From NCBI RefSeq assembly GCF_014696715.1, contig NZ_JACJQO010000006.1, forward strand, positions 248,001 to 312,000: a stretch of 64,000 nucleotides of DNA, read 5' to 3'. Made by a program: the position numbers and the translations under genes. This document shows positions 1-64,000 of the stretch, one piece after another. The DNA is from Pseudanabaena sp. FACHB-2040 (GTDB taxonomy: Bacteria > Cyanobacteriota > Cyanobacteriia > Phormidesmidales > Phormidesmidaceae). The notes beneath the pieces are model-generated. The model was not told the DNA's origin and searched no databases. It saw only the letters and a list, made by a program, of their open reading frames with translations. The stretch's first letter is position 1; the number at the start of each line of letters is the position of its first letter.

Positions 1-29
1 GTTCAAGGGACTCTTCAGGAGGTAGCCCC

Positions 30-983
30 GTGCAGCTAACCCTGCCTCTGCCGGTGATATGGACCCTGGCTGGCGTTTATGGTCTGCTGGCAGTGGCTAC
101 GGCGGTCATCTTTGGCCTGGCCTACTGTAATTCTGAAAAAGACTACAGCGAGTTGAAAGACCGCATCTGGTCGTGGTGGCTCATGGTGACGGTGTTTAGC
201 CTGGCACTACTGCCCAATCGCACTGTTTCTATTCTCTTTTTTGCCTTTCTGAGCTATCTGGCGCTGAAGGAATATCTCTCCCTAATCCCAACCCGCTCTG
301 CCGATCGCCATGTGCTGCTGTGGGCCTATCTAGCCATCGCGCTCCAGTATTTCTGGATTTACATCGGCTGGTATGGCATGTTTCTCATTTTTATTCCCGT
401 CTATATGTTTCTGTTTCTGCCCATGCGCATGGTGCTGGTGGGAGAAACAGAAGGGTTTTTGAACGCCATCGGCACGCTCCATTGGGGGCTAATGCTGACC
501 GTGTTTACCCTTAGCCACCTCTGCTATTTGTTGAACTTGCCCGCAACGGGGGATGCGATCGCAAATGGCACTAGCCTCCTGGTGTATCTGGTGCTGCTCA
601 CCGAAATCAATGACATTGCCCAGTACATCGCAGGTAAGCTATGGGGCCACCATCAGATAACGCCCAAAGTGAGCCCCGGCAAGACTGTTGAGGGGTTACT
701 AGGAGGTCTTTTAGTAACAGCGGGACTTGCGATCGCATTGGCTCCCTGGCTAACACCGTTCAACCCGCTGCATGCACTCTGCCTGGGGCTGCTTCTCAGC
801 CTGACCGGATTCATTGGCGATGTCACCGTTTCTGCACTGAAACGAGATCTGGGCATTAAAGACAGCGGCACTTTGCTGCCCGGTCATGGCGGCATTTTAG
901 ATCGCATTGACAGCCTCACCTACACTGCCCCTCTGTTTTTCCATCTCACCGTCTACTTCTATTACCGGGGGCAGTGGTTATGA
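30..983 (+). CDS. CdsA-like phosphatidate cytidylyltransferase
   Basis: Integral membrane enzyme of the CDP-diacylglycerol synthase family, which makes CDP-diacylglycerol from phosphatidate and CTP. The C-terminal signature is complete at about residues 268-294: SALKRDLGIKDSG followed by LLPGHGGILDRID, including the conserved KR, KD, HGG and DR-x-D residues. Several hydrophobic segments precede it. Length (317 aa) is slightly above the usual 270-300. The start is GTG at 30, with a strong AGGAGG at 17-22. The stop overlaps the ATG of the next gene (ATGA, 980-983), implying translational coupling with the acyltransferase. Its neighbours suggest this is a YnbB-like accessory copy rather than the housekeeping cdsA. 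That assignment is inference from context. Confidence 0.85.
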   Translation: MQLTLPLPVIWTLAGVYGLLAVATAVIFGLAYCNSEKDYSELKDRIWSWWLMVTVFSLALLPNRTVSILFFAFLSYLALKEYLSLIPTRSADRHVLLWAYLAIALQYFWIYIGWYGMFLIFIPVYMFLFLPMRMVLVGETEGFLNAIGTLHWGLMLTVFTLSHLCYLLNLPATGDAIANGTSLLVYLVLLTEINDIAQYIAGKLWGHHQITPKVSPGKTVEGLLGGLLVTAGLAIALAPWLTPFNPLHALCLGLLLSLTGFIGDVTVSALKRDLGIKDSGTLLPGHGGILDRIDSLTYTAPLFFHLTVYFYYRGQWL

Positions 984-1639
984 CCCGAGTTTGGAAAGTG
1001 ATCTTTCTCCTCATGGCCAAGGCAGTAGTGTGGCTTCTTCTCGGCCTCCGCATCCAGCATCGGCAACGATTACCCCGCTCTGGCCCTGCTATCTTAGTGG
1101 CCAACCACAACAGCCATCTAGATACCTTTGTCATCCTGTCTCTGTTCCCGCTGTCAATGGCGCATCGCCTGCGGCCTGTAGCCAACGAGGAGTACTTCCT
1201 CAAGCAAAGCTGCTGGCTCGCCTGGTTCTCCCGCCACGTTTTAGACATCATTCCAGTTTCCTGTGAGCCAGAAGAAAGCCGCTCCCACCGGGCCAGTTGT
1301 GGCTACCGAACTTTTCTCAGGAGCTGTGCAGCAGCGCTCGCCCAAAACCAAATCCTGATTCTGTATCCCGAAGGCTCTAGGGGAAAACCAGAACACTTAG
1401 GCGAGTTTAGAAGCGGCATTGCCCACTTGGCCAAGCAGCACCCAGAAGTCCCCATCGTGCCCATTTTTCTGCAGGGACTGGGCAAAGCCTTGCCCAAAGG
1501 CGAAAGGCTGCTGGTGCCCTTTCTGTGCTGGACCTACATCGGCGAACCGCTCTACTGGAGCGGTCAAAAGAAAGCATTTCTCGAACAACTGACAGCGCAC
1601 ATACAGGCTCTATCAACAGAAAAAAAGCTTCTTACCTGA
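980..1639 (+). CDS. PlsC-like 1-acyl-glycerol-3-phosphate acyltransferase
   Basis: Predicted membrane-associated acyltransferase of the PlsC/LPLAT family (acyl transfer to lysophosphatidate or a related lipid). The catalytic NHNSHLD (NH-x4-D) box lies near residue 42 and the substrate-binding YPEGSRG box near residue 130. An N-terminal hydrophobic stretch would anchor it. I prefer the ATG at 980, which gives an ATGA overlap with the upstream CdsA-like gene, over the GTG two codons earlier at 974. Length (219 aa) is ordinary for PlsC. With its partners it could build and modify a dedicated phospholipid. The exact acyl acceptor cannot be read from sequence. Confidence 0.85.
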   Translation: MTRVWKVIFLLMAKAVVWLLLGLRIQHRQRLPRSGPAILVANHNSHLDTFVILSLFPLSMAHRLRPVANEEYFLKQSCWLAWFSRHVLDIIPVSCEPEESRSHRASCGYRTFLRSCAAALAQNQILILYPEGSRGKPEHLGEFRSGIAHLAKQHPEVPIVPIFLQGLGKALPKGERLLVPFLCWTYIGEPLYWSGQKKAFLEQLTAHIQALSTEKKLLT

Positions 1640-1681
1640 ATGCAGTTCCGATTCCAATTCAGTCCTTAATTAGAGGTCAAC

Positions 1682-2542
1682 ATGTTGCAAAAATCACTTC
1701 CTGCTTACGAAGATCTTCTGCGCCCACTGCCCGCCTGGAATCCCAAAACCTGGTACTACAGATTGCTGGGTCTCTCCCTCAAAACAGCTGGCAAGTTATC
1801 CAGCGGCATTCGCCTTGGCTTTCGCTATGGGTTTGATTCGGGAGTCATGCTGGAATATGTCTACCGCAACCAGCCCAGCGGCATCACACCAGTAGGGATG
1901 TTAATTGATTGGATTTATTTGAACTCCCAGGGGTGGCGGGGTATCCGGCAGCGGTCAGAACTGCTAAAGAACACCCTGCGGCAGGTATTGCAGACCTACC
2001 GGCAGCAGGGGCTTCCCTGCAACCTGCTAGACGTCGCCTGTGGCGGGGGTCGTTACGATTTAGAGGTTTTGCAAGCGTTTCCCCCAGAAGCGATCAAGGC
2101 GACCCTACGCGACTATAAGTTAGAGAACGTCTCCAAAGCCCGTCAACTCGCCAGGCAGCTTGGCGTAGCGGCTCACATCGAACAGGCAGATGCCTTTAAT
2201 GATGGCGACCTGAACCAGGTACATCCCCGCCCAACGGTCGTGGTAGTGTCTGGACTGCATGAAATTTTGCCAAACGATGCTCTGATCCGGCATCACTTTC
2301 AGCAGCTCTACCGCATCATGGATACGCGCAGCACCTTGATCTTTACCATTCAGCCCCACCATCCCCAGCTAGAGCTGATTGCCCGTACCCTACCCGCCCA
2401 TACAGGTCGTCCCTGGGTGATGCGGCTCCGTTCTTGGGAACTGACTCACCAGTGGGCCGAAGCGGCAGGGTTCCAGAATTTTCAAGTTTGGATGGAGCCC
2501 AACGGTATTTTTGGAGTAGTTGTAGCAGAGAAGCAGCTCTAG
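1682..2542 (+). CDS. Class I SAM-dependent methyltransferase, YnbC C-terminal type
   Basis: The glycine-rich SAM-binding motif I, LLDVACGGGRYDLEVL, is near residue 116, followed by an acidic loop (QADAFNDGDL) and a GLHEIL post-motif region. The preceding segment (EYVYRNQPSG ... DWIYLNSQGWRGIRQR) resembles, from memory, the methyltransferase half of the bifunctional alpha/beta hydrolase-methyltransferase YnbC. There is no hydrolase half here. ATG at 1682 follows a GAGG-type ribosome site and lies 42 bp after the acyltransferase, so the three genes probably form one operon. The substrate is unknown; the neighbours suggest a lipid. Confidence is high for the fold and low for the substrate. Confidence 0.8.
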   Translation: MLQKSLPAYEDLLRPLPAWNPKTWYYRLLGLSLKTAGKLSSGIRLGFRYGFDSGVMLEYVYRNQPSGITPVGMLIDWIYLNSQGWRGIRQRSELLKNTLRQVLQTYRQQGLPCNLLDVACGGGRYDLEVLQAFPPEAIKATLRDYKLENVSKARQLARQLGVAAHIEQADAFNDGDLNQVHPRPTVVVVSGLHEILPNDALIRHHFQQLYRIMDTRSTLIFTIQPHHPQLELIARTLPAHTGRPWVMRLRSWELTHQWAEAAGFQNFQVWMEPNGIFGVVVAEKQL

Positions 2543-2614
2543 GAGACAGGCTTCTTAGGGAATGGACATCTTGCCCGCCTGGAGCCTGGGACAGGCAAGA
2601 CGCCTATCCCACAA

Positions 2615-2633
2615 GCATTGCCCAGGGCAATGC
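2615..2633. repeat. Intergenic palindrome
   Basis: GCATTGCCC-A-GGGCAATGC is a perfect 9-bp inverted repeat in the 157-bp gap between the convergent methyltransferase and E2 genes. It may stop transcription from either side or be an extragenic repeat. There is no clear T-tract. Confidence 0.5.
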
Positions 2634-2699
2634 CCACTAGCCTTAATTCTGCGGATCCTGCATCAGGCGCATGCCTCTGCGCCCATCAAAGGTCATCTT

Positions 2700-4019
2700 C
2701 TACAGCGTCAGCGACTGCGGGTCATTTTCGATCAGGTGAGCCAGATCTTTTAGAAAGGCAGCGCCATCTGCACCATAGATAATCCGGTGATCGGCGGTGA
2801 GGTTCACCTGCATCTGCCGCTTCACGCCCATTAAGCCATCTGCCGTAGCCACTACCGTAGGCCGAGAAGCACCGATGGCTAGAATCCCACCCTGACCAGG
2901 AGGCAAAATCGCGTCAAAGCGATCTACCCCAAACATGCCCAGGTTAGACAGGGTGAAGGTGCCTGAATTGTACTCTTCTGGCTGAAGCTGCTTGCTGCGG
3001 GAGCGGGCCACCAAATCCTGCCAGCTACGAGATAGAGAGTAGATATCGAGCTGGTCAGCGCCACGTAGGACAGGCGTAATCAGGCCGCCATCATCCATCG
3101 CCACAGCGACTGCGACGTTGATACTGCCGTTGTACTGAATGCCTTGTTCGGTATAGGCCGCATTGACAATGGGGTGCTTCTTCAGCGTGACAGCGACGGC
3201 TTTAGCTAGCAGCGCCGTCATGGTGACGCCTTTGGACTTGATCTGCTTGTAGAGCGCATCCAGATTGTCGGTGGTAATGGTGTAGCCGACGCGGAAGGTA
3301 GGCACCGCTAAGCTGGCAACCATGCTGCGCACCACCGCCTGCTGCAGGGTGTTGAGCGCGACTACCTGACCGGGAACTGCTGGAACTGGAGCTGGAGCGG
3401 GAGCTGCCACAGCAGGCCGGGGAGCCGGAGCTGGGGCTGGCGCAGCCACCGCGGGGGCGACTGGAGCGGGCGCGGCCGGGGTAGGCGTTTTGCCAGCGGC
3501 CTGTTCGACGTCTTCAGCGACAATGCGACCGTGGGGGCCTGAGCCTTGCAGGCTGCTGAGGTCAACCTTAAGTTCTTTAGCCAGCTTGCGGGCTCTAGGG
3601 GAGACAATGGGGCGATCGCTGCGGGTTGTTGCAGCAGACGAACCGTTTTGAGCCGTTTCAGTGGCGACAGCCGCCGCCATTGTGGCCGCAGGTTCGGCGC
3701 TGTAGGCCTCAGCAGCGGCAGGCTCAGCCCCGCCAGCAGTACCAGAGGCAGCTCGCTGTTTGGCTTCTTCGATTTCGGCTTCGGTTTCGGCTAGCAGTGC
3801 GATCGCATGTCCGACCGGGGCCACGCCCCCCGCTTCGACGACAATGGCCGCCAAAATCCCTTCGTGGAAAGACTCTACGTCCATGTCTGCTTTGTCAGAC
3901 TCCACGATCACCACCGTATCGCCCCTTTCAATCTTGTCACCAGGAGACTTGACCCAGGAGACAATCTTGCCTTCTGTCATGGTTGAGCTTAGGGCAGGCA
4001 TGAAAACTTCACGAATCAT
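2700..4019 (-). CDS. pdhC: Dihydrolipoamide acetyltransferase, E2 of pyruvate dehydrogenase
   Basis: E2 subunit that passes the acetyl group from E1 to CoA on a swinging lipoyl arm. The N-terminal lipoyl domain carries the lipoylated lysine in VIVESDKADMDVESF (about residue 43). A peripheral-subunit-binding domain (VSPRARKLAKELKVDLSSL) follows. A long Ala/Pro linker then leads to the C-terminal catalytic domain, with the active-site His in LTADHRIIYGADGA. I take MIREVFMPALS at 4019 as the start, because the 11 upstream residues in the open frame are not part of the lipoyl fold. At about 439 aa it matches other cyanobacterial E2 proteins. It stands alone, without E1 or E3 genes, as is common in cyanobacteria. 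Confidence 0.93.
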   Translation of the reverse strand: MIREVFMPALSSTMTEGKIVSWVKSPGDKIERGDTVVIVESDKADMDVESFHEGILAAIVVEAGGVAPVGHAIALLAETEAEIEEAKQRAASGTAGGAEPAAAEAYSAEPAATMAAAVATETAQNGSSAATTRSDRPIVSPRARKLAKELKVDLSSLQGSGPHGRIVAEDVEQAAGKTPTPAAPAPVAPAVAAPAPAPAPRPAVAAPAPAPVPAVPGQVVALNTLQQAVVRSMVASLAVPTFRVGYTITTDNLDALYKQIKSKGVTMTALLAKAVAVTLKKHPIVNAAYTEQGIQYNGSINVAVAVAMDDGGLITPVLRGADQLDIYSLSRSWQDLVARSRSKQLQPEEYNSGTFTLSNLGMFGVDRFDAILPPGQGGILAIGASRPTVVATADGLMGVKRQMQVNLTADHRIIYGADGAAFLKDLAHLIENDPQSLTL

Positions 4020-4060
4020 GAGGTGACTTCCGAGACAGCCAAAAAACGACAAAACGGCAA

Positions 4061-4095
4061 AGACGCCAAGGATTCATTGTATCTCCTTGGCGTCT
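4061..4095 (-). terminator. Hairpin terminator after the YlqD-like gene
   Basis: A perfect 12-bp stem (AGACGCCAAGGA with its complement, 11-nt loop) lies between the stop of the YlqD-like gene and the start of the E2 gene. On the minus strand it is followed by TTTGCCGTTTT. It probably ends the upstream transcript so that the E2 gene is expressed separately. Confidence 0.65.
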
Positions 4096-4159
4096 CTGTA
4101 ATGGTTGTTAAACAACAAATTCCGGCAGAGACCGGCAGTTGAGAAACGGGCTAAGAGTG

Positions 4160-4612
4160 CTACAGCTCACCCCGAATTTCCTGGATGATGCCGTCTCGAA
4201 TCAAGATCTCCACCTGGAGCTTTTGCACCAGGTTGTCGCCCACGTTGACGTTGAAAAAGCTCTCAACCTTGCCCTGCTCAACTTCGTTTTCTAGCTCTAG
4301 AGTCTGAACCTGTTGGAGCTGTTGCAGGGTCTGATTTTTCTGCTGCAGCAGTTTGCTCTTGTCCTGGTTTAGGCGGGTTTGCACCTCGCTAAACTGCTGC
4401 TGCAGAGCGGCATTGTCAGGCTGGGTTTCGGCCTGCTTCTGCAGCTCCGACATCATCCGCTGACCCTGCATTTCAAGCTGTTGGAGCCGACTGTCAACCT
4501 GGTTAATCTGAGTCTGCAACTGCTTTTGGGCTTCTTCTTTCCACAAGGGAGTAACAATCGCTTTGATGTTAACCACCCGCTTAAGCAGCAGTTGGGATTG
4601 CGCTACGTCCAT
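4160..4612 (-). CDS. YlqD-like coiled-coil protein
   Basis: Small, Gln/Glu/Leu-rich protein (150 aa) of unknown function that resembles the YlqD family, widespread in cyanobacteria and Firmicutes. The N-terminus (MDVAQSQLLLKRVVNIKAIV) is followed by a long predicted coiled coil of about 90 residues. A C-terminal beta-type segment (NVGDNLVQKLQVEILIRDG) comes last. The start at 4612 is chosen because the 13 upstream residues do not fit the family N-terminus. Between it and the acyl-ACP synthetase gene are 116 bp. No enzymatic residues can be seen. Confidence 0.7.
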   Translation of the reverse strand: MDVAQSQLLLKRVVNIKAIVTPLWKEEAQKQLQTQINQVDSRLQQLEMQGQRMMSELQKQAETQPDNAALQQQFSEVQTRLNQDKSKLLQQKNQTLQQLQQVQTLELENEVEQGKVESFFNVNVGDNLVQKLQVEILIRDGIIQEIRGEL

Positions 4613-4728
4613 AAAATCTTCGGCTGGGTGAGGAATTCGACAGGAGTTCAATGCTATGGTTACAGGCTCTGAGGCAGCCTGTACCAGTTGCTTGCGAGAT
4701 TCGCCAAAACTTCAATGAAATGGCGTCT

Positions 4729-6702
4729 TTAGGCAAACATCGCGTCGATCATACCTCGATACCGTTCCGTAACGATGTTGCGGCGAACTTTTAGAGTTTG
4801 AGTCAATAGACCATTATCTATGGTAAACGGTTCGCTAATTAGGAAAATTGGGCCAATGCGATCGTCAGGGCGATAGCCAGGTCGGTTCTGCACTTCCCGG
4901 TTTAGCTCTGAGCGAAACAGCTTCTTCACCTGCTCATCTTCTAAAGTGATCAGCGTGGAGCCTGCCGGGGCCGTCGCTTCTTCATCGGGCAGGTCAATGA
5001 ACAGAGACTGAGTGGCAGCCCACTGCTGCAGCGCCTCTAGGTTAGGCACGATGAGGGCTCCTAGCGATCGCTGATCTTGCCCGACTAGCATGATCTGGTC
5101 GATGTAGGCACTGCGCACACAGGCATCTTCAATCGGCTGGGGTTCAATGTTTTCCCCGTTGGTCAACACAATGGTGTCTTTGGCTCTACCGGTTAGCACC
5201 AGGTTGTAGTCGCGGGTAATCCAGCCCAGGTCGCCTGTATCAAACCAGCCTTCGGGGTTAATGGCCTTGGCCGTAGCTTCAGGATTTTTGTAGTAGCCAG
5301 ACATGATCTGCGGCCCTTTGGCCAGCACTAGGCCCTTTTCGCCTTGGGGCAGATCTCTGCCGGTTTCGGGGTCAACAATTTTGAGTTCGGTATCGAGGAT
5401 GGGTTGTCCGGCGGCTCCTCGCAGGTTGCGCCAGGGTCGCCGAGCCGAGAGCACTGGAGCCGTTTCGGTGAGACCGTAGCCTACAAGCAGCGGTACGTTA
5501 ATCACCTCAAAAAACACATCGATATGACGGGCCAGCGAGCCGCCGCCGCTAATTAGCTGCTTAACCTCGCCGCCGGTCGCCTCTCTGACCTTGCTATAAA
5601 CCAGCTTTTTCCCCAACAGGTGGCCGGGCCAGTTGGCCAAAGCTACCAGCCCCGCTACTAGCCGCTGTAAAGGCGATAGGTTGGGTTCATCGAGCTTGAG
5701 ATCTTGATAACGCCAGAGGTTGGTGACGTAGCGGTTGCTGATGCCAAAGAAGGTGTTGATCAGCTTTTGCTTGTTCTCGGGCTGCTCTCGAAACTGCTTT
5801 TGCGCGCCTTCATAGATCGACTCCCACAGCCGGGGCACCCCCACCATGTACTGCGGCTTGACGCTGCGCAGATCGGCTTTGACGTGGCGAATGCTGGTGT
5901 AGGTCTGGGTGCAGCCCTGGGAGTAGAGGTAGTACTCTACGGTGCGCTCAAAGACGTGCCAAGAGGGCAAAATGCCTAGAACTCGATCTCCTGCCTGGGG
6001 CTGCACTACCCCGCCTAGCGTGTTGATCTGCTGCAGCAGGTTGGCGTGGGTGAGCATGACCCCTTTGGGCTTGCCAGTGGTGCCAGAGGTGTAGATCAAA
6101 GTCGCCAAATCCTTAGGACTGAGGCTGACGGCTGATAGCGGTCGGTTGTTGCCCAGCTCCAGCAGTTGCGGAAAGTTCACGACTTTAAGCTGGTCGTTAG
6201 CAGGAGGCAACTCGTCAGACAGCAGTACTACTAGGCGAATGGGCAGGCTATCGAGCCGGTCTCGCAGTCGATTAAACAGCTTGAGATCTTCGACTACTAA
6301 AACGGTGCTATCGCTGTTTTCAGCAATGTAGAGCAGCTCTTCTTTTTCTGCTGTGGCGCTACGAACAGCATCGACTCCACCAGCGGTCATGATGCCCTGG
6401 TCGGCAATAAACCAGCGATGGCTGTTGTCGGCAAACAACGCCACGTGGGCATAGGGCTCTACACCTAGGGCCTGTAGTCCACTGGCAAAGGTTTGAATGC
6501 GATCGCACAGTTCCCGATAGGTCAGCGAGGCAGGCGGTGTGCCATGAGGATCGTGCATTGCCATCGTGCCCCCAAACCGCTGCGCCGCAACCGGCCAAAT
6601 CTCCGGTAACGACTGAGCCGTCTCGTAACGACGCTGAATATTAATAAAGCTGAGGTCGCGATCGTGGATCGATTTAAGGACGAGAGGACTTGGCGCGTTC
6701 AT
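4729..6702 (-). CDS. aas: Long-chain acyl-ACP/acyl-CoA synthetase
   Basis: AMP-forming acyl-activating enzyme. In cyanobacteria this family (Slr1609) mainly acts as acyl-ACP synthetase, recycling free fatty acids released from membrane lipids. The P-loop-like AMP motif LIYTSGTTGKPKGVMLTHAN is near residue 213. A GYGLTETAPV motif and the hinge region with WFDTGDLG and LTGRAKDTIVLTNGENIEP follow. Length (657 aa) fits the long-chain group, which has an extended linker. The gene appears monocistronic. Acyl-CoA and acyl-ACP use cannot be told apart by motif, so the ACP preference is inferred from known cyanobacterial members. Confidence 0.9.
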   Translation of the reverse strand: MNAPSPLVLKSIHDRDLSFINIQRRYETAQSLPEIWPVAAQRFGGTMAMHDPHGTPPASLTYRELCDRIQTFASGLQALGVEPYAHVALFADNSHRWFIADQGIMTAGGVDAVRSATAEKEELLYIAENSDSTVLVVEDLKLFNRLRDRLDSLPIRLVVLLSDELPPANDQLKVVNFPQLLELGNNRPLSAVSLSPKDLATLIYTSGTTGKPKGVMLTHANLLQQINTLGGVVQPQAGDRVLGILPSWHVFERTVEYYLYSQGCTQTYTSIRHVKADLRSVKPQYMVGVPRLWESIYEGAQKQFREQPENKQKLINTFFGISNRYVTNLWRYQDLKLDEPNLSPLQRLVAGLVALANWPGHLLGKKLVYSKVREATGGEVKQLISGGGSLARHIDVFFEVINVPLLVGYGLTETAPVLSARRPWRNLRGAAGQPILDTELKIVDPETGRDLPQGEKGLVLAKGPQIMSGYYKNPEATAKAINPEGWFDTGDLGWITRDYNLVLTGRAKDTIVLTNGENIEPQPIEDACVRSAYIDQIMLVGQDQRSLGALIVPNLEALQQWAATQSLFIDLPDEEATAPAGSTLITLEDEQVKKLFRSELNREVQNRPGYRPDDRIGPIFLISEPFTIDNGLLTQTLKVRRNIVTERYRGMIDAMFA

Positions 6703-6882
6703 AGCACAAACACAGGTTAATGGGGGACCTTGCGGTTATCGTACCGCAGCTTAGGATCAGCCTAACTCTGAAGCAATTGCTCTGGAGGCGGGAGCAGGAC
6801 AGATTTGGGAGTGGATGAGAGATCGCCATTCAAAAAACGTAGCCAAACCCCAAAAAACTTAATTCCCCTTCAAGTTTCCTAA

Positions 6883-6960
6883 CCTCCTCACCACCCCCAT
6901 CTCCCCCCCCCCCTCACCACCCCCATCTCCCCACCCTCCTCACCACCCCCATCTTCTCCA
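6883..6960. repeat. C-rich 26-bp tandem repeat
   Basis: Three copies of a pyrimidine-rich unit with the core CTCACCACCCCCATCT begin at 6887, 6913 and 6939, an exact 26-bp period. Between copies 1 and 2 is a run of 11 cytosines (6903-6913). It sits in the 305-bp gap between aas and the DUF427 gene, just upstream of the latter's promoter region. Nothing else is recognisable in this gap. Confidence 0.9.
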
Positions 6961-7007
6961 AATTTGTTACTTAATAAAGAGAAACAACTTATTCAAGGAA
7001 ACCGATT

Positions 7008-7292
7008 ATGACGAAAGCTATTTGGAAGGGTGCCGTAATTGCTGAGAGCGATCAGTGTGAAGTAGTCGAAGGAAATCAATACTTCCCCCCCGATGCCATT
7101 AAGCAGGAATATTTTCAGCCCAGCGATACCCATACCAGCTGCCCCTGGAAAGGAACTGCCAGCTACTACAGTGTGGTGGTAGACGGCGAGGTGAATAAAG
7201 ATGCTGCCTGGTACTATCCCGAACCTAAGTCTGCTGCTAACAATATCAAGGGGTATGTTGCGTTCTGGCGTGGCGTGAAGGTTGAGGTCTAA
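7008..7292 (+). CDS. DUF427 family protein
   Basis: Small soluble protein (94 aa) with the DUF427 pattern: WKG near the start, SCPWKGTASYYSV in the middle (about residues 44-56), then AAWYYPEP and IKGYVAFW. The domain is a compact beta fold of unknown biochemical function, common in cyanobacteria and actinobacteria. ATG at 7008 follows a weak AAGGAA site. It stands alone, with a 455-bp gap downstream. Confidence 0.85.
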   Translation: MTKAIWKGAVIAESDQCEVVEGNQYFPPDAIKQEYFQPSDTHTSCPWKGTASYYSVVVDGEVNKDAAWYYPEPKSAANNIKGYVAFWRGVKVEV

Positions 7293-7484
7293 GGTTTAGG
7301 GTTTAGGGTCTGCTGGGGTCAGTCGACCTCAGCCTTTATCGGCCTTAACTTTTGGCTTGAGGCCCTAAGCGGCTCTGGCACTATCCTGCTAGAAATCACT
7401 CACTAGGGCTATGAGGTTGAACCTACTGAAGGACTTCCACTCCTGAATCTAACTGGCCTCTTTTAGTCCAGTCCCCCCAAACCT

Positions 7485-7511
7485 GCTGCTAGGCGAGCTT
7501 CGCCTGGCAGC
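7485..7511. terminator. Hairpin in the gap after the DUF427 gene
   Basis: GCTGCTAGGCGA-GCT-TCGCCTGGCAGC forms a 12-bp stem with one G-U pair, followed on the plus strand by ATTTTG. It lies about 190 bp after the DUF427 stop and could end that transcript or a short untranslated RNA. The rest of the gap (7293-7747) shows no gene I can support. Confidence 0.45.
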
Positions 7512-7747
7512 ATTTTGCTATTTCAGCCTTGATCTTACGGAGTGGGGATTGAGCAACTGGCTGTTCCAATGAATAATGTCAGAGGATCTGTAACGGACTG
7601 TAACGCTCTGGTTTAGGCTACCCTGCGAAGGAGGGGCTTAATCACCGGTTAAGCCTACTTAAGGGGCAAAAACCGGGCAAAAAGAGCTGGTCTGGAAACT
7701 CTAGATTTTGAATCAATGGGCGCTGTGTGGCGTGAGGTATTGTCGGA

Positions 7748-8935
7748 ATGGCATTGAGCATGTGGGTGGTGCAGGGACTTTGGGGGATAGTCTCGATCTT
7801 GCTGGTCGAGCTGGTGCGCGATGGATACCATGTTGTCAGCCATACTTGGCCGCCTTTGATTAGGCTGCACAACTGGCACCACAAGGCATTTAAGAAAGAC
7901 TTTACGCCCGTCAGTGAAGAGATTTACCGCAAGGCCCAGATCTACAACGATGTACCAGAATCGCTAGTGATGATGACGGTGATGGGTGCGATCGCACTTC
8001 TCACCCCTCTCTGGGGCTTTTGGGTGGGCTTTATCTACGCCTTTGGCTTTTTGGCATCGGCCCTAGCTCGCTCCCAGGGGTGGCTGCTGGATACTGACCT
8101 AACCCATGAGCCGGGAGAGCTAACGGCCCTACCTGGCGGCTGGCAGGTCAACCGCACCTATCACTGGCGGCACCACTTCGACGACACCAACGCCTACTAC
8201 GCTGGACACTTTACCATTAGCGACAAACTCATGGGGACTGCCGTTTCTCTCAAAGGCAAAACCGTTGCCGTTACCGGCGCGTCTGGCACCTTAGGGCGGG
8301 CGCTAATCCACGAGTTGGCCCAGCACAAAGCCAAGCCGATTGCCCTCACCACCTCAGAGCAGGCCGACCTGGGGGCAGGCGTGCCCATCGTACAGTGGAG
8401 CCCAGGACAGGAAAGCGAGCTGCGAGATCTGCTTAAAACCGTCGATATTCTTGTTATTAACCACGGGCTAAATGTTAACGGGCAGCGCCACCCCACCGCC
8501 ATTGAAGCCTCGCTAGAAGTCAACGCCCTCTCAGGCTGGCGGCTGATGGAGCTGTTTTTCACCACGGTCGAAACCTCCCCCGAGCGCGCCACTAAAGAAG
8601 TCTGGGTGAACACCTCCGAAGCTGAGGTCAACCCTGCCCTCAGCCCCCTCTACGAAGTCTCCAAGCGGCTCATCGGTGAACTGATCACCCTGCGCCGCCT
8701 CGATGCTCCCTGCGTCGTGCGCAAGCTCATATTGGGGCCGTTTAAGAGCAATCTCAACCCGGTCGGCGTGATGGGAGCCGGATGGGTCGCTTGGGCCGTC
8801 GTCGCACTGGCAAAGCGCGACATCCGCAACATCATCGTCACAATCAACCCCCTGACCTATCTGGTCTTTCCCCTCAGCGAGTGGAGCAAGGCTCTGTATT
8901 TTCGGCTATTTACTCGTGGCGGCAGCGGCTCTTAG
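7748..8935 (+). CDS. Sterol desaturase/fatty-acid hydroxylase fused to a short-chain dehydrogenase
   Basis: Two-domain protein of 395 aa. The N-terminal half has a membrane segment (about residues 4-22) and histidine clusters of the di-iron hydroxylase type: HVVSHTW, HNWHH and YHWRHHFDD. The second half begins near residue 170 with the Rossmann motif KTVAVTGASGTLGRAL and has a YEVSK (Y-x3-K) active site near residue 302. This architecture is annotated in cyanobacteria as a bifunctional sterol desaturase/short-chain dehydrogenase and recalls plant CER1/WAX2 proteins. Substrates are unknown; a lipid or carotenoid-like molecule is plausible. ATG at 7748 follows GTGAGG. Confidence 0.8.
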   Translation: MALSMWVVQGLWGIVSILLVELVRDGYHVVSHTWPPLIRLHNWHHKAFKKDFTPVSEEIYRKAQIYNDVPESLVMMTVMGAIALLTPLWGFWVGFIYAFGFLASALARSQGWLLDTDLTHEPGELTALPGGWQVNRTYHWRHHFDDTNAYYAGHFTISDKLMGTAVSLKGKTVAVTGASGTLGRALIHELAQHKAKPIALTTSEQADLGAGVPIVQWSPGQESELRDLLKTVDILVINHGLNVNGQRHPTAIEASLEVNALSGWRLMELFFTTVETSPERATKEVWVNTSEAEVNPALSPLYEVSKRLIGELITLRRLDAPCVVRKLILGPFKSNLNPVGVMGAGWVAWAVVALAKRDIRNIIVTINPLTYLVFPLSEWSKALYFRLFTRGGSGS

Positions 8936-8961
8936 CAAGCAGAGGCTTAGCCAACAGAAAG

Positions 8962-8990
8962 GGGGGTGCAAAGTTTTACTTTGCACCCCC
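8962..8990. terminator. Bidirectional terminator between desaturase/SDR and psaI
   Basis: A perfect 12-bp stem (GGGGGTGCAAAG, 5-nt loop, CTTTGCACCCCC) lies between the convergent desaturase/SDR and psaI genes. Its position suits shared termination for both. Confidence 0.75.
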
Positions 8991-9043
8991 TAATAACCAT
9001 GACTATGCGAAAAAGCAGAGGTATCGAGCAGGTTTAGGCTGCC

Positions 9044-9157
9044 TTAAGCAGCGGCATCATCTCGCTCAATGTACAGAAACAGAGCTGCCATCGCAACAGC
9101 AGGAAAGATAATGCCGACCATGGGCACCAGAATCGAGGGTAAAAAGGAAGCTGCCAT
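9044..9157 (-). CDS. psaI: Photosystem I subunit VIII (PsaI)
   Basis: A 37-aa single-span membrane protein. It begins [12 protein letters not shown], continues through one hydrophobic helix ([15 protein letters not shown]) and ends [12 protein letters not shown]. The PxxxxP spacing and terminal FLYIE motif fit PsaI, the small photosystem I subunit that helps anchor PsaL and the trimer. The gene lies alone. In many cyanobacteria psaI is next to psaL, which is not here. The promoter must lie between 9158 and 9267, shortly after the stop-side of the region used by the unknown gene upstream. PsaI identity rests on length, topology and the end motif. Confidence 0.75.
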
Positions 9158-9267
9158 AGGGTTTTTCCTATCTCAACATCAAAATCACAGCATTAGGGAT
9201 CAGATTACTGCGAATTGCCGGTTTTACTGCAGTTCGTTTACAAACTTTGCGAATCTCTTAACACGCC

Positions 9268-11232
9268 CTACAAATCAAATTCGTCTAGCGTTGAGGTGCT
9301 GATCTCAGGGGGGATGACGGTGCGGCTAACGCTGGTCTTGTAGCTTTCCTGCTGAGTCACCATGTCAACTGCGATCGCTTCAAACCACGCCTCCAAACAG
9401 CCCATCGGAACCATGAGCTGAAGGCTGCCCTCTAGATTTCCCTGGCCATCGGGGCTGAGGTTAGTGATTTGTCTCGGCTCGTCTGCCAGAGTGCGGGTTT
9501 GAGGGTCGGTAATCCAAACCTTGAGGTAAAGCCGATTGGGGTAGTAGGGAATGCGCAGCGTAATCGATACCCGATCTCCCGATCGCAGTTCCCCTTCTGG
9601 CACCTCCAGCATCGGTGGCGGCGGGCTGAGAATGTCGTCTGTTTCGGGGGCGGCTTCCTCGGGGATGGGGGCAGGCGCTATTGGCTCCTCTGGATCTTCA
9701 TAGATCACCACTTCACCGGCAAAAGGCTCTTGCCCTGCAGCATCTCTAGCAAAAGACTCTTCCCAGGGGTCGCTTAGGGGCGACAGATCAGTCGCAGGGG
9801 TGGCCAGATCTCTGGCAGCCTGAAGCTCGGCCTGACGGCGAGCAGTGGCTTCATGGGCCTCTATCGCCAGAGAATTAAGCCGCGACCAAAACCGCTCCTG
9901 CAGGTTTAGGGTGCGAAACTCGCTATCGATGAGGGAAAGGGGCTGAGGCTCGGCAGTCGGCACTAGGGCTGAGCTATCAGTCTCATCGGCGGGATTGGCT
10001 GCTGGCCGTTTTTTAGGGGCCGCTTTAGTCTGGAAGAACGGCAGAGTAGGCTCATGAGCCCCGGTTTCGGGGGGATCGGGGTGGTGAATTTTGGGCGGCA
10101 GGATTAATCCTACTTTAGGCCGCAGCAGAGTCGGCACGGCTCTGGGTGGCGGTTCTGGCAGGTCTGTTGTGGGTGGCGGTGGCGGGGCCAGATCTAGCCC
10201 AGCGATATTTCTAGCCGGGTCTTCCGGGAACGCCGCTGGATCGGGGGGAAAGACGATATCTAGGTTCTCATCGGTTTCGGCCTGATTTGCGATCGCATCA
10301 AACAGCGCCACCAAATCCACCGTTACCGTAAAGCGCTGCAGCGCCTTGACCTGGGCTGCAGCTCCAGCGGGCATCACCAAAATCAGCTCGCCCAGCAACA
10401 GCCGCGTCTCTAAGTCAACCGGCAGCGTCACCGGAATAGCAAAGGCAGCGGGCAGCGGTTGGGCCTCTAGCGGGTGCTGCAGCATTGTAATTACAGTGCC
10501 GCTTTGGGGGTCGAGCAGGCGCAGCGCCAGGGTTAAAGCCTCTACCGAACCTGTTGACAGCGCCTCCACGGCCTTGACCTGGCCTACCACCATCAGCACC
10601 TGCCCCTGGTTCACCATAAAGGCAGACTGAGCCAACTCCAAACGATGCGTTGTGCTCAAGACCAAACCCTGGGCAGCACTTTCCTCCCCGCTGACCATCG
10701 CTTCAGAGAGAGCCTGGTCAATCGCACCAAAAGCTTCTACCAAAGCCGTTTGGGAAATGAGCGCCGAGTCGGGGCTGATCAAAATGTCAGAGCTTGCCTC
10801 TGCGCCGGCAAAAGAAACCCGATCCTCCGAGGCTGAGCTATCAGCAGTCCAGTCTTCTGGAAACCACTCATCGCCCTCGTTAATTTCCTGCGGCAAAACC
10901 CTCAGCTGAATAGCGTACTGCCAGCCCGCAGCGTTGCCTGTCTGGCTGTCGTCGGCACAGTGAATCTCCCAAATGCCTGCGTTTAGCCAGGTAAAGGGCA
11001 TGACCACCATCAAGCCCGCTTCATTGGTCTCACCTGTGCGCTTCATCAGCCGCCGCCGAGGCGTTGCCTGGTCTTGAATAAGCTGGCTAATGCGAACTCT
11101 GACTGGGCTCAAAAGCTGGCTGCTGTGGGCCATAACCCGGTAGCGCCCCTCTAAGATCTCTACCTGGGCAGACTCTAGGGGTAGCCATGCCTGATCTCCC
11201 TCTTTTTGCAGTAGAAACTCCCAGTACTCCAT
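9268..11232 (-). CDS. Conserved-looking cyanobacterial protein of unknown function
   Basis: I do not recognise a named family in this 654-aa protein. The N-terminal 130 residues look beta-rich, with an Ig-like feel (GLMVVMPFTWLNAGIWEIHC). The middle (about 160-320) repeats this character. A long Pro/Glu-rich low-complexity linker (about 330-560) contains one short helical stretch with LNLQERFWSRLNSLAIEAHE. The C-terminus (about 560-640) is another predicted beta domain with IPYYPNRLYLKVWI. There is no signal peptide or membrane helix. The shape suggests a cytoplasmic scaffold with beta-sandwich modules, but function is unknown. Start ATG at 11232. Confidence 0.6.
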   Translation of the reverse strand: MEYWEFLLQKEGDQAWLPLESAQVEILEGRYRVMAHSSQLLSPVRVRISQLIQDQATPRRRLMKRTGETNEAGLMVVMPFTWLNAGIWEIHCADDSQTGNAAGWQYAIQLRVLPQEINEGDEWFPEDWTADSSASEDRVSFAGAEASSDILISPDSALISQTALVEAFGAIDQALSEAMVSGEESAAQGLVLSTTHRLELAQSAFMVNQGQVLMVVGQVKAVEALSTGSVEALTLALRLLDPQSGTVITMLQHPLEAQPLPAAFAIPVTLPVDLETRLLLGELILVMPAGAAAQVKALQRFTVTVDLVALFDAIANQAETDENLDIVFPPDPAAFPEDPARNIAGLDLAPPPPPTTDLPEPPPRAVPTLLRPKVGLILPPKIHHPDPPETGAHEPTLPFFQTKAAPKKRPAANPADETDSSALVPTAEPQPLSLIDSEFRTLNLQERFWSRLNSLAIEAHEATARRQAELQAARDLATPATDLSPLSDPWEESFARDAAGQEPFAGEVVIYEDPEEPIAPAPIPEEAAPETDDILSPPPPMLEVPEGELRSGDRVSITLRIPYYPNRLYLKVWITDPQTRTLADEPRQITNLSPDGQGNLEGSLQLMVPMGCLEAWFEAIAVDMVTQQESYKTSVSRTVIPPEISTSTLDEFDL

Positions 11233-11329
11233 AATCCACCTGCAACAGGGACGGCAAAGACGATTTCAGAACACTCCTAAGAATATACTCCCTGTCAAAA
11301 TCAATCACGTCGAGTTTGAGCTACAGCAG

Positions 11330-11347
11330 GGGGAGAGGCGTCTCCCC
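11330..11347 (-). terminator. Short hairpin after the ArsC/Spx-like gene
   Basis: GGGGAGA-GGCG-TCTCCCC lies 14 bp beyond the stop of the ArsC-like gene. The stem is GC-rich but there is no T-tract on the minus strand, so its role as a terminator is tentative. Confidence 0.4.
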
Positions 11348-11361
11348 TTTCCCCCGTCTCC

Positions 11362-11718
11362 CTAAAGCCCCAATTTCTGCCGCAGTTCCTCATCCGTGCC
11401 GCGAAAACCTGCTAAAACAGCTTGACCCGCTTCTACAAAGAGGGGGCGCTTGAGCAGCATGGCATCGGCGGCAAAGGCGTCTACCCACTGGGCATCGCTC
11501 CAGGTTTGCTTTTCTGCTCCCAAGGCTCGGTAAGACTGGCCGGAGGTATTACGCAAGGGTTTAGCGCCCAAGGTGGCAACCCAGCTTTCGATCTGCGATC
11601 GCAAAGGCGGTGCTGCCTTGGTGTTGATAAATTCGTAGCTCACGCCCTGACTGTCGAGCCAGGCCAGAGCTTTTTTGCATGTGCTGCAAGTAGGGATGCC
11701 GTAAACGTGTAGGGTCAT
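11362..11718 (-). CDS. ArsC/Spx-family thioredoxin-fold protein (YffB-like)
   Basis: A 118-aa protein of the ArsC-like thioredoxin fold. The N-terminal redox motif is CSTC (Cys11 and Cys14, in GIPTCSTCKKAL). YEFINTKAAPP and the C-terminal region LLKRPLFVEAG follow; the conserved Arg-Pro is typical of the family. Members act as arsenate reductases, as Spx-type regulators or as glutathione-dependent reductases such as YffB. The full three-cysteine arsenate reductase pattern is absent and no ars genes are nearby, so I would not call it an arsenate reductase. It follows cp12 on the same strand but is separated from it by a terminator-like hairpin. Confidence 0.8.
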   Translation of the reverse strand: MTLHVYGIPTCSTCKKALAWLDSQGVSYEFINTKAAPPLRSQIESWVATLGAKPLRNTSGQSYRALGAEKQTWSDAQWVDAFAADAMLLKRPLFVEAGQAVLAGFRGTDEELRQKLGL

Positions 11719-11729
11719 AAAAATTCGTG

Positions 11730-11759
11730 AAAAAGCGCCCCGTTAACCACAGGACGCTT
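11730..11759 (-). terminator. Rho-independent-type terminator of cp12
   Basis: On the minus strand AAGCGTCC pairs with GGGGCGCTT (one G-U) around a 10-nt loop and is followed by five T. It lies 66 bp after the cp12 stop and just before the start of the ArsC-like gene. Confidence 0.65.
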
Positions 11760-11824
11760 CAACAAAAGATGCTTATTAGAGGCGGTTGCCGAAGCTTAAG
11801 GCCATTCACAGGACAAAGAACCGC

Positions 11825-12049
11825 TTAGGTGTCGTAGACGCGGCACTCGTCAGCTTCGGGGTTGGTGTCGCAGTACTTCTCAAAAGAAGACTTGACAGGG
11901 CCTTTGTCCCGCTGGTGGGAAGCTTCTGCCTGTAGCTCTTCAACGGCGTCCCAGGCAGCAGCACACTCTTGAGAACTAGAACCTGTGGCATCGCAGGCGG
12001 CGCGAGCGCTTTCAATTTCTTCGTGGATTTTGTTTTGGATATCGCTCAT
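11825..12049 (-). CDS. cp12: Calvin-cycle regulator CP12
   Basis: A 74-aa intrinsically disordered redox switch. When oxidised, CP12 ties phosphoribulokinase and glyceraldehyde-3-phosphate dehydrogenase into an inactive complex in the dark. Both cysteine pairs are present: Cys19/Cys29 (ACDATGSSSQEC) and Cys60/Cys69 (YCDTNPEADECR). The AWDAVEEL core between them is intact, and the C-terminal DECRVYDT is the GAPDH-binding tail. Start ATG at 12049. It appears to be monocistronic with its own terminator. Confidence 0.95.
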   Translation of the reverse strand: MSDIQNKIHEEIESARAACDATGSSSQECAAAWDAVEELQAEASHQRDKGPVKSSFEKYCDTNPEADECRVYDT

Positions 12050-12389
12050 GGACTTTTAGGGGTGTTATTGATAAACAACAGGAACGCTTCAGGGAGATCG
12101 TCTCTAAAAGCGCGATGTCTAACCTGCAACTTCTCTGCCCAGTATAGTGTACTGGTTGGGTTCGGTATGGCCGTAAAAACCACACTGGCTAAGGCTTTAT
12201 GTTTTTTGGGGCTGCAGATTGTTTTTAGGATGGTAAGAGAGAAGTAGGCCCCCGCCTTAACTTTCCTTAATCTTACCCTGCGATCGCAAATCGACATCTG
12301 TCCTGAGAAATGCCTAGTTCGGTCGTTTCAGGCTCTGTCAGAATCCCGTTAGAATCAAACATTGAGGTTTATTCAGAAGGTGCGCCAGC
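12050..12389. other. Divergent intergenic region, cp12 / FIST gene
   Basis: This 340-bp stretch must hold the promoters for cp12 (leftward) and the FIST gene (rightward). It includes one HIP1-type site near 12281. I see no ORF with coding character and no clear operator. Confidence 0.5.
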
Positions 12390-13631
12390 ATGGATGAGAC
12401 GTATGAACCCATGAAGTGGGTCAGCGCCCTATCTACTCGAGCCTCCCTAGAGGGCGCTGTTGGGGAGGTGGTTGAGCACATCCAGGCTCGCTTTTCAGGC
12501 CAGCCAGACCTGGGGTTGCTCTTTATTTCATCGGCTTTTGCCAGCGAACTTCCTCGGCTGTTGCCCCTGCTGCAAGAAGCCCTACCAATGCCTGCTCTGA
12601 TCGGCTGTAGCGGCGGCGGGGTAATCGGCATGAGCCCCGACGATCTGGCCCTGGAAGTTGAGGGCAAGCCCGCCCTCAGCCTCAGTGTCGCCTCTCTACC
12701 GGGAGTCAAAGTTCACAGCTTCCATCTTCCTAGCGGAGCATTGCCTGACCTCGACAGTCCACCTGGCAACTGGATTGATCTAATCGGGGTAGACCCGGCA
12801 GACAACCCCCAGTTTATTCTGATGGCCGATCCCTTCGCCTCAGGCATCAATGATCTGCTGCAGGGTCTAGATTTTGCCTATCCCGGAGCCGTTAAGGTGG
12901 GTGGCTTGGCCAGTGCCAACGGCCTCAACCGCAGCAGCGGACTATTTTGCGATCGCACTCTGCACCAAGAAGGCATTGTCGGGGTCGCCCTCTGCGGTCA
13001 CGTTGTTCTAGATACAATCGTGGCTCAGGGCTGTCGCCCGATCGGCAATCCCTACCGAGTTGCCGAAGCCGAGCGCAACATCTTGCTCAGGCTTGAAGAC
13101 CCCGACAGCAATAATGAACTGCGCCCCCCGCTAGAGATTTTGCAGGAGCTGTTTCAAATCCTCAGCGAAGAAGACCGCAGCCTCGCTCAGCACTCTCTAT
13201 TCATAGGTGTTGCCCAAGACGGCTTTAAGCTCACCCTAGAACACGGCGACTTCCTCATCCGCAACCTGCTCGGCGTAGATCCTAAAGCCGGGGCCATTGC
13301 CATTGGCGATCGCATTCGCCCCGGCCAGCGAGTGCAGTTTCACCTGCGCGATGCTCGAACCTCCGCCGAAGACCTAGAAACCCTGCTCAGCCGCTACCAA
13401 CTCCAGTCGCAGTTTCAAACCGCCTCTCCAGTAGGAGCCCTGCTGTTTTCCTGCATGGGCCGGGGCGAAGGTCTATACAAAGAGCCCAACTTCGACTCCC
13501 GGCTATTTAACCGCTTCCTCGATCAGGTACCGCTTAGCGGCTTCTTCTGCGGCGGCGAAATTGGCCCCATTGGAGGAACCACATTTCTCCACGGGTATAC
13601 CTCGGTATTCGGCATTTGTCGGCAGCCGTGA
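12390..13631 (+). CDS. FIST N/FIST C domain sensor protein
   Basis: A 413-aa soluble protein with the FIST architecture. The N-terminal FIST domain (about residues 20-220) carries LIGCSGGGVIG. The C-terminal FIST_C domain (about 225-400) ends with GFFCGGEIGPIGGTTFLHGYTS. FIST domains are proposed to sense small ligands, possibly amino acids, and in many bacteria are joined to or near signalling proteins. Here the domain stands free but lies just beyond the pix chemotaxis operon, so a sensory link is possible. No enzymatic residues are apparent. ATG at 12390 begins the frame; a second ATG is at residue 8. Confidence 0.85.
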   Translation: MDETYEPMKWVSALSTRASLEGAVGEVVEHIQARFSGQPDLGLLFISSAFASELPRLLPLLQEALPMPALIGCSGGGVIGMSPDDLALEVEGKPALSLSVASLPGVKVHSFHLPSGALPDLDSPPGNWIDLIGVDPADNPQFILMADPFASGINDLLQGLDFAYPGAVKVGGLASANGLNRSSGLFCDRTLHQEGIVGVALCGHVVLDTIVAQGCRPIGNPYRVAEAERNILLRLEDPDSNNELRPPLEILQELFQILSEEDRSLAQHSLFIGVAQDGFKLTLEHGDFLIRNLLGVDPKAGAIAIGDRIRPGQRVQFHLRDARTSAEDLETLLSRYQLQSQFQTASPVGALLFSCMGRGEGLYKEPNFDSRLFNRFLDQVPLSGFFCGGEIGPIGGTTFLHGYTSVFGICRQP

Positions 13632-13699
13632 GGGAGGAGCAACCCCGTAGAGAAAAGACCTGGGGGTGCGATCGCATTTACCCGACCACCCAATTCCAC

Positions 13700-13945
13700 T
13701 CACTCATCCACCCTAGGACGCTGCATCAAGCTGATCAGCTCATTGGGCTTACGAGTAGGCATTAATCGCGACCAACTCCTAATCTCCGTGATTTGGGCAG
13801 CGTGCAGCAAATGAATAACTCTCTTAACCCAACCCGGCGCACCGATCAAAATCATTCGATTGGTGTGTTTCTAGGTATTCGTAAACACCTCAATTACCGT
13901 GCTATCAAACGAATCATCAGATTGAGCAAGTTGATCTTCTGACAT
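13700..13945 (-). pseudogene. Small ORF interrupted by an in-frame stop
   Basis: Reading leftward from ATG at 13945 gives MSEDQLAQSDDSFDSTVIEV, then TAG at 13871-13873. The same frame continues open for 56 more codons (MILIGAPGWVKRVIHLLHAA and onward) to TGA at 13700-13702. The second part has ordinary protein-like composition, so this looks like an 81-residue gene broken by one nonsense codon. I do not recognise the family. It is divergent from the XRE regulator, with the palindromic operator between them, so it may have been a regulatory partner or target. The downstream ATG in the second half could alternatively start a shorter functional protein. Confidence 0.5.
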
Positions 13946-13961
13946 AGGGACAGCCCCTTAA

Positions 13962-13999
13962 AGGATGAGAGTGTACAAAATTTTGTACACTCTCATCCT
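13962..13999. promoter_or_regulatory. 38-bp perfect palindrome, likely operator
   Basis: Two 19-bp arms meet without a loop around the core TGTACAAAATTTTGTACA (13972-13989). It lies between the divergent broken ORF and the XRE regulator, where an autoregulatory operator is expected. The centre-to-centre distance to a second, weaker copy is 35 bp. Confidence 0.75.
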
Positions 14000-14004
14000 A
14001 GCCC

Positions 14005-14026
14005 AATGTGCAGAATTTTGTACATT
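14005..14026. promoter_or_regulatory. Second, imperfect operator copy
   Basis: TGTGCAGAATTTTGTACA (14007-14024) matches the core of the large palindrome with two changes and is a 22-bp dyad with two mismatched pairs. It is 33 bp upstream of the XRE gene, a position suited to repression. Confidence 0.6.
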
Positions 14027-14059
14027 TACTTGGTTATGTTCCTTTGACAGTATTGGGGC

Positions 14060-14305
14060 ATGGGTAAAGCAGGAAAAGCACTCAGGCAAGTGCTTGAGAA
14101 GTACAAAATCAGCCAAAACCGCTTAGCGGTAACAATGGGAATCGGGCGCTCTACCGTTAACCAATGGTTCAACGAGTCTAGCGATCCCTCTGCTGAAGCG
14201 GTCACTGAGATCTTTGCTGCCCTGGAAACCCTAAATCCAATCGCTGCAAGAGAATTTCTCACCCTCTACCTAGGCCGTCCGATCTTGGGGGACGACCCAT
14301 CCTGA
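14060..14305 (+). CDS. Small XRE-type helix-turn-helix regulator
   Basis: An 81-aa protein that is almost only a DNA-binding domain. A five-helix XRE fold is suggested by LRQVLEKYKISQNRLAVTMG, then the recognition segment IGRSTVNQWFNESSDPSAEA. A short C-terminal tail (FLTLYLGRP) follows. Similar 80-aa regulators are common in cyanobacteria, but their targets are mostly unknown. The start is ATG at 14060. Two dyads with a shared TGTACAAAATTTTGTACA core lie directly upstream, so autoregulation is likely (inference). Confidence 0.85.
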   Translation: MGKAGKALRQVLEKYKISQNRLAVTMGIGRSTVNQWFNESSDPSAEAVTEIFAALETLNPIAAREFLTLYLGRPILGDDPS

Positions 14306-14313
14306 ACTATTTT

Positions 14314-14871
14314 TTAGACATTGACTGGAGAGGGCGGCAGCAGCGGGGGCAAGACCTGCTCCAAATCCAGCAGAAAAATAGGATCCTCTTGTTGCGGTAA
14401 AGAAATAACAGCATTTACACAGCGCATCTGGCTCATGCTCAGAAAAGCCACCGAAATCGGGGCAAATGCCGATTGAGGCACCCGCCGAAGCACTGGGGCA
14501 TGGCTCACCACCAGACCCAGCACTTCAGCAAGTTGGGGCAATTTAATAATCACCACATGGCGGGGGTCGATCAGTTCCGGCAAAGGTAGCTTGGCTGAAT
14601 AACCGACAGCAGGTAAGACGGCCTGGGGCACATCTCGGTAGATGTGGCGCTCTAGATCAATCGTTGGCACCCGGTGGCCATCAATCAAAATCAGCCCCAA
14701 GCCATGGGCATGTCCGCTGCTGTGGACTGCAGTCAGGGGCACCACCTTTTGCGCCGTCTGAATTGGCAGGGCAAACCAATCCTGACGGACAGGAAAGGTG
14801 ATCATTTGGTGAATAGGAGCCCTCGGCAGGGCCTTGAGGTTGCGGCGAGCAGCTCTTCTCGAAGAGGTCAT
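14314..14871 (-). CDS. Second CheW-like protein of the pix operon
   Basis: A 185-aa CheW-domain protein. The beta-strand pattern MITFPVRQDWFALPIQTAQK, GLGLILIDGHRVPTIDLER and the final FLLDLEQVLPPL match CheW folds, which couple receptors to CheA. An N-terminal basic leader of about 20 residues (TSSRRAARRNLKALPR) precedes the domain. It is the last gene of the pix operon, 19 bp after pixL. It is additional to the PixI homologue at 21764-22291, so two CheW adaptors serve this pathway. The Synechocystis pix cluster as I recall it lacks this distal gene. Confidence 0.8.
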   Translation of the reverse strand: MTSSRRAARRNLKALPRAPIHQMITFPVRQDWFALPIQTAQKVVPLTAVHSSGHAHGLGLILIDGHRVPTIDLERHIYRDVPQAVLPAVGYSAKLPLPELIDPRHVVIIKLPQLAEVLGLVVSHAPVLRRVPQSAFAPISVAFLSMSQMRCVNAVISLPQQEDPIFLLDLEQVLPPLLPPSPVNV

Positions 14872-14890
14872 GGTAAGGGCTCCGGCAAGA

Positions 14891-17800
14891 TTAACTGACT
14901 ACGGCCTGCTCAACAAGCGCTGCCAGCGTCTTGAGCAGAAACTGTTCGTTGTAGGGCTTAGTGAAGTAAGCAGCGGCACCTAAGTTGGCAGCCAGCTGCC
15001 GGTGTTTTTCGCTGCCCCGTGACGTGAGCATGGCAACCGGCAGTAAGTCATGGACCGGTTGGGCCTTAATTTGAGCCAAGAACCCATAGCCGTCGAGTCG
15101 CGGCATCTCCACATCACAGAGCACAGCATTAACCGTTAATCCTGCATTCAATTTGTCCAAAGCATCTTGCCCATCTTTAGCCTGAGCCACTTGATAGCCT
15201 GCTTTTTCAAGCGTCAGGGCCAACAACCGCCGCACATTAATCGAGTCGTCGATGACCAAAATCGTTGGCCTTTGGGGCCGCTTCAGCATCGTTCCTTGGA
15301 AAGGCGTACCAGCAGCTTCCGAGGCTGGCAAATACCCAGCCATTGCGGGCCGATTAGAAACAGGTTGATTGGGTTGCTTGCTGTCGCCATTTACCTCAAG
15401 GCTGGCCACCCAGTAGAGCAGTTCAGGCACATTAACCAGGGGCACCACCTGACCATCGCCCAAAATGGTGCAGCTGTTAAAGCCAGGAGGCATAGGCAAG
15501 TTGCCCTCAATCCGGCGAATCGCCACCTCTTGCTCACCCCAAGACCGCTCTACCTGAATGCCAACCAGCCGACCGTTATGTTCGACCAGCAGCACTGTAG
15601 GAGCAGAAATAGTCGGCGCAATTTCTGGGGTTTCTAGCTGCACCGGGCAGTTAAAGACCAGCCAGCGGGCCAGGGGCACCAGCTGCACAATCTGGTCTTC
15701 CCACTCAAACATCTCTTTGCCTGCGGTAGACATAATCTGCTCTGAGGCCAGCAAAAGCAGCTCCTCAATAGCATCCACCGGAAACGCCATCCGCATCCCG
15801 TGGCTTTCGACGACCAGCACCCGAGTCACCGAGAGCGTATACGGAATTGACAGGGTAAAGGTCGTGCCCAGCCCCGGTTGAGTATCCACCTGGATATCGC
15901 CCCGAATGTCTTTTAATCGACTGCGGACAACGTCCATACCAATGCCTCGACCAGAGAGATCGGTGACCCGACCAGCAGTGCTAAACCCAGGCTCAAAGAT
16001 GAGCGATAACAGTTCCTGGTTGCTAGCTGCGCTCAACAGCCCCTCGTCTAAGCCCATCTGGCGAGCCTTAGCCCGGATTTTTTCGGTGTCGATGCCGCCA
16101 CCGTCATCACGGATGGTAATCAGAGTGCGGCTGCTCTGCTGGTAGGCTCGAATTTCAATCAAACCCTTTGCCGATTTGCCCTGGGCTAGCCGGGTCTCGC
16201 TGTCTTCAATCCCGTGGTCAAAGCAGTTGCGAATGATATGAGTCAGCGGCTCCTGCAAAGCCTCTAGGACGTTGCGATCGACCAGGGTGCGCCCTCCCTG
16301 GATTTTAAGATCAACCGGCTTACCATACTGCAGAGACATCTGCCGCAGAGCCCGGGGGAAGCGATCGAAAGTGTCTGAGAGGGGACGCATCCGCAGCTGC
16401 GTCAAATTCTTCTGGAGCTGACGGGCCGTTTTACGCAGATCACGGCAGGTCTGCTCCGTGTTGTCGAGGGACAGGTCAATATCGGCCCCGACCTCCTGAA
16501 GCTGCACGATGGTCTCAATAGTTTCTCGAAAGGGCAGATGCACATCCCGGTAGCGATCTAGCTCCAGCACGTCAAACTGGTCCCGAATCGTGGTCTGACT
16601 GAGAGACTCTTCTAATAGCGTTAGAGTGTGGCCGTTGTGGGCCACTTCCCGTTCAGCCGCAGCCGCCAGCAGAGGCTGCTGTAGAGCAGAGTTAGTCGTC
16701 TGGGTAGCTACTCGGTCGTAGGCGGAGCGCAACTCGCCGTTGATTTGGTCCATCACCCGCAAGCGATCTTGTAGGTTCATCACCAGGTCACGCAGGCGCT
16801 TGACTTCCAGCTCAAGCCGGTTGCGCTCAATGGTGAGTTCACCAAAGAGGTCACTGAGCTGGTTAATCTGCAGCACCGGCACCCGCACTGTGTTCTCCTG
16901 AAGCGTCTCGGTAGGAGTAGGCGCTTCAGTCCAGGCAGTGTTAACAGCAGGTTCGGGCCGAGAAATGGCCTGTACCTCAGTGGGCTGGTTAGCGGCGGCT
17001 TCTGCTGCCTCGGCAGCCAACCACTGGGCCAAATCTGCCTCCAGGGTGTCGGTTGGCAAATCTAGTTCAGAGGCGGCCGCTGGGGTACTGTCAGCCGCAT
17101 CAAAGCTATCAGTTAGGCCTAGGCTCTCAACTGCATCAAAGCTGTCAGCTAAGTTGAGATTTTCAGTGTCGAGACTTTCAGCCTCAAAACCCTCAGCGTC
17201 AAAACTGTCAGCGTTGAAACTCTCAGCCGCATCAAAGTTATCAGTCAGAGCGAAACTCTCAGCGGCGTCAAAGCTATCAGTCAGGCCCAGGCTCTCAGTC
17301 AAGTTCAGACTCTCCGCAACCTCAACTTGGCTGAGCGGCAGAGCGTTGGGGATAGTCGCCAGATTACCTGTCACCACTAGGGCTTGGGTACGCCTCCAGA
17401 CTTGCAAAGAGGCTTGGGCCACCGAAACAATCTGGTCATCGTTGACACTTTCAATTTGCTGGGCAATGGACTGGCAAAGCTGCACAAAGGCTTCTATCTG
17501 CAGCATTTCGCCCAGACCCTCTAGCTCCTGAGCCAGAATGGCGACTTCTTCTTTGAGCCGCGGGTCTTGACGGTCGAGTACTGACTCTAGCCGCTGCAGG
17601 CAGCCTTCGACTTCGGTTTCAAACAGCAGCGGAATGATGTCTTGACCGTCTTCTGGAGAGAGCATGGAGTGAGCATCTTCTTCCTGAGGCTCACCTAGTC
17701 GCTCATGCAGCTGCAGAAACAGGGGGTTGGCTTCTTTTTCTAACCAGTCAGGGGGCAGCTCATTTGCCCTACCCCCTGACTGAGATTGAGGCCGATCGCT

Positions 17801-18115
17801 GGCAATTACCCGGCCCATGCAGTCTATACACCGCAAAAGCAGCTGCTCCAGACTGGCATCGACGGTAACCGAGCCCCGCTGAATTTTTAGAACTTTCAGC
17901 CCATCTTCCAGACGGTGGGCCAGGTCGCTTAGGGTTTGAAAGCCCATCAGACCGGCTCCGCCTTTGATCGAATGGGCTGCTCTCAACGCCTCGTTAATCT
18001 TTTCTGCTTCGACTACCTGGGCCAAACCCAGTAGCCGAGATTCTAGAGTCTCCAGGTATTCCTGGGCCTCGTCTAAAAACTGCAGTCGAATTTCAAGTTC
18101 CTTATCTTGGGCCAT
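14891..18115 (-). CDS. pixL: CheA-type hybrid histidine kinase PixL
   Basis: A 1074-aa kinase of the phototaxis pathway. Domains in order: Hpt with phospho-acceptor His in AAHSIKGGAGLMGF (about residue 44); an acidic repetitive linker (about 275-360) rich in SFDA and LTDS units; a dimerisation helix region; an HATPase with N-box HIIRNCFDHGIED and G-boxes DDGGGID and GRGIGMDVV; a CheW-like regulatory domain; and a C-terminal receiver with DD, the phospho-Asp in LCDVEMPRLDGYG and the Lys in FTKPY. The start is MAQDKELEI at 18115; 25 upstream in-frame residues (Cys-rich) are not family-like. It should phosphorylate its own receiver, PixG and PixH under control of PixJ. Confidence 0.92.
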   Translation of the reverse strand: MAQDKELEIRLQFLDEAQEYLETLESRLLGLAQVVEAEKINEALRAAHSIKGGAGLMGFQTLSDLAHRLEDGLKVLKIQRGSVTVDASLEQLLLRCIDCMGRVIASDRPQSQSGGRANELPPDWLEKEANPLFLQLHERLGEPQEEDAHSMLSPEDGQDIIPLLFETEVEGCLQRLESVLDRQDPRLKEEVAILAQELEGLGEMLQIEAFVQLCQSIAQQIESVNDDQIVSVAQASLQVWRRTQALVVTGNLATIPNALPLSQVEVAESLNLTESLGLTDSFDAAESFALTDNFDAAESFNADSFDAEGFEAESLDTENLNLADSFDAVESLGLTDSFDAADSTPAAASELDLPTDTLEADLAQWLAAEAAEAAANQPTEVQAISRPEPAVNTAWTEAPTPTETLQENTVRVPVLQINQLSDLFGELTIERNRLELEVKRLRDLVMNLQDRLRVMDQINGELRSAYDRVATQTTNSALQQPLLAAAAEREVAHNGHTLTLLEESLSQTTIRDQFDVLELDRYRDVHLPFRETIETIVQLQEVGADIDLSLDNTEQTCRDLRKTARQLQKNLTQLRMRPLSDTFDRFPRALRQMSLQYGKPVDLKIQGGRTLVDRNVLEALQEPLTHIIRNCFDHGIEDSETRLAQGKSAKGLIEIRAYQQSSRTLITIRDDGGGIDTEKIRAKARQMGLDEGLLSAASNQELLSLIFEPGFSTAGRVTDLSGRGIGMDVVRSRLKDIRGDIQVDTQPGLGTTFTLSIPYTLSVTRVLVVESHGMRMAFPVDAIEELLLLASEQIMSTAGKEMFEWEDQIVQLVPLARWLVFNCPVQLETPEIAPTISAPTVLLVEHNGRLVGIQVERSWGEQEVAIRRIEGNLPMPPGFNSCTILGDGQVVPLVNVPELLYWVASLEVNGDSKQPNQPVSNRPAMAGYLPASEAAGTPFQGTMLKRPQRPTILVIDDSINVRRLLALTLEKAGYQVAQAKDGQDALDKLNAGLTVNAVLCDVEMPRLDGYGFLAQIKAQPVHDLLPVAMLTSRGSEKHRQLAANLGAAAYFTKPYNEQFLLKTLAALVEQAVVS

Positions 18116-18209
18116 GATGACTTTCTTGAATGGCTGATGGACGGGGCAACAGTCACAGCAAAACAGGCTGCTAGGCACGCTTAGGGGCAACGAACCTTTG
18201 GGCAGCGCG

Positions 18210-18238
18210 GCTGGGTGGGCAACAGGGGCCCACCCGGC
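18210..18238 (-). promoter_or_regulatory. Intercistronic hairpin between pixJ and pixL
   Basis: GCTGGGTGGGC and GCCCACCCGGC form an 11-bp GC-rich stem (one G-U) directly after the pixJ stop. There is no T-tract, so it is more likely an RNA-processing or partial attenuation element than a full terminator. Confidence 0.5.
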
Positions 18239-18240
18239 AC

Positions 18241-21200
18241 CTAGACCTGATCTCCAGTGTTGAATGTCCCTACCGAAGCCTGCAGCTCTCGGGCAACTTC
18301 CACGGTTTCCCGCAGAGCGCCAGAGATCTGGCGGGACGAGTCAGAGGTTCGCTCTGAAACCTGAGCGATGTCGTGCATCAGGCGCGAGACAGCTTGGGAA
18401 GTCTCTACCTGAGACACAGTTGCAGTAGAGATCGACTGCACCAACTCATCAATCTGACGAGACACCTCTAGAATCTGGCCCAAGTTACGCTTGGCGTCTT
18501 CGACGAAATGCGTACCCTCGACGACTCGGCTGGTGCTTTGCTCCATCGCGTCAACTACCTCAGCCGTCTCCCGCTGAATGTTTTCCACGATGCGCTCAAT
18601 TTCCTTGGTGGCGTCTGCTGAACGGGCAGCCAGTTCACCAACTTCTTCAGCGACCACTGCAAAGCCCTGGCCTTCCTCTCCGGCCCGAGCTGCCTCAATT
18701 CCGGCATTGATGGCCAGCAGGTTGGTCTGCATAGCAATCTGGTTAATCAGCGATACGGCCTTAGAAATCTGCTGCGAAGATTCACCCAGGCGCTTCACCT
18801 TCTTTGAAGTCTCCCCGATAATTTCTCGCAGATTGAGAATGTTTTGCACCGTCAGGTCCATCGCGTTGCCGCTGGTTTCAGCCGTAGCAGATGCGCTGTG
18901 AGCTACATCAGCCGCCTGTCGGGCACTGGTAGCCACTTGCTGAATAGACTGAGTCATGATTTCCACCGAGTCGAGAATTCGGGTGGTTTCCTCTGCCTGT
19001 TCTAGGGCAGCCTCAGCCAAGGTGGTAATGGCGCTTTCGTTTTGCCCCAAGGACTGGTTGACCTGCTCGGCTGACAGCTTCACCTTGGTAACAATCTGGC
19101 GCAGACTTTCAACGATAGAGTTGAAAAAGTCAGCAACTGTACCAATTTCACCTGCCGTCACATCAGCCCGCACCGTCAGGTCGCCACGAGAAGCTCCTTC
19201 AACATCGCTCAACAGCTCTACCAGCTGGCGCTGCAAAGACTCCTGTTTCTGACGGCTCTCTTGTGAAAGAGTCTCTGCCTTAGTCAGCAGGCGAGCTTGT
19301 TCTACAGCAAAGCCAACCTGTCTAGCCACCTGCCGATAGAAGTTGACATCTAGAGCAGTCCAGACCCGAGGCCCGTCGCACTGGTGAGCAATCAATAGGC
19401 CAATCAGCGCGTCTTGTACCAGGATAGGCGCTACCAGGTTAGCTCGCACCTTGTAGGGTTCGAGCTGCTTGAGGTGACACTCGGTCAAGTCAGAGCCCTG
19501 AATATCTGTGGTAGCCTGCACCCGCCCTTGCCGGTACTGCTCTACATAGCGTTCGGCAAAGCAGGGATCGTAGATTGAGTCGGTCAGGGCTGTTGGCCAG
19601 CCCGACTCTACGGACTCTGCTACGAAGGTGCCTCTCCATTTTTCATCGAAGAGGTACACCAGCACGCGCTGGTTATTCAAAACCCGCCGGGTTTCAGCAA
19701 CAGCTGTGCGGAAGATGTATCCTTCCTCTAGGCTCTCCCGCATGCGTAGGACGATTTCGTTCAGCTGCCGTTCTTTATCTGCTGCTTGCTGCTGCTGGTC
19801 AAGCAGTTTGGCCTGACCTAGGGCGTAGCCAGTCTGGATCGAGATTTGCTGCAGCAGGTCGATCTCCTCTTGCTGCCACTGGCGCGGCCCAGAACACTGG
19901 TGGACACAAATTAGGGCTACCAGCTCATCAGCACACATGATAGGGGCTACCATATTGGCTCTGACTTCCATCCGCTCCAAAATGTCACAGTGACACTGGC
20001 TGAGCTGAGCTGTCTCCCGGTCATTCATGTAGGTCACGCGTCCGGCGTAGTAGCGCTCGATAGCATCTGGGCTCAGGGGATCGTCAATGATCTGGCCCAT
20101 AGACCGCTTCCAGCCCCGGCGAACCGACTCTGCCGTGACTTCACCGCCCTTGAGATCGCTATTGAAGCGATAAACGACGACCCGGTCTACATTGAAGAGT
20201 TCTCGTACGCCTTCAACGGAGGTGCCCAAGATAGTGCGTTCATCCAGGGACTGACGAATGTCGTTGGTCAGTTTCGTCACTAGCTGAGCCCGTTCTACAT
20301 TCTCTTGAGCAGTGGTGTATTGATCTTGCAGCAACTGCTCTGAGTAGGTGATGTTGTCAGCCAGTTGGTTGAAGGAGTGAGCTACTCGACCTACCTCATC
20401 GCGAGAGAAGATAGCGGCACGCGCCTGCCGATCACCCATGCCAAATTTCCAGGCGGCCTGCTGCAAATGCCGCAGCGGCCTAGCGATGGAGCGAGCCAAC
20501 AACTGGGCCAGAATCAGGTTGGCGGCCACAGCCAGCAGAGCCACCAGAAGCTGAAGCCTCAAGCTGTCGCCAAAGAGACTGTTGAGGGCTGTTTCGGACG
20601 TACCGCGTACCAGAATAGCGGCGGGTTCTCCGGTAAAGGTGGGCAGGGCTTTGGCAGCTAGGGTGTAGGTGCGATCGCCTACCACATCTCGCTGGGCTAC
20701 CACCCCGCCATTGGCGGCGGCGGCCTGCTGCAACAGGGCTGGGCTAGAAAGCTCTACCGCCGATTGAGCCTGGCTCAAATTAGAGTTGTCTTGACTATCG
20801 AGAGCCGTTGCCAGGGCGAAGCTGCCGTCTTCCTGCTGCTGATAAATGGCGCTGTAGCCATTGCCAACAGTGGATAGCGTCTCCTCAAGAATGGTGGTTT
20901 TATTATTAACCACATCACCTGCTACCAGGGCAGCAATTACCTGATTGGTGGCGGGGTCTCTAACGGGGGTGATCGTATAGCGGATCAGGGCATCTTGACC
21001 GGCAAAGCCCTCTGGAAGAGGCGGTGCTTCTCGCTGCAGCTCCTCCCAGCTAACGACGGCGCTGGCCTTGATTTGCCGGGGGTTTTGCAAGACCGTGCCG
21101 ACCAGTCCTTCTGGGTCAAACCGCTCACCTGTACGGTTGGCATTGGCGTTGACAATAATATTTAGGTCGTTGCCGACTAGAGTGGCATATTCGATTTGGC

Positions 21201-21732
21201 GCGCCTGAATTTCGTTCTGCAGAATGCGCTTGACTTCCTCCTGGTTTGCAGGAGGAACGGCTCGCCCATTGGCATAGGCAACAGCCAAATCGATAACAGC
21301 TCGGTTGTCTGACTGCCCTCGGAAACCAAACGCCATCTGGTCGACTTTGATGTTGTAGGTTACTTCCGTGACCGCTAGCTCTGCTTTGGCCTGGTCTAAG
21401 AGCTGACTACGCCCCCCATTGACTATTAGAAAGGAGCCAACCCCAACCAGACCGACGACCGAAATAGCCTGAGTGGTTGCTAGGCCCAGCGCCTGCTTCT
21501 GGCGAACGCTTAGGTTGTAAAACCACTGCGTAAGAGGCCATTTGCTTTTTTCTGTGACCACAATGGGGTCTTTAGCGGCAGCGTTATAAGCTGTACCGCG
21601 ATATTTTGAGGAATCCTGTCCAGGCTGGCGGATTATTGCATTGGAGTCGCCGTAGCCGTTTGTTTCACTGGGTTGGCCTAGGCCAGGTTTGCCAGACTGA
21701 GCAGGAGAAACTGGGTGGAATTCAGTGGTCAT
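18241..21732 (-). CDS. pixJ: Phototaxis photoreceptor PixJ, methyl-accepting protein with two bilin-type GAF domains
   Basis: A 1163-aa transmembrane receptor. Order: cytoplasmic N-tail; TM1 (about 82-104); large periplasmic region; TM2 (about 392-412); HAMP; GAF1 (about 495-645); GAF2 (about 670-825); a second HAMP-like region; and an MCP signalling domain with the hairpin tip around [23 protein letters not shown]2 has the DPCF motif (19555-19572) and the chromophore Cys-His in [19 protein letters not shown]. That is the dual-cysteine DXCF cyanobacteriochrome type, which in known PixJ proteins senses blue/green light. GAF1 also has Cys-His (LSQCHCDIL) but no DXCF. It is 31 bp after pixI and signals to PixL through CheW adaptors. 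Confidence 0.93.
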
Positions 21733-21763
21733 AGAACCAGCACCTTTAGCAGAGGATTAGGGA

Positions 21764-22291
21764 TTAGGCTGAGTGGAATTGCAGAGCGGAGGACTGGACA
21801 ATAGCTTCAGCATTGAGAGCCAGCAGCACTTCGGCAGGTTGAAGAATGCACCCTCTCAGGTAGGGAATTAGGGTGGCAGGAATATGCGCCGGAGGAGCTT
21901 GAATCATCTCTGGACTGATGCTGAGAATGCCGTCGATTTCGTGAACTCGCATGGCCAGAGAGACTGTGCCCACCTGCATCAAAATCAGGTTGTACTGGTG
22001 CGATAGGGCTTGAGCAATGGGCAGACCCAGGAGCAGTGCTAAATCAGCGACCCAAACCACACGGCTGCGGCGGTTGATCAGGCCAAGCATGCAGGGCGGC
22101 ATATTCGGCATGGGAGACACTCGCTGGGCCGGAACTGTGATGGCCTCCTGAATGTGCCGAGTAGGCATGACTGCGGGCGTCTGCAGACCCAGGTGAAATT
22201 TCAGGTGTGTGTTGCCCGACTTGCCGAGCAGGGCCGGAGCTAAGGTTCCCTGAGCAGTTTCTCGGCGCAGGATGAGGGAAGTTGTGTTCAT
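21764..22291 (-). CDS. pixI: CheW-like adaptor PixI
   Basis: A 175-aa CheW-domain protein linking PixJ to the PixL kinase. Conserved stretches include MPNMPPCMLGLINRRSRVVW, VADLALLLGLP and LILMQVGTVSLAMRVHEIDG. Its ATG (22289-22291) overlaps the TGA of pixH (22288-22290), so the two are translationally coupled. Position between pixH and pixJ matches the classical pix operon order. Confidence 0.9.
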   Translation of the reverse strand: MNTTSLILRRETAQGTLAPALLGKSGNTHLKFHLGLQTPAVMPTRHIQEAITVPAQRVSPMPNMPPCMLGLINRRSRVVWVADLALLLGLPIAQALSHQYNLILMQVGTVSLAMRVHEIDGILSISPEMIQAPPAHIPATLIPYLRGCILQPAEVLLALNAEAIVQSSALQFHSA

Positions 22292-22674
22292 AGACCTACT
22301 CCCAACAGGGACACGACGACGCGCAGCAGCTGTTCGCGGGTATAGGGCTTGGTGAGATAGGCATCAGCACCTTGTCTCATACCCCAAAGGCGGTCAATTT
22401 CCTGATTCTTAGAGGTGCAAATGACAATGGGGACTTTGGCGGTTTCTGGGTTCTTTTTCAAGCTGCGGCACAGCTCAAACCCGCTCATGCCGGGCATAAC
22501 GACATCGGTCACGATGACATTTGGCTTGTACTGAGTGGCCTTGTCTAGCGCTTCTTTGCCGGTCACGGCATGAATGACAGTGCAGCCACTTTCTCTTAGG
22601 TAGTGGCTCATCAGCTCCATTTCAGAAGGAGTATCTTCAACAATCAAAATAGTTCCTGTCAAAGTAATCGCCAT
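22288..22674 (-). CDS. pixH: CheY-like response regulator PixH
   Basis: A 128-aa single receiver domain. The acidic pair is in LIVEDTPSEME, the phospho-acceptor Asp in VIVTDVVMPGMSGFEL, and the conserved Thr and Lys in VICTSKN and YLTKPYTREQLL. There is no output domain. In related systems PixH/PilH acts on or sinks phosphate from the kinase controlling type IV pilus motors. It overlaps pixI by four bases. Confidence 0.93.
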   Translation of the reverse strand: MAITLTGTILIVEDTPSEMELMSHYLRESGCTVIHAVTGKEALDKATQYKPNVIVTDVVMPGMSGFELCRSLKKNPETAKVPIVICTSKNQEIDRLWGMRQGADAYLTKPYTREQLLRVVVSLLGVGL

Positions 22675-22808
22675 AGTTAGTCCCCTTTGTTAGTGAGAGA
22701 GATGTTGGCACCGGGCCAAAGAAACGTGTTTTCTGATGCCAGACTGAATCAGAGGGCCATTGCAGACCGCACCTGTGGTTGGAGTCGTTGTTCTATTCGC
22801 GAGTAGGT

Positions 22809-23879
22809 TCAACTTAGATGCTTAAAGATGATTTTGAGCAAATCGGATTGGTTAAAGGGTTTGGTTAAGTAACCCGAGGCTCTTACCAGCTTGGCTTTGG
22901 CTCTATCGATAAAGCCGGTATTGCTTGTCACCATAATGATTGGTACATGCTTAAAGTCAGAATGACGCCTCAATAGAGAACACAGCTCATACCCATCCAG
23001 GTTGGGCATAGTAACGTCTAACAGGATTAGATCAGGCTTGTTTCTAATTACTTGCATCAGCGCTTTAACCGGGTCGCTGATCATTAGAACAGAAAACATC
23101 TTGTCATCTAGAAAGTCGTTGATGGCTCTTAAAACCGTTGGACTATCGTCAATACAGGCAATGGTATAAGTACTCTTGCTGGAGGGCTTTAAGATGCCTG
23201 AATCAGGCCTCGAAGGGGCCGGAGTATCGGGGGCTGTATACGGAGCGGGGGCTGTGGGTAGGGTGGTGGTGGCGTTGCGGTAATCTCCGTTGCGCTGCAG
23301 CATTGGAGAGGACGGTTGAGCCGATGAGCCATTGCCTTGGCGCTGTTTTAAACGGTTGTAGCAGTCCTCAACCATTGGCCTGAGGCTAAATTGCCCCAGT
23401 CTAGGTAAGCCCAACAAAAAGTCTGTTTCAAGCAGTTCCGGAGTGCCTTCTCGAATGCCTAAAAAGCCCTCTAGAACTTCTTTAGATAGGGTTTCGATCA
23501 GGGCGACAGCTTGATCGGAGGGAAGGTGCTGCTGCTCCACCAGCCAGCAAATGGCTCGGTAGTCGGGACAGGCATCGGTAGGTAGGTCTGCCTTTTCAAA
23601 CAGCAGCCGCACCTGTACCCGGACAGCACTAATCAGGGTGGGAACTTGGCCGCTGAATCGCCTGAGATAGAGGTCTAGGCGGTCAAATGGCTGGAAGGAT
23701 GTGGTGGCATAGGTCAGTTTGCCCCGTTCCAGATACAGTAGCCAGGCCCCCTGCTCAGCGGTCACTTTGAGGCATCCGGTAGCCTGACGACTACTCATCT
23801 GCGCCAATAAGCTCAAGGGATGCAGAATTTGAGAGGGGCGATAGGTAGTCATAGGGACTGGATTGAGAGAAGGGTACAT
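22809..23879 (-). CDS. pixG: PatA-type response regulator PixG
   Basis: A 356-aa protein with an N-terminal PatA/DUF4388-type domain (about residues 15-180, with ATGCLKVTAEQGAWLLYLER), a Pro/Ser/Thr linker (about 190-230) and a C-terminal receiver. The receiver has ACIDDSPTVL, the phospho-Asp in LILLDVTMPNLDGYEL and Lys in GYLTKPFNQSDL. It is the first gene of the pix operon and should be phosphorylated by PixL, with output probably to type IV pilus-driven movement. The start is uncertain: ATG at 23879, or ATG at 23852 (MTTYRPSQILHPL), which is closer to typical family N-termini. Neither has a good ribosome site. Confidence 0.88.
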   Translation of the reverse strand: MYPSLNPVPMTTYRPSQILHPLSLLAQMSSRQATGCLKVTAEQGAWLLYLERGKLTYATTSFQPFDRLDLYLRRFSGQVPTLISAVRVQVRLLFEKADLPTDACPDYRAICWLVEQQHLPSDQAVALIETLSKEVLEGFLGIREGTPELLETDFLLGLPRLGQFSLRPMVEDCYNRLKQRQGNGSSAQPSSPMLQRNGDYRNATTTLPTAPAPYTAPDTPAPSRPDSGILKPSSKSTYTIACIDDSPTVLRAINDFLDDKMFSVLMISDPVKALMQVIRNKPDLILLDVTMPNLDGYELCSLLRRHSDFKHVPIIMVTSNTGFIDRAKAKLVRASGYLTKPFNQSDLLKIIFKHLS

Positions 23880-24753
23880 TTCCGTTCAAGACTACTCCCA
23901 TGACAGGGAACCACGTTTACGTCAGCGGCATGGGCAATTTTTTGGCAAAGCGAACAGTTTCAAGCTCCAGTAGAGTTGAACTGTAATGGCCCTAAAGGAC
24001 CAGTCTTTGGCCATCTTGTATCCCATGCACCACTCGCTTAGCCACACACAGACACCGGCCTGGGTACAGCTAAAGGCAATCATTTGGGGAGACGGTTCTT
24101 TGAAGTGGCGTAATAACCACAGGGCTCAAGTACAGAGCAATAGGCTATAAAATACCTGCTTTAATATCGATATCTGGAGGTAGATTTAAAGCGGTTGCAG
24201 CCTGATTCAGTAGCAAGGTTCGGCGCGGATATCTTTAACTAGATATCTTTATGTGGCCAACCGATGAGTGCAGCTAATGAATAAAAAATACAGGGAATGC
24301 ACATACCGTTTACAAGGACGCTTCACAAGGATTTGATGCTTTTATCTGATTGCTTGAAGGAGATTGGGTAGTGCAGCCTAGATCAGTAATCAAGATGCCG
24401 TCAATTCATCTTGAACTGTATAGGGTAATTATATCCAATTAATTCTCATAAAGTCTGCAGAAGAATGAATAACCAGCGAAGAATCAGAATTAAAGTACCA
24501 AGTTTCGATAAACATACTTTTCGGTTTTTAAGGAAATAAACATATACATTTTTTGACCGGATAGCAATTTTTCGCTGCTAGACAACCGATGTTGCATCGA
24601 TTTCTTAAGAATTGCCGTGGTTTTCAATAAAAGAAGCTGGTGATCCTAATAGCCTTAAGCTCGTTTTTGCCTTCCTTAACAGGTCTACAATCCGCACGCA
24701 TTTTGGGTTAAGCAGAGTGAGCGATGTTGCCTTACATTAACTATCTTAGTTTT
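23880..24753. other. Long non-coding stretch upstream of pixG
   Basis: About 870 bp without a supported gene. It must hold the pix promoter. It is more AT-rich than its surroundings. The 10-mer GATATCTTTA occurs twice in direct orientation 14 bp apart (24228 and 24242). No hairpin with a T-tract is obvious here. A regulatory RNA is possible but unsupported. Confidence 0.5.
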
Positions 24754-24801
24754 AAAGATTTTCAGGGGCAAAGGTGAAGACTTTTGCCCCTGAAAATCTT
24801 T
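24754..24801 (-). terminator. Terminator of the cellulose operon
   Basis: A perfect 19-bp stem (AAAGATTTTCAGGGGCAAA with its complement) and 10-nt loop lie 15 bp after the bcsA stop. On the minus strand the right arm runs out into an A/T-rich tail. It closes the bcs operon before the pix upstream region. Confidence 0.85.
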
Positions 24802-24816
24802 ATTGGAGTAGCAGCC

Positions 24817-27429
24817 TTAATCGAGCGACTTAAGCATTGCTCGAATTTTGCCCCGCTGCTGGCGATCTAGTGAGGTGGGAAATGTTAGCTCTAGCGCCAC
24901 TTTAGGATCTTCTAAAAAGGCGTTGCCCTCCAGCCAGACAACTTGGGGATTTAGCACATTGACTTCGCTCACCTGGGCCAGCAGGCTCTGGGCATCGCCC
25001 TGATAGCTGGGAAGCAGTAGACCCAGCATTGGCCGATCCTGACGCAGGGTGTCGAGGTCTAGGTCGCTCAGCCCGACGACTTCCAGCCGTAGGTCGCGGG
25101 TGCCTAGGGCTACCACTTCGGCCTGGTAGCTCTGGCCCATCCAGCCGTCCCAAACCAGCTGCACAGGAGCCCGCATCTGTTTGCGCATCTTAATGCCCAG
25201 CTCCGGCTTAAATTCGCTAAAGACTCGCCCTAAGCTGGTAGAGATAAAGCGCAGGGAGTCGAAGGGGCGATCGCTGTGGATGCGGTGCTGGGCATACCAC
25301 TCTTTGACGTCGGAGAAGATTACTAACGACAGATCGTCGGACTGGGTGCGGCTAATATTGATGAAGTCTAAAGAGATCAGCGTCTGGAGCTTGCTGGTGG
25401 CAACAGCCCGGATAATTTTGGCATCAAGCAGAACTCGGGCATCGTAGTCACCAATCAGCTCAACTCGCACTTGATCGGGAACGTTGGGCCATTCATCTAG
25501 CAGCAGTTGAGCACCGGACTCGCTGACGTTGACCGTTTTGCCCGGCCAGCTGCGATCGTCGCTGTAAACTACGGCTGTGAGCTCACGGGGCAGTCGGTGG
25601 GCACGGCGCAGCTGGGGCTGCTCAAAGGCGACTAGGCAGGCCGACAGCACCAGCACCAGGTTAAAGACACACCAGAGGGCGTTGATCAACACGGCTTGGC
25701 TGTCTTCGGGGCTGAGAATTAGCCAAAAAGGCACTGCGACGAGCGAAGCGGCAGTAATAACTCCCAACATGACCAGATAGCGCACGCTATCGAGGTCAAA
25801 GTTGCGCTTATCGACCGTTAGGCCCTTGGCGGTGACATTGAAGCTGCCCAACTTGGGATTGATCAGAGCCAACAGGGTGACAATCCCGGCCTGAAAGGAG
25901 AGGGAAAATTCGTAAATTTCGTTCCAGAAGGAAAATCGGACGTGCTTGTAGGGGATGTGGTTGGTCTGCATCGACAGTGCGATGTGGGGCAGGGCGTAGA
26001 GCAGTGTCTCTAGACCCAAGCCTTTAACAGAGTTGATGCTGAATAGCAGAAAGAGGTTAGGTGCGATCGCATACATCAGCCGGGGAAAGCCGAAGAAGAA
26101 GTGCGAGGTCGCGCTGAAGTAGCAGACCCGCTGGGGCAGGTTGAGATTCAGTTTGCGGTTAAACAGTGGGTTCTCTAGCCGCAGAATCTGAGCCATGCCG
26201 CGAGCCCAGCGCACCTGCTGCCCTACGTAGGCCGAAAACTTTTCGGGGGCCAGCCCGGCCACCATAATTTTGTCGTAATAGACCGTCTTATAGCCCCGCG
26301 AGTGCAGCCGTAGGGAGGTATGGCAGTCTTCGGTTACGGTTTCGGTGGCAATGCCGTCAATTTCTAGCAGATACTTGCGCCGTACTACCGCTGCCGAGCC
26401 GCAGAAAAAAGCTGCGTTCCAGGTATCGTTGCCCTTTTGCAAGACCTTGTAAAACAGCTCGTTGCCGACCGGCACTTGCCCCTGGGTCAGCAGGTTGCGC
26501 TCAAACGGGTCGGGGTTGTAGAACCAGTGGGGGGTCTGCACCAGGGCCACGGCAGTGTCGTAGAAAAAGCCCACCGTCTCCTGTAAAAAGCTTCGCACCG
26601 GAATGTGATCGCAGTCGAGGATCATCACCAGATCCCCCTCGGTGCGCTGTAGGGCGGTATTGATGTTGCCCGCTTTGGCGTGGTCGTTGTCGTCGCGGGT
26701 CAGCATAACGCAGCCTAGGTCTTCGCAGGTGCGGGCCAGCTCAGCCCGACGTTCCGGGAATTTGCGCCCATCATCGAGCACATACACCTGCTTTTTGTAG
26801 GCCGGATAGTCTATAGCGAGGGCTGCCAGCGCCGTCTTGCGAACGATTTCGACCTCTTCGTTATAGGTGGGAATGTAAATATCGACCGTGGGCCAGCCTA
26901 GCTCAGGCCACTGGGCGAGATCCACAGACCGCCGCTGCCGCAGGCTCAAGGTCTGAAAGTAGGAAAGAAACAGCGTACCTAGGGCGTATAGCTCAGCTAG
27001 AAATAGCAGGATGGAAAAAAACGCATCCAGCGGGCTATCAAGATTGAGCGTGTAGTTAGTGCGGTAGTAGAGATAGCGCAGGGTCGTCAACGAGCTGAGC
27101 ATTACTAGAAAGAGGTGCAGATACTCCCGCAGCTTGGGCTGGCTGGTATAGCGGTCTTCTAGGCGCTGCACCACAGCTCCAATGCCAATCAGCATCAGTG
27201 CCACTAGCAGCTGCTCATAGACCCCCGAGTGCAGCGTAATTAGCGGCACCGTCATCAGGCCCAGACAGGCCATCATCAGAAGCAGCTGCCAGGTATTGAG
27301 CCACTGCACCCCGGCATTGACAGCCTGCGGCCAGGTTTCGGTCAACCAGCGCGTCAGCCGCTGTGGCCCCTGGCCCGATCTGATCCGGGCACGAGACTGT
27401 TGATAGAGGCGAAAGGGAAAACCCGTCAT
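24817..27429 (-). CDS. bcsA: Cellulose synthase catalytic subunit with PilZ domain
   Basis: Family-2 glycosyltransferase that polymerises UDP-glucose and moves the chain across the inner membrane. The 870-aa protein has four N-terminal membrane helices, then IYIPTYNEE and LDDGRKFP (about 182-215), DCDH (about 272), TEDCH (about 364) and QQVRWARG (QxxRW, about 402). More membrane helices follow. A C-terminal PilZ domain (from about 600) has RRAHRLPREL and NVSESG, the c-di-GMP-binding pattern, so activity should depend on c-di-GMP. The start is MTGFPF at 27429, 11 bp after the bcsB stop; the open frame extends 43 residues further but overlaps bcsB. It is the last gene of the operon. Confidence 0.93.
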   Translation of the reverse strand: MTGFPFRLYQQSRARIRSGQGPQRLTRWLTETWPQAVNAGVQWLNTWQLLLMMACLGLMTVPLITLHSGVYEQLLVALMLIGIGAVVQRLEDRYTSQPKLREYLHLFLVMLSSLTTLRYLYYRTNYTLNLDSPLDAFFSILLFLAELYALGTLFLSYFQTLSLRQRRSVDLAQWPELGWPTVDIYIPTYNEEVEIVRKTALAALAIDYPAYKKQVYVLDDGRKFPERRAELARTCEDLGCVMLTRDDNDHAKAGNINTALQRTEGDLVMILDCDHIPVRSFLQETVGFFYDTAVALVQTPHWFYNPDPFERNLLTQGQVPVGNELFYKVLQKGNDTWNAAFFCGSAAVVRRKYLLEIDGIATETVTEDCHTSLRLHSRGYKTVYYDKIMVAGLAPEKFSAYVGQQVRWARGMAQILRLENPLFNRKLNLNLPQRVCYFSATSHFFFGFPRLMYAIAPNLFLLFSINSVKGLGLETLLYALPHIALSMQTNHIPYKHVRFSFWNEIYEFSLSFQAGIVTLLALINPKLGSFNVTAKGLTVDKRNFDLDSVRYLVMLGVITAASLVAVPFWLILSPEDSQAVLINALWCVFNLVLVLSACLVAFEQPQLRRAHRLPRELTAVVYSDDRSWPGKTVNVSESGAQLLLDEWPNVPDQVRVELIGDYDARVLLDAKIIRAVATSKLQTLISLDFINISRTQSDDLSLVIFSDVKEWYAQHRIHSDRPFDSLRFISTSLGRVFSEFKPELGIKMRKQMRAPVQLVWDGWMGQSYQAEVVALGTRDLRLEVVGLSDLDLDTLRQDRPMLGLLLPSYQGDAQSLLAQVSEVNVLNPQVVWLEGNAFLEDPKVALELTFPTSLDRQQRGKIRAMLKSLD

Positions 27430-27440
27430 GTCAACTCCCG

Positions 27441-29852
27441 TTAGTCGTCCTGGGTAAGGGTGCGATTTAGATAGGACTGAGCCACACCGTAGAGCAGCAA
27501 GGCCATGATCACGGTCCCCGGCACAACCAGCAGCCAGTTGGCTCTGAGCAGTCGCCAAATCCAGGGAGGCGTTGGCGTGGTGGCCAGCTGCACTTGGGGC
27601 GACTCGCGCAAAAAGGCTAGCCGGTAACCGTGAGGATCGTTGGGGTCGGCGTCGGGTGCATTGGCGCTAACCAGGGCGGTATCACCTTCGATCTGGTAAA
27701 ACAGGGCATCGTGACGCACGAGGTCGGTGAGACTGGCTAGACCTTGCTCGTCTTGGCCGCTCAGGGCTAGAATCACCCGCTGACCATTCCAGGGGGAGAT
27801 CAGGGTTTTCATGACACCTTCAGGGTCCGGTAGGGCCTGCACTTGGCTGCCGCCCCACTGCCGCGATAGCCGATCTCTGAGGTTAAAACCCTCGCTGCTA
27901 AAGACTTCTGGGAAGGGAAACTGGGCGCGGGTGCCGATGGCGATTAGGTTGCGATCGCGCTTTACCTCCTCGGGCAGCGTTTCCACCCGAAACACCTGGA
28001 GCTGCACTGACTCGGCCCGGCTCAACCGCCCTAGCCGTTCCGCCATCTCTAGCAGCAGGTTGAGGTCGGCAGGCCGAGGGCTATCGGGCAACACCATCGC
28101 CGTAGTTGAAAGGTCTTGCGGTGCGGTAAAGGGAAAGCCGGTGCTGAGCAGCTTGAGATCGGGCAGATTTGCGATCGCTTGCCGGTTCAGCTTGAACTGG
28201 CTATCGCCATGAATCGTGCCCCAGAGCTGCTGATCGGTGACCCGGCTGCAGGAGCGGCGTTCCCGAGGATCTAGGCGAAAGTTGACGCGCAGGCGGGAGT
28301 AAGGCGTAATTTTTTCAGCAGGCAGCGCCACTTTAAGGGTTTCTCGATCGGCCCCTTCTAGCGCCGTCAGCCGCTTGCCATCTACGGCCACCCCATCTAG
28401 CTCAACCTCAACCAAGGAAGTCAAGGGGTTCACCTGAGGGCCGTAGCTGTAGTTCAGCACCAGCTCATTGCCGGGCTGAAACTGATCGTCGGGCAGCGCC
28501 TTGAAGTCCACCTCCAGAGCCGGTGCATGGGAACCTCGCACCGTCACATCCCCCAGGGGCTGCTGAGTAGACGTCTGCAAATCCTTTAGCTGAAAGCTCT
28601 CTGACGTCGGCAGATAGCCAGGCCACTGCCGCGCTGGCGGCGACTCTAGCTGAGATACCTGATTGACCAGCAGGCCATGACCTACCGCAATTTGATGGTC
28701 GCCAGGTTGGGCCAGAAACTGCACAGCCTTAGCGACCCCTGCCGGTCCATTACCAGAGGCCACCAGTACCGGCACCCGGTTCTCAGCGGTGGTGCTCCAC
28801 ATCAGCACGCCCACCTCGGGAGCCAGGGGTTTGCCGCTGCCGTCCTGAAACTTGCCATCTTTGAGGGCAAAGGGCAGTGCTAGATCTGCCAGAGCCGGTT
28901 GAGTTTCTGGTGTGCCAATTACCACCAGCCGTTCATCCGGGTTAACGGCCCCGATAGAGTCAATCAGGCGCGTGTCGAGCGGGCGGTAGTGGGCCACTCG
29001 CCCCAATGCCGCCTGCAGCCGAGCCGCATCGGTCAACCAGGCATCTTCGACTGTCGTGGGCAGCAGGTAGACAACCTGGTTAGTCTGCAGACTGAGGGTG
29101 TCGAACAGCGGGTAGGGAAACTGGTCAAAGTTAGGCGTTACCGGCTGGGGCTCAAAGTTAAACACCAGCTTGGAGTCGGGCAGCACCTCAGTCCACAGAG
29201 AAGGATCGTAGGGGTCTTGGGTGCAGGTAGGGGAATTGTTTTGCAGGGCTGCTACCACCAGCTCATTGTGGTCTTGCAGCAAATCCAGCGGCACGTCAAA
29301 CACCGCCTCGCCAATTTCGCCCTCCAGTTGGTTCAGCGGCAGACTGCCGACGCTGGTGCCGTTGAGCAGCACCGTCAGGTTAGAGCGAGTGGCATAGAGG
29401 GCAGGCGAGTGACGGTAGCGCAGCAGCACCTTGACGGTTTCTGCCTGCCAGTTGCGAGGCCGGGTAAACTGCAGCCGCCGCTCGTCATAGATACCGCTAA
29501 AGCGCAGGCGAGTGCCCACCACCGGACTGCGATTAAACTCCAGCACATACTGGCCCTTGGGCGCAGGGCTGACCACTGGGCTGGCCGGCAGCGCCTCGGG
29601 CAGGGGCAGCAGTTCGGCAGTCGGGGCAGCAGTTGAGGCAGCAGCCGGAGCAGCATTCTGAGCGGCAGCGGGCGGGCGGGTGGCGGGCGGAGCAGCATTC
29701 TGGGCCAGCACTGCGGGCAGAGGTAACCCAGTGAGCACCGCCAACGTCAGACCCATCAACAGCCCTAACGAACGGCGGCAGACGCGATGAGAAAACCGTC
29801 TAGAGGCCACAAGGGCAGACGACCGAGAGGGGGGAGAGGAGTTGGTAGACAT
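27441..29852 (-). CDS. bcsB: Cellulose synthase periplasmic subunit BcsB
   Basis: An 803-aa partner of BcsA that guides the glucan through the periplasm. An N-terminal signal sequence (GLLMGLTLAVLTGLPLPAVLAQ) is followed by an Ala/Pro-rich spacer. Large beta-rich domains follow, typical of BcsB, with PQNLPLP-like surfaces such as LRFSGIYDERRLQF and NNSPTCTQDPYDPSLWTEVL. A single C-terminal membrane helix (LLVVPGTVIMALLLYGVAQS, about 775-794) is the piece that packs against BcsA. It lies directly upstream of bcsA. Confidence 0.9.
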   Translation of the reverse strand: MSTNSSPPSRSSALVASRRFSHRVCRRSLGLLMGLTLAVLTGLPLPAVLAQNAAPPATRPPAAAQNAAPAAASTAAPTAELLPLPEALPASPVVSPAPKGQYVLEFNRSPVVGTRLRFSGIYDERRLQFTRPRNWQAETVKVLLRYRHSPALYATRSNLTVLLNGTSVGSLPLNQLEGEIGEAVFDVPLDLLQDHNELVVAALQNNSPTCTQDPYDPSLWTEVLPDSKLVFNFEPQPVTPNFDQFPYPLFDTLSLQTNQVVYLLPTTVEDAWLTDAARLQAALGRVAHYRPLDTRLIDSIGAVNPDERLVVIGTPETQPALADLALPFALKDGKFQDGSGKPLAPEVGVLMWSTTAENRVPVLVASGNGPAGVAKAVQFLAQPGDHQIAVGHGLLVNQVSQLESPPARQWPGYLPTSESFQLKDLQTSTQQPLGDVTVRGSHAPALEVDFKALPDDQFQPGNELVLNYSYGPQVNPLTSLVEVELDGVAVDGKRLTALEGADRETLKVALPAEKITPYSRLRVNFRLDPRERRSCSRVTDQQLWGTIHGDSQFKLNRQAIANLPDLKLLSTGFPFTAPQDLSTTAMVLPDSPRPADLNLLLEMAERLGRLSRAESVQLQVFRVETLPEEVKRDRNLIAIGTRAQFPFPEVFSSEGFNLRDRLSRQWGGSQVQALPDPEGVMKTLISPWNGQRVILALSGQDEQGLASLTDLVRHDALFYQIEGDTALVSANAPDADPNDPHGYRLAFLRESPQVQLATTPTPPWIWRLLRANWLLVVPGTVIMALLLYGVAQSYLNRTLTQDD

Positions 29853-29897
29853 GGCATTGCAGAGGATGCAGGCGAAACGGCAGAAGAAAAAGACGGG

Positions 29898-31217
29898 CTA
29901 GCGAGAGCCAGTAGCGGTGCGGAACACAATGTCAGGGGGACTTTTGGGCAAGAGGGCAAACCAAGCCAGATTTTGGGTGTAGTAGGCCGTGTCGTTGTCC
30001 CAAAAGCCGTTGCGGTAGGCGGGTGCCAGCTTTTGCCGATAAATCTGCAAAGCTAGCAGTGGCGAAACCTGCTGCAGGGCGGGATAGAGCATGGCGTATT
30101 GGGCCGTAGCTTCGTAATCCACCAGCGCTTCTCCCGCTAAGCTGATGCGGGCAGGAATGCGCCGATCTTGCCGCCAGCGAGTCTCTAAGTGATCGAGCGA
30201 GGTGGACAGATAAGCCCTGGCCCGAGGTTCGGCGAACCAGGCCGAGTCGAGCGCTATCCGCCACCACACCCGGAAGGCGTCGAAGCTGTAGTTGCTCTTC
30301 ACGGGGCTGTCTGGGGGCAAGGGCCGATAGGTGCCGGAAGCTGGGTCGTAGGCAATCCAATCGGCTGGCAAACCCGCAGGTGAAATGGCGGAGGATGCCT
30401 GCAGCATGGCGTAGCCACTGTCTACCAGCCTCAGCCAGGGTCGCTGCGGGTCTACCTGGGCAAACAGGCGGTAGGCGTAGGGCGAGAAGTAGGAGGGATT
30501 GAGAATCAGAGTATCGGGCTGATTCCAAAACGCCTCTGCTGGGCCGGGCAGGAGCTGGCGGCTACCGTCGGGCAACTCCACGGTGGAGTAGGCCCAGATG
30601 TCGGCCAGCTTGGCCCGAGCCGCCTCTAGATAGGCAGGACAGTTCCAGCGGCGGGCCGCCAGGATCAACGCGGTGGCAGCATCGATATCGGCATCGGTAG
30701 CGAAGTTAGGATCTAGGGTCTGCCATGCGCCCGTTTCACTGCGGCCCCAGTGCCAGGACCAGAGAGTATCGCTGGGCTCGCCACTGGGGCCCCGGCGAGC
30801 TAGGTTGCCTTCGGCCCAGGCATAGGTGCGCTGGAAGGTATCGGGGTCGTTGATCAAAACCGCTCGCCACATGGCATAGGCTTGACCTTCTGAGGTAGAG
30901 CGGTCGTTGTCTTCCCGGTCGATCACTCGGCCATCGCCCTGGATAAAGCGGTCCCGGTAGGTCTGCCAGCTTTCTCGCAGCAGCGCCTCCTGAGGGCTGC
31001 TCTGCAGCAAAGACAGCTCGGTATTAGCCACAGAACAGGTGGCCACATCAGCCGCAGCCACGGCTGGGGCCAGCGCCGCCAAGCCCAGGCTCAGCGGCAG
31101 CCCCAGAGCGACCTGGTAAAGCCGCGTGAGCCATCTACGACGGGCAGAGTATTTCAGGGGGTAAACAGAGCGAACGTGTGGGTAGCGCATCGTTGATTCG
31201 GGTTTGGTGGAGTTCAT
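29898..31217 (-). CDS. bcsZ: Periplasmic endoglucanase, glycoside hydrolase family 8 (BcsZ)
   Basis: A 439-aa GH8 cellulase of the type found in bacterial cellulose operons, where it trims or edits glucan chains during export. The catalytic acid lies in DRSTSEGQAYAMWRAV (near residue 110) and the base region in FATDADIDAATALILAARRW. The (alpha/alpha)6 barrel continues to the C-terminus. An N-terminal signal-like helix (YQVALGLPLSLGLAALAPAVAAAD) follows a basic stretch. The gene sits 30 bp downstream of the TPR gene and 45 bp upstream of bcsB. Confidence 0.92.
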   Translation of the reverse strand: MNSTKPESTMRYPHVRSVYPLKYSARRRWLTRLYQVALGLPLSLGLAALAPAVAAADVATCSVANTELSLLQSSPQEALLRESWQTYRDRFIQGDGRVIDREDNDRSTSEGQAYAMWRAVLINDPDTFQRTYAWAEGNLARRGPSGEPSDTLWSWHWGRSETGAWQTLDPNFATDADIDAATALILAARRWNCPAYLEAARAKLADIWAYSTVELPDGSRQLLPGPAEAFWNQPDTLILNPSYFSPYAYRLFAQVDPQRPWLRLVDSGYAMLQASSAISPAGLPADWIAYDPASGTYRPLPPDSPVKSNYSFDAFRVWWRIALDSAWFAEPRARAYLSTSLDHLETRWRQDRRIPARISLAGEALVDYEATAQYAMLYPALQQVSPLLALQIYRQKLAPAYRNGFWDNDTAYYTQNLAWFALLPKSPPDIVFRTATGSR

Positions 31218-31247
31218 GGCTGAATTGGGATGAAGGGCCTGAATTCC

Positions 31248-33542
31248 TCAATACCGTTCCCAGTGTGGCTGAAACCCGCGGCGGCGGAGCAGGTCGACCT
31301 GCAGTTCCTCAATTCGCTGATTGACTGAATCTGTCTGCGGATTGGGCGGCAGGTTTTGCATTTGCTCCAGGGCGGTCAGTCGATAGTCTTGGGCGGCATT
31401 GAGTTCTGCGATCGCAAGTCGTGCCCCCCAATCTTCCGGTTCCCTGGCCAAGACTGCTTCATACAATCTTCTGGCTTCGCCATAGCGGCCCTGCTGAAAT
31501 CGCACCCCAGCCAGCGCATTGGTGGCCCCGATCTGATTGGGGTCGAGCGCCAAAATCGTTTCATAGGCTTGGCTAGCCCGCTGCAGGTCGCCCTGCTGCT
31601 GCGCCAGCTCGCCCTGGAAAAAGTAAACTGTGGGATCTTCGGGCGAGTCGGCCACCAGCGCTGCGACTTCAGCCTCAGCCAGAGCCGGATCGCGCTCGGC
31701 TAGCAGCTGAATCTGCCGCCAGCGAATCCCTGCAGCTTTGGGGTCAAGGGCTAGCAGCGCCTCGTACAGGCCGGCCCGCTCTGGCGTTGCGGCTAAAGCT
31801 GCCGTTAGCTGCCACACCTCTGGCGGCGGATTATCATCCAGTGAGTTGGCAGCCAGCCACTGATCTAGGCGCTTGCCTGCCTCGGCTTCCGACAAGGCTC
31901 CGGTTTTATGGGAGAGGTAGGCCCAACCCAGCGGCCAGGTCAGGTTTCCAGGGTCGGCCTGCATCACCTGTTCGTAAACGGCGATGGCCCGCTCTGGCTG
32001 GCCCTGCAGCGTGCGAACGTAGGCTAGTCCCCGCAGGGCATCGCCGAGAATAGCCGAACCCGGATTCGCAGCGACCAACGTCTCATAGCGTTTGCCGCTG
32101 GCTTCCAAATCGCCCATTTGCCGCTCCAGGTCTGCCAGCAGCAGATCAACGGCCAAGTCGCCGCGCCCAAAAGAGGTTTCCCGATAAGCGGCCAGAGACG
32201 ACTGGGCTGCAGCCAGGTTATTTTGCTCAAGCTGCATCTGAGCCACGCGGAAGATGAGCAGCGGCTCATCCAGGCCAGCTGCGATCGCACCTTCGTACAC
32301 CGGCAGCAGTTCCGGCTCTGGCTGCTCCAGGCGAATCAGCGCTAGCGTAATCGCCCGCCGCTCTGAGGGTGCTTCTGGCAGCGGAGTCACCAGCGGGGCA
32401 AGCTGGGCGGCCAGATCGGCGGCAGGCAGTTCGCCCAGGATGTAAGCCAGGGTCAGGGTTTGGACCTGTAGGCTAACCGCTGAGGGGTTATCTTGAGCCA
32501 GCTGACGCAGCAGAGCCAGCGCCTGGGGTTGGGTCGGCGGCCACTCGCTCAAAACATCGGCCACTTCGCGCTGTAGGCCGAAGCTAGGAGCCGTTGTCTC
32601 GCTCAACACCTGCTGATAAAGTGCAGCGGCCTCTTCAAATAGGGCCGAGTCACCCTGACGCCGACCCAGAGCACTAAGGGCGCGGGCCAGAGAGAGGCGA
32701 GCACTGGACTGGCCGCGCAAGGGGGCCAGGGTAGCCAGCGCCTGGTCAGTCTGACCATTGCTGCCATAGGCTACGGCTAGAAACGTGCGAATCTGCACCG
32801 CTACCGGATCAAGCTGAGCGGCAGGCTTCAGCCGGGGGGTGAGGACAGCAATGGCCGCTTCGCTCTGACCGCTTTCCTGCAGGGCCAGGGCATAGGCCGA
32901 AACAGCATTGTCGGGCACCGTGCGGCCCCCGGTCATGTAGCGCCGAAACAGGCTTAGCCCCTGGGCATAGTCGCCGCTGTAGGTATAAATTTGGGCTGCG
33001 CCCAGCACGGTATCGGGGCTGGGATTATTTGGCAGCAGGCGCTCATAGTCGGCTAGGGCAGCAGGAAACTGGCCCTGGTAGCCGTAGAGCAGCGCTCGCT
33101 GAGCGCGAGCTGCAGCGTTGGCCGGGTCTTGATCGAGCAGGGTAGTCAGCGCTGCAATGCCCTGGGCCTGCCACTCAGGTCGGTAAGCGCCCAGCTGCCC
33201 TACTGCCGCCAGCGCTTCCGGCTGACTAGGAGACTGCTGCAGCACCGCCTGAAATGCCTGCCAGGCATTGGCATCTTGCCCTGCCCGCTGATAGGCCTGG
33301 GCCAGGCCCAGCTTGGCTTCTAGTGACTGGGGGTAGCGCTGTAGGGCTTGCCGGAAAGATGCGATCGCATCCTCCACCCAGCCCCTTTCCAGGTGGCCAT
33401 ATCCCTGGCGCACCTCAGCTGGCAAATTTTGGGCCGCAACCGGCAGCATGAGCGTCAGCCCGGTCATGATCGCTCCTAAGAGAGACGTGATCAGTCTCGT
33501 CCCTGCGCCCCACTGATAAAACTGTGTCTGCTTTTGGCTCAT
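31248..33542 (-). CDS. TPR-repeat periplasmic protein, BcsC-like scaffold
   Basis: A 764-aa exported protein. The signal sequence (LITSLLGAIMTGLTLMLPVAAQ) is followed by tetratricopeptide repeats over nearly the full length, for example GYGHLERGWVEDAIASFRQA, AYVRTLQGQPERAIAVYEQV and GVRFQQGRYGEARRLYEAVL. It corresponds to the N-terminal TPR half of BcsC, which scaffolds cellulose export across the periplasm. It contains no outer-membrane barrel; that part is encoded by the preceding gene. Its ATG overlaps the barrel gene's stop (33539-33542), so the two are probably made in fixed ratio. Confidence 0.85.
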   Translation of the reverse strand: MSQKQTQFYQWGAGTRLITSLLGAIMTGLTLMLPVAAQNLPAEVRQGYGHLERGWVEDAIASFRQALQRYPQSLEAKLGLAQAYQRAGQDANAWQAFQAVLQQSPSQPEALAAVGQLGAYRPEWQAQGIAALTTLLDQDPANAAARAQRALLYGYQGQFPAALADYERLLPNNPSPDTVLGAAQIYTYSGDYAQGLSLFRRYMTGGRTVPDNAVSAYALALQESGQSEAAIAVLTPRLKPAAQLDPVAVQIRTFLAVAYGSNGQTDQALATLAPLRGQSSARLSLARALSALGRRQGDSALFEEAAALYQQVLSETTAPSFGLQREVADVLSEWPPTQPQALALLRQLAQDNPSAVSLQVQTLTLAYILGELPAADLAAQLAPLVTPLPEAPSERRAITLALIRLEQPEPELLPVYEGAIAAGLDEPLLIFRVAQMQLEQNNLAAAQSSLAAYRETSFGRGDLAVDLLLADLERQMGDLEASGKRYETLVAANPGSAILGDALRGLAYVRTLQGQPERAIAVYEQVMQADPGNLTWPLGWAYLSHKTGALSEAEAGKRLDQWLAANSLDDNPPPEVWQLTAALAATPERAGLYEALLALDPKAAGIRWRQIQLLAERDPALAEAEVAALVADSPEDPTVYFFQGELAQQQGDLQRASQAYETILALDPNQIGATNALAGVRFQQGRYGEARRLYEAVLAREPEDWGARLAIAELNAAQDYRLTALEQMQNLPPNPQTDSVNQRIEELQVDLLRRRGFQPHWERY

Positions 33543-35038
33543 TCGAAGGTTCTCCTGATTTCTTGCCAGGACAGGTCATAGCGAACGCGTAACCCTAGGT
33601 AGGTTTCGCTAAAGGCATTGCGCTGCTGCACCGAGGCCCCCGCCCGCAGGTTAGGCGTCAGGCGCACATCGTAAAACAGCTCCAGCACATCCGGCTGGGG
33701 CTGGCCGCTAATCTGCTGCAGCGAAGCATTAGAAAGCTGTCGGCCATAGGCCAACCCCAGCCGGTCCTGCGGCAAAAACACATCCAGGGCATTCACACCG
33801 AAGCTGAAGGTGTTGCCCCCCTCACCCAAATCGAGGTTGTTGTACCAGCCGTAGCGGCCAAACAGGCCCAGTTTGAGTTCAGGAATAAAGTATTCTGCGT
33901 TGAGGCCAAAGGCCGATTCCCGGTCGCCCGGCTGTGGCCCCAAGCCCGAACCACCCTGGCGCGGCACCGCAAAAACCTCCTCAAAGCCCGTGCCAAACCC
34001 AGCGTCGCGCCCGGTAGCGTAGGTACCGCGCACAATCGCATTGCCAAAGCGCACCCCCACTTCCCCAGCAAAAGCGTCGAGCGTAAAGCTGCCCAAATCG
34101 CGGGAGGAAGAAAAGGCAGTAGCCGTCAGCGATAGTTCATCTAGCGGCGTCCAATTCACCAGCACACCAGGCCGAGAGGAAATGTTGGCCGCGCTCAGAG
34201 CCGGGTTAGTTTGAAATACGGGGTTAAAAAAGTGGGTCACCGCATCTTTAGCAAAGCTGTTGCGGTCAAAGTAGGAGGTCAGATCCATCAGCCCCACCGT
34301 GAACCGCAGCTCCGGCAAATTAGCAGGAGAGGCTGTAACATACAGCTCATTCACGCTCAGGCCCGTTTGGGGAGAATCGGCAAAGGAGTTGCCTGCAGTC
34401 AGGTCTACCACCGCCCCGGCAAACACCGAGGGGCTAAAGGTGTAAATGCCGCCCACTCGCAATCGGGCCGACAGATCATCGCCCTGCAGCAGCGCGGCTC
34501 CCTGCAGGTAGACTTCTGGCTGCCCCACCACACCCGTCGTCAGCCGATCGCTAGAGCGCACCGCTGGGTCAGTCTCTGGCACCAATGGATCGGAGGAGGC
34601 ACCCGCTGGCTCAGTCTGCAGCTCAGGCGTTGTTTGAGCCAACTCTATTAGAGCTGAAGCGGTCTGATCCGAGACAGTTTGGTCTAAAGCAGTGTCTTCT
34701 GTGGTTGGGACTGGGGTTTCTGTCGCTAAAGCTTCTGGGGCAGCAATTGGGGCCAGGGCCAGATTTGCGAGAGGCGCAGTGATTGCTGCCAAGGGTCGTT
34801 CTAAAGCGACCACTTTAGCCGGAACTTTGACAAATTTGGGCGGCCTGCTGGAAACGGGTAGGGGTGCGATCGCACTTGGCCCAGTCGCCTCTGTCGCTGT
34901 ACTCAAAGCAGCTGATGGCGGCGCGCCAGCTTCAGCGCGAACAGGCCGTAGATCTAGACCTACTGCCATTAGCGCCATCGCAAATAGACAAATTAATTCA
35001 AGACCCCAAGACGGATCTAAAGAATTTCTATTTAACAT
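33539..35038 (-). CDS. Outer-membrane beta-barrel protein of the cellulose operon
   Basis: A 499-aa protein with signal sequence (LELICLFAMALMAVGLDLRPVRA), an Ala/Thr/Pro-rich linker to about residue 170, and then a predicted barrel. The barrel is made of alternating strands and ends in YLGLRVRYDLSW plus a short tail. The barrel resembles cyanobacterial carbohydrate-porin (OprB-like) domains rather than the BcsC barrel, but that is an impression. As first gene of the bcs operon and coupled to the TPR gene, it is the best candidate for the outer-membrane cellulose pore. It lacks an SLH domain. The promoter lies in the long upstream gap. Confidence 0.75.
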   Translation of the reverse strand: MLNRNSLDPSWGLELICLFAMALMAVGLDLRPVRAEAGAPPSAALSTATEATGPSAIAPLPVSSRPPKFVKVPAKVVALERPLAAITAPLANLALAPIAAPEALATETPVPTTEDTALDQTVSDQTASALIELAQTTPELQTEPAGASSDPLVPETDPAVRSSDRLTTGVVGQPEVYLQGAALLQGDDLSARLRVGGIYTFSPSVFAGAVVDLTAGNSFADSPQTGLSVNELYVTASPANLPELRFTVGLMDLTSYFDRNSFAKDAVTHFFNPVFQTNPALSAANISSRPGVLVNWTPLDELSLTATAFSSSRDLGSFTLDAFAGEVGVRFGNAIVRGTYATGRDAGFGTGFEEVFAVPRQGGSGLGPQPGDRESAFGLNAEYFIPELKLGLFGRYGWYNNLDLGEGGNTFSFGVNALDVFLPQDRLGLAYGRQLSNASLQQISGQPQPDVLELFYDVRLTPNLRAGASVQQRNAFSETYLGLRVRYDLSWQEIRRTFE

Positions 35039-36018
35039 AATGGACCCAAAGATTGCTCAGAATAAGGTTGATCTAAATGTTGATCCGTGCGCCCAATGGT
35101 ATTCAGTAGTCTTGCCTGATCAAAACCTGATTAGAAATCTATGAAAATGCCACAACAGCTATCGCTAAACATTCCGTAGATGCGCGAAACGCTGTCTTTT
35201 AGAAACCTGTTGTAGCCCTATCCAAGTATTGACTTGCATGATTGCAGGCCAATTTCAGCCTGACTCCAGGCTTGAATCAGAATTTAATGAGTACTTAGAA
35301 GCAAAAATATGAAATTACTCTATGGCGAGCTCATGGCAGCACAAATCCCCTAATTCCAAAGACGCTCAATACGGCTCAAATCTAAAAAATCAAACTCTTC
35401 AAGGGCAAACTAGCCTTGACAGACGATTCTCAAGCATTTTGAGCTTAAAACTAAATCAGGCAGCCCACACAACAAGCTGACAGTGACGACGACGGGCTGG
35501 AAGAACTCTCAGGAAACTCAGGAACTTCGATTGTAAAAAAGTAGTTACTTTTAATGATCTATTCAGACCCAGGTAGATTCATCAGGAGGTTTTTTGAGCT
35601 TAGGGCAAAAATAAGCAAGTAGTTTTTCGAAGTGCCTGAAGGCATAGCCCACAACCGCTGCCAACCCCAGGAAAATTTAAATTACAGCAAGATTCAGCTT
35701 CAACTTCTTAACCTAGAAAATACATAAATTTGCTAAAAATCCTGCATAAATATGATGTAAACCTTCCTGTCAAAGGCAGCTTAGAACGAAGTCTACAAAA
35801 GATGGTTGGTTCCCTTAAACATCAGGCTCTCATAAGATTCTGATGAATTGAGAAATCCAATTTGTAAACTGCTGACAAAAAAGTCCAAAAAGCCTGACAT
35901 TGACCTTTTGTCAATGCCATCTTACGCGAAGGACAAAAGCCCTATCAGCAGGTTTCCCTCTCAAAGCCGTTTATTCAAGCATCTATTTCAGGTCTGTCTT
36001 TTACCGTTTGGCAAAGCT
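35039..36018. other. Long AT-rich gap upstream of the bcs operon
   Basis: About 980 bp between divergent transcripts, visibly more AT-rich than its neighbours. It must contain the bcs promoter and that of the lipoprotein gene at 36019. An open frame runs from 35848 into the lipoprotein gene, but its first 57 residues look non-coding. I see no operator or RNA gene. Confidence 0.5.
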
Positions 36019-36774
36019 ATGGAAATGTCTTGGCCCATCCTCTCCTGGAAAACACTAGCCCGCTGGAGCAGCCTAGCGGGAATTGTTTTCGGCCTAGCAG
36101 GCTGTGAGCAGCTCCCCTCTCTAATGCCATCCTTGAAAGAGGTAGACTTAAGCCTTCAAGTTGAGCCTGCCGAGCAGCCAGGGGAGTTTGCGATCGCAGG
36201 TCAGACCAACCTACCCAACGGCACGCAAATGGTCGTTTTAGCCGTTCGTCAGCTCCAGCCTAGCCAACCTGTTGCAGCAGCATCTGCGGCTCAGCCCACC
36301 TACGCTATCTTGGCCTATCAGCCAGTTCAAGTAACCGCCGGACAATGGCAGGCCAACCTCAATCTTTGGCAAGTCTCACCTGAGGGGGCCTACCGCGAAC
36401 CCTGGCAGCTAGAAGCAACCAAGCTCAATCTAGCAGTAGAGCCTGCTCCCGAAGTACAGTTTATCGTCACCCTAGCTCCCCAGGGACTGCTGGCCTCTCT
36501 AGAAGACCAGCTCAAGCAGCAGGGGCTACGGTTGCCGCAGCCCCTGCTCCGAATCACCCAGCAGGGCGATCGCTTTCTCCAAACAGAACAGGTACGGCTA
36601 GTCACCCTGCCCACAGGCAGCACCACTCCCCCCGGCGTGCGCCCCGAAGATGTAAACGGCGGCTGGGGAGAGCGCTACCGACTGGTGCCAGAACCGCCTC
36701 TGCCTTACACTCTCGATCCAGAAGACGAACGCAAGACCGATGCACCAGCCGCCATTGAGGAATACTTGTTCTAG
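36019..36774 (+). CDS. Predicted lipoprotein of unknown function
   Basis: A 251-aa protein. MEMSWPILSWKTLARWSSLA leads into a lipobox (FGLAGCEQLP), with the lipidated Cys near residue 28. The rest looks like two beta-rich segments, beginning VDLSLQVEPAEQPGEFAIAG and continuing through VQFIVTLAPQGLLASLEDQL. I chose ATG 36019 because it places a proper signal peptide before the lipobox. No named family is recognised. It is divergent from the cellulose operon; a role in the envelope is likely. Confidence 0.7.
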   Translation: MEMSWPILSWKTLARWSSLAGIVFGLAGCEQLPSLMPSLKEVDLSLQVEPAEQPGEFAIAGQTNLPNGTQMVVLAVRQLQPSQPVAAASAAQPTYAILAYQPVQVTAGQWQANLNLWQVSPEGAYREPWQLEATKLNLAVEPAPEVQFIVTLAPQGLLASLEDQLKQQGLRLPQPLLRITQQGDRFLQTEQVRLVTLPTGSTTPPGVRPEDVNGGWGERYRLVPEPPLPYTLDPEDERKTDAPAAIEEYLF

Positions 36775-36916
36775 CCTAGAACGGGTTCAGAAGATGCCGG
36801 GAAGCGGGAGAGCCAGAAGCCAGGAATAGAAGAGAGGGAGAAGTAAACAGAAACTTCAACCTCTCACCTGAAGATGCAGGACTATTTAACCCCCTTGCCC
36901 CTCTTGCCCCTATTTC

Positions 36917-37948
36917 TTAGCTGAGAGAAACCTGCCCCGGCGGATCAAACAGTAGATGGGGCAAGATTGCCCCCGCAAGCTGAGCATCTTCTAAAATAGC
37001 GTCCTCTAAATTAGCGCCCGTGAGATTAGCCCCACTCAAGTCCGCTCCCATCAGATTGGCCCGCATTAAATTAGCATCGCTCAGATCGCTTTCTCGCAGG
37101 CAGGCTCCCCATAGATCAGCGCCCATTAAGTTTGCGCCGGCCAGGTTCGCTGTCTGCAAATTAACTCCAGCCAACTGAGCACCACTCAAATCGGCCCCCC
37201 AGAGAGAAGCGCCTGGAGCAATCCGGTAAAGCTCCTGTTCCAGAAGCAGGCTGCTCTCAGGAAAAAGCGTGCTGTCGCTGTAAATCGCTCCCTGCAAATT
37301 CGCATCCGTTAGACTGGCATGCTGCAGGTTAGCGGCCAAGAACTGGGCTCTGCAACCATTAATCTGGCTCAAATCAGCTCCGGTCAGGTCGGCTCCATTG
37401 AGGTTGGCCTCGGCCAAATCTGCACTCGAAAGATCGGCCTCTCGTAAGTTTGCGCCCGTCAGGTTGGCTCGCCGCAGCGCCGCACCAAATAGGTTAGCTC
37501 GGCTCAGGTTGGCCTGGCTCAAATCAGCCTCAGAAAGGTCACTGCCGCTCAAATCTTGGCCCCGCAGGTCACTGCCAGCCAGCTGACTGCCCGGTTCTAT
37601 CAGGTACATGCCAGCTTGGTCGGGGCGGAAGCCTACCGGAAACTGGGTCTGCCCGTTGTAAAGCGCGCCCGTTAAGTCTGCCTGCTCTAGCTGAGTTTGT
37701 TCTAGACAGGCTGAGCGCAGGTCGGCCTTTTTCAGATCAGCCTGGTGCAGGTTGGCCCGGGTCAATTGAGCCTCACGCAAATTGACCTGCCGCAGTGAAC
37801 TGCCGCTCAGGTTAGCCCCCTGCAGGTCAACCCCCCACAGGTCGGCCTGGTCGAGGTTGATGTGGCTCAAATCGACCTGCTGCAGATTCAGGTCGCTAAA
37901 GTCTCGTTCTCCCGAGGCGTAACGCTGCCTTAGCTCCCCCGTTTTCAT
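36917..37948 (-). CDS. Pentapeptide-repeat protein
   Basis: A 343-aa protein built almost entirely of A(D/N)LxX pentapeptides (for example ADLSQANLSRANLFGAALRR), which fold as a right-handed quadrilateral beta helix. Two interruptions (NGQTQFPVGFRPDQAGMYLI near residue 100 and YSDSTLFPESSLLLEQELYR near 225) split it into three helical blocks, each preceded by similar loops. The start is taken as MKTGELRQRYASGERDF at 37948, a common N-terminus in cyanobacterial members; a second ATG is five residues upstream. No signal peptide, so probably cytoplasmic. Function unknown. Confidence 0.85.
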   Translation of the reverse strand: MKTGELRQRYASGERDFSDLNLQQVDLSHINLDQADLWGVDLQGANLSGSSLRQVNLREAQLTRANLHQADLKKADLRSACLEQTQLEQADLTGALYNGQTQFPVGFRPDQAGMYLIEPGSQLAGSDLRGQDLSGSDLSEADLSQANLSRANLFGAALRRANLTGANLREADLSSADLAEANLNGADLTGADLSQINGCRAQFLAANLQHASLTDANLQGAIYSDSTLFPESSLLLEQELYRIAPGASLWGADLSGAQLAGVNLQTANLAGANLMGADLWGACLRESDLSDANLMRANLMGADLSGANLTGANLEDAILEDAQLAGAILPHLLFDPPGQVSLS

Positions 37949-38084
37949 TGTGATTGAACGCATAGTCCTTAAGGACGTCCGATAATTACAGGAACGTTTT
38001 CTAAGCTATGCAAACACAGAAACTGTTCGACAGGAGAAAATTAATAAAGAAACAGCTTACTTGTGTGTAGTTTTCATGATCAAA

Positions 38085-38963
38085 CTACGCGATCATTTGC
38101 CACTGTTCCCAGGTAGATTTGTCGGCTTTGGCCTGGGTTTGTTTTACCCAAACAACATGCCCCTTAGCGTGGGGAGTAACAATAGCCGACTCGCCTCGCT
38201 TAGCCAGAGTATTGACCATCGCCAAAGCCTGTTCTCGGGTCGGGCGCAGCCGGAAAAAGCTGTAGTACTCTCCCTCTACCTCCATGGCCAGCACCCGCTG
38301 GTCGCTGCCCGGCAGCTGAATTCGGCAGGGTTGCTCGCCTGCCTGGTCTGATGAGAGTGCCTGTGAGAAGCTATCGCTTTGGGCAACCGCTGAACGGTCC
38401 GCCAGATCGGGCTGAATTTCTGCCTGAGGCGTATCAGAAATGTGCCAGGGGTGACTGGGACTCGCTGTAAACAGGGATCGATGGGTTTCTTTGGAGGGCT
38501 CATCCCATCGGGCTGAAGGCCAACCAGGTAAAGGCTCCTGAGCCAATCCGTCTAGCCAGTTCAGAGGCTGTGTCGTGCCCCAAGTCGCCTCATCAGATTC
38601 TGGCGTAATTTCAGCGGGAAAGTCGGCAGCAAAAAAGGACTCAGAAGATTCAGGTTCTGGTTTTGTTAGAAGCTGCAGCAGGTCGTAACTGCGCTGCTGC
38701 CGGTTTTGGTTGAGGCGCATGATTTCAGCCGTTCCTACCCCAGCAACTACGCTAGAAATAATGGAGAAACCAATATAGCGAATTGATACTTTCTTCTGCT
38801 CGTGCTGCAGCAGCGGCGAGAACCACTGCTTGATTGGGCCAGGTAGAGGAGCCGCAGCCGGACTGCCGCCCACGGAGGCTAGCGGTACGGTCAGGGAAGC
38901 AAAAACGGCACTAGAGGCCAGTATTGCTGGAAAAACAATTTTTTGAAAGGGAGAAGCAGTCAT
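38085..38963 (-). CDS. Membrane-anchored hypothetical protein
   Basis: A 292-aa protein with two N-terminal hydrophobic segments (about 10-30 and 60-80, the latter in IRYIGFSIISSVVAGVGTAE). A long acidic/Ser-rich middle follows. A C-terminal folded part (about 215-290) contains RVLAMEVEGEYYSFFRLRPT and GESAIVTPHAKGHVVWVKQ. The start is MTASPFQKIVF at 38963, because the upstream in-frame residues are unlike a signal. I do not recognise a family. Confidence 0.6.
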   Translation of the reverse strand: MTASPFQKIVFPAILASSAVFASLTVPLASVGGSPAAAPLPGPIKQWFSPLLQHEQKKVSIRYIGFSIISSVVAGVGTAEIMRLNQNRQQRSYDLLQLLTKPEPESSESFFAADFPAEITPESDEATWGTTQPLNWLDGLAQEPLPGWPSARWDEPSKETHRSLFTASPSHPWHISDTPQAEIQPDLADRSAVAQSDSFSQALSSDQAGEQPCRIQLPGSDQRVLAMEVEGEYYSFFRLRPTREQALAMVNTLAKRGESAIVTPHAKGHVVWVKQTQAKADKSTWEQWQMIA

Positions 38964-39276
38964 GGCAGAGAAATTTATAGAGCTGTAGGGGATTAGCAGC
39001 AAACCAAACTGTTTTGCAGGAAAAAGCCAAGCGCTTACCCGTTCATACTAGGTAAAGAGATAAGGCAATAGGCAAACTTTTGATTTACTCTCTGTAAGTT
39101 TTATATGAAAAATGACTTGTTCAAATTCTTACCCTGCAGCAGGTTGCAGTCAACTCAATCACTTCTTAGTAACTTTTTCTAGCGCTTTTAATCTTTAAGA
39201 AAGCAATACCTGAATTATCCTGAGCAACGTTTGCCCTTAAGTAGGAGTTGACAAGACAAAGCGTTTTCAAAGCTAG

Positions 39277-40059
39277 ATGAAGATGCTTGCAGATGCTTAT
39301 TTGGGTTCTTTATCGGTAAGTCTTATGCAGTGGAATGTGGTGCTGACTTTACTGGTGCTCATGGGTGCGATCGCACCTACCGCCTACCGCCTAGCCCTAA
39401 ACAAACTAGCGGAAGCGCCTCAGACTGCAGCCGGGGCGACCGTCGCTCAGCCAGGTCAGAACCGCCGCGAGGGCTGCCCTGGCTGTGACTTAGCCAACGC
39501 CAATATGCAGGGTAAAGATCTCAGCCGCCACAATTACTCAGCCGCCACGCTGACTGCTGCCAACCTAGCCCAGACCCAGCTGATCAATGCTCTGCTAGCC
39601 GATGCCAACCTAGAGCGGGCCAATCTGCACGAAGCCAATTTACAGGGCGCTGACCTAACCGCCGCTAACCTACAGAAAGCTGACCTGAGCCAGGCCCAAA
39701 TGCTCCATGCCACCTTCATTCGAGCGAATCTGGAAGGAGCTATCTTGAGCCAGGTGGAGCTGCGCGACGCGGGCCTATGTTCAGCCAATCTCAAAGCCGC
39801 AGACCTGTCAGAGGCCAGCCTGTATGGGGCCATCTTGCGGGGAGCAGACTTGTCAGGGGCAGATCTGCGGGGGGCAGATTTGCGCTACGCAGATCTATAC
39901 AAGGCCAAGCTAGACAACGCCAATTTGACAGGGGCCAGGATGGAATTCGCCACCCTGCCCGATGGCAGCACAACAGATCCAGGGTTTGTTAATTCTGTGA
40001 ATCATACGCAGGGATGCGAACCGGTTGCCGAGCCTGAGGATTCATCTGAAAATTCTTAA
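39277..40059 (+). CDS. Membrane-anchored pentapeptide-repeat protein
   Basis: A 260-aa protein. A single hydrophobic N-terminal helix (WNVVLTLLVLMGAIAPTAYR, about 20-39) is followed by a spacer and the motif EGCPGCDLANANMQGKDL, a paired-cysteine cap seen in many cyanobacterial pentapeptide proteins. About 25 pentapeptide repeats run to residue 230, ending with ARMEFATLPDGST. It is probably anchored in the plasma or thylakoid membrane with the repeat helix on one side. Function is unknown. Confidence 0.82.
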   Translation: MKMLADAYLGSLSVSLMQWNVVLTLLVLMGAIAPTAYRLALNKLAEAPQTAAGATVAQPGQNRREGCPGCDLANANMQGKDLSRHNYSAATLTAANLAQTQLINALLADANLERANLHEANLQGADLTAANLQKADLSQAQMLHATFIRANLEGAILSQVELRDAGLCSANLKAADLSEASLYGAILRGADLSGADLRGADLRYADLYKAKLDNANLTGARMEFATLPDGSTTDPGFVNSVNHTQGCEPVAEPEDSSENS

Positions 40060-40113
40060 TTTGAAAAGAGTCATCCTAACTTTTAAATCCCCCCTCAAAG
40101 GAGACTCTTAAAA

Positions 40114-40140
40114 CCCCCCTTGATAAGGGTAGCAGGGGGG
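40114..40140. terminator. C/G-arm hairpin between convergent genes
   Basis: CCCCCCT pairs with AGGGGGG around a 13-nt loop in the 134-bp gap between the pentapeptide gene and the small exported-protein gene. The sequence resembles a dispersed cyanobacterial repeat (CCCCCCTTGATAAGGG). It could end transcription from both sides. Confidence 0.5.
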
Positions 40141-40193
40141 ATTGGGTAAGCCCTGCTACCCTCGAATAGCCTCTAATCTCTACAAGAGGTCTA

Positions 40194-40562
40194 TTAATTA
40201 GTAGCGTTATCTATCAGTTCTCGCAGGCGGCTGACGGTAGTCTCAAGGGCGCTGGTTTCGGGGACTTCTTTCGTTTTATCTGCCAAGCTAGGCACGCGCT
40301 TATAAGGATCAGGCATGGTTTCGGGGTTTTCTCCCTCCCTCAGGCGCTGCTGATATATTTCTTCCTGGGCACCCGTTTCCTGCCCATATACGTTGTAGGC
40401 CCGCTCCACCTCCTGATTAACTGCTGGGTTAGGAGGTTCGGCGGCGGCGTAGCTGGGTTGCAGGCCTGTGCCTAGGCTGATGAGAGTCAGCAGTCCGGCT
40501 AACACAACTGCCGCTAGCCCTCTGCGGCACACACCCAACACGCGTTCTGCAAAGCATTTCAT
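40194..40562 (-). CDS. Small exported protein of unknown function
   Basis: A 122-aa protein with a classical signal sequence (RRGLAAVVLAGLLTLISLGT, cleavage probably after AAA near residue 42). A short Asn/Glu/Pro-rich mature part follows, with ERAYNVYGQETGAQEEIYQQ and a C-terminal helix (TTVSRLRELIDNATN). No catalytic residues or cysteines in the mature region. Probably periplasmic or thylakoid lumenal. Family not recognised. Confidence 0.65.
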   Translation of the reverse strand: MKCFAERVLGVCRRGLAAVVLAGLLTLISLGTGLQPSYAAAEPPNPAVNQEVERAYNVYGQETGAQEEIYQQRLREGENPETMPDPYKRVPSLADKTKEVPETSALETTVSRLRELIDNATN

Positions 40563-40703
40563 CGTCTTATCCTAGATTCTAAGAAAAAGCTGCCTGGAGT
40601 GTATCAAGGTGCGATCGCACCGCCTTCTCTCGAAAGTAAGGACGCCACCCCAATTGCAGTTGCCCCTCCTAGAATAGGCAAAAGACACCTACCCCCAGCC
40701 CCT

Positions 40704-42092
40704 ATGCCCACTCCTCGCCTGCTGATCATTGGCCTCGACTGCATGGAACCGTCGCTGGTATTTGAGCAGTGGCGGCAGGACTTGCCCAACTTAGATCGGC
40801 TGATGCGTCAGGGCAGCTATGGCCGCTTAGAGAGCAGCATTCCGGCGATTACGGTGCCCGCCTGGAGCTGCATGATGACCGGGCGCGATCCGGGCGAGCT
40901 GGGAATCTATGGATTTCGCAACCGGCGCGATCGCACCTACGACAGCATGGCCATCTCCGACGGTCGCGCCGTCAAATTTCCCCGGCTGTGGGACATTCTG
41001 GGCGAGGCTGGCTGGCAGGTAGCGGCCCTCAGCGTGCCCGGCAGTTCACCACCCTACCCAGTCAACGGTTCTCTCGTCTCCTGCTTTCTCACCCGCAGCA
41101 TGGACGTGCCCTTTACCCATCCGCCGGAGCTAGCCGACCAGATCCGCACCTGGCTGCCCGACTTTATGATGGATGTGCCCAACTTCCGCTCCGACGAAAA
41201 GCAGCGCATCCTCGAAAACCTCTATACGCTCTGCGACCAGCGCTTCACCCTGGCTGAAAAGCTAATTGACCAAGATGCTCCCGACTTTTTGATGCTGGTA
41301 GACATGGGCGTTGATCGCATTCATCACGCCTTTTGGAAACCAATGGATCCGCGCCACCCCCAATACGAACCGGATTCTCCCTACGCCAACGCGATTCACG
41401 ACTACTATGTCCACGTCGATCAGCGCGTTGGAGAACTGCTCAACCGCTGCGACGACGATACCGCTGTGCTGGTCGTCTCAGACCACGGAGCCCAACCGCT
41501 GATGGGCGGCATCTGCGTCAACGAGTGGCTGATTGCCAACGGCTATCTAACCTTAAAAGAAACCCCGGCTGAACCCGTTGCCTTAGATCAGGTCGAAGTA
41601 GACTGGAGCCAAACCAAGGCCTGGGGCGCAGGTGGCTATTACGGTCGTATCTTCCTCAACGTCAAAGGCCGCGAACCCCAAGGCACCATTTCAATGGCCG
41701 ACTACGAAAAGACCCGTGACGAACTGGCCGAGCAGCTGTCTCAACTCACTGGCCCTCAGGGAGAACCGCTCCACATCAAAGCCTTCAAGCCCCAGCAGGT
41801 CTATCAAAAGGTGCGCGGCGTTGCCCCCGATTTGATTGTGTATTTCGACGATTTGGCTTGGCGCTCAGTGGGCAGTGTTGGCCTCAACAGCTTCTTCACC
41901 GTAGAAAACGACACTGGCCCCGACGATGCCAACCATGCGCCCTATGGCCTGATGATCTTCCACGATCCCAAGCAGCCCCAGCAAGGTCAAATGCTAGAAG
42001 GCGCACAGCTCTACGATATCTTGCCTACCCTGCTAGGACACTTCGGCATCACACCTCCAGCAGGCCTGCGCGGCAAACATCTGCCCGTTTAA
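40704..42092 (+). CDS. Type I phosphodiesterase/nucleotide pyrophosphatase-family protein
   Basis: A 462-aa member of the alkaline-phosphatase superfamily. Metal-binding landmarks include LLIIGLDCMEPSL near residue 6, the nucleophile Thr region ITVPAWSCMMTGRDPGELG (about 55), DMGVDRIHHAFW (about 205) and VVSDHGAQPLMGG (about 260). A C-terminal histidine (NHAPYGLM) follows. Such proteins hydrolyse phosphodiesters or phosphate esters; the substrate here is unknown. ATG 40704 is preferred: the 35 upstream in-frame residues are Pro-rich and unlike the family. No signal peptide, so cytoplasmic. Confidence 0.85.
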   Translation: MPTPRLLIIGLDCMEPSLVFEQWRQDLPNLDRLMRQGSYGRLESSIPAITVPAWSCMMTGRDPGELGIYGFRNRRDRTYDSMAISDGRAVKFPRLWDILGEAGWQVAALSVPGSSPPYPVNGSLVSCFLTRSMDVPFTHPPELADQIRTWLPDFMMDVPNFRSDEKQRILENLYTLCDQRFTLAEKLIDQDAPDFLMLVDMGVDRIHHAFWKPMDPRHPQYEPDSPYANAIHDYYVHVDQRVGELLNRCDDDTAVLVVSDHGAQPLMGGICVNEWLIANGYLTLKETPAEPVALDQVEVDWSQTKAWGAGGYYGRIFLNVKGREPQGTISMADYEKTRDELAEQLSQLTGPQGEPLHIKAFKPQQVYQKVRGVAPDLIVYFDDLAWRSVGSVGLNSFFTVENDTGPDDANHAPYGLMIFHDPKQPQQGQMLEGAQLYDILPTLLGHFGITPPAGLRGKHLPV

Positions 42093-42097
42093 GCCAG

Positions 42098-42910
42098 TCA
42101 GGCTCCAGCGTGAGTATTAAGCGCCATGCCAACAACCGTTCGCCAAAGACGATCTGGCAGAAACTGCCGCATCAGCAGGTAAGGACCGGGCTGGGCGGGG
42201 TAGCGGAGTTTGTCGGTGCGATCGCAGGCCGCTCGATAAACAACCCTTGCCACTGCTTCTGGACCCGGGAGGTTGTCGTTTAGGCGAGTGGTCATCTCCA
42301 TCGTGTTGCTCAGTTCGGGTTCATAGGCAGGGTGGGTCGCCCACCGCTGTGAGCGGGTAATAAAGTCAGTTTTAATGCCGCCCGGTTCCACCAGCTTGAT
42401 TTGAATGTTGTGGCGTTTGAGCTCAAAGCGCAGTGACTCAGATAGACCCTCAACAGCAAACTTTGAGGCATGGTAGGCACTGGCAAAGGGAAACGCAAGA
42501 CGACCTCCAATGGATGAAATATTCACAATGGTGCCGTGATTTTGACACCGCATTATCGGCAAAACCATTTGGATCACCGCCACCAGACCAAAGACATTGG
42601 TTTGAAACTGCTGTTCTAGCTGATCAGCCGAAATCCCTTCCAGTGGGCCTGTTAGCCCATAGCCTGCATTGTTGACCACCACATCAATGGCACCAAACTG
42701 ATCGGTTGTTTTCTCGATAGCATTTGCAATCGACGCTTTATCCGTGACGTCAAGATAGGGTGTGATGAGGTTGGGCGCATTTGCCCAAGCACCTGTCTTA
42801 TGGGCAGACCGCATGGTCGCCGCTACGTTCCAGCCTTGCTGCACAAAGTACTGAGCCGTTGCTCGCCCAATCCCAGTTGAAGCGCCTGTAATTAAAACCG
42901 TTTTCTTCAT
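42098..42910 (-). CDS. Short-chain dehydrogenase/reductase
   Basis: A 270-aa classical SDR oxidoreductase. The NAD(P)-binding motif is VLITGASTGIGRATA at the start, NNAG near residue 83 (VVNNAGYGLTGP), and the catalytic Ser and Tyr-x3-Lys are in NISSIGG and YHASKFAVEGLSE. Substrate unknown. The start is MKKTVLITG at 42910. It is convergent with the phosphodiesterase gene (5-bp gap) and divergent from a MerR regulator. The MerR-type operator lies 34 bp upstream, so it is probably the target of that regulator. Confidence 0.9.
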   Translation of the reverse strand: MKKTVLITGASTGIGRATAQYFVQQGWNVAATMRSAHKTGAWANAPNLITPYLDVTDKASIANAIEKTTDQFGAIDVVVNNAGYGLTGPLEGISADQLEQQFQTNVFGLVAVIQMVLPIMRCQNHGTIVNISSIGGRLAFPFASAYHASKFAVEGLSESLRFELKRHNIQIKLVEPGGIKTDFITRSQRWATHPAYEPELSNTMEMTTRLNDNLPGPEAVARVVYRAACDRTDKLRYPAQPGPYLLMRQFLPDRLWRTVVGMALNTHAGA

Positions 42911-42943
42911 AGAAGCCTCCAAACGTTGGCCTCCATACTCTAA

Positions 42944-42965
42944 ACTGTGGAGCATACTCCACAGT
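42944..42965 (-). promoter_or_regulatory. MerR-type operator in the SDR promoter
   Basis: ACTGTGGAG-CATA-CTCCACAGT is a perfect 9-bp dyad. On the minus strand it is preceded by TTGACT and followed by TTTAGAGT. That gives a -35 and a weak -10 spaced about 20 bp apart with the dyad between them, the stretched layout used by MerR activators. Confidence 0.75.
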
Positions 42966-42998
42966 CAAGCCCTTACTCAGTCGATTTTGAAAGCTGCC

Positions 42999-43358
42999 AT
43001 GCTAATCGGTGAGCTAGTCAAAAAAACGGGTCTGCCCAAAGACACGATTCGCTTTTACGAGAAAATTGGGCTCATTGCGGCTCAGGAGCGGCAGGCAGGT
43101 ACACGCAGCTACAAGGACTACGGAGACGAGGCCGTTGAGCACCTTGCCATGATCACCCAAGGAAAAAAGCTAGGCTTTACCTTGAAAGAAATTAAGCAAC
43201 TTATGGATACCTGGAATACGGCTGCAATGCCAGAAGCCGAGCAGATACGGGTAATCGAGCACAAGCTAGAGGAAATAGCTGAAAAAATGCAGCACTTGAA
43301 TGTTATGAAAACCTATCTTACTGAAAAGCTAAGTAAACTCAGGCAGAAGCCGTTGTAA
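42999..43358 (+). CDS. MerR-family transcriptional regulator
   Basis: A 119-aa regulator. The winged helix-turn-helix is LIGELVKKTGLPKDTIRFYE (residues 2-21) plus SYKDYGDEAVEHLAMITQG. A dimerisation coiled coil (EQIRVIEHKLEEIAEKMQHL) ends in a short tail. There are no cysteines, so it does not look like a metal or redox sensor; an organic ligand is more likely. The ATG at 42999 is preferred over a TTG four codons upstream. It probably controls the divergent SDR gene and itself through the shared operator. Confidence 0.88.
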   Translation: MLIGELVKKTGLPKDTIRFYEKIGLIAAQERQAGTRSYKDYGDEAVEHLAMITQGKKLGFTLKEIKQLMDTWNTAAMPEAEQIRVIEHKLEEIAEKMQHLNVMKTYLTEKLSKLRQKPL

Positions 43359-43497
43359 AGACAGTCTGGCTCTGCGCGCATTTCGATAATAGATAAATCT
43401 CATTCCAGCCTACAACTTTAATCACTTAAATGACACTCTTACAATAGGTCATCTAATAAGTTGGGTAGGGACAATGAAACCTAACATTAAAGAGCTT

Positions 43498-43525
43498 GTT
43501 GGGTTGAGCCTTGGCTCAACCCAAC
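43498..43525. repeat. Dispersed-type inverted repeat
   Basis: GTTGGGTTGAGCC-TT-GGCTCAACCCAAC is a perfect 13-bp inverted repeat, flanked by AACCTACA. Repeats with GTTGGGTT...AACCCAAC ends are common extragenic elements in cyanobacteria. It lies 140 bp after the MerR gene. Confidence 0.7.
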
Positions 43526-43577
43526 CTACACATTTAACTGCATTAATTCGCTAACTACCAGGCAGTCTAAGGCGTTG

Positions 43578-43754
43578 CTACTGGGGAGCAATACCGTTAT
43601 AGATGCTAAAAGACAGCAGAACAATTAATAGAATGCCGATTGAAGTCGACAGTAGAAATAGAACAGAAGGCTTTTTAGGAGTAGGGGTTTCACTATCACG
43701 TTGAACGCCTGTAGGTTCAAGCGTTTGGGGATCTATATTTTGGTCAGATTTCAT
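43578..43754 (-). CDS. Small single-span membrane protein
   Basis: A 58-aa ORF. A polar N-terminal half (MKSDQNIDPQTLEPTGVQRD) is followed by one strong hydrophobic helix (VLFLLSTSIGILLIVLLSFS, residues 31-50) and a short tail (IYNGIAPQ). Composition and the clean single transmembrane helix suggest a real gene. I do not recognise it among the small photosystem or NDH subunits. ATG at 43754 has GAGGTATCAGCAG upstream. Confidence 0.55.
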   Translation of the reverse strand: MKSDQNIDPQTLEPTGVQRDSETPTPKKPSVLFLLSTSIGILLIVLLSFSIYNGIAPQ

Positions 43755-43913
43755 ACTGCTGATACCTCATTAAAGCAATAATTTCCATTGTTAGAAATCA
43801 TCGCTTCTGGCTACGAAATCGACATCTAACTTGTGGTGCATCTCGGAGGACGGGGGTTAGAGGGTGCAGGGTAGAGGGTATAGAGTATAAGTTCTGTGAA
43901 TTTATTTTCAGAT

Positions 43914-44330
43914 CTAATTTCCTTGCTTCAGTTGCTGTGTAAACGCTGCGTGTTCAGGTGAACTTAATCCCTGCTGAAGCACCTCTAGCACCTGCGGCAT
44001 TTGGTTGCTTAAAAGAGCCTCTACAGGCAGCCACAACCCTAGGAATACTTGGCTACGAATGATGCCGTCCGAACTAGGAAACAGCGGCTGATACTCCCCA
44101 TTGGTGAGGCAAAACCATTCAAGCCGATTCTCGTAGGATTGCCAAATTACATACTCTAAAACCCTACTGCGGTGATACACCTGCTTCTTGCTGCCTGTAT
44201 CAATAGCCGCACTCAATCAGTTCTGCTTTTTTAATGTGGGCTGCTGCATACCGTCGCTCAAACTCAGGGAGGGTGAAGCGATCGCCGCTCTCAAGCGGGG
44301 GTGGATAAGCCTTTGGAAAACCAGCCTGGG
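43914..44330 (-). pseudogene. Uma2-family (DUF820) endonuclease remnant with internal deletion
   Basis: Two pieces of one Uma2 protein are joined out of frame. The N-terminal piece (about 44215-44330) reads QAGFPKAYPPPLESGDRFTL and then PEFERRYAAAHIKKAELIE. The C-terminal piece (43914-44216) reads SAAIDTGSKKQVYHRSRVLE, then YVIWQSYENRLEWFCL and IIRSQVFLGLWLPVEALL. In intact members roughly 100 residues lie between, including the PD-(D/E)XK-like active site; they are missing here. The junction is at ATTGAGTGCGGCTATTGAT. An open frame of 100 aa from TTG 44216 would encode only the tail and is unlikely to be functional. Confidence 0.7.
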
Positions 44331-44475
44331 GGTTAAGGCGACAGGTTTTAGGCCGGTTTGTGTCCACGCTGCACCATGATCAAGTCCTCGGTGACGACGG
44401 ATACTGTTCACCTTAACAAATTCTAAAATTGCCCTACTATAGCTCGCTATGCTGGGGATTTTTAAACAGAAAAAA

Positions 44476-44501
44476 GCGGGATTTGTTGCAGCAAATCCCG
44501 C
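44476..44501 (-). terminator. Terminator of psaB
   Basis: GCGGGATTTG-6 nt-CAAATCCCGC forms a 10-bp stem; on the minus strand it is followed by TTTTTTCTGTTT. It lies 86 bp after the psaB stop, a typical intrinsic terminator. Confidence 0.85.
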
Positions 44502-44586
44502 CATTCTCACGTTTAATTCTTAGAGACTATGGCATTAACCCGTGAGAAACACTTTAAATTTCAACTAAGTTCGGCCGAGTTCAGGG

Positions 44587-46803
44587 TCAACCAAATCGAC
44601 CTGCCGTTGTGGCTATGAGGAAGGCAGCGTAGGTGAGAATGTAACCCACAGTGAAGTGAGCCAATCCGATCAGCCAACCTTGCACAATAGACAGTGCAAC
44701 GGGCTTATCTTTCCAGCGCACGATGTTAGCAAGCGGTGTGCGCTCGTGAGCCCAAACAATGGACTCAATTAGTTCTTGCCAGTAACCCCGCCAGGAGATT
44801 AGGAACATGAAGCCGGTGGCCCAGACCAGGTGTCCGAATAGGAACATCCAGGACCAGACGGCTAGATTGTTCATCCCAAAGGGGTTGTAGCCATTGATGA
44901 CCTGAGAGGAGTTGAGCCACAGGTAATCCCGCAGCCAGCCCATAATGTAGGTCGAGTTTTCATTGAACTGGGTCATGTTACCCGACCACAGGCTCAGGTG
45001 TTTCCAGTGCCAGTAGAAGGTAACCCAGCCAATTAGGTTGAGCATCCAGAACATCGCCAGGTAGAAAGACTGCTCCCAGGCAGAGGTTTGACACGTCCCA
45101 CTCCGGCCAGGGCCATCGCAAGGGAAGGTGAAACCAAAGTCTTTCTTGTCGGGCATGAGCTTGGAGCCACGGGCATCCAGAGCACCCTTGACGCAGATCA
45201 GAGTCGTGACGTGTAGACCCAGTGCGATCGCATGGTGAATCAGGAAATCTCCAGGCCCAATCGAGAGGAACAGAGAGTTGTTGCCATTGTTGATGCCTTC
45301 TAGCCAGCCCGGCAGCCAGGCAGCCCCGGTGCGAGCAGCGCTATCGGCATTCGACAGCAACACATCCATGCCGTAGACCATTTTGCCGTGGGAGGACTGA
45401 ATGAACTGGGCAAAGACCGGCTCAATCAGGATTTGCTTTTCGGGTGTGCCGAAAGCCACTACCACGTCATTGTGGACGTATAAACCCAGGGTATGGAAGC
45501 CCAAGAAAAGCGACACCCAACTTAGGTGAGAGATAATCGCTTCTTTGTGCTGCAGTACCCGGTCTAGAACATTGTTCTTGTTGGCAGCCGGATCGTAATC
45601 GCGAATCCAGAAGATCGCGGCATGGGAAAAGGCCCCAATCATCAGGAAGCCAGCAATGTACTGGTGGTGCGTATAGAGCGCAGCTTGAGTCGTAAAGCTG
45701 CGGGACATAAACGCGTAAGGTGGCATCGAGTACTGGTGCTGAGCCACAAGCGAAGTCACCGTTCCCAGAGCTGCCAGCGCCAGAGAGAGCTGGAAGTGCA
45801 GGGAGTTGTTGATGGTGTCATACAGGCCCTTGTGTCCTTCACCCAAAGCGCCGCCAAAGGGGGTGCCTTCGGGAGGACGGTGAGCCTTGAGGATCTCCCG
45901 AATGCTGTGGCCAATACCGAAGTTAGTCCGGTACATGTGGCCCGCAATGATGAAGATCACAGCAATGGCTAGGTGGTGGTGGGCCATATCCGTCAGCCAG
46001 AGAGACTCCGTCTGGGGATGGAAGCCTCCCAGGAAGGTCAAAATTGCCGATCCCGCGCCCTCAGACGTACTGAAAATATGCTGAGAGGTATCGGGGTTCT
46101 GGGCATACGCTCCCCAGTTGCCGGTGAAGAAAGGCCCCAATCCGGCGGGGTGCGGTTTGACCGACAGGAAGTTGTCCCAGCCCACGTGTTGGCCCCGAGA
46201 CTCAGGGATAGCCACGTGAATTAGGTGTCCGGCCCAGGCCAGGGAGCTGACCCCAAAGAGACCTGCCAGGTGGTGGTTCAACCGAGATTCGGCATTCTTA
46301 AACCAGGACAGGCTGGGACGGAACTTGGGCTGGAGGTGCAGCCAGCCTGCAAACAAAAAGAGTGCAGACAGCAGCAGCAGGAACACCGCCCCGGTATACA
46401 GGTCGTTGTTGGTCCGCATACCGATGGTGTACCACCAGTGGTAAACCCCGGAATAGGCGATATTGACGGGGTTTGTAGCGCCAGCTTGGGTAAAGGCATC
46501 TACCGCAGGCTGACCAAAGTGAGGATCCCAAATCGCGTGAGCGATCGGGCTGGTATGAAGTGGGTCTTTAACCCACTGTGGAAAGTTGCCTTGCCAGGCT
46601 ACGTGGAACAGGTTGCCAGAAGTCCACAGAAAGATGATGGCTAGGTGTCCAAAGTGGGACGCGAAAATCTTTTGGTAAAGATTTTCTTCCGTCATGCCAT
46701 CGTGGCTTTCAAAGTCGTGAGCTGTGGCGATCCCGTACCAGATCCGACGAGTCGTCGGATCCTGAGCCAGACCCTGGCTAAATTTTGGGAACTTAGTTGC
46801 CAT
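44587..46803 (-). CDS. psaB: Photosystem I P700 apoprotein A2 (PsaB)
   Basis: A 738-aa core subunit of photosystem I with eleven membrane helices, carrying half of P700 and the Fx cluster. The start [20 protein letters not shown] is canonical. The two Fx cysteines are in [12 protein letters not shown] (near 45090-45125) and the P700 axial His lies in the helix containing HHLAI/NFGIGHS-type and [15 protein letters not shown] motifs. The C-terminus ([14 protein letters not shown]) is complete, so it should fold. It differs from the usual 731-aa form by a longer loop ([20 protein letters not shown]). No psaA lies upstream, unlike the normal psaAB operon, so it may be an accessory copy. Confidence 0.97.
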
Positions 46804-47304
46804 TGTTTTCCTACGCCTTCTAGTTTCGAAGATGCGCGAATGACACTCTCTAAGCTCGCCCCACTAAACAACTGCTCAACCAGGTGCCCGGTGATTAAAC
46901 CGAGCTAAACAGTTAAAAATGGGACAGCACGCTTATTGATGAGAACGACCGCAAATTGTTTGACCAATTGCTTAGGCGCAAAATTCAAGCAAACTTCACT
47001 CGAGCGAACCCCACTGAAGGCACTTCTTATGAATTTCTTGCCAGTTGAATAAACACATTAGTAGCTCTCTCGTGGTCCGCATCTCTATCTAAAGATAGAG
47101 AGCGCTCTTGATAAAACTTTACGTATTAATACAGCCTATTACCAATCGAAGCAGCGGCTTTTAAGCGGCCAGACTAGACTTTTTGAATCTCTCACTAGAG
47201 ATAGATAAACCTGATTCGGGTTCGCCCTAGTTTGGATACTCCAAATAAACTAAAAATTTTCTATTCGAAGAATAAATTTAACAGCTGATATAGAGGTTAT
47301 ACAG
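46804..47304. promoter_or_regulatory. Divergent control region, psaB / MBL-fold gene
   Basis: A 500-bp gap without a gene. It contains the perfect palindrome TCTCTATCT-AA-AGATAGAGA at 47082-47101 and a related AGAGATAGATA at about 47195. The 5' leader of psaB must lie within this region. No -10/-35 pair could be chosen with confidence. Confidence 0.55.
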
Positions 47305-48186
47305 GTGCAGACAAACAGTAGCCAGACTCAAGAATGGGTGCTTCCTGCTAACGCAACCCCGCTTAACGGCAGCAGCTATGACAGCGGCTCCATTTTCTTT
47401 GTCGGAACGGCAACCGTTATCTTGCGCTATGCAGGCTTTACCATCCTGACTGATCCAAACTTTCTGCATCAGGGCGACCATGTGCATCTGGGCTATGGGT
47501 TGCGATCGCAACGCCGCACCAACCCCGCCATCGAAATCGAGGAACTGCCTCCCCTCGATCTGGTAGTGCTCTCTCATATGCATGAAGACCACTTCGACCG
47601 GGTAGCCATCGAGAAACTAGACAAGCAGGTGCCCATCGTCTCCACGCCTCACGCCGTTAAATCCCTGCGAGAAAAAGGCTTTAACAAGCTACAAGATCTA
47701 GCCCCCTGGCAAAGCCTGACGGTGCGCAAAGGTGATTCTGCCTTGACCATAACCGCCATGCCAGGGCGACACGGCCCCGGCCTGCTAGCAGCCGCCTTGC
47801 CACCTGTCATGGGCAGCCTGCTAGAGTTTCAGGAGCAGGGCCAAACCCGCTTCTGTCTCTACATCACTGGCGATACGCTGGTGATTGAGGAACTCAAAGA
47901 AATCCCCAAACGCTACCCCAATATCGACATTGCCCTGCTGCATCTAGGCGGCACCAAAGTCTTTGGTGTGCTGCTAACTATGGATGCCAAGCAAGGATTA
48001 GAAGCCCTGCAAATCATTGCACCAAAGCTAGCCATTCCCATCCACTACAACGACTACACAGTGTTTAAGTCACCCCTAGAAGATTTCGTCGCTGCGGTAG
48101 AAGCAGCCGGACTGGAGAGCAAGGTGAGATACCTCAATCACGGCGATACCTACACCTTTGAAGTAGCTGCAGCTTCGCCTATGTAG
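47305..48186 (+). CDS. MBL-fold metallo-hydrolase (UlaG-like)
   Basis: A 293-aa protein of the metallo-beta-lactamase superfamily. The metal site SHMHEDHFD (HxHxDH) is near residue 92; further ligands are in MPGRHGPG, YITGDTLVIEE and IPIHYNDYTVF. The overall pattern suits the UlaG/L-ascorbate-6-phosphate lactonase-like group, whose members hydrolyse diverse substrates. The start is GTG at 47305 (MQTNSSQTQEW). It is transcribed away from psaB. Substrate unknown. Confidence 0.85.
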   Translation: MQTNSSQTQEWVLPANATPLNGSSYDSGSIFFVGTATVILRYAGFTILTDPNFLHQGDHVHLGYGLRSQRRTNPAIEIEELPPLDLVVLSHMHEDHFDRVAIEKLDKQVPIVSTPHAVKSLREKGFNKLQDLAPWQSLTVRKGDSALTITAMPGRHGPGLLAAALPPVMGSLLEFQEQGQTRFCLYITGDTLVIEELKEIPKRYPNIDIALLHLGGTKVFGVLLTMDAKQGLEALQIIAPKLAIPIHYNDYTVFKSPLEDFVAAVEAAGLESKVRYLNHGDTYTFEVAAASPM

Positions 48187-48488
48187 GGCAGCTATATCTA
48201 GTGCATCTGGTACATCACGTCTTTACATAGCAAAGTATCAGAGATTGGGTAAGGCTTCCGGTCAGGCCTTTTTCTCGAAGAGACCACTGCAGCAGACTAT
48301 TTGACAGGTGCAACCTTTCTCCAATGACGCACGAGCCTGCACTGCGAGCGTCTAATGAGGCCAATCTTTGCAAAAGGGCTGGTTGCAAGGCATGGCTTAA
48401 ATGCCCGCGCCCATTAACCTGCTGAAGATAGAGGTTGAGCTCGCAAGTTTTTTGTAAGCTCGACGGGAAGTTCACACCACAAAATCTT

Positions 48489-49529
48489 ATGAGTGCAGAA
48501 GTTTCCACCCTCTGGGGGAAAATGCAGGAAATGGTGAACAGCTTCTTCGCCTTGCTGCCAAATATTGTATTGGCCATTATTGTTTTCTTTATCTTCTTCT
48601 TTATAGCTAGGGGAATTAAAACAGCGGTCAGAAACTTAACCCGCAATCGCCGCTATGCCCGAAATTTGGGTTTAGTCTTAGGGCGGTTGGCACAGGGAGC
48701 GACTGTTCTGGTGGGCCTGTTTATTGCACTTTCAATTGTCATCCCCTCCCTCAAGGCTGGCGATTTAGTGCAGCTTCTAGGTATTAGCGGTGTTGCCATC
48801 GGCTTTGCATTCCGAGACATCCTACAGAATTTTCTGGCTGGCATCTTAATTCTATTGACAGAGCCCTTTCAAATTGATGATCAAATTGTCTTCAAAGACT
48901 TTGAAGGGACTGTTGAGCACATTGAAACTAGAGCCACAACCATTAGAACTTACGACGGTCGCCGCATCGTCATTCCCAACTCAGAACTATTCACCAACTC
49001 AGTTCTAGTCAATACTGCCTTTGAGAATCGGCGGCTGGAGTACGATATCGGCATTGGTTACGGTGACGATATTGATGCTGCAAGGCAGTTAATTTTAGAA
49101 ACCCTTTATGAAACCGAAGGGATTTTAGAAACCCCGGAGCCCGACGTCATTGTGGTCGATCTGGCTGAGAGCACCGTTAACCTTCGTGCTCGTTGGTGGG
49201 TGCAGCCTCCCCGCCGAGCAGATGTGCTGTCTCTGCAAGATCGGGTGCTTACTAACATCAAGAATAAGTTGACGGCCAACGGCGTTGATATGCCCTTTCC
49301 AACTCAGCAGATTTTGTTTCATGACCAGACAGAGGAAACCGATGGTGATCGATCTCGCCAACGTGAGGGCTGGCCGGTTGGAAAAGGTAACGCGCCTAAG
49401 CCCCGCAGCATTGGCGGCTCTTTGAGGCAGCTTGCTGAGGCGCGATCGCAACGCAATGGCAATGGCAACGGTAACGGCAATGACCATGACAAGGGCCATG
49501 CCCAATCTACGAACGACGCCCAAAGATAA
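48489..49529 (+). CDS. Small-conductance mechanosensitive channel, MscS type
   Basis: A 346-aa channel that opens under membrane tension to release osmolytes. Three membrane helices lie at about 20-45, 65-90 and 95-120; the third is the pore helix. The typical MscS beta domain follows (DQIVFKDFEGTVEHIETRAT, then TYDGRRIVIPNSELFTNSV), then an alpha-beta domain. The C-terminal tail has a Gly-Asn repeat (NGNGNGNGN). The start is MSAEVSTLWGK at 48489; the upstream 18 residues are not family-like. It is followed by DUF2254, a YjdF-like protein and an ion channel. The 302-bp gap before it (48187-48488) shows nothing. Confidence 0.9.
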   Translation: MSAEVSTLWGKMQEMVNSFFALLPNIVLAIIVFFIFFFIARGIKTAVRNLTRNRRYARNLGLVLGRLAQGATVLVGLFIALSIVIPSLKAGDLVQLLGISGVAIGFAFRDILQNFLAGILILLTEPFQIDDQIVFKDFEGTVEHIETRATTIRTYDGRRIVIPNSELFTNSVLVNTAFENRRLEYDIGIGYGDDIDAARQLILETLYETEGILETPEPDVIVVDLAESTVNLRARWWVQPPRRADVLSLQDRVLTNIKNKLTANGVDMPFPTQQILFHDQTEETDGDRSRQREGWPVGKGNAPKPRSIGGSLRQLAEARSQRNGNGNGNGNDHDKGHAQSTNDAQR

Positions 49530-49569
49530 TTACCCAAAAATAATGGCCTGAAAATTTGACCTGAAAATA

Positions 49570-50961
49570 ATGGGTAAATCGAGCGGCAACTCAACTAAGT
49601 CCCGAATGAGAAATATCAGGCTCAGCAAACTTTGGGACACGCTGCAGTCCAGCTACTGGTTCTTGCCAACAATAATGGCGGTAGGTGCGATCGCACTCGC
49701 CTTTGGCCTAGTGGCCCTAGATCGCACAACGCCCAAAGACGTACCAGGCCTGAGCTGGCTCTATCAAGGGGGCGCGGATGGGGCGAGAGCCGTGCTGTCA
49801 GCTATTGCTGGATCGATGGCGACTGTAGCCGCAACCGCCTTTTCAATTACGATTGTGGCTTTGCAGCTAGCCTCATCCAGCTTTGGGCCACGACTGCTGC
49901 GAAATTTCATGCAGGATCAAGGCAATCAGATCGTTCTGGGCACCTTTATTGCCACATTTATCTACTGTCTCTTGGTGCTGCGAACCATTCGAGGAGAGGA
50001 CTACCAGCTATTTGTGCCCCAGCTGTCGGTCACAGTCGGCGTAGTGTTGGCAATTATTAGCATCGGAGTGCTGATTTACTTCATCCACCATGCCTCTACG
50101 ATTATCCAGGTGTCTCACGTCATTGCTGAGGTCAGTCATGATCTAGAGCAGGTTACCGACCGTTTATTTCCGGAAAACCTGGGTCAAAACTTCCAAAACC
50201 AAGAGGATGGTTCTGAAGAGATTCCAGGTGATTTTGAAGCAAATGCCTATTCAGTGCTGGCAACGGGAACAGGATATTTGCAGGGCATTGATGATAAGAC
50301 GCTGATGAAAATTGCCTGCCAAGCCAATCTCCTGCTTTGCCTGCAGACTCGACCAGGCGAGTTTATCCTGCAGAAAAGCCCTTTAGTTTTGGTCTACCCT
50401 AGCGATCGCATCTCCGACAAACTGGAGGAGCATATCAGAAGCGCTTTTCTGCTGGGCAGAGATATGACCGAGCAGCAGGACGTGGCCTTTCCCATCGAAC
50501 AGCTAGTGGAAATTTCCCTGCGGGCCTTATCTCCAGCTATCAATGATCCGTTTACGGCAATTCGCTGCATTGACCGCTTATCCGCTGGGCTGGCCCGATT
50601 AGCAAGCCGTGAGTTTCCGTCTCCCTACCGGTACGACAAGTCTTACAAGCTCCGGATTATCGCTGAGCCCGTCACTTTTGAGCGACTGGCAGATACTGCT
50701 TTCAATCAGATTCGGCACTACGGCTGCTCAGATCGAATGGTGGCAAGTCGGCTGCTAGATGCGATCGCAACCGTCGCCCGCTTTACGCGCAACTCAAAGC
50801 AGCGCTATGCGCTGCAGCAGCATGCTGAGGCCGTCTGGTCCGATAGCCAGCGGCAACTCGCCCAAAAGCAAGATTTAGAAGCTGTAGAGCAGCACTATCA
50901 AAAGGCTCTAAGCGCACTGCAGCGCCATCAGCCGCTACCAACACCTCACCTAAAAACTTAG
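49570..50961 (+). CDS. DUF2254 family membrane protein
   Basis: A 463-aa protein with four membrane helices in the first 180 residues and a large soluble C-terminal half. It shows the DUF2254 hallmarks AGSMATVAATAFSITIVALQ and SSFGPRLLRNFMQDQGNQ, and SLRALSPAINDPFTAIRCID in the second half. The function is unknown. It begins 40 bp after the MscS gene. Its association with channels suggests a role in ion or osmotic homeostasis (inference). Confidence 0.85.
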   Translation: MGKSSGNSTKSRMRNIRLSKLWDTLQSSYWFLPTIMAVGAIALAFGLVALDRTTPKDVPGLSWLYQGGADGARAVLSAIAGSMATVAATAFSITIVALQLASSSFGPRLLRNFMQDQGNQIVLGTFIATFIYCLLVLRTIRGEDYQLFVPQLSVTVGVVLAIISIGVLIYFIHHASTIIQVSHVIAEVSHDLEQVTDRLFPENLGQNFQNQEDGSEEIPGDFEANAYSVLATGTGYLQGIDDKTLMKIACQANLLLCLQTRPGEFILQKSPLVLVYPSDRISDKLEEHIRSAFLLGRDMTEQQDVAFPIEQLVEISLRALSPAINDPFTAIRCIDRLSAGLARLASREFPSPYRYDKSYKLRIIAEPVTFERLADTAFNQIRHYGCSDRMVASRLLDAIATVARFTRNSKQRYALQQHAEAVWSDSQRQLAQKQDLEAVEQHYQKALSALQRHQPLPTPHLKT

Positions 50962-51002
50962 TTGCGTTATTGAAATTGCCGTATTGAAATGAGGAACCGA
51001 CT

Positions 51003-51617
51003 ATGTCCTATACAAGCTGGAAAGGCTACCGATATGCAGCCTGGGTAGGGGAGCTGCTGTTAGGAGCAGCCATTGTATGGGCCTTGATCCAGGGGCAGTG
51101 GCAAAATGCTTTGGCCCTGGGACTATTTTGGGTAGCCTCACTCATTTTTGTAATTAGAGATGACAAACTGCCTCCCCTATTTGATCTGCTGTTTGTTTTA
51201 GCAGCCTTAGCCAACGCAGGTGGCTGGGTTTGGGGCTGGTTTTACTTACCTGGCCCCTATGATGAGCTGGTCCATGCCTTCACCACGTTTGCGATCGCAC
51301 TGGCCCTCAGCTTTCTGGTTTATCAATCTATGCTGCCTGTTTTTCGCCAGCATACGCTGCTGTATCTTTTGACCATTACCAGCTTTGGCATCGCCATTGG
51401 GGCGCTTTGGGAGGTGGCTGAATGGTCAGCCGGCAAAGTTTTATCGACAGAGGTGATTGAAAGTTTAGATGACACCATCGTTGATTTAATTATGGATAGC
51501 CTGGGTGCCGGATTGGCCGCCATCTTAAGCTTAGGGGCGCTGCAGGAGTGGACATCGCCCAACGCATCTAAACAGCATCGTCGTCCTCATGCTGTCAATC
51601 GAGGTTTACGCAGGTAG
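51003..51617 (+). CDS. YjdF-like (DUF2238-like) membrane protein
   Basis: A 204-aa protein with six hydrophobic segments. The motifs YDELVHAFTTFAIALALS, GALWEVAEWSAGKVL and DDTIVDLIMDSLGAGLAAIL match the inner-membrane YjdF/DUF2238 pattern, where conserved acidic and His residues sit at membrane edges. The function is not known. ATG 51003 follows a clear GAGG site, 41 bp after DUF2254. The following ion channel gene begins nine bases after its stop. Confidence 0.75.
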   Translation: MSYTSWKGYRYAAWVGELLLGAAIVWALIQGQWQNALALGLFWVASLIFVIRDDKLPPLFDLLFVLAALANAGGWVWGWFYLPGPYDELVHAFTTFAIALALSFLVYQSMLPVFRQHTLLYLLTITSFGIAIGALWEVAEWSAGKVLSTEVIESLDDTIVDLIMDSLGAGLAAILSLGALQEWTSPNASKQHRRPHAVNRGLRR

Positions 51618-51625
51618 CTAACATT

Positions 51626-52444
51626 ATGACTGAGCGGCTTGATCTCTCTGCCCAACGAGCATTGGAGCAAGAACAGCAGGGCGTTTTGCAGCAGTTAGAA
51701 GACTGGCTCGAAATTCCCATGCTGCTTCTAGGCTTTGTGTGGCTAGCCTTATTTATCGTTGAAATCATTTGGGGCTTAAGCTCATTTCTAGAAGCGGCTA
51801 GCACAACCATTTGGATTATTTTCATCCTAGATTTTGCCATCAAAATCATGATAGCCCCTCGCAAGTGGGCCTATCTAAAGAAAAGCTGGCTCACCGTTTT
51901 CTCCTTGCTCTTGCCTGCCTTGCGCGTATTTCGGGTGGTGCATGTGGCGCAGGCACTCCGAGGCGTGAGAGCCGTTAGAGGGCTGAAGCTCTTAAGAGTC
52001 ATGACGCGCACCAATCGCGGCATGCGGGCTCTAGCTGCCAGCGTAAATCGACGAGGATTTGGATACATTGTTGGGCTGACTCTGATAGTGGTTCTGATTG
52101 GCGCAGCAGGGATGTATACCTTTGAAAATGAAGTGCCAAACGGGCTTGAAAGCTACGGCAGTGCTCTATGGTGGACCGCTATGACCATCACAACAATGGG
52201 CTCAGACTACTTCCCAGAAACGCCAGAAGGTCGAGTTCTCTGCTTTTTACTAGCTCTATATGCCTTTGCCGTATTTGGCTATGTCACTGCCACCATCGCC
52301 ACCTTCTTTGTAGGCCGAGATGCAGAAGATGAGCAGGCAGAAATTGCTGGAGCCAAATCAATCGAGCTGCTTTATTCAGAAATCAAGGCTTTGCGCGCCG
52401 AGGTCCAGGCTTTGTCTAGCAAACAGTCTATTGATCAGCAGTAG
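51626..52444 (+). CDS. Voltage-sensor-type ion channel with an atypical filter
   Basis: A 272-aa protein of the six-helix voltage-gated channel superfamily (ion_trans). An S4-like helix has regularly spaced arginines (ALRGVRAVRGLKLLRVM, about residues 110-126). S5, a pore loop and S6 follow, with the filter TITTMGSDYFPETPEGR. In classical potassium channels this reads TVGYGD; here it is TMGSDY, so ion selectivity is uncertain. A short cytoplasmic coiled coil (ELLYSEIKALRAEVQAL) closes the protein, suggesting tetramer assembly. It completes the MscS-DUF2254-YjdF-like cluster, nine bases after the preceding stop. Confidence 0.85.
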   Translation: MTERLDLSAQRALEQEQQGVLQQLEDWLEIPMLLLGFVWLALFIVEIIWGLSSFLEAASTTIWIIFILDFAIKIMIAPRKWAYLKKSWLTVFSLLLPALRVFRVVHVAQALRGVRAVRGLKLLRVMTRTNRGMRALAASVNRRGFGYIVGLTLIVVLIGAAGMYTFENEVPNGLESYGSALWWTAMTITTMGSDYFPETPEGRVLCFLLALYAFAVFGYVTATIATFFVGRDAEDEQAEIAGAKSIELLYSEIKALRAEVQALSSKQSIDQQ

Positions 52445-52992
52445 TTCTTAACGTAGCTAATACCACTTACCTAAGCCCAACTATAGATAGCCTCTAGAAG
52501 TCAAACAGACTCTAGAAATGTATGTATCCATGGTTTCTTGTAGACAATTTTCTATAGATAGAATCTATCTAAAGAGGGAACTAGGCTTGTCAAGCCCTTA
52601 AACATCTGTAGGAAGACAGAACTTTTTATAGTCAATCTAGCAGAGGGCCTAAAGCAGAAGAACTGGCAATATATTCCTTGAAGGGTAGTCCAGTCTAGAG
52701 CTATAGGCTATAGCTACGGTAGTCTGCAGTGAGTTGACTCAGCTCAATCTTTCTTTTGCACCCGTAGCCCTAATCTCTAGAAGATAAAGCTTTTCACCCT
52801 GGGGCAGAAACTTTCTTGTTCTTTTTCTTTTGCAGGAAAGCCGACCCCTTAGCCCAGCATCAGTAATTCCGAGTAGCGAAAGCAATCGGCACTAAGTTAA
52901 GAGTTTAGCTCACAGCGTAAGGTGCATTTTTGCTGTGGCTTGGTGCTGGCATTGGTGCTGGCAAATGTATTTATTTAATGGAGATTACAGTG
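52445..52992. other. Gap before the two-module lipoprotein gene
   Basis: About 550 bp with no supported gene. It holds the hairpin AGATAG-AAT-CTATCT (52556-52570). It also contains the 12-mer TCTATCTAAAGA at 52564, found again upstream of psaB. The promoter for the next gene should be here. Confidence 0.5.
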
Positions 52993-53889
52993 ATGACACA
53001 GCCTCTTAAAAACCTGCCATCTCTGGCAGTAGCGGCTCAAAATAGCAATGGCTTTGCGAAGCGCAGATTCCGTGGGGGTGCGCTTGCCCTTAGCCTCACA
53101 GCCCTTTTAATGGTTGCTTGTACTGGGAACCAGCCACAGGCAACAGCACCCGCAGAATCAGATAGTGTGACAGCAGAAGACGTTGCTGAAGACACTAACG
53201 AATACATCGGCGAAACCGTCACCATTAGAAGTGAGCCCATTGAGAGCGTGGGTACTGATTCGTTCACAGTCAGCGATGAGCAGTTCTTCGGTAGCGAATC
53301 GATTTTGGTCATCAATGCATCGGGCGTTCCCTTTGTTTTGCCCACCGATAGCGGCATCGACGTGCAGGTTACGGGTGAGGTTCGCAACTTAGTTACTGCA
53401 GAGGTTGAACGAGACTTTGGCCTGACGTTAGATCCCGCTACCTACGAAGATTACGAAAATAGACCTGCCATTATTGCTCAGTCCATTGCCTTAGCTCCAG
53501 AACCTGGTGAAATTACTCAAAATCCTGACCAGTATTACGGCGAGACTTTAGCGGTTACGGGCGAAATCGACAATGTTCAAAACGACCTTGCCTTCACGCT
53601 AGATGAAGATCAGCTGCTGGGCACAGAGGATCTGCTGGTCGTATACGCTGTACCCAAGGCAGGCACCGAGCAGCCCCAACCTGCGGCCCAGCCCCCTGCC
53701 ATTGAAGATGGTGAGACAGTGGCAGTGACCGGCGTGCTGCGTCCCTTTGTGGTGAGCGAGCTGGAGCAAGACTACGATCTGACCTGGGATCTAAATGTGC
53801 AGAGCGAGCTAGAAGCAGAGTACAGCAATAGACCTGTTCTGGTCGCTATCGGGGTTTACCCATCGGCTATTCCTGAAGGAGCGCAGTAG
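52993..53889 (+). CDS. Two-module lipoprotein of unknown function
   Basis: A 298-aa exported protein. A basic N-terminus (AKRRFRG) is followed by a hydrophobic segment and lipobox (LLMVACTGN), with the Cys near residue 48. Two similar modules follow. The first begins EYIGETVTIRSEPIESVG and has FFGSESILVINASG. The second begins QYYGETLAVTGEIDNVQ and has LLGTEDLLVVYAVP. Each is beta-rich and followed by a DFGLTLDP or DYDLTWDL-type strand, and both suggest OB-like or beta-sandwich folds. The start is MTQPLKNLPS at 52993, about 10 bp after GGAG. The family is not recognised. Confidence 0.7.
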   Translation: MTQPLKNLPSLAVAAQNSNGFAKRRFRGGALALSLTALLMVACTGNQPQATAPAESDSVTAEDVAEDTNEYIGETVTIRSEPIESVGTDSFTVSDEQFFGSESILVINASGVPFVLPTDSGIDVQVTGEVRNLVTAEVERDFGLTLDPATYEDYENRPAIIAQSIALAPEPGEITQNPDQYYGETLAVTGEIDNVQNDLAFTLDEDQLLGTEDLLVVYAVPKAGTEQPQPAAQPPAIEDGETVAVTGVLRPFVVSELEQDYDLTWDLNVQSELEAEYSNRPVLVAIGVYPSAIPEGAQ

Positions 53890-54009
53890 CGATGGCTAGG
53901 GTAAGTGCGATCGCAGCCCCGCTCTGGCCCATCGCACTTACTAGCCTGTTGTTAAATTTGCGATCGCAAATCGCCTCACCATTGCCCCACTAAGCACACA
54001 GAAAGCAGC

Positions 54010-55410
54010 ATGAGCCACTCCACAAAAGCCCAAACCCCATCACAGGAAACCTCGGATAATCCCCAACAGGTACCTCAACCGCCTAAGGGAAAAGACTGGC
54101 TGAAATGGCTAGGGCCAAGCTTCATTTGGATGCTCTCTGCAGCAGGATCCGGCGAACTGCTGTTTACCCCTCGCATTGCTGCGCTTTACGGCTATGCCCT
54201 ACTGTGGGCCTTGGTCGCAGCAGTCGTTCTCAAATGGTTTATCAACCGTGAGGTTGGGCGCTTTACCGTTTGTACAGGCATCACTATTTTGGAGGGATTC
54301 AAGCGACTCCCTGGCCCTAAAAACTGGGCTATTTGGCTGATTCTAGTGCCTCAATTTGCCGTAGCAATCTCGACCGTTGCAGGCATGGCTGGGGCAGCAG
54401 CAACAGCCTTAATTCTGATGACAGGGGGTACTGTGCAGCTCTGGACAGTCATCATCATTCTAGTAACCGCTTCAATCGTCTTTCTCGGGCAATACGACGG
54501 TGTAGAGAAAGTGTCGTCGTACATCGGCATTGGCCGCACCCTAGCAGTCGTTGCCGCCGCCATCTTTGTTTTCCCCAACCTAAGCCGTTTGGGCGGTGGG
54601 TTAGTGCCGCAAATCCCCAGCGATGTGCAGTATCAGGAAATTCTTCCCTGGCTAGGCTTCATGCTGGCCGGTGCCGCAGGATTGATGTGGTACTCCTACT
54701 GGGTAGGGGCCAGAGGCTACGGCGCGGCTACCGCTAAGCGGGAAAATCCAGTTGACTTTGACCAGCTTGATAGCGACCACCAGCAGCGGCTGCAGGGTTG
54801 GCTGAAGCTGATGACGTTCTCAAACACCCTGGCCGTAATAGGGGCTCTGCTAGCCGCCCTCTCTTTCCTAATTTTGGGGGCTGAGCTGCTGCAGCCAGAG
54901 GGATTGGTTCCTAAAGAAAATCAGGTTGCAGAAACATTGGGCAGCCTGCTAGGTAACCTGTGGGGTCCCTTTGGCTTCTGGTTCATGGTAGCGATTGTCT
55001 TCGTTACCTTCTGCAGTACAGCAATGTCGGTACAGGATGGCTTTGGCCGCATGTTTGCCGACGGCACTCAAATTTTGGTGCGGGGCTTTGGTGGCAATGG
55101 CCAATGGACCAACGAAACGTTTCTGCGCAAGTTTTACCTTGTGACCTTGCTGGCAGGGTTGCCCATTGCCGTCTACCTGTGGTTGGGCGAACCGGTTGGC
55201 CTGCTGCAAACGGCAGGAGCCATCGAGGCAGCCCACATTCCTATCGTCACCGGGCTAACGCTCTATCTCAACCACCGAATGCTGCCCCAGAGCCTAAAAC
55301 CCTCTTCCTTAACCTTTTGGGCCACCGTGCTAGCAGGAGTATTTTTTGCAGTCTTTGCCATCATCTATCTGCTTCAGCTAACGGGCCTCATGGGAATGGG
55401 AAGCAGCTAA
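54010..55410 (+). CDS. Divergent Nramp-like metal transporter
   Basis: A 466-aa protein with about 11 membrane helices and the overall Nramp topology. Helix 1 reads GPSFIWMLSAAGSGEL, where canonical Nramp proteins have DPGN. The helix-6 region reads GAAGLMWYSYWVGARGY, where canonical ones have MPH. The usual metal ligands (Asp, Asn, Met, His) are therefore missing, so transport of manganese or iron should not be assumed. Close relatives in cyanobacteria are annotated as Nramp family. A 30-residue polar N-tail precedes helix 1. The HAD hydrolase begins 12 bp after its stop. Confidence 0.75.
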   Translation: MSHSTKAQTPSQETSDNPQQVPQPPKGKDWLKWLGPSFIWMLSAAGSGELLFTPRIAALYGYALLWALVAAVVLKWFINREVGRFTVCTGITILEGFKRLPGPKNWAIWLILVPQFAVAISTVAGMAGAAATALILMTGGTVQLWTVIIILVTASIVFLGQYDGVEKVSSYIGIGRTLAVVAAAIFVFPNLSRLGGGLVPQIPSDVQYQEILPWLGFMLAGAAGLMWYSYWVGARGYGAATAKRENPVDFDQLDSDHQQRLQGWLKLMTFSNTLAVIGALLAALSFLILGAELLQPEGLVPKENQVAETLGSLLGNLWGPFGFWFMVAIVFVTFCSTAMSVQDGFGRMFADGTQILVRGFGGNGQWTNETFLRKFYLVTLLAGLPIAVYLWLGEPVGLLQTAGAIEAAHIPIVTGLTLYLNHRMLPQSLKPSSLTFWATVLAGVFFAVFAIIYLLQLTGLMGMGSS

Positions 55411-55422
55411 ATAGGAAATACC

Positions 55423-56313
55423 ATGTCACTAAACACCCCTTCCACTGCCAAAACGACTCGGTCTACTAAGCCCGTTTGTAACCGCATTGCAATTGTCTTT
55501 GACTTTGATGACACCCTGGCCCCCGATACCTTTGATGCACTGATTGAAAGCCTGGAACTGGATGTAGAAACCTTTCGCCAGGAGCGTTATCAACCGCTTC
55601 TAGATGCCGGATGGGATAGTACTTTAGCGCGAGGATATGCGCTGCTCCAGGAATCGCAGCGGCGACAGCCCAACCAGCGCATTACCCGCGACTACCTAGT
55701 CCAGCTAGGAAAACAGTTTCAGCCCTTCGATGGGCTAGAGGAAATGTTTGACCGGCTGCACCAGATAGTCCGTGACCTAAACCCAAAGATTGACCTAGAG
55801 TTTTACGTCATCTCTGGCGGCATTGAAGAAATTGCCTGCCATACCTCCATCGCCCACAACTTCAAAAGAATTTGGGGCTGCCAATTTCACTACGATGATC
55901 GAGGCGAAATCGATTTTCTCAAGCGGGTCATCAGCCACACAGAAAAAGCTCGCTACCTAATGCAGATAGCAAGCGGTCAAGAGAGCGTTGAAGGAAACGG
56001 TCGCTCCTTTGCCTACCGAGACATGCCTGAAGATCAGCTGCACGTACCCCTTTCCCAGATGATCTACGTGGGGGATGGAGCCTCGGACGTTCCCTGCTTC
56101 TCGGTGATTAACGATGAGGGCGGCATTAGCCTAGGAGTTTATAAAGATGCCCAGACATGGGACGACGAAATTCAAGTAAGCGAGAGCCAGCGGGTGGCAA
56201 ATCTGGCAGAAGCAGATTATCGAGCCGATTCTGAACTCATGCGATCGCTCACGTTAGCCCTAGAAAGCCTCTGTAAGCAGATTACGCTGCGCCAGTTGAG
56301 CCTTGATGAATAG
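55423..56313 (+). CDS. HAD-superfamily hydrolase
   Basis: A 296-aa phosphatase-type HAD protein. The nucleophile motif is VFDFDDTLAPD (about residues 26-36), the second motif is YVISGGIEE, a lysine lies in RVISHTEKAR, and the last motif is YVGDGASDVPCFS with its acidic pair. A helical cap sits between motifs I and II. The substrate is unknown. It directly follows the Nramp-like transporter (12 bp) and is probably co-transcribed. Confidence 0.85.
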   Translation: MSLNTPSTAKTTRSTKPVCNRIAIVFDFDDTLAPDTFDALIESLELDVETFRQERYQPLLDAGWDSTLARGYALLQESQRRQPNQRITRDYLVQLGKQFQPFDGLEEMFDRLHQIVRDLNPKIDLEFYVISGGIEEIACHTSIAHNFKRIWGCQFHYDDRGEIDFLKRVISHTEKARYLMQIASGQESVEGNGRSFAYRDMPEDQLHVPLSQMIYVGDGASDVPCFSVINDEGGISLGVYKDAQTWDDEIQVSESQRVANLAEADYRADSELMRSLTLALESLCKQITLRQLSLDE

Positions 56314-56379
56314 CTGAGGGTTGATGAGTAACCTCACTGGCCGGGGAGAACGCGCAGGCTTCCCGGAGCGCGTCCTTAG

Positions 56380-57609
56380 CTATAGCTGTGCGTTGGGGTC
56401 TTCCGAGGGGATTGGCTCGCTTGTGGGGGAAGCATTGCTGGCGTCGACTGGGCTACTCACAGATTCGCCCTGAGCCTCGACTGGCTCGGTAAGACCAGCT
56501 AATGCGGCCTCGGACGTGCCTGCTGCACCACTAGCTTCAGGGTCAACTTCAAAGGGCAGATTCTCCCTCATGGGGAGAACATTACTGGCGTCGTCTGAGA
56601 CGCTTACAGATTCGCCTTGAGCCTCGACTGGCTTGGCAAGACCGGCCAATGCGGCCTCGGACGTACCTGTTGCACCACTAGCTTCAGGGTCAACTTCAGG
56701 GGGCATGTTTTCCGTCACTTCGTCGTTCCAAAATTCATTGTCCTCCAGATCCAGATCCTTTGTCACCACAGCAGGTGTGGCCCGGCCAGCAGGTTCTTTT
56801 TTGGGCAGCGGAATCGAGGGTTCTCGAGGGGGGATTTCGATCATGGGCCTGCTGGGTTTAGGACGGGAAAACGCCCTAGACAAGTCACCCAGCCAGCTCT
56901 TAAGGCTGCTGGCCCCTACGGCTACCTGCGCTATTGCTCCCTTAGCCTGGCTAGAGGTTCGAGGGCGAACAGGCCCACGAGATGAACTAGCAGATGGTCC
57001 GACGGAGGCAGCTTTAGGCGGGCGCGAGGGCCTTGTTCTAGGCGTTACAGTCACCACCGCAGGTTGAGGTTTGGGGGGAGAAAAGGGCTGTTGTGATGGA
57101 CTCAAAGGACTGACCTTTGCCCCCTGTCCCCGCTCAACCTCTTCCTCTAGATCGTCCAAAAACTCGTAACCCACTTCTCGCAGCGAAGAAGCTCGAATAC
57201 TAAGACCGGCAGCGGGAGTACTGGCTGCCCTAGCAGGTCGCTTGATCCCTAGCCAGCGCCCCAGCGGCGTCTGGCTCAAGAAATCTTGGCTGATATCGGC
57301 CATCTCCTGCCGCAAGCTTTTCCAGGCTTCAGGCGTAGCAGGGGTCTGCAGTTCCTGCGGGGTGCACGCGCGCCGCAAGGTCAAGGTCTGCCACCCTAGC
57401 CAGCCCAACAGGGCCACACTGGCCACCTGCCCCAACAAAACTGCCCCAGTCATCTGCCGATCGCAGGCCCACAGTACCAGGGCATAAAACATACCCAGAC
57501 CGCTCCAAAAAAAGTCGTGCCTGCGATGCACTTCGGGGAAGAAAAAAGCGGCCATATACAGGGTAAAGCTACCCAGTCCAACCGCTAGTGCCAGGGTGTG
57601 AGCCAGCAT
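56380..57609 (-). CDS. Ycf66 family protein with long repetitive tail
   Basis: The N-terminal 85 residues are the Ycf66 domain: three hydrophobic helices with MAAFFFPEVHRRHDFFWSGL and LLGQVASVALLGWLGWQTLT. It is known from chloroplasts and cyanobacteria, function unknown. The remaining 320 residues are a Pro/Ser/Arg-rich, low-complexity tail. Near the C-terminus a 49-residue unit is duplicated (VDPEASGATGTSEAALAGLA and VDPEASGAAGTSEAALAGLT, 147-bp period, about 56437-56730). It lies 31 bp downstream of the VKOR gene and is probably co-transcribed. Confidence 0.88.
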   Translation of the reverse strand: MLAHTLALAVGLGSFTLYMAAFFFPEVHRRHDFFWSGLGMFYALVLWACDRQMTGAVLLGQVASVALLGWLGWQTLTLRRACTPQELQTPATPEAWKSLRQEMADISQDFLSQTPLGRWLGIKRPARAASTPAAGLSIRASSLREVGYEFLDDLEEEVERGQGAKVSPLSPSQQPFSPPKPQPAVVTVTPRTRPSRPPKAASVGPSASSSRGPVRPRTSSQAKGAIAQVAVGASSLKSWLGDLSRAFSRPKPSRPMIEIPPREPSIPLPKKEPAGRATPAVVTKDLDLEDNEFWNDEVTENMPPEVDPEASGATGTSEAALAGLAKPVEAQGESVSVSDDASNVLPMRENLPFEVDPEASGAAGTSEAALAGLTEPVEAQGESVSSPVDASNASPTSEPIPSEDPNAQL

Positions 57610-57640
57610 AGTCAGTCCTTTACCCTGTTAGAGTGCATTT

Positions 57641-58558
57641 TTAGAGTGTGTTTTGAAAGTTAGTGGGGCCTTGATAACCCGACAGCTGAGCCAGATCGGT
57701 TAGCGATCGAGCGCCCGAATAGCGCTGGCCGTTGATCTCCCAGGTAGGATAGCCGCGCACCTCAGCCACCTGGCAAGCCTGGGTTTGAGTCTGGCCATCG
57801 GCCTCGGAGCATTCTTCGTAAGGCAGAATTTGGCTAGCCTCCTGACCAAAGAGCTGCTTTTGGTCATGGCAGTGTGGGCACCACCAGGCTCCGTAAAAGG
57901 TGGCTCCGGTATCAGCAAGATGCTGAGCTAGGGCAACTTCGGCAGCCCCGGAGGTACTGGTAATCGGAGGACCAAGCTGGTCGCCTCCAGCCGCTCTAGG
58001 ATTGTTGACGTTGGCATAAACCCCTAAGGTGGCAATCAACACCACGAATGCCGCAATAAAGGCGGTGAATAGGGGCTGCAGCAGATCTGACCAATCCTGA
58101 CCAAACAGAGCCAGCGCAAACAGCAGGGTAGAGAGGATTGCCGAACCCAAGCAGTAAATACAGAGTGCCTGAATCTGAAAAGCCAACAGATACATCAGGT
58201 AGGCACTAAAAACCATCATGGCGGTGCCGCCAATCAGCAGCAGAGGCTTAGTCCAGTCAGTGAGCTGGCTGCGCAGGTCGCGCTTGTCGGGGCCAGTGAC
58301 CAGAAGGGGTGCGATCGCAAGTACCGCCATCCCGGTATAAGCCAAAAAGCCAAACAGGGTTAGCGGCAGGCCAAACACAATAGCGTAGGGGCTTGACAGC
58401 ACAATGTCACAGCCCTCAGTCGGGCAGACCGCAGATCCTCCCGTAAATTTAGTCAGGGTGAGGTAAGCGGTCACCACCGCACCCACCGCTGCAACCCCCG
58501 CAATGCTGGGGCGAGCGAAGCGTTGAATCCAGGGGGTAGAGCGTTGACGACGAGGCAT
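57641..58558 (-). CDS. VKOR-thioredoxin fusion, disulfide-bond forming oxidoreductase
   Basis: A 305-aa membrane protein. The vitamin K epoxide reductase domain (four or five helices, about 15-190) has a loop cysteine pair (VCPTEGC) and the redox-active CIYC near residue 127. A C-terminal thioredoxin-like domain (about 215-305) has the CPHC motif in GAWWCPHCHDQK. Such fusions oxidise dithiols on the periplasmic/lumenal side using a quinone. The start is MPRRQRST at 58558; an earlier ATG five residues upstream is also open. It is followed by ycf66. Confidence 0.9.
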   Translation of the reverse strand: MPRRQRSTPWIQRFARPSIAGVAAVGAVVTAYLTLTKFTGGSAVCPTEGCDIVLSSPYAIVFGLPLTLFGFLAYTGMAVLAIAPLLVTGPDKRDLRSQLTDWTKPLLLIGGTAMMVFSAYLMYLLAFQIQALCIYCLGSAILSTLLFALALFGQDWSDLLQPLFTAFIAAFVVLIATLGVYANVNNPRAAGGDQLGPPITSTSGAAEVALAQHLADTGATFYGAWWCPHCHDQKQLFGQEASQILPYEECSEADGQTQTQACQVAEVRGYPTWEINGQRYSGARSLTDLAQLSGYQGPTNFQNTL

Positions 58559-58861
58559 AGGACAACCTAGCAATATCCATTGCCTACCCTAGCGTAAACC
58601 TGTCAGGATTTGGAAGCTAAAGCAACCAGTTTGACAATCCTTCTAAGCACTGATTTAGCTAACGGCTGCAATCTTCTGCAGGCAAAGGGGTGCCAGTGCT
58701 CCTAAGGGATGTTGGTTAGGGTCTGGGCATGGGCAAGCTGAGTCTGTAGCAGTTTCCTCAACAATGGCGGCAGCAGCGACGACAACCGCTGCTGAAGCAG
58801 TAGCTCGCCCGTTTATGTGCCCACTAGGGGCAACTGCAACGGCCTCTGCCATAGCCCCATC

Positions 58862-59212
58862 ATGAAACGAAAAACTGCGCTAATGTTTCTTTCTATCGCC
58901 ACTGCCGTTTTGATCGCAGCCGCCGTTATTGGAGTCTTCCCAGCTGTGATGACGCCGATGATGTTTGACGCGCCTGGGTCAATGGAAAACCCGGCCACGG
59001 TCACTTTGGCCATCGGCGTTGCGACCTTTCCCATCGTTTGCGTTCTGGCTGTGGTGCTGAGCTGGACAGTGGCGCTGCTGCCGGTGCTGGCGCAGTTTCC
59101 CCAACACTACAGCTGGGCCTGTGCGTTGACGGGGCTGCCGCTGGTTAACGTGGTTGTAGCAGGTTTGGCTCTGGCATGGCTTACCGTTTTCAACGGCGGA
59201 TCTTTCTCATAA
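58862..59212 (+). CDS. Small membrane protein of unknown function
   Basis: A 116-aa protein with three or four hydrophobic helices (about 6-26, 44-70, 84-108) and a conserved-looking MMFDAPGSMENP loop between the first two. No residues suggest an enzyme. The start is MKRKTALMFLS at 58862; the 15 upstream in-frame residues are not signal-like. It is convergent with dnaE across a 64-bp gap. Confidence 0.6.
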   Translation: MKRKTALMFLSIATAVLIAAAVIGVFPAVMTPMMFDAPGSMENPATVTLAIGVATFPIVCVLAVVLSWTVALLPVLAQFPQHYSWACALTGLPLVNVVVAGLALAWLTVFNGGSFS

Positions 59213-59247
59213 CATTGAGCGCGAATAACAGGGCGTACATAACAACA

Positions 59248-59266
59248 GGGCGCGAAAATCTCGCCC
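59248..59266. terminator. Hairpin between convergent genes
   Basis: GGGCGCGA-AAA-TCTCGCCC pairs at seven of eight positions in the gap between the small membrane protein and dnaE. It may stop transcription from both sides and resembles a dispersed GGGCG...CGCCC repeat. Confidence 0.5.
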
Positions 59267-59276
59267 CTACAGGCAA

Positions 59277-62200
59277 CTACCTTGCGGTGATTAGGGGCGT
59301 GGCCGTGGCTTTGAAGTCGGCTTTCATGAGTTCCCTAACCGTGATTTCGGGATCTTTCACGCGGAATTGGGCACCGAGTCTGACAAGCTGCCGCTGATTG
59401 TTGGCCGTGATTACCGCAATCACCGGCACTCTGGCATACATAGGGTCGTCGCCTTGGTTATTGCGAATTACGTTGCGTAGACGGTGCTGCTGCTCAATGC
59501 TGCCCGCCAGGGTAGGCTCTAGCTCCACCATCACCAGGCGCACCGCTTCGACGGGTTCAGCATCATCCACAATAAACTGAGAGCGGTCGTCGCGCCGATC
59601 GACCTTACCCCAGACCATGAGGCGGGCATCGGCAATAATGTGCTGGCCAATGCGCTCATAGGATTTGGGGAAGACCACGCCTTCGGCCTGCCCGGTCAGA
59701 TCTTCGAGCTGAATGATGGCCATGCGATCGCCTTTCTTAGTCACCACTGGTTTAACAGTGGTGAGCATAACAATGGCGCTGATAGTGACATTGTCGGGCT
59801 GCTCATGCAGTTCGGCTAGGCTGATCGGAGCCAGAACGCGGGCCGACTTCTGCACCGACTTCAAGGGATGATCAGAAATGTAGAAGCCCAGCAGTTCTTT
59901 TTCCTGCCGCAGCTTCTCTTGCGGATCGAAATCGGGCACTGCAGGTGCTTTGGGGGCGGTTTCGTAGCCAGCTAGGGGAGCGGGCTCGTTAGCACTGCCG
60001 CCCATCATTATGTCAAACAGGTTGCCCTGGCCAATGGCCCGATCTTTGGCCCGGCCCTGCGCCCAATCAATCACCAGCTCGAGATCCTGCATCAGCTGGT
60101 TGCGGTTGGGATTGAACGCATCGAGAGCACCGCTGAGGATTAGCGCTTCTAGAGCGCGGCGGTTAACAGAGTGGAGATCGATGCGATCGCACAGCTCCGG
60201 TAGCGACTTAAACGGCCCCTCCGTCTCTCGCTCTTTAATAATGCACTCAATGGCTCCTAGGCCCACATTGCGCACTGCCGACAGGCCAAAGAGAATGTTG
60301 GTGCCCTCAGGCGTAAAGTCCACGCCAGAGCGATTTACATCGGGCGGCAGCACCTCAATGCCCATATTGATGCAGTTGGCAATGTGCATCTGCACCTTGT
60401 CTTGGTCGCCGCTGTTGGCCGTCAGCAGCGCCGCCATGTATTCGACTGGGTAGTTCGCCTTCAGGTACGCAGTCTGGAAAGTGACGAAGCCGTAGGCTGT
60501 CGAGTGGGACTTGTTAAAGCAATACTCGGCAAACTTGACCATCTGCTCCCAGAGGTCTTCGGCCACCTTCTTGGGCACACCTTTGCCCACTGCACCAGTG
60601 ACGAAGTTTGCCTGGTGCTTGAGCATTTCCGACATTTTCTTTTTACCCATGGCCCGCCGCAGCAGGTCGGCTTGGCCCAGGGAGTAGCCGCCCATATCCT
60701 GAGCGATCTTCATGATCTGCTCTTGGTAGACCATGATGCCGTAGGTCTCGTTCAGGATGGGCTTGAGAATGTCGTCGGCGTAGTCAATCTTTTCCTGGCC
60801 GTGTTTGCGGTTGATGAACTTGGGAATGAGCCCGGCATCGAGCGGTCCCGGTCGGTAGAGGGCAAGCACCGAAGAAATGTCCTCTAGACCTGAGGGCTTA
60901 AGATCCCGCACGATCTGCCGCATCCCCGAAGACTCAAGCTGGAAGATACCGCCCAGATCGCCCCGCTCTAGCAACTTGTAGGTGGCCGGATCGTCCATCG
61001 GCAAATTGTCGAGGTCAATCTTCTCGCCCTTGCCGACCTCGATTAGATCCACCGCTTTTTGGATCATGGTCAGGTTTTTCAGACCCAAAAAGTCCATCTT
61101 CAGCAGGCCCATTGCCTCGATCTCTTCCATCGAGTACTGGGTAACAACGCCGTCGCTGTCTTTGTTAAGCTGCAGCGGCACAATCTCATCGAGCGGCTGA
61201 GCCGAGATCACCACGCCTGCCGCGTGAATGCCAACGCTCTTGTTGGTGCCCTCAATCCGCATGGCCATGTCGATCCAGCGGCGATAGGTGACCTGCGTCC
61301 CCGGCACCACACCACCCTCGTCGTACCTGGCTTTGAATTCTGAGTCCGGCGTGTCATCTGAAATCATCATCTTCAGCTTGGCCGGTTTGCCGCGCACCAC
61401 AGGAATGCGCTTAGTCATTGAATCAGACTCGCCGTAGGGAATGTCGAGCACCCGCGCCACGTCTTTGAGCACCGCGCGGGAGGTCATGCGGTTGTAGGTG
61501 ATGATTTGCGCTACTCGCTCGCGCCCGTATTTCTCGGTGACGTATTGAATCACCTCGTCCCGCCGATCGATGCAGAAGTCGGTGTCAATGTCGGGCATGG
61601 ACTTGCGTTCGGGGTTCAAAAAGCGCTCAAACAGCAGGCCGTGGTGTACCGGGTCAATATTGGTAATGCCCATCGCGTAGGCCACCAGAGACCCTGCTGC
61701 CGACCCCCGCCCCGGCCCCACCGGAATGTTCTTCTCCCGAGCAAAGCGAATGTAGTCCCAGACCACCAAAAAGTAGGTGGGGAACCCCATCTGGATCATC
61801 ATCTCAATTTCGTATTCGAGCCGATCCCGGTACTCCTGAGAGATGTCTTCGTACTGGCTGACCTTGAAGCGTTTAACCAGCCCGTCGCGGGCTACGTCAG
61901 CCATGTACGTGGCCGAGGTGTGGCCTGCGGGAATGGGGAAGTCGGGAATGCGGGGCTGGCCTAACAGTCCTTCGTAGTCTTCGACTTTCGCAGCGACTTC
62001 TAACGTGGTCTGAATCGACTCTTCAATCACCTCGTCGGGCAGGTGATCGCGGAACAGCTGCCGCATTTCATCGGCTGATTTGAGGTATTCGGTGCCGCTG
62101 TAGCGCAGGCGCTTGTCTTCGGTGATCAGCTTGCCGGTTTGAATGCACAGCAGCGCGTCGTGGGCCTCGACATCGTTGCAGGAAATGTAGTGGGAGTCGT

Positions 62201-62813
62201 TGGTGCAGACAATTTTAATGTCGAGTTCGCGGGCAATCTTGATGACCTCGACATTCACAACCCGATCTTCGGGCGAGCCGTGATCTTGGATCTCTAGGTA
62301 ATAGTCGTCGCCAAAGAGGTCTTTGTACCACTGGGCCACTTTGCGGGCCACATCAGGCCGATTTTGCAGAATGGCCTGGGGCACTTCACCGCCCAGGCAG
62401 GCGCTGGTAACGATCAGCCCCTCGTGGTACTGCTCTAATAGATCTTTATTGATGCAGGGTCGTGAGAAAATGCCTTTGCCTTGCACGCCCTTGAGGTGGG
62501 AGAGGGTGGTCAGCTTGACCAGGTTTTTGTAGCCCTGGGTGTTTTTGGCCAGCACGACCTGGTGGTAGCGGGGGCGACGCTGCTGCTTTTCGATGTCGCC
62601 GTTGATGACGTACATCTCGTTGCCGATGATGGGCTTGACACCTTTGCTCTTGCAGACCTTCATCAGTTCGATCGCACCGTACATGACGCCGTGATCGGTA
62701 AGTGCGATCGCAGGCATCCCTAACTCGACGGCCCGATCTACGAGGTCAGGCAGTTGGCTGGCTCCATCGAGCAAGCTGTAATCGCTGTGAACGTGTAGGC
62801 CAACAAAGGACAT
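59277..62813 (-). CDS. dnaE: DNA polymerase III alpha subunit, uninterrupted
   Basis: The replicative polymerase, 1178 aa. The N-terminal PHP domain begins [14 protein letters not shown]. The polymerase active-site aspartates are in MPDIDTDFC (about residue 405) and [12 protein letters not shown] (about 560). A C-terminal OB-fold ([14 protein letters not shown]) and tail follow. In many cyanobacteria dnaE is split into two genes joined by a trans-splicing intein between FAEY and CFNKSHS. Here [15 protein letters not shown] reads straight through at about 60500-60535, so this allele has no intein and is not split. It is complete at both ends. Confidence 0.97.
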
Positions 62814-63075
62814 GGGCTGAGCAAACCCCTCAGTACAAATCTACTGCTTCTTGCGAGTCTGGGCCAGAAAAGTTTTGCCCAGCTTGACCGCAAGCTGCCC
62901 CTAAGGTTAGCTCATTAACCGCACTATATCTAGTTACTTTTTGAGTATTTCTGAAACTGAGAACTCTAAATATGGGGGCGGCTGTTCTTTCGCTTGCCCT
63001 TGGCTTAAGGTATCCACACAGGGTTTTTCTACCCTATGGTCTTAAAACTATTTCACCCACTCTGCCGCATTCCTC

Positions 63076-63651
63076 TTATATCCAATGTTTCGGGTACGGC
63101 CGACCGGGAATCCAATGGCTAAAAACAACGGTACAGAGCACCAGCAAGATAGATCCGACCAGAACGGGAGTCAACACAAACTCCGATGTCGCACCACTCA
63201 TAACGCCGACAAGGGCTACTGCGCCTCCCGGTGGATGAACCGTGTGGGTCAACTGCATGACTTTGATGGTGGTTGCGACGGCCAGAGCCATTACCCACGG
63301 ATCGGAGCCAAACCAGCTTACCAAGGCTACGGAGACCAAGGCTCCCATCAGGTTACCACCGATAACATTGCGCGGCTGAGCCAAAGGGCTATCTGACACG
63401 GCAAAGACCAACACGGCTGTTGCGCCAAAGGGAGCGGCAATCAGCGGATACCCAGTTCCAGTGGTCAAATACGCCAGCGCTGCAATCCCGACAAAGCTAC
63501 ACAAGTACGAGGTCAAGATAGCTTGAAGGTTGAACTGGGGCTGATAGGGGGAGCGACGATATAGGCGCATCATCCCCTGATTAAATGCTGTCAAAGCGCC
63601 ACGAGGTGGCTGTTTAGAGGCCCGTTCTGACCGATACCCAAGATATCCCAT
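63076..63651 (-). CDS. HPP family membrane protein
   Basis: A 191-aa protein with four or five membrane helices. It carries the family signature around THTVHPPGGAVALVGVM and PLIAAPFGATAVLVFAVSDS. HPP proteins in cyanobacteria and plastids have been linked to nitrite transport, but many members have no proven substrate and there is no nitrogen-assimilation gene nearby. A basic N-terminal tail of about 40 residues precedes helix 1. The start is ATG at 63651. Confidence 0.85.
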   Translation of the reverse strand: MGYLGYRSERASKQPPRGALTAFNQGMMRLYRRSPYQPQFNLQAILTSYLCSFVGIAALAYLTTGTGYPLIAAPFGATAVLVFAVSDSPLAQPRNVIGGNLMGALVSVALVSWFGSDPWVMALAVATTIKVMQLTHTVHPPGGAVALVGVMSGATSEFVLTPVLVGSILLVLCTVVFSHWIPGRPYPKHWI

Positions 63652-63966
63652 CGCGCTAGCTTGACCTCTTTTAACTCAGTCGACCTGTTCTTCCGGAATG
63701 GAGTGAGTGCTCTTGCTTTGTCAGAATTCTGTCACATTTTGATAGTATTGGGCAAAAAAGTATTTTCTGATACAAAAATAGTGGCTATCTTAAAAATGAG
63801 TTCGCTTGCTAGATACCTTTGGTTATTGCAGCTGTCCTAAGCCTCGCCAAATTGGACTTTATTAAGGGAATGCATAGAATTTGTGTTCTGCGCAGTTCAT
63901 GGCCTCTCTCCCAGTTAGGCATCCGATGCCACAACAAAGGAGTCATATGTCAGGAGGCGACACAAT

Positions 63967-64000
63967 ATGCTGAGGTGCTACGGATGTTGGCATCTATGTT
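63967..64000 (+). CDS. Possible start of a gene cut by the window end
   Basis: ATG at 63967 has AGGAGG at 63952-63957, a good spacing, and stays open to the edge (11 codons). A short ORF (MSGGDTIC, from ATG 63947, preceded by AAAGGAG) overlaps it. The 315 bp before this (63652-63966) show no gene. With only 34 bases visible, this is tentative. Confidence 0.3.
   Translation, partial: MLRCYGCWHLC

Follow-up and report, generated by a model that had tools for sequence, protein, structure and literature searches.

A PixJ-type phototaxis receptor of Pseudanabaena sp. FACHB-2040 combining a dual-cysteine DXCF domain with a DXCF-related GAF domain of a distinct, apparently uncharacterised class

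The window analysed in this study, a stretch of 64,000 nucleotides of Pseudanabaena sp. FACHB-2040 (contig NZ_JACJQO010000006.1, positions 248,001 to 312,000), harbours a pix operon lying entirely on the minus strand. According to Pfam assignments it comprises, in gene order, a pixG-like gene encoding a DUF4388 (PATAN-type) domain and a receiver (22809-23879), a pixH-like CheY receiver (22288-22674), a pixI-like CheW (21764-22291), pixJ (18241-21732), a pixL-like CheA with Hpt, H-kinase_dim, HATPase_c, CheW and receiver domains (14891-18190), and an additional CheW-like protein (14314-14871). This neighbourhood corresponds to the tax1/pix genes known from Synechocystis (PMC5812497). The genome also carries a bilin-reductase homologue (Fe_bilin_red), a search for plasmid copies of pixJ found none, and among the next-best MCP homologues of the genome the GAF-bearing one (L002) lacks the canonical cysteine.

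The open reading frame of pixJ, for which a preliminary description had given no strand, is read from the minus strand and codes for a membrane MCP photoreceptor of 1163 aa, in which Pfam detected HAMP, two GAF stretches and MCPsignal. Hydrophobic stretches in the translation predict two membrane helices (aa ~79-103 and ~391-412, within 20497-21498), separated by a presumably periplasmic region of about 285 aa; a confident family or a solved relative was sought for this region and none was found, dCache_3 (E 0.01, Pfam) falling below the cut-off. There follow the HAMP domain (aa 411-461, 20350-20502), GAF1 (aa 480-652, 19777-20295), GAF2 (aa 652-824, 19261-19779) and the MCP signalling domain (aa 941-1125, 18358-18912). 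GAF1 is thus the N-terminal, membrane-proximal domain, and lies at higher coordinates than GAF2 because of the minus-strand orientation of pixJ. Since transmembrane helices, HAMP, cyanobacteriochrome (CBCR) GAFs and MCP are all present within a pixGHIJL set, the predicted product is a PixJ-type cyanobacterial phototaxis receptor.

GAF2 combines the motif DPCF (aa 722-725, 19558-19569), in which C724 (19561-19563) is the second cysteine, with the canonical pair C752-H753 (C752 at 19477-19479, within ECHL at 19471-19482). The motif DPCF had been recognised in the preliminary description, its coordinates (19555-19572) being a few bases off. The domain matches TePixJ of Thermosynechococcus (PDB 3vv4, 4glq) with an E value of 1e-46, shares with it the motifs DPCF, CHLKQL (CHL.QL) and VRANLVAP (VRANLV) as well as the fusion to an MCP, and is placed with it on the DXCF side of our tree. 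By these features GAF2 is an ordinary dual-Cys DXCF domain and, by kinship to TePixJ, most likely a blue/green switch, for which a PVB photocycle would be expected. TePixJ differs, in contrast, from the GAF1-type domains (DP-L/CHC), which form a separate clade.

In GAF1, alignment with TePixJ, AnPixJg2 and PPHK, a check that had been proposed beforehand, matches C580 (19993-19995) with the attachment cysteine of these proteins, inside the pocket, and shows that H581 (19990-19992) and the second histidine, H611, are also kept. Both GAFs of the receptor therefore possess the Cys-His pair attributed to them, and the motif LSQCHCDIL, formerly located near 19981-20005, spans exactly 19978-20004 (aa 577-585). 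The absence of a DXCF motif was likewise correctly noted: GAF1 reads DDP-L where GAF2 reads YDPCF, and the comparison of I-DDP-L with the Y-DPCF of TePixJ, GAF2 and other DXCF GAFs shows it to be one residue shorter exactly at the position of the second cysteine, whose deletion sets it outside the DXCF subfamily as defined. The pocket Asp of the truncated motif, D551 (20080-20082), aligns with the DPCF Asp. Two further cysteines distinguish the domain, namely C582 (19987-19989), at +2 from the canonical one, and C609 (19906-19908), a strand residue invariant in the class to which GAF1 belongs and also found in some other CBCR GAFs. An AlphaFold model of GAF1 (pLDDT 92, pTM 0.88) has the fold of phytochrome and CBCR GAFs, PPHK (6oap), AnPixJg2 (3w2z) and TePixJ (4fof) being among its best matches (Foldseek E 1e-18 to 1e-15; VIA Z 23-25), and in it the attachment cysteine (model residue 101) opens helix 100-108, as expected. 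GAF1 thus combines a Cys-His in the attachment helix with the conserved Asp, as a cyanobacteriochrome does.

The nearest solved relative of GAF1 is the dual sensor histidine kinase PPHK (E 3e-34, 42% identity), which likewise has a canonical Cys-His and no DXCF cysteine, but differs in its DQYF with a full-length loop, in its CHV and in being a histidine kinase rather than an MCP. Assignment to the XRG red/green type was rejected, as GAF1 reads I-x-DP-L, has no Trp, lacks the WXDXXL motif and lies apart from AnPixJg2, NpR6012g4 and Slr1393g3 in the tree; assignment to the Insert-Cys type was also rejected, given that the alignment shows no loop insertion before the DXCF region. With Ile at +4 (Gln in DXCF domains), Leu or Met at +8 (Phe or Tyr in DXCF domains) and no XRG Trp, the colour of GAF1 is not predictable from any characterised class.

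A first set of 216 GAFs was extended by 86 further ones, giving about 300 aligned domains in all. In the first set, C-H-C occurred in 45 domains, all 45 of which read DP-L or DP-M, and D551, P552, C580, H581, C582, C609, H611 and C613 were invariant among them; as many as 27 of 173 positions were invariant in 44 members, so that invariance alone is not extraordinary. D551, C580 and H581 were retained in nearly all of 77 members of the GAF1 class. Throughout the alignment, a cysteine at 582 was present in 79 domains, that is, in all those of CHC or RHC type, the gap accompanying it in 79/79, and in 0/169 of the domains with a DXCF cysteine. In a quick tree, whose support values are SH-aLRT only, the class came out as a single supported set of 53 rows (SH-aLRT 98) that is related to DXCF domains and stands apart from the red/green references; next to it lies a DP-F/CHR group sharing this deletion. 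Sister GAFs of this kind (L038, L058, L174, L176, L185; DP-F, FREG, mostly CHR) show the one-residue deletion and no extra cysteine, and some PixJ-like proteins consist wholly of them.

Using GAF1 as a query with a domain-level threshold of E <= 1e-45, matches were obtained in 80 of the 390 cyanobacterial genomes of the class, belonging to 33 of 159 genera and three families, a few weak ones (e.g. L174, L185) proving to be DP-F relatives. The exact CHC+DXCF tandem was also found in Nodosilinea nodulosa PCC 7104 (L011), Oscillatoria sp. CS-180 (L019) and Drouetiella hepatica (L021). A short DNA pattern for the CHC codons was uninformative, its matches in the genome being not far from those of a reversed-pattern control. 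Alignment and tree identify GAF1 as a member of a conserved and distinct class, related to DXCF domains, whose second cysteine would have been lost by a one-residue deletion; this clade, with its deleted DXCF cysteine and its extra invariant one (C-H-C), had been overlooked in the preliminary description. The class is apparently uncharacterised, as no characterisation of a DP-L/CHC GAF was found in the PDB or in the part of the literature searched, which covers only some of the CBCR papers. 'Tandem-cysteine' was discarded as a name for it, the term designating whole phytochromes (TCCPs) and having no CBCR use in the searched literature.

GAF1 is as conserved as GAF2, with mean pairwise identities over 37 tandem proteins of 0.597 and 0.579, respectively. 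The architectures in the first set were CHC+DXCF (29), three GAFs with CHC first (5), CHC+CHC (1) and CHC as the sole detected GAF (8); six of the last eight are full-length proteins of 930-962 aa linked to an MCP, whereas L031 and L039, the remaining two, are truncated ORFs and lend no support to a single-GAF architecture. In five loci (L044, L052, L054, L057, L063) a single-GAF CHC-class MCP is found with a second protein bearing a degenerate short-loop GAF (RHR, RYR, SYR), MCP-linked in all but L054; by their motifs these are pairs of an intact and a decayed receptor.

GAF2 might be the only chromophore-bearing domain, GAF1 being a structural relay or dimerisation domain with ancestral pocket residues, as in Synechocystis PixJ1 (Sll0041/TaxD1). 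This two-GAF protein shares with the present receptor the two transmembrane helices, the C-terminal MCP and the tax1/pix gene set, and carries PCB in GAF2 only (PMC5812497); the GAF1 described here, by contrast, has a complete attachment motif, that of PixJ1 having been compared by description. In the same vein, C580 is lost in four orthologues (L088, L121, L122, L127), and the first GAF of the Nostocales-type loci L040 and L041 has Glu-His or Glu-Tyr instead of Cys-His. In L088 and L127, Arg replaces C580 while H581 and C582 are kept (R-H-C); these could be either apo domains or cases of non-canonical attachment, and they count against a bilin-bound GAF1 in that the class can persist without attachment. 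In L121 and L122, whose domain is still 73-74% identical to that of a sister, D551, C580, H581 and C582 changed together (D551 to N, C580 to E, H581 to Y, C582 to G); both come from one genus and may represent a single event. Such a joint loss suggests that the four residues probably serve one function, and that C582 decays along with the bilin pocket. However, a cysteine loss that takes other pocket residues with it is the pattern expected of a bilin-binding set, 45 members sharing about 60% pairwise identity all keep C580, H581 and D551, and the six full-length proteins have the GAF1 type as their sole detected GAF, all of which argues against a chromophore in GAF2 only, a reading that we consider unlikely.

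C582, invariant and class-specific, is the most unusual feature of GAF1. A domain that is dual-Cys after all, with C582 (alone or with C609) standing in for the DXCF cysteine as a second thiol ligand that binds reversibly or as a redox switch, would be in line with the distribution of this residue (79 domains with the gap and 0 with a DXCF cysteine, of 300 aligned), with its retention in the two RHC members and its disappearance together with the pocket in L121 and L122, and with the relocation of the second cysteine in other lineages, i.e. Insert-Cys and AM1_1186g2 (PMC5240096, PMC6628166). Like GAF1, the latter have an extra cysteine outside DXCF, but there it is located either in helix alpha-3 or within an insertion loop, whereas GAF1 is free of insertions and carries its additional cysteine, of putative function, at +2 from the canonical one. 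Nevertheless, the tree traces the coincidence of C582 and the gap to roughly one event, which makes it a synapomorphy and one observation rather than 79 independent ones, and in the sister group the gap is present although C582 is not. As C609 is found in 20 further domains that lack C582, it was rejected as the class-specific partner of this residue. Moreover, an ideal helix puts +2 about 200 degrees from the attachment cysteine and it is +4 that faces the bilin; in TePixJ, this position is occupied by Q526, and the bilin twists in its direction (PMC6955287). By this geometry the side chain of C582 is probably directed away from the bilin and a direct attack on C10 is unlikely; C582 may have a redox function or contribute to packing. 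A second thiol ligand or redox switch at C582 accordingly appears quite improbable to us, and we are just as doubtful of a further dual-Cys or redox-tuned lineage founded by GAF1, with the DXCF thiol deleted and chromophore tuning or a redox role assumed by C582, perhaps jointly with C609. If this takeover were true, two different thiol-based colour mechanisms would be found in one phototaxis receptor.

The spacing of the domains is regular. In 54 of 56 proteins, 172 residues separate the GAF1 cysteine from the next DXCF cysteine; the same interval lies between successive DXCF cysteines in 12 of 13, and in none of the 56 proteins scored does a DXCF GAF come before CHC. From HAMP to GAF1 the distance is 135 in most proteins, and the MCP tip lies 264 or 257 residues beyond the last GAF, a difference of one heptad. 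A model of the tandem joins GAF1 and GAF2 by a single continuous helix of 44 residues, and the fixed spacings would fit a signal passed on mechanically by helices that keep their register.

We therefore favour, with a probability of about 0.7, a receptor in which both tandem GAFs bind a phycocyanobilin-derived chromophore via their canonical cysteines, GAF1 as a single-Cys and GAF2 as a dual-Cys domain, one MCP integrating two colours. Domain order, pocket residues, class membership, fixed spacing, the operon and the bilin reductase gene are read directly from the sequence, and on this footing bilin attachment, colours and their integration may be envisaged as follows. Each GAF would carry its bilin on the canonical cysteine (C580, C752), GAF2 acting as a dual-Cys blue/green switch. 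In GAF1, the lack of the DXCF cysteine makes a C10 adduct by that route impossible and argues against a blue dark state; a longer-wavelength dark state, green to red, would be expected, as a PCB or PVB adduct. A photochange in either GAF would be conveyed by the continuous, fixed-length helices from GAF1 to GAF2 to the MCP, and from there to the CheA-like PixL and the PixG and PixH receivers. Thus GAF1 is most likely a working single-Cys cyanobacteriochrome, differing in colour from GAF2 and feeding the same MCP, and the receptor is probably sensitive to two different colours.

The earlier expectation that usually only one GAF of a PixJ binds bilin holds for Synechocystis PixJ1 and the classic PixJs, but not for PtxD (NpF2164) of Nostoc punctiforme, in which at least six of seven GAFs bind bilin and which is required for phototaxis (PMC5812497). 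PtxD shares with the present receptor, by prediction, one MCP fed by several bilin GAFs, but has seven of them rather than two, DP-L/CHC followed by DXCF. PixJ proteins with one to five GAFs have been described (PMC13383048), and since multi-chromophore MCP receptors were thus known, surprise at two bilin-binding GAFs is only moderately justified; the less ordinary part is the class of GAF1. PixJ-like proteins with five tandem GAFs, each with DPCF and Cys-His, were found in L090/L115 and L095, pointing to the occurrence of many-chromophore receptors elsewhere in the phylum. Should GAF1 bind bilin, it would open up a cyanobacteriochrome class that is both widespread (matches in 80 of the 390 genomes sampled) and sharply delimited, together with a natural case of a blue-shifting cysteine lost by a single deletion, in a receptor whose steering may rely on comparing two colours. 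With their heptad step and strict spacing of 172 residues, these proteins would further provide a clean system for the study of tandem-photosensor signalling to one MCP.

Directly upstream of the pix operon and on the same strand, a cellulose synthase-type glycosyltransferase with PilZ and a BcsB homologue are encoded (24817-29852, minus strand), an arrangement that suggests linked control of motility and c-di-GMP-dependent cellulose. On the opposite strand, the operon is adjoined by the gene of a FIST-domain protein (12390-13631, plus strand); FIST proteins often accompany signalling genes.
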